Assembly: GCA_903828535.1 (NCBI GenBank)
Contig: CAIKMN010000002.1
Location: 1-58,068, forward strand
From: an uncultured Curvibacter sp.
GTDB taxonomy: Bacteria > Pseudomonadota > Gammaproteobacteria > Burkholderiales > Burkholderiaceae_C
DNA length: 58,068 bases
Direction of reading: 5' to 3'
How positions within the stretch are numbered: the stretch's first letter is position 1; each line of letters opens with the position of its first letter. Shown here one piece after another: positions 1 to 58,068 of the stretch. A program made the translations under genes and the position numbers. The notes beneath the pieces were generated by a model, which saw only the letters and a program-made list of their open reading frames with translations, did no database searches and was not told the origin of the DNA.

Positions 1-2
1 AA

Positions 3-2483
3 AAGCTGGCACGCGGCACAGCTAGTGAAGGCCGCATAATTGAACGGCTAAGAGGTACGTCTAACAGGGGCAGGTTCACTGACCCTGTAAAACGTGGCGC
101 TACGTCCTTCCCTCGAAACACGTTAATTCATCACTATAGTGAAGCGTTGGCAAAACAATCTAAGGCGTTGGAGTCGATTTGCGACAGATTGCGGAGGGAA
201 TACGGTGCTCATTTCAGAGCAAACTCGACACACATTCCGACTTCTGTGCCTCGTGGAGCAAACGGAGTCGCTTTTGATGGAAAGCTGTGGGTTTGGTGGG
301 ACGACCTCGATTTCAATGCATCACAGTTGGAAGCACATATTCGTCTGTCATTAGACGGAGAGCATCTCGAAGCGTCATATGAAGCAATTCTTCTGGCGAA
401 TGGTCGTCATGTCTCTGGGAATGTATACGAATTCGACGTGCCCGCTACTTCGACAGAGGCCAAGTTTAAAGAAGATAGCATGCTTACTTTAGGTAAGCTA
501 GGCCATCCAGGCATGCCTCTTGAGCGCGCTAATGCCTTGATAAAAGTTGGTGCTCCCAGGTTTGTGGGAAAGCCCGATGTACTGATGTCTCCACTATGGT
601 CTCAGATACAAGCAAAGCTTTTGAATTTCGACCGGGCGAGGCAAAAGGCCAAGGTACAACTAGATTGCAGCTCCGAACCTAACCTTATTCCGTATCTGAT
701 TGCAAATTCATCAATTAATCTGCTTCATGATGTTTTTCTGCTTGAGACTAAAAAACCTAAGGTGTTCAATTGGAGTAAATTTAGCCAAGATATTCTCAAA
801 GAGGTCGGAAATCCTTCAATTGCCTTGCCCGACCCTAATGCGGCTAACGCTATGGGTATTTTGCCTGCGGCGCGGCGTGGCGGTCGAGACCCGATTACAC
901 CGCTAGCGCGGGTACTGTGGGATGCCCCCACCTTAGAGAAAACGAAAGTAGGTACCGCTGCATCATCGGCCGCGATTGCGGCGTATGCCGCATCTCAACA
1001 GGGCTTAAATGCTTCTCAAGAAGCTGCTTTGCACCATGCGGCGGAACGAGCGCTTACCGTTATTTGGGGGCCGCCAGGTACTGGTAAAACTAAGACTCTC
1101 GCAGCTTTCCTCGATGCGCTCTCATATGCCGCGACTAATGAAGGTGGTTCTTTAAAAATATTGGTTACGGGACCAACTTACAAGGCTGTTGAAGAAGTTA
1201 TGTTCAGGGCAGCGAATATGTTGGCCAATAGCAAACCGGCTAACGTTTCAATGTACTTTGGATATTCATCCAGCAGGCAAGCGCGCCCTCAACCGTCGTC
1301 ACTACCTTCATCTGTAAAGTACACACCCATGTCGTTAGACGATAACGACCCCGATTTTCAGGCTTGCCGTCAAGCACTTTCCGGCACTACTGGGGTTGTA
1401 ATTGTCGGATGTCAAATTCGACAGGCAAGACGGTTCACTAAGAGTGTAATGGGGTCCTATGTACAGCCCTTATTTGATGTGGTCGTGCTTGACGAGAGCT
1501 CTCAAGTCCCTGTGTCACAGGCCTTGGCCGCGTTGTGTGGCTTAAAAGAGATTTCCCGTTTAATCGTAGCGGGTGACCATCTGCAAATGCCGCCAATTAC
1601 ATCTATTGAAGCGCCTTGCGAGGCGGCTTATCTGATAGGTAGTATTCAAACCTATCTGCGTGAACGGCCATTTGCAAGCAAGGTCCCAGTGTGTGTCCTG
1701 GAAACCAACTATCGCTCAGCCAAGGATATTGTTGCCTTTGCTGTCTCTATTGGATATCCGTCGACACTTACAGCTGCTTCCCCAAACATCAGTCTGCATT
1801 TAAATGCGGCGTTACCAGATAGGGCAACTTATCCATCAACATTACCCTGGTGTGACGAATACACCGATTTGCTCTCTACGAACAATCGAGTCGTCACATT
1901 GCTTCATGACGATGAGGTTTCTTCACAAGGAAATCACTTTGAGGCAGCCATGGTTGCAGGGGCCGTTTGGATGTTGCGCCAAAGTGTGAGTAGAGCTCTA
2001 GATGGAACCCTTAATTCTGCTGCTCATGGAACTCCCACAGCCGAGGAGTTTTGGACAAAGTCCATCGGGATTGTTACCCCCCATCGTGCGCAGCGTGCTT
2101 TAATAATCCAAGAGTTGGATAGCATTTTCCCAGGGGAAAAGAATCTGATAGAGGAGGCGGTTGACACCGTAGAGAGATTTCAGGGAGGCGAGCGCCACAC
2201 TATATTTGTCACGTTTGGCGTGGGTGATACAGATGTCATCGGTGGAGAAGAGGCATTCCTCATGCAACTTGAAAGAACAAATGTTGCAGTTTCTAGAGCC
2301 ATGGCGAAATGCGTCATCGTAATGCCCAAGACTCTTGCAGCTTACATCCCTGAAGACAAAAGAGTCATTGCTACAGCGTACGCGTTGAAAAACTATATCG
2401 AGGACTTCTGTAACGTTGCCATCAACACCGTTTTAGAGTCCGGTACAGAAAAACGCCCGGCACAAATTAGGTATCACCGATAA
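3..2483 (+). CDS. Superfamily 1B (UPF1/DNA2-like) helicase, 5' end outside window
   Basis: Probable ATP-dependent nucleic acid helicase. Counted from the TTG at 147 (778 residues), the motifs run in the order of SF1B enzymes: Walker A GPPGTGKT near residue 308, motif II LDESSQ near 448, GDHLQMPP near 475, ETNYRS near 518, ERFQGGERH near 675 and NVAVSRA near 711. DESSQ in place of DEAQ is the DNA2/NAM7 type. The frame has no stop from base 3 to the TTG and no Shine-Dalgarno precedes that TTG, so I read this as the C-terminal part of a longer protein. About 300 residues before Walker A match no domain I recognise. It is 16 bases from the next helicase on the same strand, so they are probably cotranscribed. 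AT-ended codons are frequent compared with the ribosomal genes, suggesting transfer. The helicase family is clear; a role in defence is inference from context. Confidence 0.85.
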   Translation, partial: KLARGTASEGRIIERLRGTSNRGRFTDPVKRGATSFPRNTLIHHYSEALAKQSKALESICDRLRREYGAHFRANSTHIPTSVPRGANGVAFDGKLWVWWDDLDFNASQLEAHIRLSLDGEHLEASYEAILLANGRHVSGNVYEFDVPATSTEAKFKEDSMLTLGKLGHPGMPLERANALIKVGAPRFVGKPDVLMSPLWSQIQAKLLNFDRARQKAKVQLDCSSEPNLIPYLIANSSINLLHDVFLLETKKPKVFNWSKFSQDILKEVGNPSIALPDPNAANAMGILPAARRGGRDPITPLARVLWDAPTLEKTKVGTAASSAAIAAYAASQQGLNASQEAALHHAAERALTVIWGPPGTGKTKTLAAFLDALSYAATNEGGSLKILVTGPTYKAVEEVMFRAANMLANSKPANVSMYFGYSSSRQARPQPSSLPSSVKYTPMSLDDNDPDFQACRQALSGTTGVVIVGCQIRQARRFTKSVMGSYVQPLFDVVVLDESSQVPVSQALAALCGLKEISRLIVAGDHLQMPPITSIEAPCEAAYLIGSIQTYLRERPFASKVPVCVLETNYRSAKDIVAFAVSIGYPSTLTAASPNISLHLNAALPDRATYPSTLPWCDEYTDLLSTNNRVVTLLHDDEVSSQGNHFEAAMVAGAVWMLRQSVSRALDGTLNSAAHGTPTAEEFWTKSIGIVTPHRAQRALIIQELDSIFPGEKNLIEEAVDTVERFQGGERHTIFVTFGVGDTDVIGGEEAFLMQLERTNVAVSRAMAKCVIVMPKTLAAYIPEDKRVIATAYALKNYIEDFCNVAINTVLESGTEKRPAQIRYHR

Positions 2484-2499
2484 AAATAATGGGCTCTTT

Positions 2500-4218
2500 A
2501 TGGCAAGAATGATTCCACAGTTGACGGCTGAGCAGATTAAGGCATTTCCATCACGCGCTGAAGCACGATTTTATGAGGCATGCAGTACTCAATTACCTTC
2601 TGAATTGGTGGTTATTTATAGTGCTAATTGGATTTACAGAGATGTACGCGGTTACCTTAGTGAAGGAGAAGCTGACTTTACAATAGTTTCTCCGCATGCT
2701 GGCGTACTAGTAGTTGAGGTCAAGGGAGGTGGGGTTACTTTTGATGCTGCTACTGGTGCTTGGCATTCAGTAGACCGCAACGGTACAAATAACCCCATTA
2801 AAGACCCATTTAAGCAAGCGTCTCGTGAACGTCACGCACTGCTGGACCAGATTACTGGTGCTGCTTCTTGGCGGCAGTGGGGAGGTACCCGTCTGACATT
2901 AGGGCATGCAGTGATGATGCCGGACATAGGAAGTCCGGCGCCGTTACTTGGTCCCGACCGTCCCATTGAACTCATAGGAGTGAATGAGGATATTAGCAAT
3001 CTAGCGCACTGGGTCCAGCGTCTAATGCAGTTTTGGCGGCGTCCGGATGATGATGCCTTAGGCACAAAGGGTGTACGCGTTGTTGAAGACATTCTATGCA
3101 GGTCTATCGAGGTTCGGCCTATTTTGCGTTCTACTATCGATGCTGTAGAACAGCAAAGAATAAAGCTTACTGCCAACCAGGCGAAGGTCTTTCGTGTTAT
3201 CGGCTCTCGCCGCCGGGCAATTGTTGCGGGTGGCGCAGGAACAGGAAAAACAGTACTGGCAGTTGAAAGAGCCAGAAATTTGGCCGAGTCTGGCAAACGT
3301 GTTTTGTTGCTCTGCTACAACCGCCCTTTAGCTGATTCTTTGGCAATCGCGCTACAGGACCAATCCGCAATCTTGGTAAAGAGTTTTCATCAACTGTGTG
3401 ACTATCGTATTCGCCAAGCAATTCAGAACGGGCGTGACCTTCTAAAAGAAGCAATCGAGGCTTACCCGGGTACAGAACAACAGTATCGTTTTGATGTCCA
3501 AATGCCCTACGCTCTTGCATTGTCTGCCGATGCATTAGAGGAGAAGTTTGACGCGATTATTGTCGATGAAGCCCAAGACTTTAGCGATGATTATTGGCTT
3601 GGAGTTGAGATGGTTCTTCGTGACACTACCGATGGCTATCTCTACATTTTTATCGATGAAAATCAAGCCCTTTATCCGAGAAGGTCAAAGTTGCCGATTG
3701 AGGACGAGCCCTATTATTTGACCAATAATTGTCGAAATACGGTTCCCATTCACAACGCGGCCTACTGCTACTATGAGGGTAGTCCAATCGACCCGCCAGA
3801 GCTGCTGGGCCATGACGTCATTTGGTCATCAGCTGATAAGGCTGAAGGGCAGGCTGACGCGGTTTTGAGGCGAGTTCATCAATGGGTTCATGTTGAAGGA
3901 ATAAAGCCTTCAGATGTGACTATCTTGGTGGCAAAGAGACCAAAGAATCAGCAATATGATTTATTGAGGAAAAAAGCTACAGCAGAAGACATAACTTTGG
4001 AGTTCGAAGTAATGGGGAAAGGCCCGTCTGTGCTTGTAGATACAGTCGCTCGATTTAAAGGGCTAGAGTCTCAAGCGGTGGTGCTTTGGCTTGGCGACGA
4101 GGTGGTGGAAGAACAACATTGGGAGACGGTGTACGTAGGAACAACTCGGGCAAAAACGCTGCTTGCTGTTGTTGCGTCACCTTCCGCTATAAGAACCCTT
4201 CGCGATAGTTGCAAGTAG
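2500..4218 (+). CDS. NERD-domain nuclease / superfamily 1A (UvrD-like) helicase
   Basis: A 572-residue fusion. Residues about 20-110 look like a NERD domain: an early Glu in EARFYE (22), GEADF with Asp59, then VEVKGG with Glu73 and Lys75, matching the D-ExK core of the PD-(D/E)XK nuclease fold. A UvrD/PcrA-type helicase follows, with Walker A GGAGTGKT (about 244-251), DEAQDF (about 358), IDENQ near 386, a VARFKGLESQ motif near 517 and VGTTRAK near 548. Known NERD proteins are DNA-processing enzymes often found on plasmids and islands; fusion to an SF1 helicase suggests cleavage coupled to unwinding. It lies 16 bases after the SF1B helicase and is followed by a terminator, so the two probably form one transcription unit. 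The ATG at 2500 has only a weak upstream purine stretch, which fits translational coupling. Confidence 0.88.
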   Translation: MARMIPQLTAEQIKAFPSRAEARFYEACSTQLPSELVVIYSANWIYRDVRGYLSEGEADFTIVSPHAGVLVVEVKGGGVTFDAATGAWHSVDRNGTNNPIKDPFKQASRERHALLDQITGAASWRQWGGTRLTLGHAVMMPDIGSPAPLLGPDRPIELIGVNEDISNLAHWVQRLMQFWRRPDDDALGTKGVRVVEDILCRSIEVRPILRSTIDAVEQQRIKLTANQAKVFRVIGSRRRAIVAGGAGTGKTVLAVERARNLAESGKRVLLLCYNRPLADSLAIALQDQSAILVKSFHQLCDYRIRQAIQNGRDLLKEAIEAYPGTEQQYRFDVQMPYALALSADALEEKFDAIIVDEAQDFSDDYWLGVEMVLRDTTDGYLYIFIDENQALYPRRSKLPIEDEPYYLTNNCRNTVPIHNAAYCYYEGSPIDPPELLGHDVIWSSADKAEGQADAVLRRVHQWVHVEGIKPSDVTILVAKRPKNQQYDLLRKKATAEDITLEFEVMGKGPSVLVDTVARFKGLESQAVVLWLGDEVVEEQHWETVYVGTTRAKTLLAVVASPSAIRTLRDSCK

Positions 4219-4274
4219 TTTCACCCGGTAGCTCGAAATTATCGAACTCGTTGCCGGTAATGGTAATCAAAATG

Positions 4275-4303
4275 AGGGAGGTTTTTTGTTCGTCCTCCCT
4301 TTT
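4275..4303 (+). terminator. Rho-independent terminator after the helicase pair
   Basis: A seven-base-pair stem (AGGGAGG with CCTCCCT) closes a 12-base loop and is followed by a T tract. It lies 57 bases after the NERD-helicase stop and marks the end of the two-helicase transcript. It also separates that transcript from the opposing gene that ends at 4327. Confidence 0.7.
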
Positions 4304-4326
4304 CCATACGCCCTGATTTTGAATAA

Positions 4327-4755
4327 TTAATTACAGAAAATAGCGGAGCAAAGTCTGGGCCATACGATTTTCAGTTTCGCGAGCGACAGGTACGGAGCAT
4401 CTGCCTCTGAGTCATGTTCAATCTCCTCAAGGGTGAGCTGTGGAAAGTGCCATAGCGCCTCCTCAACAGAAACGCGGTCAAATAGCGTAGCCCAGCGACC
4501 TTGAAGAGTCTCAGGAGCGTTGTTCGCAACCTGTACAAATAATTCTGCCGCAGCAAATGACCATGGTGCCATCTTCTCCAGGCTACGTGCGTCGTCTACC
4601 GCTGTGCTCTCCGCAATCGCCTTTGCGATTTTTTCATCAAGCCACGTTTGCAGGGGGACTCCTGCCTCATGAGCCGCGACCAATGCCGCGCCAAATACCG
4701 ATGGCGAAATCGGTAGTACCGATTGAACCTCCATAGCTTTTAATTCCTCACTCAT
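4327..4755 (-). CDS. Hypothetical protein of the island
   Basis: A 142-residue protein that I do not recognise. It has no signal peptide and no clear membrane segment. It is Ala- and Glu-rich and probably mostly helical, with Trp at several positions in the second half (RWATLF, LWHFPQ, IVWPRL). The ATG at 4755 is preceded by GGGAG at a suitable distance, which supports real translation. It converges on the helicase pair, with the terminator at 4275-4303 between them, and its 5' end faces the KfrA-like gene. Its position inside the element suggests an accessory or regulatory role, but nothing in the sequence fixes a function. Confidence 0.6.
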   Translation of the reverse strand: MSEELKAMEVQSVLPISPSVFGAALVAAHEAGVPLQTWLDEKIAKAIAESTAVDDARSLEKMAPWSFAAAELFVQVANNAPETLQGRWATLFDRVSVEEALWHFPQLTLEEIEHDSEADAPYLSLAKLKIVWPRLCSAIFCN

Positions 4756-4824
4756 TGCTTATCTCCCATTCAACGAAAACGCATAAATTTTGCGATAAAA
4801 CGTGAGAGATATAAATCTAATTCG

Positions 4825-4834
4825 TTTACGTAAA
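4825..4834. promoter_or_regulatory. Ten-base perfect palindrome in the island
   Basis: TTTACGTAAA lies between the divergently transcribed unknown gene (starting at 4755) and KfrA-like gene (starting at 4967). It could be a regulator binding site. A ten-base palindrome can also arise by chance, so the call is weak. The rest of the 211-base gap shows no other gene. Confidence 0.25.
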
Positions 4835-4925
4835 GGCGCGGAAAGTACCGTCCTCCATGTGGGGAATGGCGTCAAGTAATGGCGTTTGAATACGCTCATT
4901 TTCCTTCCTGTTCTCTATACGTATT

Positions 4926-4945
4926 GCATTCAACTGGTTGAGTGC
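4926..4945 (+). promoter_or_regulatory. Inverted repeat upstream of the KfrA-like gene, candidate operator
   Basis: GCATTCAAC and GTTGAGTGC are nine-base arms around a two-base spacer, with one mismatch. The repeat ends 21 bases before the start codon at 4967 and overlaps a TTGCAT that could act as a -35 element. KfrA-family proteins are known to repress their own promoters by binding such repeats, so autoregulation is a reasonable inference. Confidence 0.4.
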
Positions 4946-4966
4946 ATAACCGTTTAGAAGGACAAC

Positions 4967-5158
4967 ATGAGAGGTAGAAAAGGCATTACGTTGGTTGATG
5001 TTGTGCGTGCATGTATTTCGCTCCGCAAGCAGCACAGGAGGTTGGGTCCGTCTAATGTTCGCCTGGAGCTCGGGCGCGGCAGTATGACCACTATCAGTAA
5101 CCATCTGAAAACGCTGGCGTTGCGTGATATTCAGAAGGAGAGTAGGTTGCGTCAATGA
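4967..5158 (+). CDS. KfrA N-terminal-domain-like small DNA-binding protein
   Basis: A 63-residue protein. Its pattern ITLVDVVRA, then LGPSNVRLELGRGSM, then TTISNHLK matches the N-terminal helix-turn-helix domain of the plasmid protein KfrA, which normally has a long coiled-coil tail. Here the tail is missing: the protein stops about 15 residues after the DNA-binding domain. The start is well supported by AGAAGGA at 4956-4962, five bases before ATG. An inverted repeat lies just upstream and a strong terminator just downstream, so this looks like a complete monocistronic gene rather than a fragment. It probably acts as a repressor or an accessory DNA-binding factor of the island. The domain match is by eye. 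Confidence 0.65.
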   Translation: MRGRKGITLVDVVRACISLRKQHRRLGPSNVRLELGRGSMTTISNHLKTLALRDIQKESRLRQ

Positions 5159-5160
5159 TT

Positions 5161-5187
5161 AAAGGGCCTGCATTTTGCAGGCCCTTT
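5161..5187. terminator. Bidirectional hairpin terminator
   Basis: A perfect 11-base-pair stem (AAAGGGCCTGC with GCAGGCCCTTT) around a five-base loop. It starts two bases after the KfrA-like stop codon and lies 69 bases beyond the end of the opposing integrase gene. Short T tracts occur on both strands, so it can serve both genes. Confidence 0.8.
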
Positions 5188-5256
5188 GTTGTTCACTATT
5201 TCGACAAGATTGTGGCGTCTAATGTTTTTCGATGTCACCCATCGCTGGGTTTGAGT

Positions 5257-6894
5257 TCAGCGAGCGTCAGTTCCGGTCGCCGCTGGGCGTCGCAGTCCGG
5301 GGAAGGCAATCACGTTGGTGGGCGTATCAATGCCACGTCGCTGCTCTTCGATACGGACAGCCGGCGCTGTGGTGGCGTGGACTACCTGTTCGAGCCGGGA
5401 CTTCGCAGCTTCTGGGGCGTCGGCAAGAATATCGGCCACGGACAGCCCCTGGCCTGGGCGCAAACGCTGACGACCGCGATGGACTTGAGTGGTTGCGCGC
5501 TGCCCGCCATTGGCGAAGGCGGCATCGAGTCGATGAGCCAGCTGTGTCGTACACAGGTGGGAGTAGCGCAACAACATTCTCACATCCTTGTGCCCGCTGA
5601 AGGCCTGGAGGTCGATGAGGGAGAACTTCCCCGTCTCAGCAGTTCGGCTGATACCTTCATGGCGCAGGTCATGGATATGCAGGTCTTCAATATCAGCACG
5701 GTCGCAGATGCGACGCCAGGCTTTTTTGAGTTCATTTTCCGTGAGTGGGAACACTCGCTTGTCGGTTCGCGGCAGTGTCCGCAGTATCTCGACAATTTCA
5801 GCGCGCAGTGGCAATTTGCGCGGCTTGCCGTTTTTGGTCATGGGCAGGTAAACGGTACGTGCCTCGAGGTCCACGTTGTCCCAAGTGACGTTGAGTGTTT
5901 CCCCGCGTCTGGCAGCAGTCATCAATTGGAAATCAACGAAGGCCTCGTACAAGGGGACGTGAACGTAATCAGCTTCCGCGTTGGCACGACATTCGGCCAA
6001 GGCCTCTTTGATGTATGCCTTCTTCTGGTACACGGTGCCCAGGGTAGCTGCGTGACCTCGGGCCTCTGCCATGAGCTGCTCGGTGCGAGCTGCCAGGCTG
6101 CGCTCTCGGTCTTCCTCGATGGCGGCCGCAATGAGACGTTCTTCTTCACCGGACTTCAAGCGTCGGTTGCGCTCGTTGAAATACCGGGGACGGCGCACAC
6201 CGTCCATGGGGTTTTCGCCGACGCGGTACTTCCAGACCTTGATGGCCACGTTGCAGATGGCAGAGATGACGTCGATTTCGCGGTCGACGGTAGAGGGTGC
6301 GACGGTGTCGAGTCGGTCTTGGATATAGCCTTCGATGTCGGTCGTCTCGAGTTGGGCGAAGGGTTTGCTCATCCACTCCAGGCCGGTAGCGGGTTCGCGC
6401 ATGGCGCCGCGTGCCGTGCGGGCCTTGCCATCGGTAGCGATTTCCGCTTCTCGAAGCGCGTCGCGGCGAGCGAGGTTGCCAGCAAGGTCATCAAGCCAGC
6501 CCTGACACTTGTACTTTTCGACCTTTTCCCAGCCTTTGTGCTTCGGACCTTCTTCTTCCATGTAGCGGCGGATGAGCTGCGCAAAGGTGACCTGGTGCGC
6601 CTTTGTGTAGTCGATGAACAGACCCTGCCGACGCTCTGCCTCGATGCGGTTGACGCTGTCCTCGGCCTCTTGGTACGAGGTGGCCGTGAAACTGAGGGGG
6701 CGGTGTCCTTTGTTCCGAATGCGCACGGCGAAGGTGTCTTCGAGCTGGGTCAGACGCGGTTTGACCCCTTGTTTGCTCAGCTTGACGCAATAGGCCTTGG
6801 CTTGGTCGAGTTGGTCATAGGGGAAGGTGCAAAGGAGGTCGTCGCGGTTCTTGACGGTGACGACATAGTTGCTGCGATTGGTGATGTTGGCCAT
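5257..6894 (-). CDS. Tyrosine recombinase (phage/island integrase)
   Basis: A 545-residue site-specific recombinase. The catalytic set is complete: Arg329 (TAARRGE), Lys354 (TKNGK), His408 and Arg411 (HDLRHEG), His435 (SGHKD) and nucleophile Tyr444 (LLRYSHL). Residues 1-100 form an extra N-terminal region likely to bind arm sites, and 100-210 the SAM-like core-binding domain. About 100 residues follow the catalytic Tyr, a long basic tail for this family. The gene begins 168 bases from the 3' end of tRNA-Pro and reads away from it, the classic arrangement when the tRNA 3' end is the attachment site. GC-rich codon use here differs from the AT-richer helicases, which hints at a mosaic element. 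The start ATG follows GGGAACC, a modest ribosome-binding site. Confidence 0.93.
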   Translation of the reverse strand: MANITNRSNYVVTVKNRDDLLCTFPYDQLDQAKAYCVKLSKQGVKPRLTQLEDTFAVRIRNKGHRPLSFTATSYQEAEDSVNRIEAERRQGLFIDYTKAHQVTFAQLIRRYMEEEGPKHKGWEKVEKYKCQGWLDDLAGNLARRDALREAEIATDGKARTARGAMREPATGLEWMSKPFAQLETTDIEGYIQDRLDTVAPSTVDREIDVISAICNVAIKVWKYRVGENPMDGVRRPRYFNERNRRLKSGEEERLIAAAIEEDRERSLAARTEQLMAEARGHAATLGTVYQKKAYIKEALAECRANAEADYVHVPLYEAFVDFQLMTAARRGETLNVTWDNVDLEARTVYLPMTKNGKPRKLPLRAEIVEILRTLPRTDKRVFPLTENELKKAWRRICDRADIEDLHIHDLRHEGISRTAETGKFSLIDLQAFSGHKDVRMLLRYSHLCTTQLAHRLDAAFANGGQRATTQVHRGRQRLRPGQGLSVADILADAPEAAKSRLEQVVHATTAPAVRIEEQRRGIDTPTNVIAFPGLRRPAATGTDAR

Positions 6895-6930
6895 AAAAGG
6901 TTCCCAAAAAGTTAGTGGAAACCTGTGCAG

Positions 6931-6950
6931 CGAATGGTTTTATCCATTCG
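6931..6950. repeat. Inverted repeat between integrase and tRNA-Pro
   Basis: CGAATGG and CCATTCG form a seven-base-pair stem around TTTTAT, 37 bases upstream of the integrase start. It may be part of the attachment region or of the integrase promoter. No stronger statement is possible from sequence alone. Confidence 0.4.
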
Positions 6951-6977
6951 TCATATGGGCCCGAAAAGATGCTCAGT

Positions 6978-6997
6978 GGAGCAGATTTGGAGCAGAT
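6978..6997. repeat. Nine-base direct repeat, possible integrase arm sites
   Basis: GGAGCAGAT occurs twice, 11 bases apart, between the integrase gene and the tRNA. Tandem short repeats at helical spacing beside a tRNA attachment site are typical of arm-type binding sites for a tyrosine integrase or its directionality factor. The role is inferred. Confidence 0.4.
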
Positions 6998-7013
6998 GCC
7001 GACCAGAAAGCAA

Positions 7014-7037
7014 AAAGCCCAGCGTTTGCTGGGCTTT
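7014..7037 (-). terminator. Terminator of tRNA-Pro / end of the alpha operon
   Basis: A perfect ten-base-pair stem (AAAGCCCAGC with GCTGGGCTTT) and a four-base loop, followed on the minus strand by TTTTTG. It lies 25 bases after the tRNA-Pro 3' end. It could be the original chromosomal terminator, or one supplied by the island at integration. Confidence 0.8.
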
Positions 7038-7062
7038 AAGTCCTTGATTTACAAGGGAAATT

Positions 7063-7139
7063 TGGTCGGGGTGAGAGGATTCGAACCTCCGGCCTCTACG
7101 TCCCGAACGTAGCGCTTTACCAGACTAAGCTACACCCCG
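7063..7139 (-). tRNA. tRNA-Pro (CGG)
   Basis: A 77-base cloverleaf with encoded CCA. The acceptor stem pairs CGGGGTG with CACCCCG. The anticodon arm is CTACG, loop TTCGGGA, CGTAG, giving anticodon CGG. The T arm contains GGTTCGAATCC. Its 3' end faces the integrase, so it is the likely attachment site of the island. Confidence 0.95.
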
Positions 7140-7163
7140 ATTGTGTAGGTTGCTCACCAATTC

Positions 7164-7190
7164 AAAGGCCCACTGAAGTGGGCCTTTTTT
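7164..7190. terminator. Hairpin between the two tRNAs
   Basis: An 11-base-pair stem (AAAGGCCCACT with AGTGGGCCTTT) with a two-base loop. Six T residues follow on the plus strand and only three on the minus strand, the direction of the tRNA genes. It may therefore act as a processing signal or weak terminator after tRNA-fMet. Confidence 0.55.
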
Positions 7191-7211
7191 GAGGGAACGT
7201 CCCTTTTTGAT

Positions 7212-7288
<77 letters not shown>

Positions 7289-7320
7289 GTAAGAGGGTTA
7301 TTCTAACCTATTTTGGCGGT

Positions 7321-7716
7321 TTACGCCACTGTTTCGGTATTTGTTTCTGTAGAAACTTCGGCGCGGTCCACCAATTCAACCAAGGCCATGGGCGCATTGT
7401 CGCCAACACGGTAACCCATTTTCAAGATGCGGGTGTAGCCGCCGGGACGGGCATTGAAACGGGGGCCCAAGTCGTTGAACAACTTGGTCACGCTGTCGCG
7501 GTCACGCAGGCGGTTGAAAGCCAAACGGCGATTGGCCAAGGTAGCTTCTTTGCTGAGGGTGATCATGGGCTCAATCACGCGGCGCAATTCTTTGGCCTTG
7601 GGCAAAGTGGTTTTGATGACTTCGTGTTCGATCAACGAGTTCATCATGTTGCGGAGCATGGCGAGGCGGTGCTCGCTGGTGCGGTTCAGTTTGCGGAGTC
7701 CGTGTCCGTGACGCAT
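7321..7716 (-). CDS. rplQ: 50S ribosomal protein L17
   Basis: A 131-residue protein beginning [17 protein letters not shown], the conserved L17 N-terminus. It binds 23S rRNA close to the nascent-peptide exit tunnel. A short acidic C-terminal tail follows the conserved core, within the family's normal length. It is the last protein gene of the alpha operon, 88 bases after rpoA, and is followed closely by the initiator tRNA. Confidence 0.97.
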
Positions 7717-7804
7717 GGTGCTTTTCCCTTCTTTATTAAACAGCCCGCCGTATCAGGTACGGGCCGATGCACTGCCCAGCCGAGGCCAGGCGCTCTGGTT
7801 CAAA

Positions 7805-8794
7805 TTAACGCTTTTCCAAACCGGCGGGTGGCCAGCTTTCCAACTTCATACCCAAGGTCAAACCACGTGAAGCCAAGACTTCCTTGATTTCGTTGAGTGA
7901 CTTGCGGCCCAAGTTAGGGGTCTTCAGCAATTCGTTCTCGGTGCGCTGAATCAGATCACCGATGTAATAGATGTTTTCTGCCTTCAAGCAGTTGGCCGAA
8001 CGCACGGTCAATTCCAACTCGTCAACAGGACGCAACAAGATCGGGTCGAAGGCCGCGCCACCGCGGGTAGCAGGCTGGTCGAAAGCGGCCAGTTCGCCAC
8101 CTTCCAACTGGGCGAAAACCGCCAGCTGTTCCACCAAGATGCGGGCAGAAGAACGCACGGCGTCTTCGGCGCTGATGGCCCCGTTGGTTTCGATCTCGAC
8201 GACCAATTTATCCAAATCAGTCCGCTGTTCCACACGGGCGCTTTCAACGGTGTAGCTGACGCGACGCACCGGCGAGAACGAGGCATCCAACAAGATGCGG
8301 CCAATCGACTTGCTGGGCTCATCGCCATAGCGGCGGATGTTGCCAGGCACGTAACCACGGCCTTTTTCAACCTTGATTTGCATGTCCAACTTGCCGCCTT
8401 GCGACAAAGTCGCGATCACGTGGTCGGGGTTGATGATTTCGACGTCGTGGGGGGTTTGTATGTCACCAGCAGTGACCACGCCTTCGCCGTCTTTGCGCAG
8501 GCTCAGGGTCACTTCGTCACGGTTGTGCAGCTTGAAAACCACGCCTTTGAGGTTCAACAAAATGTTGACCACGTCTTCTTGCACGCCGTCGATCGACGAG
8601 TACTCGTGCAAAACGCCTGCAATGGTGACTTCAGTGGCGGCATAACCGACCATTGAAGACAACAAGACGCGGCGAATGGCATTGCCCAGGGTGTGACCGT
8701 AGCCACGCTCAAACGGCTCCAAAGAAACTTTGGCGCGGTTCAAACCGACTTGTTCAACGGTAATGGCTTTGGGTTTCAGCAAGTTTGTTTGCAT
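7805..8794 (-). CDS. rpoA: DNA-directed RNA polymerase subunit alpha
   Basis: A 329-residue alpha subunit, full length. The N-terminal domain (about 1-235) contains the dimerisation stretch [15 protein letters not shown]. The C-terminal domain, which contacts UP elements and activators, begins around [14 protein letters not shown] and includes the DNA-contacting [11 protein letters not shown]. Alpha assembles as a dimer that nucleates the beta and beta' subunits encoded at the other end of this window. The gene sits between rpsD and rplQ, the standard alpha-operon order. Confidence 0.98.
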
Positions 8795-8912
8795 TCAATC
8801 TTCCTCTCAATACCCCCGGCTCGTTACACCGGTAAGGCTGGTGAAGCACCTCAGCCACGGGGTCGCCGTGGCTCAGGAACAAAATCAATGTGATGTGATC
8901 AATGAAGATCAA

Positions 8913-9536
8913 TCAACGCGAATACAACTCAACAATCAAAGATTCGTTGATGTCTGCAGCGAACTCGTCGCGATCGGGCACTTTCTTAAAGATGCCTTCG
9001 GCTTTTTCGGCATTCACTTCAACCCAAGCAGGCATGCCCACTTGTGCGGCCAATTGCAGGGCTTCGATGACGCGGCCTTGCTTTTTGGATTTTTCGCGAA
9101 CAGCCACCACGTCGCCTGTTTTTACCAGATAGGACGCAATGTTGACGGACTGGCCATTCACCGTGATGGCTTTGTGCGAGACCAATTGACGAGCTTCTGC
9201 CCGCGTGGAGCCAAAGCCCATGCGGTAGACCACGTTATCCAAACGGCATTCCAAAATGGCCAACAAGTTGGCACCTGTATTGCCACGGCGGCGATCGGCT
9301 TCGGCGAAGTAGCGGCGGAATTGCTTTTCGAGCACACCATACATGCGCTTGACTTTTTGCTTTTCGCGCAATTGAAGACCGAAGTCAGACGTACGGGCAC
9401 CTGAAGTGCGACCGTGTTGACCTGGTTTCGATTCGAATTTTGACTTGTCAGCGATCGAGCGACGAGCGCTCTTCAAGAACAGGTCGGTGCCTTCACGGCG
9501 TGATAGTTTGGCCTTGGGGCCGAGGTAACGTGCCAC
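8913..9536 (-). CDS. rpsD: 30S ribosomal protein S4
   Basis: A 207-residue protein starting [19 protein letters not shown]. It binds 16S rRNA early in 30S assembly. The N-terminal region lacks the Cys zinc motif, so this is the zinc-independent form. A typical S4 domain covers the middle ([20 protein letters not shown]). In gammaproteobacteria S4 represses the alpha operon; the 118-base gap to rpoA and 101-base gap to rpsK leave room for control signals, but none was identified. Confidence 0.97.
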
Positions 9537-9637
9537 TTGTTTCTTCCTTTATGCATCTGCCGCCAGTCACAAAACAACCTGTTTCATGCATTCGCGGGAG
9601 CTTGAGGCCACTGGCCCCAAGCGGTGGGCTTACAAAA

Positions 9638-10042
9638 TTAAATACGACGGCGCTTTTGAGGGCGGCAACCGTTGTGCGGGACGGGTGTCACGTCAGCAAT
9701 CGACGTGATGCGGATGCCCAAAGCACCCAAAGCACGCACAGACGATTCACGGCCGGGACCGGGACCCTTGATTTCGACATCGAGGTTCTTGATGCCTTGT
9801 TCCATGGCGGCACGGCCAGCCACTTCAGACGCAACTTGCGCTGCGAAAGGCGTGGACTTGCGTGAGCCTTTGAAACCTTGACCACCCGATGACGCCCACG
9901 ACAAGGCGTTGCCTTGGCGATCGGTAATCGTGATGATGGTGTTGTTGAACGAGGCGTGAACGTGGGCAATACCGTCGGCGACGTTCTTGCGGACTTTCTT
10001 GCGCACACGTTGTGCTGCGGAATTAGCGGGTGACTTTGCCAT
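9638..10042 (-). CDS. rpsK: 30S ribosomal protein S11
   Basis: A 134-residue protein with the conserved core [14 protein letters not shown] and the C-terminal signature [12 protein letters not shown]11 lies on the platform of the 30S subunit and supports mRNA-tRNA interaction at the E site. It follows rpsM by 13 bases, so the two are probably translated from one message. Confidence 0.97.
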
Positions 10043-10055
10043 GCTGTCCTCTTAC

Positions 10056-10421
10056 TTATTTCTTCAAAGCCGCTGCGGCCTTGCGCGGACCCTTGCGAGT
10101 GCGGGCGTTGGTGCGGGTGCGTTGGCCACGCATGGGCAAGCCACGGCGGTGACGGAAGCCACGGTAGCAGCCAATGTCCATCAAACGCTTGATGTTCATC
10201 GTGGTTTCACGGCGCAAGTCACCTTCGATGGTGAAAAGCTCGATCTGCTCACGAATTTTTTCCAAATCGCCGTCCGTGAGGTCTTTGATTTTCTTGGAAT
10301 ACTCAATACCCGATGCATCGCAAATTTTGCGAGCGCGAGTACGACCAATGCCAAAAATGGCGGTCAAACCAATTTCCGCGTGCTTGTGGGGCGGAATGTT
10401 AATGCCAGCGATACGTGCCAT
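10056..10421 (-). CDS. rpsM: 30S ribosomal protein S13
   Basis: A 121-residue protein starting [14 protein letters not shown] with the helix-hairpin-helix region [12 protein letters not shown] and a basic C-terminal tail ([17 protein letters not shown]) that reaches toward P-site tRNA. It is the first gene of the classical alpha operon, but lies only 23 bases after rpmJ, so the spc and alpha units appear joined. Confidence 0.97.
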
Positions 10422-10444
10422 GTGCGTCCTCTAAAACTAGTTGA

Positions 10445-10558
10445 TCAACCTTGACGCTGTTTGTGGCGTAGATCTGTACAGATCACACGCACCACACCCT
10501 TGCGACGGATGATTTTGCAGTTGCGGCAAATTTTTTTGACCGAAGCCGAAACTTTCAT
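10445..10558 (-). CDS. rpmJ: 50S ribosomal protein L36
   Basis: A 37-residue protein, [20 protein letters not shown] followed by the typical C-terminal half ending RHKQRQG. Cys11, Cys14, Cys27 and His32 form the zinc-binding set, so this is the zinc-ribbon form of L36. The gene lies 34 bases after secY and 23 bases before rpsM. In many relatives infA sits between secY and rpmJ; here there is no room for it. Confidence 0.95.
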
Positions 10559-10592
10559 ATTGCTCTCCTAAAACTCTTTCGATTAATCAATC

Positions 10593-11912
10593 TCAACCAC
10601 CCACCGTTGTCTTGAAGTTGGCCTTCTTGAGCAGCGATTCGTACTGTTGAGACATCAGGTAATTTTGCACTTGGGCCATGAAATCCATGGTCACGACCAC
10701 AATGATCATCAACGAGGTGCCACCGAAGTAGAACGGCACGTTGTATTTCAGAATCAGGAATTCAGGCAATAAACACACGAAAGTGATGTAAATCGCACCT
10801 GCAAAGGTCAAGCGCAGCAAGATTTTGTCAATGTAGCGAGCGGTTTGTTCACCAGGGCGAATGCCAGGCACAAAGGCGCCGCTCTTCTTCAAGTTGTCTG
10901 CTGTCTCGCGGCTGTTAAACACCAAAGCCGTGTAAAAGAAGCAGAAGAAGATGATGGCCGCCGCGTACAACATGACATAGATGGGCTGACCGGGGGTCAA
11001 GGCGCTTGCAATGTCTTTCAGCCAACGCATCGAGTCGCCGGTACTGAACCAGCCGACCACGGTTGCGGGCAACAAAATGATGCTGGAGGCAAAAATGGGA
11101 GGAACCACACCCGCCATGTTCAGCTTCAAAGGCAGGTAAGACGATTGGCCGCCATACACCTTGTTGCCCACCTGGCGACGGGCGTAATTAATCAAAATCT
11201 TGCGTTGTCCGCGCTCCACGAAGACTACAAAGTAAGTGACGACCACGACCAGCAAGACCACAAATATGGCCACTGGAATCGCCATCGCGCCGGTATTAAC
11301 CAACTCAAGCAGGCCACCGATGGACTTGGGCAGTCCAGAGGCAATGCCCGCGAAAATCAAAATCGAGATGCCGTTGCCCAAACCACGTTCGGTGATTTGT
11401 TCGCCCAGCCACATCAAGAACATGGTGCCAGCGGTCAGACTGACCATGGCGGTCATGCGGAAACCAAAGCCTGGGTTGATCACCAAACCGGCCGTGCCTT
11501 CCAAAGCCACGGCAATGCCCAGCGATTGGAAAATTGCCAAGCCCAAGGTGCCATAGCGGGTGTACTGGGTGATTTTGCGACGACCGGCTTCGCCTTCTTT
11601 TTTGAGCTGCTCAAACGCCGGCAACACATAGCCCATCAACTGCATGATGATGGAGGCCGAGATGTAAGGCATGATGCCCAAGGCAAACACGGTGAAGCGC
11701 GACAAAGCGCCACCAGAGAACATGTTGAACAGGTTCAAAATACCGCCAGATTGGCTTTTGAATAACTGTTGCAATTGCGCCGGATCAATGCCGGGCACAG
11801 GAATGTGTGCGCCCACGCGGTAAACCACGAGCGCCAGCAACAAAAAGACCAGCCGACGACGCAGGTCGCCAAACTTATCGGTTTTTGTCAGTGATGCGGG
11901 GGATGTAACCAC
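10593..11912 (-). CDS. secY: Preprotein translocase subunit SecY
   Basis: A 439-residue inner-membrane protein with about ten transmembrane helices, forming the protein-conducting channel with SecE (57321-57704) and SecG. Family motifs include the N-terminal [20 protein letters not shown], the plug region with [18 protein letters not shown], and the cytoplasmic loop [18 protein letters not shown] that contacts ribosome and SecA. It lies between rplO and rpmJ in the usual spc order, 36 bases after rplO. Confidence 0.98.
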
Positions 11913-11948
11913 GTGAACGTCTTTCTTGCGTATCGGCTAAATTTGGCT

Positions 11949-12383
11949 TTATTCAGCCAGGCTGCCGCCAGCGGCTTCGATGGCCGCTTTGGCGCCTGCA
12001 GTGGCACCAATGCCAATCAACTTCACGGCCTTGGTCAGGACGCCGGTTTTGACAACCTTCACGACCTTGGCCATTTCGCCGACCAGACCAGCGGCCTTGA
12101 GGCTGCCCATGTCCAGTTCGGGCAAGCCGAGCTGTTCGAGTTGACCCAAAGTCACTTCGTCGTTGTACTTCAACGTGGTTGATTTGAAACCGCGTTTAGG
12201 CAAGCGGCGTTGCAAAGGCATTTGACCGCCTTCAAAACCAACCTTGTGGTAGCCACCAGCGCGGGATTTTTGACCCTTGTGGCCACGACCGGCGGTTTTA
12301 CCCAGACCGGAGCCAATGCCACGGCCGACGCGACGCTTGGCGTGTTTGGCGCCTGCTGCGGGTTTGATGCTGTTGAGTTCCAT
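11949..12383 (-). CDS. rplO: 50S ribosomal protein L15
   Basis: A 144-residue protein with the N-terminal glycine- and basic-rich extension of L15 ([20 protein letters not shown]) that threads into 23S rRNA, and the [13 protein letters not shown] motif. It is a late assembly protein of the large subunit. It lies 22 bases after rpmD and 36 bases before secY. Confidence 0.97.
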
Positions 12384-12405
12384 CTTGATTTCTCTCAGAG
12401 CTCTC

Positions 12406-12588
12406 TCAGAGCACTTTGACCAGGTAACTGATCTTGTTAATCATGCCGCGCACTTCAGGAGAATCCTTCAGTTCGCTCACGCTGTTAAGTTTGCGCAAAC
12501 CCAGGCCACGCACAGTCGCACGGTGCGACTCTTTGGTGCCGATGGGGCTGCGAACCAGTTGAACCTTAACGGTTGCTTGTGTCGTCAT
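12406..12588 (-). CDS. rpmD: 50S ribosomal protein L30
   Basis: A 60-residue protein matching bacterial L30 in length and pattern, with [20 protein letters not shown] and GLGLRKLNS followed by a short C-terminal strand ([12 protein letters not shown]). It binds 23S rRNA. It sits between rpsE and rplO as in most spc operons. Confidence 0.95.
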
Positions 12589-12602
12589 ATCGGGCTCCGT
12601 GC

Positions 12603-13136
12603 TTAGGAGAACAACTCTTCAACCGACTTGCCGCGCTTGGAAGCGATGTTGGCAGGGGTGGTCGAGTTCTTCAGCGCGTCAAAAGTGGCGCGAACCATGT
12701 TGTAAGGGTTGGACGAACCATGGCTCTTGGCCACGATATCGGTGATGCCCATCACTTCAAAAACAGCGCGCATGGGGCCGCCCGCGATGATGCCAGTTCC
12801 TTTGGGGGCTGGTGCCATCATCACAACGGCAGCGCCGTGGTGACCGGTCACGTTGTGGTGGATGGTGCCGTTCTTCAAAGACACATTGGTCATGTTGCGA
12901 CGGGCTTCTTCCATTGCTTTTTGCACGGCAGCAGGCACTTCTTTTGATTTGCCTTTGCCCATGCCAACGCGACCATCGCCATCGCCGACCACGGTCAAGG
13001 CAGCGAAACCGAGGATACGGCCGCCCTTAACCACTTTGGTCACGCGGTTCACGGCGATCATCTTTTCGCGCATGCCGTCGTCACGACCTTCGTCTTTTAC
13101 TTGGGGTGAAAATTTAGCCATTTTTGGTGTTCCCAA
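12603..13136 (-). CDS. rpsE: 30S ribosomal protein S5
   Basis: A 177-residue protein with the double-stranded RNA-binding fold of S5: [20 protein letters not shown], then [18 protein letters not shown], and the C-terminal [17 protein letters not shown]5 lies near the mRNA entry channel and affects decoding accuracy; its loop at VTKVVKGGR is where spectinomycin resistance changes occur in other species, and it appears ordinary here. It overlaps no neighbour and lies 15 bases after rplR. Confidence 0.97.
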
Positions 13137-13151
13137 TCAATCTGTGGTCGC

Positions 13152-13517
13152 TTAGAACTGCAAGCCAGCTTCGCGGGCAGCGTCGGCCAAAGCCTTGACG
13201 CGACCGTGGTAAGCAAAACCAGCGCGGTCGAAAGCCACTTTGTCAACGCCAGCAGCCTTCGCTTTTTCAGCGATGCGCTTGCCAATGACTTGAGCAGCGG
13301 TGGTGTTGCCGCCCTTGCCCGATGCACCCAAGGTGGAACGGATTTCGGGTTCGGCGGTGGACGCACTGGCCAGCACCTTGGTGCCGCAGCCAGAGATGAC
13401 TTGAGCATAAATGTGCAAGTTGGTACGGTTCACCGACAGACGCGCGACGCCTTGATTGGCAATGCGGATGCGCGTTTGACGGGCACGACGCAGACGTTGT
13501 TCTTTTTTGGTCAACAT
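13152..13517 (-). CDS. rplR: 50S ribosomal protein L18
   Basis: A 121-residue protein beginning [19 protein letters not shown], the basic tail of L18, with the conserved [16 protein letters not shown] and the C-terminal [20 protein letters not shown]. It binds 5S rRNA together with L5 and attaches it to the large subunit. It lies 11 bases after rplF. Confidence 0.97.
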
Positions 13518-13528
13518 ACTGCAGCTCC

Positions 13529-14062
13529 TTACTTCTTCTTAGTCTCTTTGATCGTGATCTTCTCATCCGCATAACGGATGCCTTTGCCCTTGTAAGGCTC
13601 AGGAGGACGAACAGCACGGATCTCAGCGGCGATTTGACCAACGCGCTGACGGTCAGCGCCCTTGATCACGATTTCAGTTGGCGCCGGCGTGGCCACCGTG
13701 ATGCCCGCAGGCATGTCGATGTTCACGGGGTGCGAATAACCAACAGCCAGGTTGAGCTTGGCGCCTTGAGCGGCGGCTTTGTAGCCCACGCCAATCAGGG
13801 TCAACTTCTTTTCGAAGCCTTTGCTCACACCGACCACCATGTTGTTCACCAGCTGACGCATGGTGCCGGACATGGCATTGGCTTCGCGAGATTCGTTCGC
13901 AGGAACGAAAGTCAACTTGCCATTGTCGTTGGCTACCGTGACCAAGGCGTTTTGCGCTTGGCTCAGGGTGCCACCAGTGCCTTTGACACTGATTTTTTCT
14001 GCTTGAAGGGTCACTTCCACACCTTGTGGAATGACAACAGGGGATTTTGCTACGCGGGACAT
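13529..14062 (-). CDS. rplF: 50S ribosomal protein L6
   Basis: A 177-residue protein with the two-domain L6 architecture. It starts [17 protein letters not shown] and ends with the C-terminal signature [20 protein letters not shown]6 sits near the factor-binding region of the large subunit. It lies 24 bases after rpsH and 11 bases before rplR. Confidence 0.97.
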
Positions 14063-14086
14063 TTCAGTTATTCCTCCATGCCTCGT

Positions 14087-14482
14087 TTAAGCCACATAGC
14101 AAAGCACTTCGCCACCGATACCGGTAGCACGTGCTTTGCGATCGGTCATCACGCCTTGGGGCGTTGTGACGATGGCCACACCCAAGCCATTCATGACTTG
14201 GGGAATGGCGTCGCGGCCTTTATACACACGCAGACCAGGGCGACTGACGCGCTCAATGCGCTCAATCACAGGGCGACCTGCGTAGTACTTCAATGAAATT
14301 TCAAGTTCGGATTTGCCATCAACGCTCTTCACTTGGAAGCCGTCGATATAACCTTCATCCTTCAACACTTGGGCAATGGCCACCTTCACTTTGGAAGAGG
14401 GGGCAGACACAGTGGCTTTGGCCACCATTTGCGCGTTGCGGATGCGAGTCAGCAAGTCAGCAATGGGATCACTCATGCTCAT
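14087..14482 (-). CDS. rpsH: 30S ribosomal protein S8
   Basis: A 131-residue protein with [16 protein letters not shown] near the start and the C-terminal [20 protein letters not shown] typical of S8. It is a primary 16S rRNA binder. In enterobacteria S8 represses the spc operon by binding near the rplE start; whether that site exists here was not established. It lies 15 bases after rpsN. The ATG at 14476, two codons downstream (MSDPIA), is an equally possible start. Confidence 0.97.
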
Positions 14483-14497
14483 AATTGTTCTCCTTGC

Positions 14498-14803
14498 TTA
14501 CCAGCTGGCCTTGGTGATACCGGGGATATCACCAGCGAAAGCCAATTCACGAATCTTGGCACGGCCCAGACCGAATTGACGGAATGTGCCACGGGGACGG
14601 CCGGTGATTTCGCAACGGTTACGCAGACGTGTGGGGTTGGCGTTGCGAGGAATCTTTTGCAGCGCCAAACGGGCTGCATCACGCTCTTCTTCGCTGCGTT
14701 TCACATCAGATGCGATGGCCTTCAGTTCTGCGTGTTTTTTCGCGAACTTTGCCACCAACTTTTCACGCTTGAGCTCACGCTCGATCAAAGCTACTTTAGC
14801 CAC
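14498..14803 (-). CDS. rpsN: 30S ribosomal protein S14 (GTG start)
   Basis: A 101-residue S14 of the long, zinc-independent class, beginning [20 protein letters not shown] and ending [11 protein letters not shown]. The family normally starts with MAKVALI; here that position is a GTG at 14803, and a longer frame upstream overlaps rplE, so I prefer the GTG. It starts eight bases after the rplE stop, which suggests translational coupling. It contributes to the 30S head. Confidence 0.93.
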
Positions 14804-14811
14804 AAGCCACC

Positions 14812-15357
14812 TCAGTTCTTGAATGGGAAACGGAAGCCTGCGAGCAGTGCTTTGCACTCTTCGTCGGTCTTAGCCGTTGTGGTGATGCTGATATTGAGAC
14901 CACGCAAGGCATCCACCTTGTCGTATTCAATTTCAGGGAAAATGATTTGTTCTTTGACGCCGATGTTGTAGTTGCCGCGGCCATCAAATGCACGACCGGA
15001 AATACCACGGAAGTCACGCACACGGGGCAGCGCCACGGTGACGAAACGGTCCAAGAATTCATACATCTGAACGCCACGCAAAGTCACCATGCAACCGATG
15101 GCCTGGCCTTCGCGGATTTTGAAACCCGCAATGGCTTTCTTGGCCTTGGTCACGACGGGCTTTTGACCGGCAATTTTGGTCAAGTCTGACACGGCGTTGT
15201 CCATGACTTTCTTGTCGGACACCGCTTCGCTGACACCCATGTTCAGGGTAATTTTGGACAAGCGAGGCACTTGCATGGGCGATGTATAACCGAACTTGGC
15301 GGTCAACTCGGGCGCGACTTTTTCGCGGTAATGTTGTTGCAAACGTGCCATGGTCAT
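14812..15357 (-). CDS. rplE: 50S ribosomal protein L5
   Basis: A 181-residue protein beginning [20 protein letters not shown] with the conserved [16 protein letters not shown] and the C-terminal [19 protein letters not shown]5 carries 5S rRNA and contacts the P-site tRNA. Its ATG overlaps the rplX stop as ATGA, so translation is probably coupled; the second Met at 15351 is an alternative that would give the more usual MARLQ start. Confidence 0.97.
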
Positions 15358-15674
15358 GCCGCCTTGATTTCTTCGCCGCTGGACTTGTAAACGCGAACGC
15401 GCTTGCCATCGGCCAGTTGTTTGATGCCCACGCGATCGGCTTTGCCGGTGGCCGCGTTGAAAATCGCCACATTGGATTGGTGGATAGGCATGGTCTTTTC
15501 GATGATGCCGCCAGTGGTTCCCTTCATGGGATTGGGCTTGGCATGCTTCTTAACGATGTTGATGCCTTCGACCACCACATGGGAGTCGTCTTTGCGCGAG
15601 GTCACTTGACCGCGCTTGCCTTTGTCGCGGCCTGCGAGCACGATGACTTGGTCACCCGTACGAATCTTGTTCAT
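15354..15674 (-). CDS. rplX: 50S ribosomal protein L24
   Basis: A 106-residue protein with the N-terminal KOW motif ([18 protein letters not shown]) and the C-terminal [20 protein letters not shown]. It is an early assembly protein that binds the 5' domain of 23S rRNA. It follows rplN by ten bases and overlaps rplE by four. Confidence 0.97.
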
Positions 15675-15684
15675 GTCTGAGTCC

Positions 15685-16053
15685 TCAAAGAACTTCAGGG
15701 GCCAAGGACACGATCTTCATGAACTTCTCGGTACGCAATTCACGCGTCACGGGTCCAAAGATGCGGGTGCCGATCGGCTCCAACTTGCTGTTCAGCAACA
15801 CGGCTGCGTTGCCATCGAATTTGACGAGCGAGCCATCGCCACGGCGAATGCCCTTGGCTGTGCGAACCACCACAGCGCTGTAAACCTCGCCTTTTTTGAC
15901 GCGGCCACGCGGAGCGGCTTCTTTGATGCTCACCTTAATGATGTCGCCGACACTGGCGTAACGACGCTTGGACCCGCCCAGCACCTTGATGCAAAGGACA
16001 GATTTGGCGCCCGTGTTGTCGGCAACCTCTAACCGAGATTCTGTTTGGATCAT
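15685..16053 (-). CDS. rplN: 50S ribosomal protein L14
   Basis: A 122-residue protein starting [20 protein letters not shown]; the frame extends five codons further upstream, but MIQTES is the conserved start. The C-terminal [20 protein letters not shown] is typical. L14 lies at the intersubunit face. It is the first gene of the spc block here. Upstream there is no rpsQ, rpmC or rplP, but a 330-base gap and then the divergent glpK. Confidence 0.97.
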
Positions 16054-16383
16054 GTCTATATTTCCCAACTTGCACCAAGCTTGGTTTGATTTCTCAAACT
16101 CGACTCAGTCAGTCTTGGGCCCGTCGTCCACAGCTTGAAACCATTCCAAGGCGCTTTCGTTGAGCAGATATTCAATTTATACATTCGCAAAGAATGCGTT
16201 TGTAAAAAGCGAAGCCCTAGATTCTCTCCCAGTTTTTGGGGCTCGTCAACACCCAATGCACAAAAAAACCCAGAAATCCTAAAAAATTTCATTTCCAAGG
16301 TCAAAACACCCCCTGAACTCTCCCTAAAACACCCCCTTAAACCGAGTTCATTTCCCCCTCTGGTTGCCATTAACATGCTGAGC
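16054..16383. other. Intergenic region between rplN and glpK
   Basis: About 330 bases without a convincing gene. It holds a candidate promoter for the ribosomal operon (16176-16206), an A- and C-rich stretch, and two copies of AAAACACCCCC about 20 bases apart just before glpK. Reading frames through it (both strands) lack codon character and homology that I can see. Start signals for glpK must also lie here. Confidence 0.6.
16176..16206 (-). promoter_or_regulatory. Candidate sigma-70 promoter for the spc-alpha operon
   Basis: On the minus strand TTTACA and TATAAA are separated by 19 bases (18 if read as TTACAA), about 120 bases upstream of rplN. The spacing is a little long, but both boxes are near consensus and the surrounding sequence is AT-rich. 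An own promoter is needed because the operon is detached from the S10 genes. Confidence 0.45.
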
Positions 16384-17982
16384 ATGACGAGCGCCGTATC
16401 TCCCACAACCCCGTCCCAACAGACACGAACGCCTTATTTATTGGCCCTTGACCAAGGCACCAGCAGTTCGCGCAGTGTGTTGTTCAATCGCCAAGGCGAG
16501 GTGGTGGCCATGGCGCAACAGGAGTTGCCGGCTTTTTACCCACATCCCGGCTGGGTCGAGCAAGACCCGTTACAAATATGGACCACCCAACTCGCCACTG
16601 CCCGCATGGCGCTCAACCAAGCGGGCATCAAGGCCCGTGACATTGCGGCCATTGGCATCACCAACCAACGCGAAACCACTTTGCTGTGGCATCGCAAAAC
16701 GGGCCAACCCCTGCACAACGCCTTGGTTTGGCAGGACCGCCGCACCGAGCCTTTGTGTCAAAGCCTCCGCGAGGAGGGATTCGCAAAATCGGTACGCGAC
16801 AAAACCGGCTTGCTCATTGACGCTTATTTCTCGGCCACGAAGATCCGCTGGTTGTTGGACCATTTGCCAGGGGCCCGAGATTTGGCAAATCGAGGCGAAT
16901 TGGCCTTTGGCACCGTGGACAGCTGGTTGCTTTGGCAGTTGACTGGCGGCAAAGTTCATGCGACCGACGTCAGCAACGCCTCGCGCACCCTGCTGTTTGA
17001 TATTCACCGCAATCGCTGGGACCCCGAGCTGCTGGCGGCTTTTGACATCCCGGCCAGCCTGCTACCCGAGGTACGCCCCTCCAGCAATCACTTTGGTCTC
17101 ACGCAGCCCGACTGGCTGGGCGAGGCCGTTCCCATTGGGGCTTTGGCTGGCGATCAACAAAGCGCGCTGTTTGGGCAAGGTTGTTTTCAGGCGGGGATGG
17201 CCAAAAATACCTACGGCACGGGTTGCTTTTTGTTGATGCACACGGGCACTCAGGCGCCCGTCTCCCGCAATGGCCTTCTCACCACCCGGGTTGTTCAGGC
17301 GCCCCTTCAAAGTGCGACTGTGACGAAAGCCCCGCCTGAATTTGCCCTTGAAGGCAGCGTTTTCGTCGGCGGTGCGGTGGTGCAGTGGCTGCGCGACGGC
17401 CTGCGCGCCATCCAAAGCAGCGCGGAGGTTCAAGCCTTGGCCGAAAGCGTGCCCGATGCAGGTGGCGTGATGATGGTGCCCGCTTTCACCGGCTTGGGCG
17501 CGCCGTATTGGAACCCCGAAGCCCGAGGCACCTTGACCGGGCTCACCCGGGGCACGCATTTGGGACACATCGCCCGCGCTGCCTTGGACAGCATTGCCTT
17601 GCAAAGCACCGCGCTGTTGCAAGCCATGAACCGCGACGTCCGTCAAGTTGACGGCCAAGTTGACGGCCAAGTTGGTGACAAAAAAGGCGACCACGAAGTC
17701 AGAGAACTGCGCGTCGACGGCGGCGCCTGCGCGAATGATTTACTCATGCAAACGCAGGCCGACCTGCTCGGCATTCCCGTGTTACGACCTGCCGTCATCG
17801 AAACCACGGCGCTGGGTGCGGCCAATTTAGCGGGTTTGACCGTCGGCTTTTACGGTGGTTTGGATGAACTACAAACCCAACACCGGATTGACCGCTGCTT
17901 CGAGCCGCGCATCAGCCGCGACCAAGCCGAGGCCACCTTGGCCCGTTGGGAACAAGCGGTGCGACAAGCCACTGCCCTTTGA
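16384..17982 (+). CDS. glpK: Glycerol kinase
   Basis: A FGGY-family kinase that phosphorylates glycerol to glycerol 3-phosphate. From MTSAVSP the protein has 532 residues; an ATG nine bases earlier is equally possible. The phosphate-binding [15 protein letters not shown] lies near residue 20, followed by the substrate region GWVEQDP, TNQRETT and WQDRRT, and the C-terminal [13 protein letters not shown]. It is about 30 residues longer than usual, partly from an N-terminal tail and partly from an inserted [15 protein letters not shown] ahead of VDGGAC, encoded by a 12-base tandem repeat. No glpF, glpD or glpR lies beside it, so it is separated from the rest of the glycerol pathway. Confidence 0.95.
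17647..17670. repeat. Twelve-base tandem repeat inside glpK
   Basis: GTTGACGGCCAA occurs twice in tandem with the start of a third, in frame, encoding a VDGQ repeat. It forms part of a surface insertion not expected in glycerol kinases and probably arose by slippage. Confidence 0.85.
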
Positions 17983-18044
17983 GTGGACGACACCCCCACG
18001 CTAAATGCTTCCTTAAAAAAGAGCTTTCATTAAGATCATTGCCC

Positions 18045-18893
18045 ATGAACCTTCAAGCCCCCCCAACCCATTCAGCCCCAGCACTGCCCGTTTTGGCCTT
18101 CATCGGCGGGGGCAATATGGCGAGCGCCATTTTGGGCGGACTGCGCCAACAAGGTGTGGCGGCTGAACAACTCTTGGTCGTAGAACCGTTTGAGCCAGCC
18201 CGCGTCGCCTTGGCTCAGCAACTGGGCATTCAATCGGTGGCCGCGCCAGGCCCCTTTTTAAGCAGAGCCGCCTTGGTGGTTTGGGCGGTGAAGCCGCAAA
18301 ATTTTCGCGAAGCCACCCCGGCTGTCAAAGACCACACCACTCAAGCCCTGCACCTGAGCGTGGCCGCGGGCATTCGCTCTGACAGTCTGGCGGATTGGTT
18401 GGGCACCGAGCGCGTGGTGCGCTGCATGCCCAACACCCCCGCCTTGGTCGGGCGAGGCATGACGGGGCTGTTCGCCCGGCCCGCCGTACAAGCGGCCGAC
18501 AAAGCCCTGGTCAACCAAGTTTTGCAGGCCACGGGGCAATTGATGTGGGTGGATCAAGAGCCCTTGCTCGACGCCGTCACCGCCCTTTCTGGCTCTGGCC
18601 CCGCTTATGTTTATTACTTCATCGAAGCCATGACGGCAGCGGGGGTGGGCATGGGCCTGAGCGCAGACCAAGCGAAAACCTTGGCCGTTGGTACCTTTGC
18701 CGGAGCGGCCCAATTGGCGGGCTCGTCCACCGAATCGCCCGAGGTGTTGCGCCAACGCGTCACGTCAAAAGGTGGCACGACCTTTGCGGCGCTCTCGTCC
18801 ATGGAAGAAAATCAAATCAAGGCCCACTTCATGGCTGCCCTCGAAAAGGCCCGCGCCCGTGCGGTCGAATTGGGCGATGAATTCGGCGCTTGA
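18045..18893 (+). CDS. proC: Pyrroline-5-carboxylate reductase
   Basis: A 282-residue enzyme for the last step of proline synthesis, reducing 1-pyrroline-5-carboxylate with NAD(P)H. The Rossmann motif is FIGGGNMASAILGG near residue 18; VRCMPNTPALVGRG and the dimer-domain signature GSGPAYVYYFIEAM with TSKGGTT follow. I use the ATG at 18045 because earlier codons read back into glpK without family similarity. It follows glpK by 62 bases, and its stop codon touches the stop of the opposing ubiA. Confidence 0.95.
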   Translation: MNLQAPPTHSAPALPVLAFIGGGNMASAILGGLRQQGVAAEQLLVVEPFEPARVALAQQLGIQSVAAPGPFLSRAALVVWAVKPQNFREATPAVKDHTTQALHLSVAAGIRSDSLADWLGTERVVRCMPNTPALVGRGMTGLFARPAVQAADKALVNQVLQATGQLMWVDQEPLLDAVTALSGSGPAYVYYFIEAMTAAGVGMGLSADQAKTLAVGTFAGAAQLAGSSTESPEVLRQRVTSKGGTTFAALSSMEENQIKAHFMAALEKARARAVELGDEFGA

Positions 18894-19781
18894 TTAAATC
18901 AGATCGGGGGCGCCATAACCCAGCGCCGTGGCGGCGAACAAAGCAAAGCCCAACCAATGGTTGGCGGTAAATGCCTTGAAACAACCTTCTCGTTGGCGCT
19001 GGCGAATCAAGCCAAAATGCCAGCAAACTTGAGCCGCCGCCAGGAACAAGCCCATGGCCAAGGCCCATTTTGGCAAATAAGGCGTCATGAGCTCCCCCCA
19101 CAATGCCAAACTCAAACCATAAAAAGCCATGACCGCCGCCACGTCAAAGCGGCCCAGTGTGATGGCCGAGGTGCGCATGCCAATCTTCAAATCATCATCT
19201 CGGTCGACCATGGCGTACTCGGTGTCGTAGGCCAGCACCCAAAAGCCATTCGCCACAACCAAGCCCAACACCAAGCCCGCCTGATCAAGCGGCACCCCGC
19301 CTGATCCGGTCGTCACGGCGCTGAACGCCATCGGAATCCCCATGCTGAAAGCCAGCCCCAAAACAGCCTGCGGCATGGCCACATAGCGTTTGGCAAAGGG
19401 ATAAAGCAAAGTCACCACCAAAGCCGCCAATGACCACAGCACGGTGTTCAAGTTGGTGCTCAGCACCAAACCAAACGCCACCAGCGCCAACAGCGCGCCC
19501 AAAGCCAAGGCTTCGCGGGGGGAGACTGCGCCGCTGGTCACAGGCCGTTGCGCGGTGCGTTTAACGTGGCGGTCAAAGTCTTGGTCGGCCACATCATTCA
19601 CACAGCAACCAGCACTGCGCATCAAAAAAGTACCCAGCGTAAAAACGACCACCAAATGCCAACCTGGAAAGCCTTGCGCCGCGACCCAGAGCGCGCTCAA
19701 AGTCGGCCACAACAAGAGCAGCCACCCTGCTGGACGGTTCCACCGGATCAAACTCAAATACAAAGACAAGCGTTCTGACAT
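18894..19781 (-). CDS. ubiA: 4-hydroxybenzoate octaprenyltransferase
   Basis: A 295-residue membrane prenyltransferase that joins the polyprenyl chain to 4-hydroxybenzoate in ubiquinone synthesis. Both Asp-rich motifs are present: [14 protein letters not shown] in the first half and [13 protein letters not shown] in the second, binding the Mg-diphosphate. About eight hydrophobic helices can be traced. It lies 37 bases after oxyR on the same strand and ends directly against proC with no intergenic base. Confidence 0.96.
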
Positions 19782-19818
19782 GGGATCAATGGGGCCTCAA
19801 TTTCGGCTCAATTCAGAC

Positions 19819-20754
19819 TCAATTCACGCGCAGCACATGCGGCAAGGGGCAGGCCATGATGGCGTTGCGCAAGGCTGCAATGGCCTCGTAACGGGTGAAA
19901 CTGCGCCGCCAAACCAAGACCACTCGGCGCATGGGGGGCTCACCGGCAAAGGGCACATAAACCAAAGGCAACGACGCCCCCCCCGTTTGCGGTTGGAACG
20001 GTATGCTCAAGCTCGGCACCAAGGTCACGCCCATCCCGGCGGCGACCATGTGTTTGATGGTTTCCAAAGAGGAGCCTTCAAAGTTTTTTCGAATGCCCTC
20101 AGGGTTACTGGAGAAGCGCGCAAACTCGGGGCAGACTTCCAACACATGGTCGCGAAAGCAATGACCCGAACCCAGGAGCAACAAATTTTCATGTTTTAAA
20201 TCGTCTGCCGTGACCGACTCCTTTTTCGCCAAGGGATGCTGCGGTGGCGCAGCCAACCAAAAAGGCTCGTCGTAAAGCGCCGCCACAGCCAAGTTCGTGT
20301 CCGGAAAAGGCTCTGCCAGAATGGCACAGTCGATTTCACCCGCACGCAATTGTTCGAGCAATTTGACAGTGAAGTTTTCTTGCAGCATCAAGGGCATTTG
20401 CGGGTTCCGCTGCATCACTTGCTTGACCAATTCGGGCAGCAAATAAGGGCCAATCGTATAGATAACCCCCAATCGCACCGCCCCTGCCAGCGGGTCTTTG
20501 CCACGCTTGGCAATTTCTTTGATTGCCGCGGCTTGCTCCAAAACGCTCTGCGCTTGGCGCACGATTTCATCGCCTAGAGGCGTCAACCCGACTTCATTGG
20601 CACTGCGTTCAAACAGTTTGACCTCGAGTTCTTCTTCCAGCTTTTTGATGGCCACCGACAACGTGGGTTGCGACACCAGACAGGCATCGGCAGCACGGCC
20701 AAAATGCCTTTCGCGGGCCACCGCAACGATGTATTTGAGTTCGGTCAGGGTCAT
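19819..20754 (-). CDS. oxyR: Hydrogen-peroxide-sensing regulator OxyR
   Basis: A 311-residue LysR-family regulator. The N-terminal winged helix-turn-helix (MTLTELKYIVAVARERHFGR, SQPTLSVAIKKLEEEL) binds DNA. The effector domain carries GSGHCFRDHVLEVCPEF with Cys199 and Cys208, the same numbering as the E. coli redox pair that forms the activating disulfide. It should therefore sense peroxide directly and control catalase and peroxiredoxin genes elsewhere. It lies between recG and ubiA on one strand, a common arrangement in betaproteobacteria. Confidence 0.95.
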   Translation of the reverse strand: MTLTELKYIVAVARERHFGRAADACLVSQPTLSVAIKKLEEELEVKLFERSANEVGLTPLGDEIVRQAQSVLEQAAAIKEIAKRGKDPLAGAVRLGVIYTIGPYLLPELVKQVMQRNPQMPLMLQENFTVKLLEQLRAGEIDCAILAEPFPDTNLAVAALYDEPFWLAAPPQHPLAKKESVTADDLKHENLLLLGSGHCFRDHVLEVCPEFARFSSNPEGIRKNFEGSSLETIKHMVAAGMGVTLVPSLSIPFQPQTGGASLPLVYVPFAGEPPMRRVVLVWRRSFTRYEAIAALRNAIMACPLPHVLRVN

Positions 20755-20790
20755 GAATTTTTCACGTTTTCACGCTTTGGACTTTGGAAT

Positions 20791-20827
20791 GAAGGCTTTA
20801 GCTAAGCTTTCATTTAGCTAAGCCTTC
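20791..20827. repeat. Long inverted repeat straddling the recG stop codon
   Basis: GAAGGCTTTAGCTAA and TTAGCTAAGCCTTC pair with one bulged base around an eight-base spacer. The structure covers the last codons of recG and the gap before oxyR. There is no clear T run on the minus strand, so it is more likely an mRNA-stabilising or processing hairpin, or a regulator site, than a full terminator. Confidence 0.6.
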
Positions 20828-22968
20828 AAATACGCTGATTTTCCACCCAACCAGCGCGCCACGTGTTGCATGACCAAATCGGGCGTTGTGTCCAACATCT
20901 GGGGCGCTGCCCATTGCGCCCAATCGAGCAAGGCGGCATCTTCGGCCAGATCGGCAAAACGCAGCATTTGCGCGCCCGATTGACGCGCCCCCAAAAATTC
21001 GCCGGGGCCGCGAATGTCCAAGTCGCGGCGGGCAATTTCAAAACCATCGTGGGTCTCGGCCATCGCCTTGAGGCGCTCGCGTGCCGTCTCTCCCAAGCGT
21101 CCACTGTCACCGGTGGCATACAAAAGGACACAGGCCGAGGCCGCCGCGCCGCGACCCACTCGGCCCCGCAGCTGGTGCAACTGGCTCAAACCAAAGCGCT
21201 CAGCATGCTCGATCACCATCAGCGAGGCATTGGGCACATCCACGCCGACTTCGATCACCGTGGTGCTGACCAGCACCCCCATGGCGCCCGAGGTGAAGGC
21301 GGCCATGACTTCTTTTTTGTCCGCGCTCGGCATGCGCGAATGCAACAAACCAATGGAGACGCCCGGCAAGGCCTCGCTCAAATCGGAATGGGTTTGGGTG
21401 GCGTTGCTCAAGTCAAGCGCCTCGCTTTCCTCAATCAGCGGACAGACCCAATAGACTTGTCGACCTTGGGCCAACTGTTCGGCCATGCGCTCAATGACTT
21501 GGTCTCGGCGGCTGTCAGAAATCACCTTGGTCACGATGGGCGTTCGACCCGGCGGCAATTCATCGAGCGTCGACACATCCAAATCGGCAAAATAACTCAT
21601 CGCCAAGGTGCGCGGTATGGGGGTCGCCGTCATCATCAGAAGATGCGGTTCGCGGCCTGTGCCGTCCATCAACTTGGCTCGCAAGGCGAGGCGTTGCGCC
21701 ACGCCAAAGCGGTGTTGCTCATCAATCAAAGCCAGGCCTAAATTTTTGAACTTCACCTGCTCTTGAATCACGGCATGGGTCCCAATCACCAAGGCCGCCT
21801 CGCCGGATTCAATCAAGGCCAAAGCGGCGCTGCGCTCTTTCTTCTTTTGCGCCCCCGCCAACCAAGCCACTTGATGACCTCGCGGCGCCAACAAAGGAGA
21901 GAGCCAGCCGACCAATTTGCTGAAGTGCTGCTCTGCCAGTATTTCTGTGGGGGCCATCAAAGCGCATTGCCAACCCGCGTCGATGCAGATGGCCGCAGCC
22001 AAAGCAGCGACCACGGTTTTGCCCGAGCCCACATCGCCTTGCAACAGGCGGTGCATGGGCACGCCTCGGGCCAGGTCTTTGGCAATTTCTTCACTGACTC
22101 GGCGTTGTGCAGCGGTCAAACTGAAGGGCAAGACGGCCAGCAATTGTTCAACCAAGGAAAGTGGCGCAACAAGGTTGTTTATTGAAGCTGCGGACTTCAA
22201 AACAGGCGCTTTCAGCAAGGCCCGCTCGCGTTTGGCCTGCAGCTGAGAGAGTTGTTGCGCCAACAACTCTTCGGCCTTCAAGCGCTGCCAAGCGGGGTGG
22301 CTACGGTCCTCCAATGTGGCCATCGCCACATCGGGGCTGGGGTGATGCAAAAAATGCAAGGCAGGCGCAAGCGGCCAGCAATCGGGCAACGGGTCCAGCA
22401 AAGCCGCTGGCAGGGTTTCATTCAGTGCGCCGCGTTGTTCGGCACGAGACAAACCCGTTTGCACCGCCCGTCTTAAGTAAGCTTGCGGCAAAGCCGAGGT
22501 CGTGGGATACACGGGGGTCAAGGCTTGGGGCAATTCGCCCCCGGCCAGGCGGAAAGTGGGATGCATCATTTGGCGCCCCCAAAAACCACCTTTGATTTCG
22601 CCCCGGATGCGCAAGCGCGCGCCCGCCGACAAGGTCTTTTGATGGGAGGGGTAAAAACTAAAAAACCGCAACTCGCACTCACCGGTCGCGTCCTCAACGA
22701 CGACCAAGAGTTGGCGACGCGGTCGCATCACCACCTCGCTCTTGACCACAGTGGCTTCAATTTGAACCACCTCGCCATCGCGGGCCGAGCGGATGGCCAC
22801 GATGCGGGTTTCGTCTTCATAGCGCAGCGGCAAGTGCAGCGCCAAATCAATGTCGCGCGTCAACCCCAACTGGCGCAAGGCCTTCTGAGGCGGCGTCAAC
22901 TTGGGGGCTGGGTTGGGCAATAACGGGGAGGTCGATTGGGACTCAGCGGGCACGGTGGAAGCGGGCAT
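20818..22968 (-). CDS. recG: ATP-dependent DNA helicase RecG
   Basis: A 716-residue helicase that reverses stalled replication forks and processes recombination intermediates. An OB-fold wedge domain lies near the N-terminus, followed by superfamily 2 motifs: Walker A LLQGDVGSGKT, APTEILAEQH, DEQHRFG (a DExH-box variant), MTATPIPRTLA, and the C-terminal LRGRVGRG. The frame could begin at a TTG 39 bases upstream, but the ATG at 22968 gives a length closer to the family. It is transcribed divergently from queA and leads the recG-oxyR-ubiA group. Confidence 0.96.
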   Translation of the reverse strand: MPASTVPAESQSTSPLLPNPAPKLTPPQKALRQLGLTRDIDLALHLPLRYEDETRIVAIRSARDGEVVQIEATVVKSEVVMRPRRQLLVVVEDATGECELRFFSFYPSHQKTLSAGARLRIRGEIKGGFWGRQMMHPTFRLAGGELPQALTPVYPTTSALPQAYLRRAVQTGLSRAEQRGALNETLPAALLDPLPDCWPLAPALHFLHHPSPDVAMATLEDRSHPAWQRLKAEELLAQQLSQLQAKRERALLKAPVLKSAASINNLVAPLSLVEQLLAVLPFSLTAAQRRVSEEIAKDLARGVPMHRLLQGDVGSGKTVVAALAAAICIDAGWQCALMAPTEILAEQHFSKLVGWLSPLLAPRGHQVAWLAGAQKKKERSAALALIESGEAALVIGTHAVIQEQVKFKNLGLALIDEQHRFGVAQRLALRAKLMDGTGREPHLLMMTATPIPRTLAMSYFADLDVSTLDELPPGRTPIVTKVISDSRRDQVIERMAEQLAQGRQVYWVCPLIEESEALDLSNATQTHSDLSEALPGVSIGLLHSRMPSADKKEVMAAFTSGAMGVLVSTTVIEVGVDVPNASLMVIEHAERFGLSQLHQLRGRVGRGAAASACVLLYATGDSGRLGETARERLKAMAETHDGFEIARRDLDIRGPGEFLGARQSGAQMLRFADLAEDAALLDWAQWAAPQMLDTTPDLVMQHVARWLGGKSAYLKA

Positions 22969-23161
22969 GGCGTCATTTTTACCCAGATGAAGGCCATGCA
23001 GACGCAAGTCATGAGCGCGATAGGACCCTCGCCAGGCCCGGTCTTAGCTCTTAGAGGCGCCAAACCGGGTGCCGTTGTGCAGCCCCGTAAAATCCCGTTT
23101 GTCTTTCGATTCCTTTCCAACCTTATTTTCCTTGGTACGGGCTTGTCCAGCCCTCAAGTTC

Positions 23162-26714
<3,553 letters not shown>

Positions 26715-26718
<4 letters not shown>

Positions 26719-27962
26719 GAAACACCCCGTTCAGGCGAAGCGAAAACCGTGAGCACGCCGGTGTAGCCATACAAAGAATGGCCTGCAATTTCGCCGCCCG
26801 CAAAAAAGCCCACCAAGGGCACATCGCCCAAGGCATGGCGAACGATTTGCAGCTCCGCACTGTCACCGCCAAAATGAGGGCCGCCGCGGCCTGAGCAGCT
26901 CACATAAACGGCGCCCCAGAGTGTTCGGTCGGGTTCGAGCTCTTCTCGAATTTCAGCGCAGATTCGCATCAAGTCGGCCCGGGCTGCATCGCGGTGGCGT
27001 TGGCAAAAGGTCAAGGTCATGCCTTCTTCGACCCAATGCGCCACGGCAACGCCGCGCCGTGCGGGGTCCAGCCCAATGATGTGGCGCACCAATACATCAT
27101 CGCCGAGTTGCCCTGTTCGCAAAACCCGCTTGACTTGCAAATCAGTGGCATCGCGTTCGACCGGTTCGGTCAAGCCCACCAGCGTCGAGCGCACCACGGA
27201 CAAGGCCTCTTGCACCTCCGAGGTGGGGCCGGCTGGATCGGTAAAAGTGACCTTGAGTTTCAGGTCTCGCAGCAGCACATCCAGCGCCGGCTCGTCGTCC
27301 AAAGTCAACACCAAATTGCCGTCAGCCGATGTAATTTGGTGCCTGGTCGAAACAGGTTGGCAGCCTTGTGTCACCCGGGAAACCAAGCCCACTTCTTCAT
27401 GAAACGCCACCCCGCTCAAACCGCCTTCAAAGGCCCCTCGAGCAGCGCCTTGGCCTTTCAAAGTGCTGTCAGAGGCGATGGCAAATTGAATCGGAACGGT
27501 GCGACTGGCGGCCACGCCACCAAACAAATAACCCGCTGAGGTACGCTCAGCCAATTCGATCAGCAACTCAGACAATTCCGGCGTGTGACCATCGGCGTGA
27601 ACCAAGGCGGTGTACGGCTCAAAGCCCAAACCCAACGGCGCGACACCTGAAAAAACCCGGAAGTGATGGGCTGGCAAATCGCAGAGCATCACCGCCAAGC
27701 CGGGCTCATCAAAATACTCCGCGTTACTGGCGGCCACTCCCACCCCGACCGTTCCGCTCCAGTCAGTGACTTCGGGCAGTTCTGAGGTCCACCAATCGAG
27801 CAGGGCTTGTGCTTGAGGGGCGTAGTGGTCGGTGATGTAGAGCAAGCCCAAAGCAGGCACACCTTCCCGCTGGGCCAATTGGGCCCGCAATTGAGCCAGC
27901 ACCAAGGCAGAGGCCATTTGCCACTGCGGATGCGTCGCGTGCCCTGAGGGGAAAGTGCTCAT
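26715..27962 (-). CDS. FIST N/C-domain signal-transduction protein
   Basis: A 415-residue soluble protein. The N-terminal half resembles the FIST_N domain (GVGVAASNAEYFDEPGLAVM, GYLFGGVAASR) and the C-terminal half the FIST_C domain (YVSCSGRGG, VGFFAGGEIAG, YGYTGVLTVF). FIST domains are proposed small-molecule, possibly amino-acid, sensors; in other proteins they accompany kinases or chemoreceptors, but here the sensor stands alone. It is coupled by a four-base overlap to the transporter downstream and lies ten bases after phaM, so the three may share a message. Confidence 0.85.
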
Positions 27963-27972
27963 AAGAAAGTGC

Positions 27973-28707
27973 TTATAACGAAGGGGACGTTTTGCCCAGC
28001 TTTTTCGCGGGCGCTTTAACGACTTTTGCTTTAACCGCGTTTGGAGATGCAGCCGCAGGCTGGGCGGCAGTCCCCTTGGTCGATGGGCGGGTCGTTTTTG
28101 ACTTCAAAGTGCCTGCTTTAGGGGTGTCTGGTTTAGAGGTCCTTGTTTTAGAGGCAGTCGTTTTGGCCGCATCAGGGGGCGCTGTTTTCAGGGGCACCTC
28201 TTTCAGCACATGGGACGCAATTTGTTGGAATTGCTGAGTGACGGCACCCCACCAAGCCAAGGGGTCGACGGCGGCCTTGGGGGCTTCTGGGGCTTCTGGG
28301 GCTTCTGGGGCTTTAGAGGTTTCAGGGGTTTCAGGGGCTACAGGTTCAGGAGATACCTCAGGCGCTTCGGTTTTTGGGGTGGGTTTCACTTGGAAGGCAG
28401 AGGCCAAATCGCCCATGCTGACGTTCATGGCGTTCAAGGTACTGAGCGTCATTTTTTGCACTTCCAGTGCTTGGATGGTGGCACTTAATGCGCGTGAGTT
28501 TTGCTCCAACCAAAACTGAACGGCCTTTAATTCTTCGATCCGCTTTTGGATGTCTTCGACATTCAGGGTGGGGGCAACCCATCCAGCGGCCCCAGTGGAG
28601 GGGCTGGCATTTTTGCCGGCCGCTTGGGTCAGGTTTTGTAAAAAGTCAAATCCTGGGACCAGCTTTCCAAAATCAAAAGCCGAGGACTGATTGGCCGAGT
28701 TGCTCAT
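27973..28707 (-). CDS. phaM: PhaM-type polyhydroxyalkanoate granule regulator
   Basis: A 244-residue protein. Its N-terminal third carries FDFLQNLT, WVAPTLNVEDIQKRIEELK, then AVQFWLEQNSRAL, TIQALEVQKMTL and LNAMNVSMGDL, the pattern of PhaM, which binds PHB granules and nucleoid DNA and activates the PHA synthase PhaC. The C-terminal half is disordered and rich in Ala, Pro, Thr and Lys, ending with an AKKL-type basic stretch like the histone-like tail of PhaM. A 9-base repeat encodes an EAP run near the middle. No phaC, phaA, phaB or phasin gene is nearby. The presence of PhaM suggests that the host stores PHB. Confidence 0.85.
   Translation of the reverse strand: MSNSANQSSAFDFGKLVPGFDFLQNLTQAAGKNASPSTGAAGWVAPTLNVEDIQKRIEELKAVQFWLEQNSRALSATIQALEVQKMTLSTLNAMNVSMGDLASAFQVKPTPKTEAPEVSPEPVAPETPETSKAPEAPEAPEAPKAAVDPLAWWGAVTQQFQQIASHVLKEVPLKTAPPDAAKTTASKTRTSKPDTPKAGTLKSKTTRPSTKGTAAQPAAASPNAVKAKVVKAPAKKLGKTSPSL
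28281..28316. repeat. Nine-base tandem repeat inside phaM
   Basis: GGGCTTCTG is repeated three times and followed by a diverged fourth copy, in frame, coding for repeated Glu-Ala-Pro on the minus strand. A second pair of nine-base repeats (TTTCAGGGG) follows directly. The segment is a disordered linker that probably varies in length between strains. Confidence 0.85.
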
Positions 28708-28828
28708 AAAACCTCCTGTGCAGAGAAGACATTCAGAGAATACAGCATGAAAACAGTCAAATCAGCGACGCAAAGTGTCCGATCAGACCCCTATGATTGA
28801 AGATCCATTCATTCCATCAGGAGACATC

Positions 28829-29482
28829 ATGCTGAAACTCTGTGGCTTCTCGGCCAGCAACTATTACAACAAAGTCAAAATCGCCTTGCTGGAAAAAGGG
28901 CTGCCCTTTGAAGAAGTGCTGGCATGGGTCGGCCAAACAGACATGAAGGCCACACCATTGGGCAAGGTGCCCTACCTGGTCACGGAACACGGCACTTTGT
29001 GTGAGTCCGAGGTCATCATGAATTACATCGAAGATGCCTTCCCCGAACACCCCTTGCTGCCCAGCGACGCTTTTGGCAAAGCCAAAGTGCGCGAACTGGA
29101 CACCTTCCTCGAATTGCACTTGGAGTTGGTGGCGCGTCAACTCTATCCTCAGGCGTTCTTTGGCGGGAATGTCAGCGATGGCACCCTTGAAAAGGCCGAA
29201 GCCCAACTGACCAAAAACATCGCCGCTTTTGCCCAATTGGCCCATTTCGACGCCCCTTACCTAGCGGGTGAAAAGATGACCCTTGCCGACTGTGCGGCTT
29301 ATGTGCATTTGCCCTTGATCAGCAGCGCGACCAAACTGGTCTATGGCCGCGACTTTTTGGCCGATTTTCCTGTTCGCGACTATTTGAAGCGTTTGGGCGA
29401 AAAGCCTTATATGACGAAAGTCAATGACGACCGCAAAGCCAATGCGGCTTTGATGATGCAAATGCGATCTGGCGCAAAATAA
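28829..29482 (+). CDS. Glutathione S-transferase family protein
   Basis: A 217-residue cytosolic protein with the thioredoxin-like N-terminal domain (MLKLCGFSASNYYNKVKIAL, cis-Pro in GKVPYLV, glutathione-binding ESEVIMNYIED) and an all-helical C-terminal domain. The ATG at 28829 has AGGAG at the right distance; longer frames upstream are unlikely. The Ser-Tyr-rich loop at residues 7-11 is the likely catalytic site. It starts a five-gene set (GST, MAPEG, ATPase, acyl-CoA dehydrogenase, thiolase), and the next gene begins 23 bases later. Confidence 0.9.
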   Translation: MLKLCGFSASNYYNKVKIALLEKGLPFEEVLAWVGQTDMKATPLGKVPYLVTEHGTLCESEVIMNYIEDAFPEHPLLPSDAFGKAKVRELDTFLELHLELVARQLYPQAFFGGNVSDGTLEKAEAQLTKNIAAFAQLAHFDAPYLAGEKMTLADCAAYVHLPLISSATKLVYGRDFLADFPVRDYLKRLGEKPYMTKVNDDRKANAALMMQMRSGAK

Positions 29483-29505
29483 GACTTCTTTTTTGATTGC
29501 CTGCC

Positions 29506-29916
29506 ATGACACCTGCCACTTTTACCTTGGCTTATGCCTGCGTTCTTATTGCCGCTTTGTTGCCGATCGTTTGCGCGGGGATTGCCAAATCGGGCCAACA
29601 CAAAGTGCCTCGGCAACAAGGGGGCTACGACAACCATGAGCCCCGTGCTTGGATTGCACAACAGGGCAGCTGGCGAGCCCGGGCCAACGCCGCTCAAGAA
29701 AACAGCTTTGAGGGCTTGGCCTTCTTCATCGGCGGTGTCGTGATCGCCCACCAGTTGGGCGCAGCTCAAAACGTGGTGGATGCCCTGGCGGTGGCCTACA
29801 TCGTTTGTCGCATCGCTTACATCGCCTGCTACCTGAAAAACTTAGCCTCCCTGCGCAGTTTGGTTTGGGTGCTTGGGTTGGCTTGCAATATTGCGTTGTT
29901 GTTCGCAGGACGCTGA
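29506..29916 (+). CDS. MAPEG family membrane protein
   Basis: A 136-residue protein with four hydrophobic helices and the conserved features of the MAPEG superfamily, including RANAAQENSFEGLAFF, in which the Asn-Glu and Arg residues bind glutathione in characterised members. The exact reaction is unknown; relatives handle glutathione-linked lipid or xenobiotic chemistry. The start ATG at 29506 is preferred over a TTG nine bases earlier. It follows GST closely and precedes the ATPase by four bases. Confidence 0.85.
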   Translation: MTPATFTLAYACVLIAALLPIVCAGIAKSGQHKVPRQQGGYDNHEPRAWIAQQGSWRARANAAQENSFEGLAFFIGGVVIAHQLGAAQNVVDALAVAYIVCRIAYIACYLKNLASLRSLVWVLGLACNIALLFAGR

Positions 29917-29920
29917 CACC

Positions 29921-31402
29921 ATGCAAAACACCTTGGCAGACCTGGATGCCTTGGTGGCGTCAAAACTGCCCCTGGTTTTTATTGAAAGTGTGGAAGAAGG
30001 CCGTTTGGTCAACCACCTCAAAGCCATGGCCGCCTTGAGGCATGAGAACTTTTACCTCTGGACCTTGGCTGATGGCCTTCACAACCTCACCTTCAAGGAG
30101 ACGCTGCCCAAGCTGGCTGACTTAAAAAGCGTTCTCTATTACCTGAAGGACACCTTAAAAAAAGGCGCCGTTCTGTTGCTCGACATTCAGCACCACCTGA
30201 GTGACCCCTTGATCCTTCGCCTGATCAAAGAATTCGCAGAGGAATCGGACAGCTTGACCAAAACCATGCTGTTGATGGGCGAACAGCTTGAGGTACAGCA
30301 TGATTTAAAACGCTTGGGCCACTGGTACATCCCGCCTTTGCCTGACCTTGAAACCATCCGAGAAATTTATTTTGAAGAGCTTTTTGCTTGGCTGAGTGCC
30401 GATCATCACCGCCAGTTCATCCGTCCCGGCCCCATGGAAGACGAGATGGTCCAGGCCTTGGTGGGCCTGAATGAGGAAGACGTTCGCCGCTTGATTGCCG
30501 CAGCCGTCCGCGATGGAAAAATCAGCTCAGGTGATTTGAAACTGATCCTCAACTTCAAAAAAGAAGACGCTGGGGGCGATGGCTTGGTCGAGTTCGATTT
30601 TGATGTGGCCGGTTTTGACGGTGTTGGCGGCTTGGCCCAACTCAAGCATTGGCTGAGCCTGCGGCGTGAGGCCTTTTTAAACGCTCAGAAAGAAATTGAA
30701 ATCGACCCCCCAAAAGGGGTTTTGTTGCTGGGCGTTCAAGGCTCAGGCAAAAGCCTGGCCGCCAAAGCCATTGCGGGCACTTGGCATGTGCCTTTGATGC
30801 GCCTGGACTTCGGTAATTTGTACAGCAAATGGCTGGGCGAATCGGAACACAACCTCAAACACGCGCTCCAACAAGCCGAAGCCATGGCGCCTTGCGTGTT
30901 GTGGATCGACGAAATTGAAAAGGGCATTGCCAACGACGGCGACTCAGCCGATGGCGGTGTTTCCAAGCGCATCTTGGGCACTTTATTGACCTGGATGGCA
31001 GAGCGGAAGGCGCGGGTTTTCATGGTCGCCACCGCCAACGATGTGTCCAAGTTACCGCCCGAGCTTTTGCGCAAAGGACGCTTCGACGAACTCTTTTTTG
31101 TCGACTTGCCGGGTGCAGGGGTGCGGCGTGACATTTTTTCAATTCATCTGAAAAAGCGAAAACTCAACCCGCGCCTCTTTGACCTCCCAGCGCTGGCCGA
31201 TGCCAGCGAGGGATTTGCCGGAGCGGAAATTGAGCAGGCCGTGATTGCCGGACTTTACCGTGCGTTGGGTAATCACCAACCCCCTGCGACCCAGCACCTT
31301 TTGGACGAGTTGCACCAGACCCAACCTTTGTCGGTGTTGATGGCCGAAAAAATGACCGCCTTGCGGTCTTGGGCAGCAGGCCGAACAGTCAAAGCAGATT
31401 GA
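29921..31402 (+). CDS. Ycf46-like AAA+ ATPase
   Basis: A 493-residue protein. The N-terminal half (LVFIESVEEGRLVNHL, LLLDIQHHLSDPLILR, a stretch with LMGEQLEV) and the C-terminal AAA+ domain match the Ycf46 family of plastid and bacterial ATPases. The Walker A motif is GVQGSGKSLAAKA near residue 270, Walker B is CVLWIDEIEKG, and sensor/arginine-finger segments follow (MVATANDVSKLPPELLRKGRFDE, split here by eye). The family's substrate is not known; AAA+ partners are often protein remodellers. It sits four bases after the MAPEG gene and six bases before the acyl-CoA dehydrogenase, so it is clearly cotranscribed with lipid-oxidation genes. Confidence 0.85.
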   Translation: MQNTLADLDALVASKLPLVFIESVEEGRLVNHLKAMAALRHENFYLWTLADGLHNLTFKETLPKLADLKSVLYYLKDTLKKGAVLLLDIQHHLSDPLILRLIKEFAEESDSLTKTMLLMGEQLEVQHDLKRLGHWYIPPLPDLETIREIYFEELFAWLSADHHRQFIRPGPMEDEMVQALVGLNEEDVRRLIAAAVRDGKISSGDLKLILNFKKEDAGGDGLVEFDFDVAGFDGVGGLAQLKHWLSLRREAFLNAQKEIEIDPPKGVLLLGVQGSGKSLAAKAIAGTWHVPLMRLDFGNLYSKWLGESEHNLKHALQQAEAMAPCVLWIDEIEKGIANDGDSADGGVSKRILGTLLTWMAERKARVFMVATANDVSKLPPELLRKGRFDELFFVDLPGAGVRRDIFSIHLKKRKLNPRLFDLPALADASEGFAGAEIEQAVIAGLYRALGNHQPPATQHLLDELHQTQPLSVLMAEKMTALRSWAAGRTVKAD

Positions 31403-31408
31403 AAGACC

Positions 31409-32557
31409 ATGCCCCTCGAATTCAAACGCTCATGGACCGATCCTGATTTGGATCAGTTTCGCAACACCGTCGTGCGCTTCATCGAGAAGGAAATGCAGCC
31501 TGACGATGAAGCCGCACGCCATCGTGGCCATGTGGGTCACGAACTCTGGCGCAAGGCCGGGGCAACCGGTTTGTTGTGCATCGATATCCCAGAGATTTGG
31601 GGCGGTGTTGGGGGCGACTTCCGGCACGAAGTGGTTTTTTATGAAGAGATGAGCCGCCGCGGCTTGACCGGTATGAATGCCTCGGTCCACGCCATCGTCG
31701 CTCATTATTTTTTAAACCACGGGACCGAGGCTCAAAAGAAACGCTACTTGCCAAAAATGGCGAGCGGTGAACTCGTGGGCGCCATTGCCATGACTGAACC
31801 CGGTACAGGCTCAGATTTACAAGGGATCCAAACCCGCGCCCAGCGTGAAGGCAATCAATATTTACTGAATGGCAACAAGACCTTTATTTCCAACGGCTTC
31901 TTGGCCGGCGTGGTCTTGGTGGTCTGCAAAACCGATCCCCATCGCGGGGCGGCAGGCACCTCGATTCTGATCGTTGAGACTGAAAACTGTCCCGGCTTCC
32001 GGGTGGGTAGCGTCCTCGACAAAATAGGGCTTAAAGCCCAAGATACCGCCGAACTTTTTTTTGACAACGTCAGCGTACCGGTCAATCAGCTCTTAGGGGG
32101 TCAAGAGGGCCAAGGTTTTTACCAGCTCATGAGCGACTTGCCCTACGAGCGCTTGATCATTGGCGTGACTGCTTTGGCGGCCATGGAAGGCGCATTTGAG
32201 CTCACACTGAACTATGTTCGTGATCGCCAAGCCTTCGGGCAACCCATCGCCAACTTTCAAAACACCAAGTTCAAGTTGGCCGAGGTGGCGACCGAGATCA
32301 AAGTGGGTCGGGCCTTCATGGACCGGTGTGTAGAAGACTTGGTCGCGGGCAAACTGGACACGGCGACCGCCTCCATGGCCAAATTATGGGGTTCAGAAAC
32401 CCAGGGCCGCGTCATTGACACCTGTCTCCAGTTATTTGGAGGCTATGGCTATATGAATGAGTACCTGATCGCCCGCATGTACACCGACGCACGCATCCAG
32501 CGAATTTACGGGGGCACCAGTGAAATCATGAAAGAAGTGATTTCACGTGCACTGTAA
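31409..32557 (+). CDS. Acyl-CoA dehydrogenase
   Basis: A 382-residue FAD enzyme catalysing alpha,beta-dehydrogenation of an acyl-CoA thioester. FAD and substrate motifs are AIAMTEPGTGSD, KTFISNG and QLFGGYGYMNEY. The MCAD-type catalytic position near the C-terminus reads YGGT, with Gly instead of Glu, while Glu247 in the YERLIIG helix occupies the position used as the base in isovaleryl-CoA and long-chain dehydrogenases. A branched or long-chain substrate is therefore more likely than a medium-chain one. It precedes thiolase by 44 bases. Confidence 0.92.
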   Translation: MPLEFKRSWTDPDLDQFRNTVVRFIEKEMQPDDEAARHRGHVGHELWRKAGATGLLCIDIPEIWGGVGGDFRHEVVFYEEMSRRGLTGMNASVHAIVAHYFLNHGTEAQKKRYLPKMASGELVGAIAMTEPGTGSDLQGIQTRAQREGNQYLLNGNKTFISNGFLAGVVLVVCKTDPHRGAAGTSILIVETENCPGFRVGSVLDKIGLKAQDTAELFFDNVSVPVNQLLGGQEGQGFYQLMSDLPYERLIIGVTALAAMEGAFELTLNYVRDRQAFGQPIANFQNTKFKLAEVATEIKVGRAFMDRCVEDLVAGKLDTATASMAKLWGSETQGRVIDTCLQLFGGYGYMNEYLIARMYTDARIQRIYGGTSEIMKEVISRAL

Positions 32558-32601
32558 AGCCATTTGATGCCTCTTTGATTACATTCCTAAAGGAAAAAAG
32601 C

Positions 32602-33780
32602 ATGTCTGAAGCCTATATCGTGGCCTGCACCCGAACCGCAGGCGGTCGCCGCAATGGTCGTTTGTCGGGCTGGCACCCGACCGAATTGGCCGCCCAAGTG
32701 TTGAACGATTTGGTGGACCGCGTCCAGATGGACCCCGCCTTAGTCGAAGACGTCCTGATGGGCTGCGTCAGCCAAGTCGGCGAGCAAGCCACCAATGTGG
32801 GGCGCAATGCGGTGCTGGCCTCAAAATTACCCGAATCGGTGCCCGGCACCTCGATTGATCGGCAGTGCGGCTCCTCGCAACAAGCCGTTCACTTTGCCGC
32901 CCAATCGGTCATGTCGGGCGCCATGGACATCGTGATTGCAGCGGGGATCGAATCGATGTCCCGCGTGCCCATGTTCAGCCCCAACGCCTTGGCCCAAAAA
33001 GCCGGCATGGGCAACTACCAGAGTCCAGCCATCAATGCGCGCTACAACAACTTGGTGTTCAGTCAGTTCATGGGCGCTGAAATGATGGCGAAAAAATACA
33101 ACTTGACCAAAGACGACCTGGATCGCTATGCCTTGCTGAGCCATCAACGCGCCTTGGCCGCGACCCAAAAAGGGGCCTTCAACAACGAAATTTTGAAACT
33201 GGCGGTTCGCAACGCGGATGGTTCGGACACCGCTGAAATCCATGCGACCGATGAAGGCATTCGCGCCGACGCCACGATGGAGAGCATTCAGAGTGTTAAG
33301 TTGCTGCAAGAAGGCGGCGTCATCACTGCGGCCAATGCCAGCCAAATTTGCGACGGCGCCACGGGGGTCTTGATCGTCAACGAACGCGGCCTTAAAACCT
33401 TGGGCGTTCAGCCTTTGGCGCGCATCCACCAGATGACCGTGCTCGGGCACGACCCCGTGATCATGCTCGAAGCGCCCATACCCGCCACCGAGCGCGCGCT
33501 CAAAAAAGCGGGGCTCAAAATGGAAGACATTGATTTGTACGAAGTCAACGAAGCCTTTGCCTCCGTGCCACTGGCATGGCTCAAAGCCCTGGGGGCCGAC
33601 CCCGAGCGCTTGAACGTGAACGGAGGCGCCATTGCCTTGGGTCACCCCCTCGGCGCCTCGGGCATCAAGCTCATGACCACCTTGGTCAATGCCTTGGCTC
33701 AGCGCGGTAAACGCTACGGCTTGCAAACCATGTGCGAAGGCGGTGGCATGGCCAACGTGACCGTCATCGAGCGTCTGTGA
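32602..33780 (+). CDS. Acetyl-CoA acyltransferase (thiolase)
   Basis: A 392-residue thiolase for cleavage or condensation of acyl-CoA. The nucleophile is Cys89 (RQCGSSQQ), with His348 in GHPLGASG and Cys378 in CEGGGMAN completing the active site; NEAFASVPLAW is also typical. The ATG at 32602 is preceded by AAAGGAAAA. Degradative thiolases of this type act at the end of beta-oxidation, consistent with the dehydrogenase upstream; no hydratase or hydroxyacyl dehydrogenase is in the operon. Confidence 0.94.
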   Translation: MSEAYIVACTRTAGGRRNGRLSGWHPTELAAQVLNDLVDRVQMDPALVEDVLMGCVSQVGEQATNVGRNAVLASKLPESVPGTSIDRQCGSSQQAVHFAAQSVMSGAMDIVIAAGIESMSRVPMFSPNALAQKAGMGNYQSPAINARYNNLVFSQFMGAEMMAKKYNLTKDDLDRYALLSHQRALAATQKGAFNNEILKLAVRNADGSDTAEIHATDEGIRADATMESIQSVKLLQEGGVITAANASQICDGATGVLIVNERGLKTLGVQPLARIHQMTVLGHDPVIMLEAPIPATERALKKAGLKMEDIDLYEVNEAFASVPLAWLKALGADPERLNVNGGAIALGHPLGASGIKLMTTLVNALAQRGKRYGLQTMCEGGGMANVTVIERL

Positions 33781-33838
33781 TACGCCTCCCCCCGCTGGGC
33801 TGAGCGACTGAGATCAAATACCCAGCCACAAAGCAAAA

Positions 33839-33866
33839 CACCGCAGCTTCTTGCGAAACTGCGGTG
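33839..33866 (-). terminator. Terminator of tRNA-Phe
   Basis: CACCGCAG and CTGCGGTG pair over eight bases, with an inner TTC/GAA stem extending the hairpin, followed on the minus strand by TTTTG. It begins six bases after the tRNA-Phe 3' end. Confidence 0.75.
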
Positions 33867-33872
33867 TAAAAC

Positions 33873-33948
33873 TGGTGGCCTGGGACGGGATCGAACCATC
33901 GACACGCGGATTTTCAATCCGCTGCTCTACCAACTGAGCTACCGGGCC
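33873..33948 (-). tRNA. tRNA-Phe (GAA)
   Basis: A 76-base cloverleaf with encoded CCA. The anticodon arm is GCGGA, loop TTGAAAA, TCCGC, giving anticodon GAA. The D arm (AGCTCAGTTGGTAGAGC) and T arm (GGTTCGATCC) are regular. It lies between thiolase and the receiver-domain genes. Confidence 0.96.
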
Positions 33949-33989
33949 ATTAGAAATGGGAGTATAGCAGCTTACTCAGCCACAAAAAG

Positions 33990-34385
33990 TCAAGGTTTTG
34001 AAAAAACTTGCTCAGCCAAGGCAATCAACTCTTTGGCTTTGGCCACCAAATCGGTTAATTTGAAAGGCTTCATCAAGGAGGCCTGAACGCCGAGTTGGTT
34101 AAAGGATTCGTGCCCCATCAACTGGTCAATCACGTCGACGGCACCTGAAACGACAATCACGGGCATGTGGGGGTGGGTTTTGGTCAACCTGAGAATCAGT
34201 TCAGCGCCGTTCATGCCAGGCATCATGAGGTCGGTGATGACCAGGTCCACTTTGATTTCAGAAATCCACGTCAAGGCCTCGAGTCCGTCGCCAGCACCGA
34301 CCACGTGAAAGCCCTCGACCTCCAGAATTTCTTGGACACCGCTTTTCAGCAGCTCATCGTCTTCAATCAAGAGAACCGTTTTCAA
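33990..34385 (-). CDS. Stand-alone CheY-like receiver protein, copy 2
   Basis: A 131-residue protein consisting of one receiver domain: acidic pocket IEDDE near residues 7-11, phosphoryl-acceptor Asp52 in VITDLMMPG, the Ser of VVSGA, and Lys of LMKPF. There is no output domain. The loop before the conserved Lys is longer than in CheY. It is a tandem paralogue of the receiver 15 bases upstream; both start MK(T/H)(V/I)LL(I/V)ED. No kinase lies beside them, so the partner is unknown; roles in chemotaxis-like signalling or a phosphorelay are possible. Confidence 0.9.
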   Translation of the reverse strand: MKTVLLIEDDELLKSGVQEILEVEGFHVVGAGDGLEALTWISEIKVDLVITDLMMPGMNGAELILRLTKTHPHMPVIVVSGAVDVIDQLMGHESFNQLGVQASLMKPFKLTDLVAKAKELIALAEQVFSKP

Positions 34386-34400
34386 TTCGACCTCTGCGCG

Positions 34401-34772
34401 TTATGGGTTTAAGAGCTCATTGACCAGCGCCACCAAGTCGGCCACCTTAAAGGGTTTTTTAATGTGGGCCGTGGCGCCGGGCACATCCAAGCTCTTCAGG
34501 CCAAACCGAGCCATCACCGCACCGGCGCTGCCAGATGCAATCAGAACAGGCAAATCAGGATGTGTTTCTCTGAGTTTGGCGACAAAGTCAACGCCGTCCA
34601 TTTTGGGCATGACCAAGTCGGAGATGACCAAATCAAACTTCGTTTCTTGGATACTTTCCAAGGCCTCAATGCCATTAGCGGCCCCAGAGACTTGAAAGCC
34701 ACTGAGCTCAAGCGCTTCCTCGATACCCTCCCTCAGCAGGGTTTCGTCTTCCACCAGCAAAATATGTTTCAT
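34401..34772 (-). CDS. Stand-alone CheY-like receiver protein, copy 1
   Basis: A 123-residue single receiver domain with VEDE (7-10), acceptor Asp52 in VISDLVMPKMDG, IASGSAG and the Lys in IKKPF. Like its tandem partner it carries extra residues in the loop before that Lys (MARFGLKSLDVPGA). The pair is cotranscribed, with 15 bases between the genes. Sequence divergence outside the core suggests an old duplication with separate partners. Confidence 0.9.
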   Translation of the reverse strand: MKHILLVEDETLLREGIEEALELSGFQVSGAANGIEALESIQETKFDLVISDLVMPKMDGVDFVAKLRETHPDLPVLIASGSAGAVMARFGLKSLDVPGATAHIKKPFKVADLVALVNELLNP

Positions 34773-34833
34773 TTAGTAATCGTACCTTCAAACGCCGACT
34801 CTGCCATGATTCGGAGGTTTCTGCACCCATTTT

Positions 34834-34862
34834 TTTAACGAATTGAGTCCAAATTCGTTAAA
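34834..34862. promoter_or_regulatory. Perfect 11-base inverted repeat upstream of the lipoprotein gene
   Basis: TTTAACGAATT and AATTCGTTAAA surround a seven-base spacer in the divergent gap between the receiver genes and the small lipoprotein, ending 36 bases before the lipoprotein ATG. No T run follows, so a regulator binding site is more likely than a terminator. The regulator is unknown. Confidence 0.5.
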
Positions 34863-34898
34863 CTTTCTCATCACAATCTTCCCCAGAAGTTTGCATTT

Positions 34899-35156
34899 AT
34901 GAAATCAATTCTGTTTTATGTCGGCCTTTCATTGACCGCTCTGAGCGCTTGCAGCAGCACAGAGTCCAGCTCCGCTCAAGCCAACGCTCAAACACCTTAC
35001 CGGGAATGCGTGACCACCACGGGGAGTCGACTTTGCCAAAGAGAGTCTTTCAATGAGAAAGCAGCCACACCAGAAAACGCGGGCACCGATCTTGACTTCA
35101 TGAGCATGAGGGCCAAGCCAGCCGCGGCAACGTCCAGAAATGGGGCTGGCTCTTAA
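34899..35156 (+). CDS. Small putative lipoprotein
   Basis: An 85-residue protein with a signal peptide ending in the lipobox LSACSS (Cys18), so it is probably lipid-anchored in the envelope. The mature part is short, hydrophilic and rich in Ser and Ala, with two further Cys residues (ECVTTTGSRLCQ) that could form a disulfide. I recognise no domain. It is divergent from the receiver pair and convergent with the copper-chaperone gene. Confidence 0.65.
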   Translation: MKSILFYVGLSLTALSACSSTESSSAQANAQTPYRECVTTTGSRLCQRESFNEKAATPENAGTDLDFMSMRAKPAAATSRNGAGS

Positions 35157-35205
35157 GACCAAGCTACCTCACCGGGTCTGTGTTCAGAGTCTGGTTGTAG
35201 TCCTG

Positions 35206-35715
35206 TTATGGGTGTTCGTGTGCATGCGCAGCTGATTCAGGGGTGCTGGTGGGAAAAACCATTTCCAGTTCGCCGGCTTTTTGAAATTTCAACTTCATCT
35301 TGAGGCTTTCACCCGGCTTGATGGGGGCTTTAACGCCCAAAATCATCAGGTGATAGGAGCCCGGTTTCAGCTCCACTGTTTTCCCGCTGGGCAGGTCAAT
35401 CGCAGCCACTTCGTTCATTTTCATGACATCGCCTTGCATGCCCATGAAGTGCAACTGCACTTGATTGGCCATGCCCGTGCTGGCCGACAGGAGTTTGTCG
35501 TCGGCCCCGGTGTTGGTGATTTTTAAATAACCAGCCGAGTTAATTTGCCCTTGCACCGTGGGTTTGACATAAGCCCCTTGAATAGAGATGGCGCCAAACT
35601 GCGCCTGCTGTGCAGAAACGGGGTTGGCCGCCAACACAATGCCCCACAAAACCAGAGTGGGCCCTGCAAAACGACGACCCAGAGAAAAAAGACTTTTCAT
35701 TCGCATCCTCTTCAA
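35206..35715 (-). CDS. PCuAC-type periplasmic copper chaperone
   Basis: A 169-residue protein. A signal peptide ends near VSAQQAQ, and the mature domain carries the copper-binding pattern of PCuAC (DUF461): VQLHFMGMQGDVMKM followed by SYHLMILGVK. A His-rich end (HAHEHP) may add metal binding. Such proteins deliver Cu(I) to cytochrome oxidase in the periplasm, often beside Sco genes; none is adjacent here. Met residues at positions 1, 4 and 6 give alternative starts. Confidence 0.88.
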   Translation of the reverse strand: MKRMRMKSLFSLGRRFAGPTLVLWGIVLAANPVSAQQAQFGAISIQGAYVKPTVQGQINSAGYLKITNTGADDKLLSASTGMANQVQLHFMGMQGDVMKMNEVAAIDLPSGKTVELKPGSYHLMILGVKAPIKPGESLKMKLKFQKAGELEMVFPTSTPESAAHAHEHP

Positions 35716-35747
35716 TCCGGCGGATTGTAGCGAGACGCTTTGCTTTT

Positions 35748-36134
35748 TCAGGCCAGCAAATTGAACAAGTTGCCGATTTGGGCGTCGGTTGAAGCGCTGG
35801 TGCTTAAATTCGTATTGGATAAATAGCCCACCGAGGAAGTTCCACCCGACTCAATCGCGCTGATGATGGATTGCCAAGTGGTCGCCGAACTGGGCGTTCC
35901 CGGCGTGCTGGTGATGCTTTGGCCAGCGTCAGGCGCAGCGGGGTTGGGTGAGTTTGCATCGCCTGTACTCAAGGCCGAGAACAGATTGCCCGAGCCCGTC
36001 ACGCCGCTTGTGCTCGTTTTGTCCATGGCACCAGAGACGAAACTTTTTTCGCTGGCGAGAGCAGCGTCTTCAATGGTTTTGATCTGCGCGGCCCAAGCAC
36101 TGCCTGCCGCACTGACACTGAGGCTGCTGGACAT
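35748..36134 (-). CDS. Small Ser/Thr-rich protein B
   Basis: A 128-residue protein of unknown function, unusually rich in Ser, Thr, Ala and Gly, with no signal peptide or membrane helix. Its ends resemble those of the gene seven bases upstream: a start MSSSLSVSAAGSAW and a hydrophobic C-terminus QIGNLFNLLA. The composition suggests an extended, possibly glycosylated chain. The ribosome-binding site is poor, so translation may be coupled to the upstream gene. The large TPR/GT41 gene is transcribed divergently from the pair. Confidence 0.6.
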   Translation of the reverse strand: MSSSLSVSAAGSAWAAQIKTIEDAALASEKSFVSGAMDKTSTSGVTGSGNLFSALSTGDANSPNPAAPDAGQSITSTPGTPSSATTWQSIISAIESGGTSSVGYLSNTNLSTSASTDAQIGNLFNLLA

Positions 36135-36141
36135 CGCGCGT

Positions 36142-36378
36142 TCAGGCGAAAAGATTCAACAAAGTGCCCACCCCAGAGACACCGCCAGTGCTCAAGCCCA
36201 CCAAACCTTGAACGGTCTTTTGCAGGGCCGAGGTTTCGTCATTCTTCTTGGGGGCAGCTGGCGCTTCCGGCAAAGTAAATGACGTCTTGCTGGCCACTGC
36301 CTTGGACTTGCCAGCGCCTTGCGTTTGACTCAGCATGCTCCAAGCATTGGAGGCCGAACTGATGCTGTTGATACTCAT
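36142..36378 (-). CDS. Small Ser/Thr-rich protein A
   Basis: A 78-residue protein of unknown function starting MSINSISSASNAW and ending GVGTLLNLFA, similar at both ends to protein B just downstream. The ATG at 36378 is preceded by AAGGA. The middle is Lys-, Pro- and Ala-rich (SFTLPEAPAAPKKNDE). The shared C-terminal motif, Gly-X-Leu-hydrophobic-Asn-Leu-hydrophobic-Ala, may be a sorting or assembly signal. It is separated by 140 bases from the divergent GT41 gene, so they may share a control region. Confidence 0.65.
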   Translation of the reverse strand: MSINSISSASNAWSMLSQTQGAGKSKAVASKTSFTLPEAPAAPKKNDETSALQKTVQGLVGLSTGGVSGVGTLLNLFA

Positions 36379-36518
36379 GAGGGTTCCTTTTTTCAGGCCC
36401 GTCACAGGAAGTGATTGGCCGGTAAGCGATACAAAGCACTTTTCAGGCCAAGAGAAAAACGGCAAGAGCGGCAAGTGTTTGCCCCTTCCGGGCAGAGCCC
36501 CTAGAATTTGTAACGTTC

Positions 36519-39158
36519 ATGAACACCCCGCCTTTGCCCGCCAATCTGCCGCCGACGGCCCCACCGCCAGCCGATTGGGCGCTGCAAGAAGCCTTGGCAC
36601 TCCACCAACAAGGTCAATGGGAGCCGGCGGCTCTGGCGTACCAAGCCATTTTGGCCAATGACCCGCTTCACTACAACGCTTTGCAGCTTTTGGGCACGTT
36701 GTGCGCGCAAATTGGGCAATTCAACCCCGCCGTGACTTTGTTCGAGAAAGCCCTAGAAATTGACACGCAAAATCCAACGGTCTGGAACAACCTGGGCAAT
36801 GCACTGAATGCACTGGGACAATCAACGGCCGCGTTGTCCCGCTATGACCAAGCCATCGCTTTGGCCCCCGAGGTACCTGACTTTTATTTCAACCGTGGCA
36901 ATGCCCACAAAGACCTCGCGCACTGGGAAGCCGCTTTACTCGACTACGCCGAAGCCCTTAGAAGGCATCCCGAATACGCACAGGCCTACAACAACCAAGG
37001 CATCGTTTTGAAGCAACTCAAGCGGCTGCCTGAGGCCCAAAGAAGCTACGAGTCGGCCTTGCAATGGCATCCACAATGGGCAGAGGCTCACAATAACTTG
37101 GGGAACGTCCTGAAAGACCTGGGGCAGTTGACCGAAGCCTTGCACCATTACGACCAGGCCTTGGCGCTGCAACCTGCCTACGCCAATGCCCATTACAACC
37201 GGGGCTTGGTGCTGAGCGAACTCAAGCGCCCAGAAGAAGCCAGAGCAGCCTACGAACAGGCCATTCGATGGGGCCCGTCGCATGCCGACAGCCACTACAA
37301 CCTGGGCAAGCTGCTCCAAGATCAAGCTGATTTGGAAGCCGCATTGGCTTGCTACGACCGCGCCTTGCTTTGTCGGCCTGATTTCAGCGAGGCGCACAAC
37401 AACCGCGGCAACGTCTTGCAATTACTCAAACAATGGCCAGCGGCTTTGGACGCCTACCAGCAAGCCATTGAGTTGCAGCCCACATGGCCACAAGCGCATT
37501 ACAACGCCGGAGTGGTTTTTCAAGAAATGCTGCAATGGCCCCAAGCCATTGCTTGTTTTGAGCAAGCCTTGGCCTTGGACGCCGACTATCCGGAGGCCCA
37601 TTACAACCTCGGCGTGGTGCGACAAGCGCAAAAGCAATTGCCGCAGGCGTTGGCGCTTTACGAACGTGCACTGGCCCTTCGGCCCGATTACGCGTACCTC
37701 AGCGGCATCCGTTTATACGCCCAATTAAATGTGGGCGATTGGACTGACTTTGAGGCCCGTCGCTTGGCTTTGGACCAGGCGGTTCGCGCAGGCCATCAAG
37801 CGTCACCGCCTTTTTCTTACCAGCCACTGAGCGACTCACCGGCGTTGCAAAAACAATGTGCGCAAACTTGGGTGGCAGATAAATACCCAGCCAATCCCAT
37901 TCTGGGGCCGATCACGCTGCAGTCCGCCGAGGCCAAGACGACGGCTACAGATATTGCGGCGGTTAAACGACGCATCAAAGTGGGGTATTTTTCGCCCGAC
38001 TTTCGCGAACATGCGGTGTCATTTTTGACCGCAGAGTGGTTTGAGTTGCACGACCGTGAGCAGTTTGAGACCTTTGCTTTTTCTTTGTCGCCCCCGCCAC
38101 GGGATGTCGAAGGCAATGAGGTCGACCCGATGCGAACAAGGCTGCGAAAAGCCTTTGATCATTTTCTTGACGTGGACACCTTGAGCGACCTCGACATCGC
38201 CCGCCAAGCGCGGGCCTTGGGCTTGGACGTGGCGGTGGATTTGTGCGGCTTCACAGGCCAGCACCGCATGGGGGTTTTTGCCGCGCGTGCGGCGCCGCTC
38301 CAAATCAGTTACATCGGCTACCTTGGCACGACCGGTGCGCCGTACATGGATTATTTGGTGGCCGACGAGGTCCTGGTGCCCCCGCATGAGGCCGCGCATT
38401 ACACCGAAAAAATACTGTATTTGCCTTGCTACCAAGTGAACGACCGGAAACGACCCCACGTACAAGTCGCCGTTGATCCCCTCCAAGCAAACAGCGACAA
38501 CCCACCCAGCCCATTCGCCGAGATGCGTCTACAAGGCCTGCGCCAAGCGAATGGTTTGCCTGAAACTGGTTTTGTGTTTTGTTGCTTCAACAACCCCTAC
38601 AAAATCAACCCCGAGGTGTTTGAAGATTGGATGGCCATTTTGCGTGGCGTTCCGAACAGTGTGTTGTGGTTGTTGGCAGACGACCCTGGTGGCCAAGCAG
38701 AATGCCAAGCGCAATGGCGGCAACACGCCGAACAACGCGGCGTCGCACCGACGCGGTTGGTGTTTGCACCCCGCACCGATCGCCCACGTTATTTGGCCAG
38801 GTACACCTTGGCAGATTTATTTTTGGACACGCGCCCCTACAACGCCGGCACCACCGCCAGCGATGCGTTGTGGGCCGGTTTGCCGGTGCTGACCTGCCCC
38901 GGCCGCAGCTTCAGCAGCCGCATGGCCAGCAGCTTGTTAACCGCGCTGGACAGCCCTGAGCTGATTGCCAGCGACCGCCAAGACTATGTGGGCAAAGCCA
39001 TTCATTGGGGCCTCCATGGCACGAAAGCATTGAAAGCCGCTTTGAACGATCGTCGCTCAAAAGCCCCCTTGTTCGACACCCCCCGTTTTGCCCGCTCTTG
39101 GGAAGCGGCCCTCCTGAGCACCTTAAAAACCCAGCCCTTCTTGAGCCATCCCCTCTAA
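36519..39158 (+). CDS. TPR / GT41 O-linked GlcNAc transferase-like protein
   Basis: An 879-residue protein. Residues about 20-400 form roughly eleven tetratricopeptide repeats (for example NLGNALNALGQSTAALSRYD, AYNNQGIVLKQL). The C-terminal half is a GT41 domain: KVGYFSPDFREHAVSFL contains the His that matches the catalytic-pocket His498 of human OGT, FCCFNNPYKINPEVFEDW the Lys matching Lys842, and DTRPYNAGTTASDALWAGLP the Asp matching Asp925. The nucleotide-sugar site thus appears intact. Bacterial GT41 enzymes glycosylate proteins, and the divergent Ser/Thr-rich gene pair offers possible substrates (inference). Its 3' end overlaps the opposing ogt by 36 bases. Confidence 0.9.
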   Translation: MNTPPLPANLPPTAPPPADWALQEALALHQQGQWEPAALAYQAILANDPLHYNALQLLGTLCAQIGQFNPAVTLFEKALEIDTQNPTVWNNLGNALNALGQSTAALSRYDQAIALAPEVPDFYFNRGNAHKDLAHWEAALLDYAEALRRHPEYAQAYNNQGIVLKQLKRLPEAQRSYESALQWHPQWAEAHNNLGNVLKDLGQLTEALHHYDQALALQPAYANAHYNRGLVLSELKRPEEARAAYEQAIRWGPSHADSHYNLGKLLQDQADLEAALACYDRALLCRPDFSEAHNNRGNVLQLLKQWPAALDAYQQAIELQPTWPQAHYNAGVVFQEMLQWPQAIACFEQALALDADYPEAHYNLGVVRQAQKQLPQALALYERALALRPDYAYLSGIRLYAQLNVGDWTDFEARRLALDQAVRAGHQASPPFSYQPLSDSPALQKQCAQTWVADKYPANPILGPITLQSAEAKTTATDIAAVKRRIKVGYFSPDFREHAVSFLTAEWFELHDREQFETFAFSLSPPPRDVEGNEVDPMRTRLRKAFDHFLDVDTLSDLDIARQARALGLDVAVDLCGFTGQHRMGVFAARAAPLQISYIGYLGTTGAPYMDYLVADEVLVPPHEAAHYTEKILYLPCYQVNDRKRPHVQVAVDPLQANSDNPPSPFAEMRLQGLRQANGLPETGFVFCCFNNPYKINPEVFEDWMAILRGVPNSVLWLLADDPGGQAECQAQWRQHAEQRGVAPTRLVFAPRTDRPRYLARYTLADLFLDTRPYNAGTTASDALWAGLPVLTCPGRSFSSRMASSLLTALDSPELIASDRQDYVGKAIHWGLHGTKALKAALNDRRSKAPLFDTPRFARSWEAALLSTLKTQPFLSHPL

Positions 39159-39629
39159 GGCCAACAAAGCCGCTTTGTTTTGAAGGCCACCGGCATAACC
39201 CGTCAACCGGCCATTGGCACCTATGACGCGGTGACAAGGGACGATGATGGCCACCGGATTGCGCCCATTGGCCGCGCCAACAGCACGCACTGCACTTGGA
39301 TTTCCCAGGGCTTGCGCTTGCTGGCCATACGTCCAAGTGCTGCCCCAAGGGATTTGCTGCAACGCCGCCCAAGCGGCTTGTTGAAATGGGGTGCCTTGCA
39401 GGCTCAAGGGCACACTAAAAACCCGTCTTTTCCCAGAGAAAAATTCTTGTAACTCTTCTTGCGCCTGCTGCAAAACTGCGTGCTTGACGGTGGGGGAGTG
39501 CAAACCTTGGGGGTTGGCTGCTGCCGTCTTCTGGGTGCCTAAAAAACAAACTTCCGTTAAACCGAGGTCGTCTGCGCCCAAGCGCAACTCGCCCAGTGGA
39601 GACGACCAAGTGACGAACGTGCTGGCCAT
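39123..39629 (-). CDS. ogt: Methylated-DNA--protein-cysteine methyltransferase
   Basis: A 168-residue suicide enzyme that removes alkyl groups from O6 of guanine. The acceptor Cys132 lies in IIVPCHRVIG, preceded by the Asn-hinge segment GAANGRNPVA and the Arg-bearing helix GNPSAVRAVG. The start ATG at 39629 is chosen because upstream residues run into the end of ntrX. It lies ten bases after ntrX. Ogt and Ada-C types share this domain; no Ada N-terminal domain is present. Confidence 0.95.
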   Translation of the reverse strand: MASTFVTWSSPLGELRLGADDLGLTEVCFLGTQKTAAANPQGLHSPTVKHAVLQQAQEELQEFFSGKRRVFSVPLSLQGTPFQQAAWAALQQIPWGSTWTYGQQAQALGNPSAVRAVGAANGRNPVAIIVPCHRVIGANGRLTGYAGGLQNKAALLALEGMAQEGLGF

Positions 39630-39639
39630 GGCGGGGGCC

Positions 39640-40377
39640 TCAGGCTTTTTTGGCTCGGCCCAAGTCAACCCCGAGTTGGCGCAACTTGCGGTAAAGGTGC
39701 GTCCGCTCCAATCCTGTCTTGTCGGCAACGCGTGTCATGGAGCCGTGCTCTTTATCCAAGTGGTATTCGAAATACGCCTTTTCGAAACTGTCACGCGCCT
39801 CGCGCAAAGGCAACTCAAAATGCGCCCAAGTGGGTGGGGATGTGGGCGTGGACGCTTGAACGGCGGATTCTTCGGCCAAAGCGGCCGCTGAGGGGGTGCC
39901 GTCCAGCAACGGCGGTGCGGACTCACCAGCCCAGGTTGTCGCCCCTTGAGTCGATGCCAAAGTCGGAGCGGGTAAAGAGGCCGAAAACGAGGAAGTGGCC
40001 GCTTTTCGCAATTGGCCCCGGGCCAGTCCTTGCTCCACGGCCTTCAACAATTTCTGCAACGTAATGGGTTTTTCAAGGAAAGAAAATGCACCAATTCGGG
40101 TGGCTTCAACAGCCGTTTCGATGGTGGCGTGACCGCTCATCATGATCACGGGCATGGTCAGGGTGGCGCTGGCCGCCCACTCCTTGAGCAAGGAAACACC
40201 GTCGGTGTCGGGCATCCAAATGTCCAACAAAACCAAATCGAATTCCGCCTTTTGACGCGCTTCTCGCGCTTGTGCGGCATTTTCTGCGAGCTCCACTTGA
40301 TGACCTTCGTCATTCAAGATTTCAGAGAGCAGGTCTCGGATACCCAGTTCGTCGTCCACCACCAAAATATTGGCCAT
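39640..40377 (-). CDS. ntrX: NtrX-like response regulator lacking the AAA+ domain
   Basis: A 245-residue protein. The receiver domain (1-120) has acceptor Asp52 in LLDIWMPD and Lys in LEKPITLQ. An Ala/Ser/Pro-rich linker (about 125-190) follows, and then a Fis-type helix-turn-helix (MTRVADKTGLERTHLYRKLR). Full NtrX proteins carry a sigma-54-interacting AAA+ domain between these parts; it is absent here, so this protein must regulate without driving sigma-54 open-complex formation. It lies 26 bases after the NtrY-like kinase, its probable partner. Confidence 0.9.
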   Translation of the reverse strand: MANILVVDDELGIRDLLSEILNDEGHQVELAENAAQAREARQKAEFDLVLLDIWMPDTDGVSLLKEWAASATLTMPVIMMSGHATIETAVEATRIGAFSFLEKPITLQKLLKAVEQGLARGQLRKAATSSFSASLPAPTLASTQGATTWAGESAPPLLDGTPSAAALAEESAVQASTPTSPPTWAHFELPLREARDSFEKAYFEYHLDKEHGSMTRVADKTGLERTHLYRKLRQLGVDLGRAKKA

Positions 40378-40403
40378 TGTTGCGTTTACTCTTTGTCAGA
40401 TCG

Positions 40404-42755
40404 TCAGGAGGCTGGGAGTTCAAGGGGCTGTTCTGGCTTAAATGATAGCGAGACTTTGGCTCCCTTGACGGCGCTGTCTTCAACCACGTTCGACAAATCA
40501 ATGCGCGCGCCGTGGTCATCAACAATTTTTTTAACCACCGCCAAACCCAAGCCGGTGCCTTTGGATTTGGTGGTGACATAAGGCTCAAAGGCCCGCTTCA
40601 AAATGGTTTCTGCAAAACCGGCGCCGTGGTCTCGAACCACCAAGCGCACGCGATGAGATGATTCGCTCCACTGGGTGCTAATTTCTACCCCCTGCGCCGT
40701 TTTATCAGCCGAGTCGCCAGCCTCACTCGCCACGCGGGTGTCTTGGGCGTCTTGGGCGTTTTGCAGCAAGTTGTGAATGACTTGTCGCAACTGCTGGGCA
40801 TCGCCCAAGATGGGGGGGCAGCGGGCGTCTAGGCGCACCTGCAAACCCCCGAGGGCATCGGCTTGCGTTGGGTCAGCGCCATAAAGCTGAACCACGTCAG
40901 TGACCAAGTCATTCAGGTTCAAAGATTCCAGCTGTGCGGCGGGCAAGCGGGCGTAATCTCGGAACTCGTTCACCAATCGCTTCATGGCGTCAACCTGATC
41001 GACGATGGTTTTGACCGACTTCGTGAGGACCGCTTGTTCAGACGCAGGTACTTTGCCGGAGAGCTTCATTTCCAAGCGCTCTGCCGAGAGCTGAATGGGC
41101 GTTAAGGGGTTTTTAATTTCGTGGGCCAACCGCCGGGCGACTTCGCCCCAGGCCTGCGCCCGTTGCGCGGAAACGATCTCGGTGATGTCGTCAAACACCA
41201 GCAATTGGGCCTGACCCGGCAGAGCGGCCGCCCGTGTGACCAAGGTCAGGTGTTGGGGATCCCCTTGCACCGAGCCACTCAGGTTGCCGCCCAGATTCAA
41301 CTCAAAGGATTGTTGCCAATGGTCAGAGCCATGGGGTTGAACCGGGTCACTTAAAACGGCCTTGAGTTGGGCGTCCACTCGTTCAGCAAAGGGACCTAGG
41401 TTGGGAATTTGGTCCAAGGTTTTGCCCAGGTAAGGGGTCAAAGGGACTCGCAAAATGGCCATGGCCCCAGGATTCGCCGAGAGCAGATGGCCATGCTCAT
41501 CAAACACCATCACGCCGGCGGTCAGGTTGTCGAGGATGGTTTGCAAATTGGCACGCGCAGTGCTGACCTCGGCCATGGTTTGATCGACCGTGGCTCGGGC
41601 CTCAAAAAGCTGCTGGGTCATGTCGGCAAAAGCCCGCGTCAAGCCCCCCAACTCGTCTTTGTTGCTCAAAGCCGCTTTGGGGCTGAGGTTGCCCAGCGTC
41701 ACCTCACGCACGCCTTCAGCCAAGACCAAAAGGGGCCGCGCCAATTGGTTGCCAAACACCACCGCAAAAATGATGGAGCCCAGCACGGCCAAAAAAAGAC
41801 TCAGGGTCAAAGTGGCGATGTACATGCGTTGCAGGCCCACGCGTCCCAAAGCACGCTCTTGGTACTCACGATTGGCCACTTCGACGGCCAAAGCATTGGC
41901 CACCAAAGCCCGCGGCATGGCCACGGTCAATTGCAAAATGCGGGGCTCCGCGAACAAGCCCATGTGCGCCGCTGGCACCAAGGCATAAGCGCGAATGTGC
42001 GCCCCAGCGCCCGGCTCTGCGCTGTTGACGGCACCGGCCTCTAGTTCGTCCAAACCCTCCACCAGCGCCACAGCGGGCTCCGTCTTCAAGCGCCTGAGCA
42101 CATTCGCAGAGGGTCGCTCTGGGCTGAGTTGGAATCGCGAAGCGCCTGCGCTGGCCATTGGTTTTCCACCCATGGACCAAGCCACCACATCGTCAGCGCC
42201 GAGCTGCTCACGCAGGCGATCGACGACGATAGGCAAAGCGTTGGCGTCCAGATCGCGCATCGACTCGGCGGCGACTTGGGTCTTTTTGGCCCAGTCGTTT
42301 GACAAGGTGTCCAGTGAGGCGCGTCCCAGACTGACGCCTGCCGACAAGGCACTTTCGACTTTCACATCAAACCAGCTTTCAATGGAGCGGGAGACGAATT
42401 GGTAAGACACGCCATAAATCAGCAGGCCCGGCACAAAACCGACAAAAGCAAATATTGCCGCCAGTTTCACCAACAACTGACTGCCGTATCGCCCTTGTTT
42501 GAGCCGCCAGTACAAACGCAAACCGGCGCCCACGATGACCGTCAACAGCAAACCCGCCACCACCAAGTTAAGCGCGAACAGCCGCACATAGTTGCGCTCG
42601 TAAAGCTCTTGGTTGTTGGTGGCCTGGGTCAATAAGAACAGCAGCACCAGGCCCAAAATCACCGCCACAGCCGCGCCCAGCACCAACAAGATTCGAACGG
42701 CTCGCGAACTCCAAGTCTGCCAAGCGGCGACGTTCAAAGCGGCGGGTGAGCTCAA
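40404..42755 (-). CDS. ntrY: NtrY-like sensor histidine kinase
   Basis: A 783-residue membrane kinase. Three hydrophobic segments occur in the first 130 residues, then a periplasmic region, a further membrane helix (IATLTLSLFLAVLGSIIF) and a HAMP domain, a PAS-like domain (NLTAGVMVFDEHGHLLSAN), the phospho-acceptor His in RRLAHEIKNPLTPIQLS, and ATP-binding boxes NLLQNAQDA, DHGAGF and GTGLGLAVVKK. NtrY senses nitrogen or redox state in related species. It overlaps the DUF4390 gene by four bases (ATGA) and precedes ntrX. Confidence 0.93.
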   Translation of the reverse strand: MSSPAALNVAAWQTWSSRAVRILLVLGAAVAVILGLVLLFLLTQATNNQELYERNYVRLFALNLVVAGLLLTVIVGAGLRLYWRLKQGRYGSQLLVKLAAIFAFVGFVPGLLIYGVSYQFVSRSIESWFDVKVESALSAGVSLGRASLDTLSNDWAKKTQVAAESMRDLDANALPIVVDRLREQLGADDVVAWSMGGKPMASAGASRFQLSPERPSANVLRRLKTEPAVALVEGLDELEAGAVNSAEPGAGAHIRAYALVPAAHMGLFAEPRILQLTVAMPRALVANALAVEVANREYQERALGRVGLQRMYIATLTLSLFLAVLGSIIFAVVFGNQLARPLLVLAEGVREVTLGNLSPKAALSNKDELGGLTRAFADMTQQLFEARATVDQTMAEVSTARANLQTILDNLTAGVMVFDEHGHLLSANPGAMAILRVPLTPYLGKTLDQIPNLGPFAERVDAQLKAVLSDPVQPHGSDHWQQSFELNLGGNLSGSVQGDPQHLTLVTRAAALPGQAQLLVFDDITEIVSAQRAQAWGEVARRLAHEIKNPLTPIQLSAERLEMKLSGKVPASEQAVLTKSVKTIVDQVDAMKRLVNEFRDYARLPAAQLESLNLNDLVTDVVQLYGADPTQADALGGLQVRLDARCPPILGDAQQLRQVIHNLLQNAQDAQDTRVASEAGDSADKTAQGVEISTQWSESSHRVRLVVRDHGAGFAETILKRAFEPYVTTKSKGTGLGLAVVKKIVDDHGARIDLSNVVEDSAVKGAKVSLSFKPEQPLELPAS

Positions 42756-43516
42756 CGCAGTAACTCCTGCGTCAGCAACCCGGTTTGACTGGCCGACAAG
42801 TTCCAGTCTGCTCGGTCGCTGACGCCAAATTGAAAGGGCCTAGGCAGTTGAGAGACGTCCAACTTGAAGCTGAAATCTAATTCTTCTTTGCCGTCCGCTG
42901 CCACGTCCTTTGAGGGCGCAATTTTCCAATTGGCGATGCGCCGGACTGAGGCCAGTGCCGCGTCTAAATCGTCAAAGCTTTGCCCCAGAGTCATCCCAAG
43001 GCCGGAGTAGTTGATGGGCGTGTTACTCACTTGCAAGCGCCAACGACGCGTCAGCGGTTGAAACGCGAGGCGGTAGTAGCGGTGGGCTGCACTGACCTGT
43101 TTGTCGTACCAATACCAACGCTTTTTCAAGACGTTGGCCTCGGCCACAAAATACAGCGGAATACCCTTTTCGGCCGCTTCCTTGACCAACGGCGGTAACT
43201 CCAAACGCAAGGTGGCCGAGAGCAGAATTTGATCGTCCCCGCGCTCCAAGCGAACCTCGTTGATTTCAATGCCCGCACCCGATGAGGCTGCAGCAGAACT
43301 GGCGGAGGGGGGCGCGCTGTTTGCGTTAGAGGTGTTTGAGGCGCTAGAGGCGTTAGAGGCGCTAGAGGCGTTAGAGGCACCAGAAGAATTGGTCGAATTG
43401 GGGGCAGGTGCGTCGGCAGCCCAAGCGGTTGCGGGCCCGGTGATAAGGCCCCCCATCAAAGCCAGCGATGCCACGAAGACCAGCCACCAGAACAGCCCTT
43501 GACGCAGGACTTTCAC
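42752..43516 (-). CDS. DUF4390 family exported protein (GTG start)
   Basis: About 254 residues from the GTG at 43516, five bases after the rsmB stop. That start gives a clean signal peptide (VKVLRQGLFWWLVFVASLAL, cleavage after ATAWA), whereas ATG at 43552 would overlap rsmB. A low-complexity Asn/Ser/Ala segment encoded by tandem repeats follows, then the conserved domain with LYFVAEANVLKKRWYWYDK and RYYRLAFQPLTRRWRLQVS. Its biochemical role is unknown; the gene regularly sits between rsmB and ntrY in Burkholderiales, so it may modulate the kinase from the periplasm. Confidence 0.82.
   Translation of the reverse strand: MKVLRQGLFWWLVFVASLALMGGLITGPATAWAADAPAPNSTNSSGASNASSASNASSASNTSNANSAPPSASSAAASSGAGIEINEVRLERGDDQILLSATLRLELPPLVKEAAEKGIPLYFVAEANVLKKRWYWYDKQVSAAHRYYRLAFQPLTRRWRLQVSNTPINYSGLGMTLGQSFDDLDAALASVRRIANWKIAPSKDVAADGKEELDFSFKLDVSQLPRPFQFGVSDRADWNLSASQTGLLTQELLR
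43341..43376. repeat. Eighteen-base tandem repeat inside the DUF4390 gene
   Basis: Two exact tandem copies of an 18-base unit (GCGCTAGAGGCGTTAGAG), flanked by diverged copies, encode the Ser-Asn-Ala linker of the exported protein. Length variation by slippage is likely. Confidence 0.85.
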
Positions 43517-43520
43517 GGCT

Positions 43521-44930
43521 TCAACTTTGCCGGCTTTTTTGCAGCAGGGCATAGAAAAATCCATCGTGGTCAATTGCCTCATCTTGGCTTGAATTATCGG
43601 TGGATTTGGGGGGATTCCAAGCGGCGACTGGCAGCAAATGCCCTGGCGACTCGGCAAGGCGGGCCTCTGGATGGTGGCGCAAAAAGGCCGCCACTTGGTC
43701 TTGACCCTCGGCTTTAAAGACCGAGCAGGTGCAATAAAGCAATTGGCCTCCAGGTTTGACCAAAGGCCACAACACCGCCAACAGGCCCGCCTGAATGACC
43801 GCCAATTGGTTGACATCGCTTTCTCGGCGCAGCCAACGCACATCGGGATGCCTGCGCACAATGCCCGAGGCCGTGCAGGGTGCGTCGAGCAAAATGCCGT
43901 CGTAAAGCGTTTCCGGGGTTTTCGGGCCCCACCATTGAGCGGGTTCTTGCGCATCGGCCACCAACACTTGCGCCGCGACGATCGATGAATTCAAGTTCAA
44001 ACGACGCAAGGTGTCATCGATGCGGGTGCACCGCTCGGCATCGATGTCCATCGCCACGACATCGGCCGCGGTGCCGCTGGCTTGCAACAACTCGAGCAAG
44101 TGGGCGGTCTTGCCGCCGGGTGCTGCGCAAGCATCGAGCAACTTCAAACGCTCGCCGGTCGGGGCGCTGAGGCCTTGCATGAGCAAGGGGGCCGCGAGTT
44201 GCGCACCTGCATCTTGTACCGAAACGGCCCCGCTAGAAAAACCGGGTAACTCATTCACGTGACAAGGTTGGCGCAACATCAAAGCCTGTTCGCCGACCCG
44301 CACCGAAGACTTGCCCGCTGACACCAACAAGTCTTGGTAATCACTCAAGCGGTGCTGACTCGTGTTGACACGCAGGGTCATGCTGGCACGGCCCGCGTTG
44401 GTCTGCAAAATGCCTTGCCAGTGTTGGGGATGGTCCTTGCGCAAGCGGTCAATCCACCAGCGCGGGTGATTCCAATGCGCCACGGGCTCTAGCGCGACGC
44501 TTTGCAACAATTCATGCTCTTCCCTCAAAAAACGGCGCAAACAGGCATTGACAAACGAGGCTTGCCCACGGGTGGCGCTTTGGCGCTTGGCCGCTTCGAC
44601 GGTTTGGTCCACCAAGGTAAAGGGTTCGTAAGGCGCCTGCTCAGCGTCCAGCGCCAAGGCCAGCGCGGTGCACAACAAGGCATCGACAGGCGGCGGCGGG
44701 TTGCGGGGGGCGAGTTTGCGGCGCAAGGCCTCGGCCTGACCCAGCACGCGGAGCACATGAAAAAGCAAGGACTGCACCCCTGGCCGCAAGGCGGCCGGCA
44801 CGTTCGTCAAGGCACGCGTTGCAGAGGCGCCGCCTCGAACCGATTGCAACACCTGGGCGGTGAGTTGCAGTTGCTGCCAGAGGGGGACCGATTGGGGCGG
44901 TGCGGAAGTCACACTCAAATTCACACTCAT
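43521..44930 (-). CDS. rsmB: 16S rRNA (cytosine(967)-C(5))-methyltransferase
   Basis: A 469-residue SAM-dependent enzyme with an N-terminal NusB-like RNA-binding domain (about 20-150) and a C-terminal methyltransferase domain: SAM motif LDACAAPGGKTAHLLELL, the release Cys in LLDAPCTASGIVRR, and the nucleophile Cys in LLYCTCSVFKAEG. The ATG at 44930 overlaps the stop of the LemA-like gene as ATGA and is preferred to the longer frame. It is the upstream partner of the DUF4390-ntrY-ntrX group. Confidence 0.95.
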   Translation of the reverse strand: MSVNLSVTSAPPQSVPLWQQLQLTAQVLQSVRGGASATRALTNVPAALRPGVQSLLFHVLRVLGQAEALRRKLAPRNPPPPVDALLCTALALALDAEQAPYEPFTLVDQTVEAAKRQSATRGQASFVNACLRRFLREEHELLQSVALEPVAHWNHPRWWIDRLRKDHPQHWQGILQTNAGRASMTLRVNTSQHRLSDYQDLLVSAGKSSVRVGEQALMLRQPCHVNELPGFSSGAVSVQDAGAQLAAPLLMQGLSAPTGERLKLLDACAAPGGKTAHLLELLQASGTAADVVAMDIDAERCTRIDDTLRRLNLNSSIVAAQVLVADAQEPAQWWGPKTPETLYDGILLDAPCTASGIVRRHPDVRWLRRESDVNQLAVIQAGLLAVLWPLVKPGGQLLYCTCSVFKAEGQDQVAAFLRHHPEARLAESPGHLLPVAAWNPPKSTDNSSQDEAIDHDGFFYALLQKSRQS

Positions 44931-45535
44931 TTGGGGTTGTTTTGCACCCATTCCATCGGAACGGCAGGTTGGTAATTCAAAAGTTTCGCCAATAAAAGGG
45001 CTGGAAATTGGCCGATGGCTTGGTTGTATTGCGCCACCGCTTGGTTGAAGGCCGCCACCGCCAACTGGTCTTGTTGCAACAAAGCCACCAAGGCCTGGGG
45101 TGGCGTGCCAATCACGTTGACATCTTCCATTTTGGCCTTGACCTCGGTCCAGGCGGCACTGAGTGAGCGCATCAAAGCGGGGTCCAGCGGTTTGAGTTTG
45201 GCGGCTTGCAGGGCTTTCTTAAACGGCTCTAAATCCATGCTCACCGGACGCGCCCATGCGTCTAACAGCAACACAGAAGCAGAGGCGTGCACCTCCATCC
45301 AAGCCAAGTGCATGAACCATTGCGATTCCAACAAACCAAAAGCCTGGCGTGCTGCCGCGCGCAGCCGCACGATGCGGTTGTTGGCCCCCAAGACCCAGCA
45401 CAACAAGCCAACCAGTGTCAGCCAAACCCACCAGGGCTGGTCCCAAATGGCAAAGTTGCCCACCCGTTCCACCGTGTCGGCCGCATCCCCTGCCTCTACG
45501 GTGTCTGGCCCCACGGCCACGGCTTGCGCGTCCAT
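44927..45535 (-). CDS. LemA-like membrane protein
   Basis: A 202-residue protein with one membrane helix near the N-terminus (WWVWLTLVGLLCWVLGA). The C-terminal part YNQAIGQFPALLLAKLL followed by NYQPAVPM resembles the end of LemA proteins. The ATG at 45535 has GGAGAA upstream; an 18-residue longer form is less likely. LemA family members are of unknown function and are anchored in the cytoplasmic membrane. It starts 85 bases after the rpoC stop with no clear terminator between them. Confidence 0.7.
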   Translation of the reverse strand: MDAQAVAVGPDTVEAGDAADTVERVGNFAIWDQPWWVWLTLVGLLCWVLGANNRIVRLRAAARQAFGLLESQWFMHLAWMEVHASASVLLLDAWARPVSMDLEPFKKALQAAKLKPLDPALMRSLSAAWTEVKAKMEDVNVIGTPPQALVALLQQDQLAVAAFNQAVAQYNQAIGQFPALLLAKLLNYQPAVPMEWVQNNPK

Positions 45536-45620
45536 CGACTGGTTCTCCAAAAAAATGTCCCCGCCGATCGTACGACATTCGCACGACACGACGGGGAGGG
45601 ATCAGGAAGACTGAACCGAA

Positions 45621-48600
45621 TTACTCGGCTGCAGCCCCTTCGCTGGCTTCACGGGCTTCTTGATCGGAAGCGAGGTCGGCGGCTTCGGCTTCGGCAATCG
45701 CACGGCGCTCGGCGTCGTCCATCAAGTCCTTGGCCTTGCGGGCTTGGTGATAAGCCATGCCCGTGCCGGCTGGGATCAAGCGACCGACGATGACGTTTTC
45801 CTTCAAGCCACGCAACTCGTCGCGTTTGCCCATGATGGCCGCTTCGGTCAAGACGCGGGTGGTTTCCTGGAAGGAAGCCGCGGAGATGAACGAATCGGTC
45901 GACAACGAGGCCTTGGTAATGCCCAACAACAAGTTGGTGTACGTCGCGGGCACTTTGCCGTCGCGCAACAAAGCTTCGTTGGTGTTCAAGATCTCGGAGC
46001 GCTCGACTTGTTCGCCGCCGATGTAGTTCGAATCGCCGGCGTTTTCGACGACGACGCGACGCAACATCTGACGCACGATCACTTCGATGTGCTTGTCATT
46101 GATCTTCACACCTTGCAAACGGTAAACGTCTTGCACTTCATCCACGATGTAGCGCGAGAGTTCTTCGATGCCCAGCAAGCGCAAGATGTCTTGTGGGTCG
46201 GCGGGGCCGTCCACAATCGATTCGCCCTTGTTGACCACTTGGCCTTCGTGCACCAAGATGTTCTTTTCCTTGGGCACGAGTTCTTCCCAGATCTTGCCTT
46301 CGGGGTCGGTGATTTGCAGACGCACCTTGCCTTTGGTTTCTTTACCAAAGGACACCGTACCGGTCATTTCGGCCAAGGTGCCCTTGTCTTTGGGCGTACG
46401 GGCTTCAAACAGCTCGGCCACACGGGGCAAACCGCCGGTAATGTCGCGGGTCTTTTGACCCTCGATTGGAATGCGCGCCAGCACTTCGCCAGGGCCCACG
46501 TCTTGGCCGTCTCGCACTTGGATCAGCGCGCCGACTTGGAAGCCAATCGTCACGGCATGGTCGGTGCCAGGAATCTTGACTTCGGCGCCAGAGGCGTCGA
46601 TCAATTTCACTTGCGGACGAACCACCTTGGCAGAACCCCGGCGCTTCGGATCGATCACCACCAACGTTGACAAGCCCGTGACTTCGTCGACCTGCTTGGC
46701 AACTGTCAGACCTTCTTCGACATTTTCGAACTTCACCTGACCGGCGAATTCGGTAATGATCGGACGGGTCAACGGATCCCAGTTGGCCAAAATGGTACCG
46801 GCCTTGATGGTTTGATCGGCCTTGACCGCCAAGATCGCGCCGTAAGGCACTTTGTGGCGTTCGCGCTCACGGCCATGTTCGTCTTGGATGACGATTTCGC
46901 CCGAACGGGAAATGACCACCAACTCACCCTTGGTGTTGCTGACGTAGCGCATGGTGGCATTGAAGCCAATCACGCCATTCGACTTGGCTTCCACGCTCGA
47001 GGCGATGGCGGCACGTGAAGCGGCGCCACCAATGTGGAAGGTCCGCATGGTCAGCTGGGTACCGGGTTCGCCGATGGACTGCGCTGCGATCACCCCCACG
47101 GCTTCGCCGAGGTTGATCAGACCGCCACGACCCAAGTCGCGGCCGTAGCACATGGCGCACAAACCAAAGCGGGTGTCACAGTTCAACGCGGTGCGCACGC
47201 GCACTTCGTCGACGCCGGCAGCTTCCAACTCTTCGATCAGGTCTTCGTCCAGCATCTGACCGGCCTTGGCCAGCACCGAGCGGTTTTCAGGGTGCAAGAT
47301 GTCGTCGGCGGAGGTGCGGCCCAAGATGCGGTCGCGCAGCGATTCGATGACTTCACCACCTTCAACAATGGCGCGCATGAGCGAGCCGTTGCCGGTGCCG
47401 CAATCTTGCTCGGTGACGACCAAATCTTGCGTCACATCCACCAAACGGCGGGTCAGGTAACCCGAGTTGGCGGTCTTCAAAGCCGTGTCGGCCAAGCCCT
47501 TACGAGCCCCGTGGGTAGAAATAAAGTACTGCAACACATTCAGACCTTCACGGAAGTTGGCCGTGATGGGGGTCTCAATGATGGAGCCGTCCGGCTTGGC
47601 CATCAGGCCACGCATACCGGCCAACTGGCGGATCTGAGCGGCAGAACCGCGAGCGCCCGAGTCGGCCATCATGTAGATGGAGTTGAAAGACTCTTGGTCC
47701 ACTTCGTTGCCATGGCGGTCGATGGTTTTTTGTTTGGCCAGTTGGGCCATCATCACCTTCGAGACTTCGTCACCGGCCTTGCCCCAAATGTCCACCACCT
47801 TGTTGTAGCGTTCACCCGAAGTCACCAGACCCGACACATATTGCTGTTGGATTTCTTTGACTTCTTTTTCGGCACGTTCGATGATTTCGGGCTTCTCGGT
47901 GGGCACCAACATGTCGTCGATGCAAATCGAGATACCGGCCTTGGTCGCCAAGCGGAAACCGTTTTGCAGCAGTTTGTCGGCAAAGACCACGGTTTCTTTC
48001 AAACCGCACTTGCGGAAGGAGACGTTGATCAGCTTCGAGATCTCTTTCTTCTTCAGCGCCTTGTTCATGTTGGAGAAAGGCAAGCCCTTGGGCAAGATTT
48101 CTGACAACAGCGCACGGCCGGCCGTGGTTTCCACCAGACTGGTGTGGGGCGTGAATTCGCCCGTCACCTTGTTCTTCACCCATTCTGTAATGCGCACGGT
48201 GACGCGGGCGGTCAAGTCGACTTGGCCAGCGTCAAAAGCACGTTGCACTTCAGGAACGTCGGAGAACACCAAACCTTCGCCCTTGGCATTGATGCGGTCG
48301 CGGGTCGTGTAGTACAGACCCAGCACCACGTCTTGCGAAGGCACGATGGAAGGTTCGCCCGAAGCGGGGAACAAGATGTTGTTGGAGGCCAGCATCAAGG
48401 TGCGGGCTTCCATTTGCGCTTCGACGGACAAGGGCACGTGAACGGCCATTTGGTCACCGTCAAAGTCGGCGTTGAAGGCCGCGCAGACCAAGGGGTGCAG
48501 CTGAATGGCCTTGCCTTCGATCAAGATGGGTTCAAAGGCCTGGATGCCCAGACGGTGCAGCGTGGGCGCACGGTTCAGCATGACAGGGTGTTCTTTGATG

Positions 48601-49838
48601 ACCTCTTCCAAAATGTCCCACACCACGGGGGTGCCCAATTCAACTTCCTTCTTCGCGGCCTTGATGGTGGTGGCGATGCCCATGGATTCGAGGCGCGAGA
48701 AGATGAAAGGTTTGAACAATTCGAGCGCCATCAGCTTGGGCAAACCGCACTGATGCAACTTGAGTGTCGGGCCCACGGTAATGACCGAGCGACCGGAGTA
48801 GTCGACACGTTTGCCCAGCAAGTTTTGACGGAAACGACCGCTCTTGCCTTTGATCATGTCGGCCAACGACTTGAGGGCACGCTTGTTGGCGCCCGTCATG
48901 GCCTTGCCACGGCGGCCGTTGTCCAGCAAGCTGTCGACGGCTTCTTGCAACATGCGCTTTTCATTGCGGGCAATGATTTCAGGCGCTTTCAGTTCCAACA
49001 AGCGGCGCAAACGGCTGTTGCGGTTGATCACGCGGCGGTACAGGTCGTTCAAATCAGACGTGGCGAAGCGGCCACCGTCCAGCGGCACCAAAGGACGCAA
49101 GTCGGGTGGCAACACGGGCAGCACTTCGAGCACCATCCAGCCGGGCTTGATGCCCGACTTCTTGAAAGCCTCCAAGACCTTGAGGCGCTTGGCGTTCTTC
49201 TTGATTTTGACTTCGGAACCGGTCAAGTCGCCCCGCAGGCGCTCAATTTCGGATTCGATGTCGATGGCTTCGAGCAGGTCTTTGATGCCTTCGGCGCCCA
49301 TCTTGGCGACGAACTCATCGCCGAATTCTTTTTGCTTCGCGTCGAACTCGTCTTCGGACATGATGCTGAACTTCTTCAGGGGGGTCATGCCGGGGTCGGT
49401 CACCACATAAGCTTCAAAGTACAACACGCGTTCGATGTCGCGCAGGGTCATGTCAAGCACCAAGCCCAAGCGCGAAGGCAGGGACTTCAGGAACCAGATG
49501 TGGGCGCAAGGCGCGGCCAAATCGATGTGGCCCATGCGCTCGCGACGCACCTTGGTTTGGGTCACTTCAACGCCGCACTTTTCACAAATCACGCCACGGT
49601 GTTTCAGGCGTTTGTACTTGCCGCACAAGCATTCATAGTCTTTGATGGGGCCAAAAATCTTGGCGCAAAAAAGACCATCGCGCTCGGGCTTGAAGGTGCG
49701 GTAGTTGATGGTTTCAGGTTTTTTCACCTCACCGAAAGACCACGAACGGATCTTTTCAGGGGATGCCATGCCAATTTTGATGGCATCAAAGTGCTCATCC
49801 GGCGTGAATTGCTTGAACAGGTCGAGTAGGGATTTCAT
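45621..49838 (-). CDS. rpoC: DNA-directed RNA polymerase subunit beta'
   Basis: A 1405-residue subunit, full length. The N-terminal zinc ribbon is [19 protein letters not shown] (about 70-88); the catalytic Mg-binding loop is [12 protein letters not shown] (about 460); the bridge-helix/trigger-loop region includes [17 protein letters not shown]. The second zinc site is visible as [13 protein letters not shown]. An Ala/Glu-rich tail ends the protein. It follows rpoB by 21 bases and forms with it, alpha and omega the core enzyme. Confidence 0.99.
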
Positions 49839-49859
49839 AAAACTCTATCCTTTTCTTGC

Positions 49860-52800
49860 TTAAGAACGTTCGAGTTCAATGTCGAGACCCAAGGAACGGA
49901 TTTCCTTGACCAACACATTGAACGATTCCGGCATCCCGGCTTCGATGGCGTGTTCGCCCTTGACAATGCTTTCGTACACCTTGGTACGGCCTTGCACGTC
50001 GTCGGACTTAACGGTGAGCATTTCCTGCAACACGTAAGAGGCGCCATAAGCTTCCAGCGCCCAGACTTCCATTTCCCCGAAACGCTGACCACCGAACTGG
50101 GCCTTGCCGCCCAAAGGTTGTTGCGTGACCAAGGAGTAAGGACCGGTGGAGCGAGCGTGCATCTTGTCGTCGACCAAATGGTGCAACTTCAAGAAGTGCA
50201 TGTACCCAATGGTGGTGGGACGCTCGAACGATTCACCGGTGCGACCATCGATCAGGTTGGCTTGGGTGCGCGTGGCCGTCAAGCCCTTGGCCGTGGCGAT
50301 GTCGTCGGGGTAAGCCAACTTCAACATGGCGCGGATGTCTTCCTCGGCGGCACCGTCAAACACGGGGCTGGCGAATGGCACACCCGACTTCAGGTTGTCG
50401 GCCATTTCGAGCACTTGGTCGTCGCTCAACAAGGACAGTTCTTCCTTGCGACCGGTCGAGTTGTAGAGCTCTTCCATGAATTGGCGCAGTTCGGCCACAC
50501 GGCTTTCGGCCTGCAGCATGTCACCAATGCGTTGGCCAATGCCCTTGCCGGCCCAACCCAAGTGAACCTCCAGCACCTGACCCACGTTCATCCGGGAAGG
50601 AACGCCCAAGGGGTTCAAGACGATGTCCGCTGGGGTACCGTCGGCCATGTAAGGCATGTCTTCAACCGGCACGATCTTGGAGACCACCCCCTTGTTACCG
50701 TGACGGCCGGCCATCTTGTCCCCTGGCTGCAAGCGGCGCTTGACAGCCAAGTAGACCTTGACCATCTTCAACACACCGGCTGGCAACTCGTCGCCTTGGG
50801 TGAGCTTTTTGCGCTTTTCTTCAAAAGCCAAGTCGAAGCTGTGACGGGTTTGCTCCAGCGAGTTCTTGATGGATTCGAGTTGTGCGGCGACTTCATCTTC
50901 CGCAGGACGGATGTCAAACCAGTGGAACTTCTCGACTGAAGCCAAGTAGGCGGCGTCAATCTTGCTGCCCTTGGTCAACTTGTTGGGTCCGCCGTTGGCA
51001 GCGCGGTTCAACAGCAGTTTTTCGATACGCGCAAAAGCGTCGGCTTCAACGATGCGCAATTGGTCGTTCAAATCCAAACGGAAGCGCTTCAACTCATCGT
51101 CAATAATTTGTTGAGCGCGCTTGTCGCGGGTAATGCCTTCACGGGTGAAAACTTGCACGTCGATGACCGTGCCTTGCGAGCCTTGGTCCACGCGCAATGA
51201 GGTGTCTTTCACATCGCTGGCTTTTTCGCCAAAGATGGCGCGCAACAGTTTTTCTTCGGGGGTCAACGTGGTCTCGCCCTTGGGGGTGACCTTGCCGACC
51301 AACACGTCGCCAGGCTGCACTTCAGCGCCGACGAAGATGATGCCCGAATCGTCCAGACGGTTCAGTTGGGTTTCAGCCAAGTTGGGGATGTCGCGGGAGA
51401 TTTCTTCCGCGCCCAGCTTGGTGTCACGCGCCATGACCACCAACTCTTCGATGTGAATCGAGGTGTAGCGGTCATCAGCGACCACGCGCTCGGAGATCAA
51501 AATCGAGTCTTCGAAGTTGTAGCCGTTCCATGGCATGAAGGCGATCAGCATGTTTTGACCGATGGCGATTTCGCCCAGGTCCGTCGAAGCGCCGTCGGCA
51601 ATGACATCGCCCTTGGCCAACACATCGCCCTTTTTGACGATGGGGCGCTGGTGAATGTTGGTGTTTTGGTTGGACCGTTGGAACTTAATCAAGTTATAAA
51701 TGTCCACACCGACTTCGCCCGCCACCGCTTCGGCGTCGTTCACGCGCACCACGATGCGGGTGGCGTCAACATAATCGACCACGCCGCCGCGGTTGGCCGT
51801 GACCACCGTGCCCGAATCGACCGCGGCAACGCGCTCGATCCCAGTACCGACCATGGGTTTCTCAGGACGCAACACGGGCACGGCTTGGCGTGACATGTTG
51901 GCACCCATCAACGCGCGGTTGGCGTCATCGTGCTCCAAAAACGGCACCAAGGAGGCCGCCACGGAGACGATCTGAGCGGGCGACACGTCCATGTACTGCA
52001 CGCGATCGGCCGGTACCAATGTCGATTCACCCTTTTCACGGGCAGAGACCAAATCACCGGTCAGCAAGCCGTCTTTGTTCAAAGCCGCATTGGCCTGAGC
52101 AATGACGTACTTGCCTTCTTCGATGGCCGACAGGTAGTCGATTTCCATGGTGACCTTGCCTTCGATCACTCGACGGTAAGGGGTTTCAATGAAACCATAT
52201 TCATTCAAGCGGGCATACAAAGCCAGCGAGTTGATCAGGCCAATGTTAGGACCTTCAGGCGTTTCAATCGGGCAGACGCGGCCGTAGTGGGTCACGTGCA
52301 CGTCGCGCACTTCAAAGCCAGCACGTTCGCGGGTCAAACCACCTGGGCCCAAGGCAGAGACGCGGCGCTTGTGGGTAATTTCGGCCAGGGGGTTGGTTTG
52401 GTCCATGAACTGCGACAGTTGCGAGGCGCCAAAGAACTCTTTCAGAGCCGCAGAAATGGGCTTGGAGTTGATCAAGTCGTGCGGCATCAAGGGCTCTTGC
52501 TCGGCTTGACCCAAGCGCTCCTTGACCGCCTTTTCAATGCGCGCCAAACCAGTGCGGTATTGGTTTTCGGCCAACTCACCAACGCAACGCACACGGCGAT
52601 TGCCCAAGTGGTCAATGTCGTCCACTTCACCGTTGCCGTTGCGCAAGTCCACCAAGATTTTGACCACCGACAAAATGTCTTCGTTGGTCAAAACCATGGG
52701 ACCCGTGGATTCAGGACGACCCACTTTGGCATTGAACTTCATGCGGCCAACACGCGACAAGTCGTAGGTGTCGGGGTTGTAGAACAAGCGTTGGAACAGG

Positions 52801-53972
52801 GCTTGGACGGCGTCTTCGGTCGGGGGTTCGCCAGGACGCATCATGCGGTAGATGGCGACGCGGGCGGCAAATTCGTCCGTCGTTTCATCGGTGCGCAAGG
52901 TTTGCGAAATGTAGGCGCCTTGATCCAGCTCGTTGGTGTAGATGGCTTGCAGGTCTTTGATGCCAGCGCTGCGCAGTTTTTTCAACAGCACTTCGGTCAA
53001 CTCGTCGTTGGCCTTGGCAATGAATTCGCCCGTTTCAGGGTCGATGATGTTGCGCGCCACGACACGGCCAATCAGGAAGTCTTCAGGGACGCTGATGTGG
53101 GTGGTGCCCGATTGCTCGAGTTCGCGGGTGTGGCGTGCGGTGATGCGCTTGTCTTTGGCCACAATGACTTTGCCTGACTTGTCGGTGATGTCAAAGCGTG
53201 CCACTTCGCCGCGCAGTCGCTCGGTCACAAATTCCATTTGCGCGCCACTGTCCATCAAACGGAAGTTGTCGTTCACGAAGAAGTGCGCCAAGATGGATTC
53301 GGCGTTCAAGCCGATGGCCTTGAGCAGCGTGGTGACAGGCATCTTGCGACGACGGTCCACGCGGAAGTACAGCAGGTCTTTGGGGTCGAATTCGAAGTCG
53401 AGCCAAGAGCCGCGGTAAGGGATCACGCGGGCCGAGAACAGCAACTTACCCGAGCTGTGGGTTTTGCCCTTGTCGTGTTCAAAGAAGACGCCGGGTGAAC
53501 GGTGCAACTGAGACACGATGACGCGCTCGGTGCCGTTGATGATGAAAGAGCCTTTGTCGGTCATCAGGGGCACTTCGCCCATGTAGACCTCTTGCTCTTT
53601 CACTTCCTTGATGACCTTGGAGGTGCTGGTCGACGACTCGCGGTCATAGATGAACAACTGCACCTTGGCGCGCACGGCCGAAGCATAAGTCAAGCCGCGG
53701 GTTTGGCATTCGCGCACGTCGAAGGCGGGTTTGGCCAAGTTGTATTCAACAAACTTCATCTCGACAAAACCATTGTGCGAAATGATCGGGAAGGCGGCTT
53801 CAAAGGCGGCCTGCAGACCTTCATTGGTGCGTTTTTTAGGGGCAACGTTTGCTTGCAAGAAAGCGGTATACGCGTCCTTTTGCATCTGCAACAGATAAGG
53901 CACTTCGAGCACGCTCGGGCGTGTGCCAAAACTCTTGCGGATGCGTTTGCGTTCGGTAAATGAGTAAGCCAT
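49860..53972 (-). CDS. rpoB: DNA-directed RNA polymerase subunit beta
   Basis: A 1370-residue subunit starting [20 protein letters not shown]; ten codons upstream are ignored because this is the conserved start. The rifampicin pocket reads [19 protein letters not shown] then [18 protein letters not shown], with the residues that change in resistant mutants (Asp516, His526, Ser531 in E. coli numbering) all wild type. Conserved features include [15 protein letters not shown] and the C-terminal [16 protein letters not shown]. It lies 240 bases after rplL, with a hairpin in the gap. Confidence 0.99.
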
Positions 53973-54166
53973 TAAATCTCCGGGCAAAGACATGAAAACC
54001 AACGTGAGCTTGGTGGTTGGCCACTACCAACCCTGGCTGACAACAGTGCGTTGCACACTGTCCGAACCAAGGTACCTTCTTGTTAAGAAGGCACTCAAAA
54101 GACGTGGGGCGTGGCCCTTTGGCTTTTGGGTGCGCTCTTAAAAAGCACGAATGTTCAAAGCACCAA

Positions 54167-54197
54167 AGGCTGGAGGCCCTTTGGGACACTCCAGCCT
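54167..54197 (-). promoter_or_regulatory. Hairpin in the rplL-rpoB gap, candidate attenuator or processing site
   Basis: AGGCTGGAG and CTCCAGCCT pair over nine bases around a 13-base loop, 15 bases after the rplL stop. On the minus strand it is followed by a T- and G-rich stretch (TTGGTGC) rather than a strong T run, consistent with partial termination that sets the ratio of ribosomal to polymerase proteins, or an RNase III site. The rest of the 240-base gap holds no gene. Confidence 0.5.
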
Positions 54198-54212
54198 CTG
54201 AGCAAAACCCAA

Positions 54213-54590
54213 TTACTTGAGTTCGACCTTGGCGCCAGCTTCTTCGAGCTTCTTCTTGGCGGCTTCGGCGTCGGCCTTGGACACGCCTTCTTTAACGGCC
54301 TTGGGAGCGCCGTCAACCATGTCCTTGGCTTCTTTCAAGCCCAGACCGGTGATTTCGCGAACGGCCTTAATGACCGACACCTTGTTGGCGCCCGCTTCAA
54401 GCAAGACCACGTTGAACTCGGTCTTTTCTTCAGCAGCCGCTGGTGCAGCACCGCCGCCACCCGCAGCAGGAGCGGCCATAGCGGCTGCGCTCACACCAAA
54501 TTTCTCTTCGATGGCTTTCACCAGGTCGTTGAGTTCCATGACCGACATGCTGTCCAGTGCGGTCAAAAATGCGTCTTTATCGAATGCCAT
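54213..54590 (-). CDS. rplL: 50S ribosomal protein L7/L12
   Basis: A 125-residue stalk protein. The N-terminal dimerisation helix ([20 protein letters not shown]), an Ala/Gly hinge, and the C-terminal factor-binding domain [20 protein letters not shown] are all present. It binds L10 in several copies and recruits elongation factors. It follows rplJ by 40 bases. Confidence 0.98.
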
Positions 54591-54630
54591 TTTTAATTTC
54601 CTAACAATTGGTTAATACACCGCGTCCGCT

Positions 54631-55179
54631 TTAAGCGGCCGCAGCTTCGGCTGGTGCAGGTTCAGCAGCAACGCTGTCACCGGCACCTGTGCCTTCGCCT
54701 TTTTTCGCCGCCAAAGCACCCAACACCACGGCGGTGCGAGCAATCGGCGACATCAACAAGCCGCACAACTGGGCCAGCAACACTTCCTTAGAAGGAATGT
54801 TGGCCAATTGCTTAACGCCGTTGACATCCAAAGCTTTGCCAGAAATGGCGCCAGCGCGAATCACCAACTTGTCGTTGGTTTTCGCGAAGTCGGCCACCAC
54901 CTTAGCGGCGGCCACAGCGTCTTCTGAGAAGCCATAGATGAGCGGACCGGTCATCTGGTCGGCGACAACCTCAAACGAGCTGCCCGTCACAGCACGGCGA
55001 GCCAGGGTGTTTTTCAACACACTCAGGGTCACGCCTTTGCTGCGAGCGTCAACGCGCAGTTTGGTCATGTCAGCGACCGTGATGCCACGGTATTCCGCGA
55101 TCACCAGCGTTTGAGCTTTTGCGGCGAGGCTGGTCACTTCAGAAATGACCGCTTCTTTCTCACTGCGATTCAGACTCAA
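54631..55179 (-). CDS. rplJ: 50S ribosomal protein L10
   Basis: A 182-residue protein beginning [15 protein letters not shown], with the rRNA-binding core [17 protein letters not shown] and LKNTLARRA and the conserved [15 protein letters not shown]. It anchors L7/L12 to the ribosome. The Ala/Pro/Glu-rich tail ([13 protein letters not shown]) is slightly longer than usual. In other bacteria L10 bound to L7/L12 represses its own mRNA through the leader that precedes this gene. Confidence 0.97.
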
Positions 55180-55189
55180 GGTCTAACTC

Positions 55190-55420
55190 CTTTTTATGCG
55201 TATTGGGCACAATGCCCGCTACGCGCCTAGTTGCAGCGACCAACTGTTTGGAACAGTGGGATCGCCATCTGCGTTGGCCCCTTTCGGGTTTAAAGGGCTG
55301 TCGTTTGAAACGACCTCCCCTACCAACGGTCTTGGATGGCCTCTGTGTTGAGCAACGCCTTGCGTTGTCGCTCTCCACAGAGCCCACCACACCAGAGAGC
55401 AAGCCCTCCGGCGATTTCTG
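55190..55420 (-). promoter_or_regulatory. Likely ribosomal protein L10 leader
   Basis: The 256-base gap between rplA and rplJ has no gene and shows several pairings, for example GTCGTTT with AAACGAC around one base. Position and length match the leader that binds the L10-L7/L12 complex in proteobacteria, and an own promoter may lie here too. The exact fold was not derived. Confidence 0.5.
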
Positions 55421-55435
55421 CTCACCGACTGAAGA

Positions 55436-56131
55436 TCAGCCAGCGATGGTTTGTGTGTCGACTCGAACGCCCACGCCCATGGTGGACGAGACGGCCACTT
55501 TGCGCAGGTAAACCCCTTTGCTCGAGGCCGGTTTGGCCTTGTTCAAAGCGTCCACCAACGCAGCCAAGTTGCCTTGCAACTTGTCGGTGTCGAATGAGCG
55601 AAGACCAATGGTGGAGTGAACAATACCTGCCTTGTCGACACGGAATTGCACTTGACCCGCTTTGGCGTTCTTGACCGCCGTTGCCACGTCAGGGGTCACG
55701 GTACCCACCTTGGGGTTAGGCATCAGGCCACGGGGGCCCAAAATTTGACCCAAAGTACCAACGACGCGCATCGCGTCGGGTGCCGCAATGACCACGTCAA
55801 AAGGCATGTCACCGGCTTTGACTTGAGCAGCCAAGTCGTCCATACCGACCACGTCGGCGCCTGCAGCACGGGCTTCATCCGCCTTGGCGCCTTGAGCAAA
55901 CACCGCAACGCGCTTGGTTTTGCCGGTGCCATTGGGCAACACGACGGCGCCGCGCACCACTTGGTCAGACTTCTTGGCGTCAATGCCAAGCTGAACGGCC
56001 ACGTCGATGGATTCATCAAATTTGGCGGTGGCACACTCTTTCACCAAGGTGATGGCGTCGTTCAAAGCGTACAGCTTGTTGGTATCGACCTTGCCTTGCA
56101 AGGCTTTTGCTTTTTTGGTGAGCTTAGTCAT
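55436..56131 (-). CDS. rplA: 50S ribosomal protein L1
   Basis: A 231-residue protein starting [16 protein letters not shown], with the signature [16 protein letters not shown] and the C-terminal [21 protein letters not shown]1 forms the mobile L1 stalk and in E. coli represses the rplKA mRNA. Its ATG overlaps the rplK stop by one base (TAATG), so translation is coupled. Confidence 0.98.
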
Positions 56132-56562
56132 TACAGACCCTCCACCGTCACGCCCATGGAGCGTGCGGAACCGGCTATGGTGCGAACAGCGGCATCAACG
56201 CTGGCCGCGTTCATGTCCTTCATTTTGGTTTTGGCGATTTCCTCGAGCTGAGCGCGGGTAATTTTGCCCACCTTGTCAGCGTGAGGCCGCGCAGAACCCT
56301 TGTCCAGCTTGATGGCCTTCTTGATCAAGGTCGTCGCAGGGGGCGTCTTGATGATGAAGGTAAAGCTCTTGTCAGCGAAAGCCGTGATCACCACTGGCAG
56401 TGGCAGTCCGGGCTCTACGCCTTGAGTCTGCGCGTTAAACGCCTTGCAGAACTCCATGATGTTCAAACCGCGTTGGCCCAATGCGGGACCAATCGGTGGT
56501 GAGGGGTTGGCCTTGCCAGCTGGCACTTGCAGCTTCACAAAACCGACGATTTTCTTCGCCAT
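56131..56562 (-). CDS. rplK: 50S ribosomal protein L11
   Basis: A 143-residue protein starting [20 protein letters not shown] with the conserved [15 protein letters not shown]. It forms the GTPase-associated centre with 23S rRNA, the target of thiostrepton. The ATG at 56562 follows a perfect AAGGAG; a TTG seven codons upstream is rejected. The 147-base gap to nusG may hold the L1 operator, which I could not delimit. Confidence 0.98.
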
Positions 56563-56709
56563 GCTTTTCTCCTTGCGGGTCAAACGCCTTGGCTTTTAGG
56601 CCTTTAGCTTCCCGGGGTTAACAACTCTCGGATTTGACGCCCCACCGAGTCGGTAAGTGGGACAACTGGCCCTCGTTAGACAGACCAGCCAAAACTTTCA
56701 AAACACCAA

Positions 56710-57321
56710 TCAGGTCTTTTCGATCTGGTTGAAGTCCAGTTCAACCGGCGTCGAGCGACCAAAAATGGTGACCGACACACGGACTTTGTTCTTTTCGTAG
56801 TTGACGTCTTCGACCGATCCATTGAAGTCGGTAAAAGGACCTTCCTTGACACGGACGTATTCGCCCACTTGGAATTCCACCTTGTGGCGTGGCTTGTCCG
56901 AGCCTTCTTTCATCTGGCCGACAATTTTCTCAACTTCGGCCTGAGAAATCGCGACAGGACGGTTTTTCGCGCCACCCACAAAGCCAGTGACCTTGTTGGT
57001 GTGCTTGACCAAGTGCCAAGATTCGTCGTCCATGATCATTTCGACCAGCACGTAGCCCGGAAAGAAACGGCGCTCGGTGGTGCGGCGCTGGCCATTCTTC
57101 ATCTCGACCACTTCTTCAGTGGGAACCAGAATCCGGCCAAATTTACTTTGCATGCCCGCGCGGTTGATGCGCTCCAAGATGTTGCGCTCAACCGCTTTTT
57201 CCATGCCCGAATAAGCATGAACCACGTACCAGCGCAGATCGGGATGGGCCGGCGCCGCCAACACGCCCGTGTTGGTATTTTCCGAAACTTCGGTCGTTGC
57301 CTCGGTGATCGCGTCGGTCAT
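56710..57321 (-). CDS. nusG: Transcription termination/antitermination factor NusG
   Basis: A 203-residue protein. After a variable N-terminal extension, the NGN domain begins at [15 protein letters not shown] and includes [10 protein letters not shown]; the KOW domain is [19 protein letters not shown] followed by [11 protein letters not shown] at the end. It links RNA polymerase with Rho and with the ribosome. The ATG overlaps the secE stop by one base (TAATG). Confidence 0.97.
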
Positions 57322-57704
57322 TATTTTCTCCAACCCAAAATCAAATCGAAAAAGACCCAGTCAATGGTCTTGTCGGTAACCCACAAAAACAGCGCCATGA
57401 TGACCACAAAGCCAAACACATAGGCCGTCATTTGGGTGGCTTCTTTGCGGGTCGGCCACACCACTTTTCGCACTTCACGCTCGGATTCACGACCGAAGGC
57501 AATCAACTGACGCCCTGTTTCGGACGACAAGAAGGCAGCCGCCGCCAAAGCCAGCAACACGAGCAAAGCGCCCCATTGAGCCAACTGCCCTTGGGGAGCC
57601 AAGAAGTAGTAGGCCGTTAAGCCGACCATCACCAGCGCCAACGCAGCCGCGAGCTTGGCTTTGTCAGCACCGGTGCTGACTGTTTCTACATGAGTACTTG
57701 CCAT
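57321..57704 (-). CDS. secE: Preprotein translocase subunit SecE
   Basis: A 127-residue protein with three hydrophobic helices: two near the N-terminus and the conserved third preceded by the amphipathic segment [17 protein letters not shown]. It clamps SecY (10593-11912). The three-helix form is typical of proteobacteria. It forms a coupled pair with nusG. Confidence 0.97.
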
Positions 57705-57749
57705 CTTGGGCCAAATTCACTTTCAACCATCGTTGCTCTTGAGACACCG

Positions 57750-57774
57750 AAGCCCGTCAGGTTGTGACGGGCTT
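57750..57774. terminator. Hairpin between tRNA-Trp and secE
   Basis: A perfect ten-base-pair stem (AAGCCCGTCA with TGACGGGCTT) and a five-base loop. Neither strand has a long T run. It may be a partial terminator, or a tRNA processing boundary that lets some polymerase read into secE-nusG. Confidence 0.5.
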
Positions 57775-57817
57775 TGCGTGTTGCGAAATCAAAGATTTCG
57801 CGGGCGCCACACTCAAG

Positions 57818-57893
57818 TGGCAGGGGCAGTAGGAATCGAACCTACAACCTTCGGTTTTGGAGACCGACGCTCTGCCAATTGAGCTATACCCCT
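57818..57893 (-). tRNA. tRNA-Trp (CCA)
   Basis: A 76-base cloverleaf with encoded CCA. The anticodon arm is TCGGT, loop CTCCAAA, ACCGA, giving anticodon CCA. It lies eight bases after the tuf stop and upstream of secE, the standard tuf-tRNA-Trp-secE-nusG order. Confidence 0.96.
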
Positions 57894-57901
57894 GTGTTTG
57901 A

Positions 57902-58068
57902 TTAAGCCAAGATCGTGGCCACGACACCGGCGCCCACGGTACGACCGCCTTCGCGGATTGCGAAGCGCAGACCTTCTTCCATGGCAATGGGGTTGATCAG
58001 CTTGACCGTGATCGTCACGTTGTCGCCAGGCATCACCATTTCTTTGCCTTCAGGCAACTCAATCGCAC
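57902..58068 (-). CDS. tuf: Elongation factor Tu, C-terminal part
   Basis: The last 55 codons of an EF-Tu gene, cut by the right edge of the window. The sequence reads [19 protein letters not shown], then [20 protein letters not shown] and ATILA before the stop, the domain III end of EF-Tu, which delivers aminoacyl-tRNA to the ribosome. Betaproteobacteria usually carry two tuf copies; this is the one beside secE. Confidence 0.97.

What the first reader, a model, noticed from the sequence alone, without database searches (positions are those of the whole stretch)
1..4218. Two-helicase operon (SF1B helicase plus NERD-nuclease/SF1A helicase) as a candidate new defence system
Two unrelated superfamily 1 helicases lie 16 bases apart on one strand in an integrated element, and the second carries a NERD nuclease core (Asp59, Glu73, Lys75). 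Nuclease-helicase combinations are a recurrent theme in anti-phage and anti-plasmid systems, but I cannot match this exact pair to a named system. The set may include further genes to the left of the window.
Basis: partly seen in the sequence, partly recalled or inferred. Interest (0 to 1): 0.75.

Follow-up and report, generated by a model that had tools for sequence, protein, structure and literature searches.

The report
IS-cut defence operon with NERD helicase
The two helicase genes are real, but the first is the back half of a larger gene cut off by a jumping element, and the second belongs to a family of nuclease-helicases often found right beside the main genes of several known anti-virus systems.

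Summary
Both ORFs exist, but bases 1-78 are the right end of an IS3-type insertion sequence also found at the ends of contigs C4 and C33. Gene 1 (79-2483) is therefore a 5'-truncated remnant. Close intact relatives are ~1415 aa; the window keeps residues ~620 onward, with all SF1B motifs. The missing ~617 residues carry four invariant cysteines around PD-(D/E)xK-type motifs (Dna2/Cas4-like by motif only) and were not found in the assembly, while two control genomes matched. A DNA methyltransferase gene touches gene 1 in 15 of 21 relatives; NERD-helicase is beside it in 0 of 21. Gene 2 is an intact NERD-SF1A helicase matching PADLOC RTasNERD-Hel end to end. Of 24 other loci of its family, 16 adjoin DISARM-like (9), Druantia (3) or Tiamat (4, one a fragment) genes, 8 no recognised core, 0 a gene-1 relative. 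In an 18-row tree its groups largely follow the partner; the window copy groups with Tiamat-linked ones. Verdict: not a conserved two-gene system; most likely a decayed operon joining a NERD-helicase satellite to a Dna2-like core, a pair seen only here. The wider pattern, one satellite family with several cores, is the interesting part; my searches found no paper describing it.

The parts
1..78 (+). Right end of an IS3-type insertion sequence, with the last codons of its transposase
   Evidence: 78 of 78 identical to the C4 contig end; the 64 bases at the C33 start are identical; transposase C-terminus, read into C4, matches rve_2 above cut-off; a similar terminal repeat at the start of C18 and the end of C20 is taken as the left end
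79..2483 (+). 5'-truncated gene 1: C-terminal ~800 aa of a ~1415-aa Dna2-like protein; SF1B helicase part intact
   Evidence: Residues 4-801 of the frame from base 78 align to 620-1415 of L085 at 49.5% identity; full-length relatives
1068..1091 (+). Walker A motif GPPGTGKT of gene 1
1491..1505 (+). Walker B motif DESSQ of gene 1
2500..4218 (+). Gene 2: NERD nuclease domain fused to SF1A (UvrD-type) helicase, 572 aa, intact
   Evidence: Pfam NERD 32 bits and UvrD-helicase 37.5 bits; PADLOC RTasNERD-Hel 224.9 bits over residues 1-561
2674..2724 (+). NERD active-site stretch, codons of Asp59 to Lys75
   Evidence: D59, E73 and K75 invariant in 18 aligned family members
3229..3252 (+). Walker A motif GGAGTGKT of gene 2
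4327..4755 (-). 142-aa ORF of unknown function between gene 2 and the integrase
   Evidence: No hit at or below 0.001 in Pfam, PADLOC, NCBIfam or PHROGs; one PADLOC hit at 0.03
5257..6894 (-). Tyrosine integrase, 545 aa
   Evidence: Phage_integrase 72.8 bits; phrog_1 integrase 143 bits
7063..7139 (-). tRNA-Pro(cgg), possible attachment site
   Evidence: no second copy found

Best explanation
The locus is the decayed right part of an integrated defence operon. Gene 1 was its core: a Dna2-like protein with an N-terminal PD-(D/E)xK, probably iron-sulphur, nuclease and a C-terminal SF1B helicase. Its closest relatives are paired with a DNA methyltransferase and probably unwind and cut DNA that lacks the host mark. 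Gene 2 is a NERD-nuclease/SF1A-helicase satellite lying right behind the core; it probably loads on DNA ends or single strands exposed by the core and destroys them. An IS3-type insertion, or a deletion starting at it, took away the N-terminal half of gene 1, so the core is probably inactive here while the satellite stays intact. Shown: the IS end, the truncation, intact motifs, and the neighbours in relatives. Inferred: nuclease activity of the lost half, the methyl mark as self-signal, co-transcription and the division of labour.
For: IS end at the break. N-terminal half not found in the assembly, while the query matched two control genomes at 41% and 32% identity. Lost half: C19, D142, K181, C301, C304 and C329 are invariant in all 15 aligned relatives, D179 in at least 90%. 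Methyltransferase touching gene 1 in 15 of 21 relatives and within 4 kb in one more. NERD-helicase family next to DISARM-like, Druantia or Tiamat genes in 16 of 24 loci, and in all 16 it starts at most 12 bases after, or overlaps, the gene before it. Groups of the NERD-helicase tree largely follow the partner (18 rows). Both families are cargo at the same prophage site in related prophages.
Against: Core and satellite of these two families were seen together only in this window. The window has none of the usual partners: no methyltransferase of the gene-1 type, TmtA, DrmA, DrmB or DruE anywhere in its 58 kb at E <= 1e-3. The window's NERD-helicase groups with Tiamat-linked ones (98/98), so the pairing may be an accident. 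The nuclease call on the lost half rests on motifs: Pfam gave nothing relevant for 15 members, the PDB profile search nothing relevant, and hhalign to an AddA-type nuclease profile 0.5% probability. No structure could be run. No target-site duplication was recognised at the IS ends, so insertion versus deletion is open.
Confidence: 0.6

Rival explanations
1. The truncated helicase still works: gene 1 has become a helicase-only partner and gene 2 supplies the nuclease, a two-gene system made by the insertion.
For: All SF1B motifs are present and about 800 codons are open with no stop; in-frame start codons exist before the helicase motifs (TTG 147, GTG 246, ATG 480 and others); 16-base spacing; gene 2 has its own nuclease site.
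Against: 20 of the 21 relatives counted have the N-terminal half; the other (L140) is cut by its contig end. No promoter or start was tested.
Confidence: 0.12
2. Gene 2 is a stand-alone, Nhi-like defence gene and gene 1 is an unrelated, dying neighbour.
For: 8 of 24 NERD-helicase loci have no recognised core; relatives of genes 1 and 2 were never seen together elsewhere.
Against: In 16 of 24 loci the family is tightly placed behind or beside a core operon; the window's order and spacing fit that pattern; all four of its nearest tree neighbours stand behind a TmtA gene or a piece of one.
Confidence: 0.18
3. Assembly effect: the N-terminal half lies on a contig missing from the assembly behind the collapsed IS, so the element is larger than seen.
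For: Three right IS ends but only two left ends were recognised; no flank triplets match; no second attachment site.
Against: The assembly is given as 99.99% complete in 36 contigs. Even if the half exists elsewhere, an IS end borders the kept half, so the gene is interrupted.
Confidence: 0.15
4. The two helicases serve replication or repair of the integrated element and not defence.
For: Integrated element with integrase; helicases occur in many mobile elements (general knowledge).
Against: Relatives sit in neighbourhoods with BREX, DISARM-like, Druantia, Tiamat and restriction-type genes.
Confidence: 0.06

Closest known systems
PADLOC RTasNERD-Hel (PDLC03813, filed under DRT)
   Same: End-to-end match of gene 2, 224.9 bits over residues 1-561 against model 1-513 of 519.
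   Different: The model name suggests a reverse transcriptase partner; none of the four window proteins searched is one, and the relatives examined sit beside other cores or none recognised (reverse transcriptases were not searched for there). The contig ends upstream, so a partner there cannot be excluded.
Tiamat (TmtA)
   Same: The closest gene-2 relatives (39-41% identity) directly follow TmtA in L034, L080 and L168, and a TmtA C-terminal piece in L169; the window copy groups with them, 98/98.
   Different: No TmtA in the window; its place is taken by the gene-1 remnant.
DISARM (DrmA, DrmB, DrmMII)
   Same: A gene-2 relative adjoins DrmA or DrmB matches in 9 of 24 loci; weaker matches in L166, L170 and L171.
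   Different: No DrmA or DrmB in the window.
Druantia (DruE)
   Same: A gene-2 relative follows DruE in 3 of 24 loci.
   Different: No DruE in the window.
Eukaryotic Dna2 and Cas4/AddB-type iron-sulphur nucleases
   Same: Layout of the full-length gene-1 family: one cysteine before and three after a D...DxK motif set, then an SF1B helicase (the comparison is recalled).
   Different: No significant profile match of the N-terminal half in any library tried.
Dpd DpdJ and Mokosh MkoA/MkoC (PADLOC models)
   Same: Share the SF1B helicase core with gene 1 (136.6, 94.2 and 71.5 bits).
   Different: Only the helicase part aligns, in models of 1112-2112 aa.
CoCoNuT CnuH
   Same: Also a UPF1/DNA2-like SF1 helicase in a prokaryotic defence system (passages of PMC11090510).
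   Different: Partnered with CnuB/McrB GTPases in that paper; no sequence comparison was made here.

Membership tests
RTasNERD-Hel (PADLOC) | Full-length match to the NERD-helicase model | tested here: met
   224.9 bits, residues 1-561 to model 1-513 of 519
RTasNERD-Hel (PADLOC) | Neighbouring reverse transcriptase | tested here: inconclusive
   Not among the four window proteins searched; upstream DNA is not on the contig
Nhi | Full-length match to the Nhi nuclease-helicase model | tested here: not met
   PADLOC Nhi 32 bits, best stretch only 223-272, helicase part
Tiamat | TmtA core protein | tested here: not met
   No TmtA hit for gene 1 nor anywhere in the window by tblastn; only the satellite is related
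DISARM | DrmA and DrmB | tested here: not met
   No hit among the four proteins nor in the window by tblastn
Druantia | DruE | tested here: not met
   No hit among the four proteins nor in the window by tblastn
Mokosh | Full-length MkoA or MkoC | tested here: not met
   Helicase region only
Dpd | Full-length DpdJ | tested here: not met
   136.6 bits over model 41-487 of 2112
Dpd | 7-deazaguanine modification genes nearby | not tested
   Not searched in the window
Gene-1 family (Dna2-like with methyltransferase, unnamed) | SF1B helicase half at family-level identity | tested here: met
   49.5% identity to L085 over 802 columns
Gene-1 family (Dna2-like with methyltransferase, unnamed) | N-terminal half with four cysteines and PD-(D/E)xK-type motifs | tested here: not met
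   Not found in window or assembly; two control genomes matched
Gene-1 family (Dna2-like with methyltransferase, unnamed) | Adjacent DNA methyltransferase of the shared type | tested here: not met
   Touching in 15 of 21 relatives; none in the window at E <= 1e-3; the DNA left of the contig cannot be tested

The most novel reading that the evidence does not exclude
A NERD-nuclease/SF1A-helicase acts as a general plug-in effector that several unrelated defence cores (Tiamat, DISARM, Druantia and an unnamed Dna2-like, methyltransferase-linked core) have each taken up as the gene right behind or beside the core, each core largely keeping its own satellite lineage; the window catches a recent transfer of a Tiamat-type satellite to the Dna2-like core.
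Probability: 0.35. Interest if true: 0.7.

Novelty: new variant of a known kind. Interest (0 to 1): 0.42.

Why it matters
If one nuclease-helicase family serves several otherwise unrelated cores, these systems may share a final DNA-destruction step, and the satellite would be a common target for phage counter-defence. That can be tested by removing the satellite in laboratory strains that carry intact Tiamat, DISARM or Druantia operons. The unnamed Dna2-like core, found in prophage-like contigs and on plasmids beside a methyltransferase, and in two loci beside BREX genes, is a candidate defence component in its own right.

Tried and rejected
PDB profile search of that half gave nothing relevant. 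Pfam on 15 members gave nothing relevant. hhalign against an AddA-type nuclease profile gave 0.5% probability. A viral-contig scan with gene 2 alone found no relative. The left boundary of the element was sought by a second tRNA-Pro copy and by chromosome order in a close relative; neither resolved it, because the relative is itself rearranged there. Pairing IS ends by target-site duplication failed: right flanks CTG, GTG and GGC, left flanks AAC and GTC.

Rejected: gene 1 as DpdJ or Mokosh (only the helicase core matches); gene 1 beginning at base 1 (those bases are an IS end); a reverse-transcriptase system (no evidence on the contig, though the upstream side is missing).

Rows dropped, gene 1: of 48 genome loci, 5 near full-length ones were counted, 5 partial ones (L093-L097) were scanned but not counted, and 38 helicase-only or weak ones were not scanned. 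Of 13 viral loci, one helicase-only locus (L148) was left out. L087 (a fragment) was scanned but not counted. L038 (a distant relative on a megaplasmid) was checked at the end: no NERD-helicase, no methyltransferase of the shared type; not in the 21. L141 and L143 gave identical results, so the 21 are at most 20 distinct.

Rows dropped, gene 2: of 48 plasmid records, 13 neighbourhoods were opened and 12 counted; H6 and H8 look like duplicates of H5 and H7; H14-H16 and the weaker rows were not opened. Of the 76 other genomes with a match at E <= 0.001, five were opened (L080-L084); many of the rest match only the helicase part. All four other genomes and both were opened. The one phage record was opened. 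Total 12 + 5 + 4 + 2 + 1 = 24. The tree holds 18 rows: the window and 17 of these 24.

Full report
WHAT IS THERE. The window is contig C2 of a 36-contig, 2.34-Mb assembly. Two + strand frames lie at its left edge, 3..2483 and 2500..4218, 16 bases apart. The first matches AAA_11 and AAA_12 (SF1B, UPF1-like); the second matches NERD, UvrD-helicase and UvrD_C_2. NERD residues D59, E73 and K75 and Gln106 are invariant in 18 family members; Walker A and DEAQD are in place. To the right lie a 142-aa ORF without significant matches, a tyrosine integrase and tRNA-Pro.

GENE 1 IS CUT AT AN IS. Bases 1-78 equal the end of contig C4 in 78 of 78 positions, and the first 64 bases of C33 equal the matching part. 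The stretch ends in a terminal repeat (TGAACCTGCCCCTG) and, read into C4, encodes a transposase C-terminus that passes the rve_2 cut-off. A near-identical repeat at the start of C18 and the end of C20 is taken as the left end of the same element. Native sequence therefore begins at about 79. Residues 4-801 of that frame align to residues 620-1415 of the closest relative held, at 49.5% identity; relatives on Rhizobium and Bradyrhizobium plasmids are 1414 and 1416 aa, and the 21 relatives counted below run to about 1510 aa. The N-terminal half was not found in the assembly with queries from two relatives; the query found it in two control genomes at 41% and 32% identity. In-frame start codons after the IS are TTG 147, 168 and 189, GTG 246, and the first ATG at 480, so a shortened helicase could in principle be made. 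Whether the IS inserted simply or a deletion starts at it is open: no flank triplets match.

WHAT GENE 1 WAS. In 15 relatives the missing half has 37 invariant columns; four are cysteines (C19, C301, C304, C329), although cysteine makes up only 1.2% of residues. Between them lie D142 (GLxPDI), D179-x-K181 and E193/Y197 (D179 in at least 90% of rows). That order is the one I recall for Dna2, Cas4 and AddB iron-sulphur nucleases. No library confirmed it, so it stays an inference from motifs. The C-terminal half carries GPPGTGKT, DESSQ, GDHLQMPP, NYRS, VDTVERFQGG and NVAVSRA. In an order-wide sample a relative at E <= 1e-20 occurred in 4 of 399 genomes, the window's own included.

NEIGHBOURS OF GENE-1 RELATIVES. 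I counted 21 loci with a near full-length relative: L036, L037, L085, L086, L088-L092 and L136-L147 (L141 and L143 gave identical results; L140 is cut by its contig end; flanks are short in some, such as L090 and L142). A DNA methyltransferase of one family was found in 16 of 21: touching and convergent in 14, touching and tandem in one (L144), 3.5 kb away in one (L086). The other five (L090, L091, L092, L146, L147) are 28-30% identical to the L085 protein, as are L086 and L145, which do have it; each of the five has a neighbouring ORF with only a short, weak methyltransferase match (27-74 residues). NERD-helicase was found in 0 of 21 at E <= 1e-6, and in 0 of the six partial loci scanned with them and not in L038. 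Further neighbours are a TnsA/ResIII protein, a second methyltransferase and an AddA-type helicase-nuclease (L085 searched; L136 and L141 look alike), HerA (L086), and BREX PglX, PglZ and BrxL (L088; 943, 1402 and 977 bits; L137 looks alike). Seven loci (L085, L088, L137-L140, L142) sit at one site in related prophage-like contigs, beside a 158-aa protein and a protein that looks like a lysin (the name lysin is by eye).

NEIGHBOURS OF GENE-2 RELATIVES. In 24 non-window loci I found DrmA or DrmB matches next to it in 9 (L035, L039, L163, L164, L166, L170-L173), DruE in 3 (L082, L165, L197), TmtA in 4 (L034, L080, L168, and L169), and no recognised core in 8 (L040, L081, L083, L084, L167, L198, L199, L200). 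In L169 only the last ~107 residues of TmtA stand before the NERD-helicase (46% identical to L080's), then comes an IS, then a piece with DruE-like N-terminal matches, so that locus is rearranged. L200 is a partial gene and L081 lacks the NERD part. Gene-1 relatives: 0 of 24. In all 16 core-linked loci the NERD-helicase starts at most 12 bases after, or overlaps, the gene before it; that gene is the core itself, or its end piece, in 12, and another gene (Vsr-like in L170 and L171, others in L166 and L173) in 4. PADLOC scores for tested cores: TmtA 1279, 2331 and 2048 bits; DruE 1528 and 1492; DrmA 679 and 651; DrmB 285. The other core calls rest on tblastn to those proteins; they are weak for L170, L171 and L166 (DrmA 127-235 bits). 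In L166 the helicase and DUF1998 genes look broken by an IS. None of these cores, nor the shared methyltransferase, is found in the 58-kb window at E <= 1e-3.

TREE. An IQ-TREE of 18 NERD-helicases (window and 17 of the 24; L173 and L197 are not in it) puts the four Tiamat-linked copies and the window copy in one group (98/98), five DISARM-linked copies in another (100/100), the two Druantia-linked copies together (100/98, one with a long branch whose place is unsure), and the two near-identical DISARM-like prophage copies (L170, L171) elsewhere, with L166 (95/93). So satellites largely stay with their cores, although DISARM-like loci have at least two satellite lineages. The window copy has its nearest kin beside Tiamat but stands behind gene 1. 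L170 and L171 occupy the same prophage site that carries gene 1 and methyltransferase in other prophages; this is a possible route by which the two families met, but it is an inference.

HOW IT WOULD WORK. Best reading: gene 1, when whole, unwinds DNA and cuts it unless the partner methyltransferase has marked it; gene 2, placed right behind, digests the exposed strands. In the window the N-terminal half of gene 1 is gone, so the core is probably dead, and gene 2 is either idle or acts alone. Truncation, motifs and neighbours are shown; activities are inferred.

LITERATURE. I saw passages, found by term, of PMC12458937 (YprA-family helicases), PMC12839542 (BREX), PMC10952713 (shared domains) and PMC11090510 (CoCoNuTs), and only listings with abstract starts of other papers. 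PMC12458937 has NERD twice: for a rare Bacillati system, which by its abstract should be TALON, and in a reference. PMC10952713 lists NERD for Mokosh type I and Nhi-like. PMC12839542 has NERD inside PglW and in some DndF. PMC11090510 has no NERD; it describes a UPF1-like helicase, CnuH. Searches for NERD with Druantia and DISARM (20 of 25 listed), nuclease-related domain with Tiamat, DISARM, Druantia and UvrD (6 of 6), Dna2-like with methyltransferase and prophage (12 of 41), and Nhi with NERD (12 of 198) showed no paper that describes this satellite across the three systems, judged from titles, abstract starts and the passages above; most subscription papers are not in that library. Nhi, Tiamat and Mokosh as named systems are otherwise recalled or taken from PADLOC model names.

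VERDICT. Observation partly confirmed, interpretation partly supported. The exact pair is a single, decayed case. The family-level pattern deserves a proper census.

Noticed in passing
L085:7206-9357, L088:14262-16403, L137:14256-16394, L138, L139, L140, L142; L170:8235-11105, L171:7629-12090: One prophage site, beside a 158-aa protein and a lysin-like protein, carries gene-1/methyltransferase cargo in seven loci and DISARM-like/Dcm/Vsr-like/NERD-helicase cargo in two others: a swap site for defence cargo.
   Followed up: partly
L088:1464-15404 and L137:1368-15398: BREX genes PglX, PglZ and BrxL lie directly before the gene-1 relative and its convergent methyltransferase (L088 by model; L137 by likeness).
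   Followed up: partly
L142:198-5694: The gene-1 relative is only 39% identical to the L085 one while the neighbouring methyltransferase is 92% identical, suggesting recombination between the two genes or a chimeric contig.
   Followed up: no
L169:4747-10091: A TmtA C-terminal piece and an intact NERD-helicase stand on one side of an IS with an rve transposase, a DruE-like N-terminal piece on the other: another core cut at an IS while the satellite stays open.
   Followed up: partly
window 7063-7288 and L186, L187: In a close relative (G1355) part of the tRNA-Pro/tRNA-Met stretch occurs on two contigs, each copy broken on one side, so this site is rearranged there too.
   Followed up: partly
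L173:6613-11991: A 1792-aa protein (P-loop by eye) abuts the NERD-helicase with no gap, with DrmA and DrmB matches after it.
   Followed up: no
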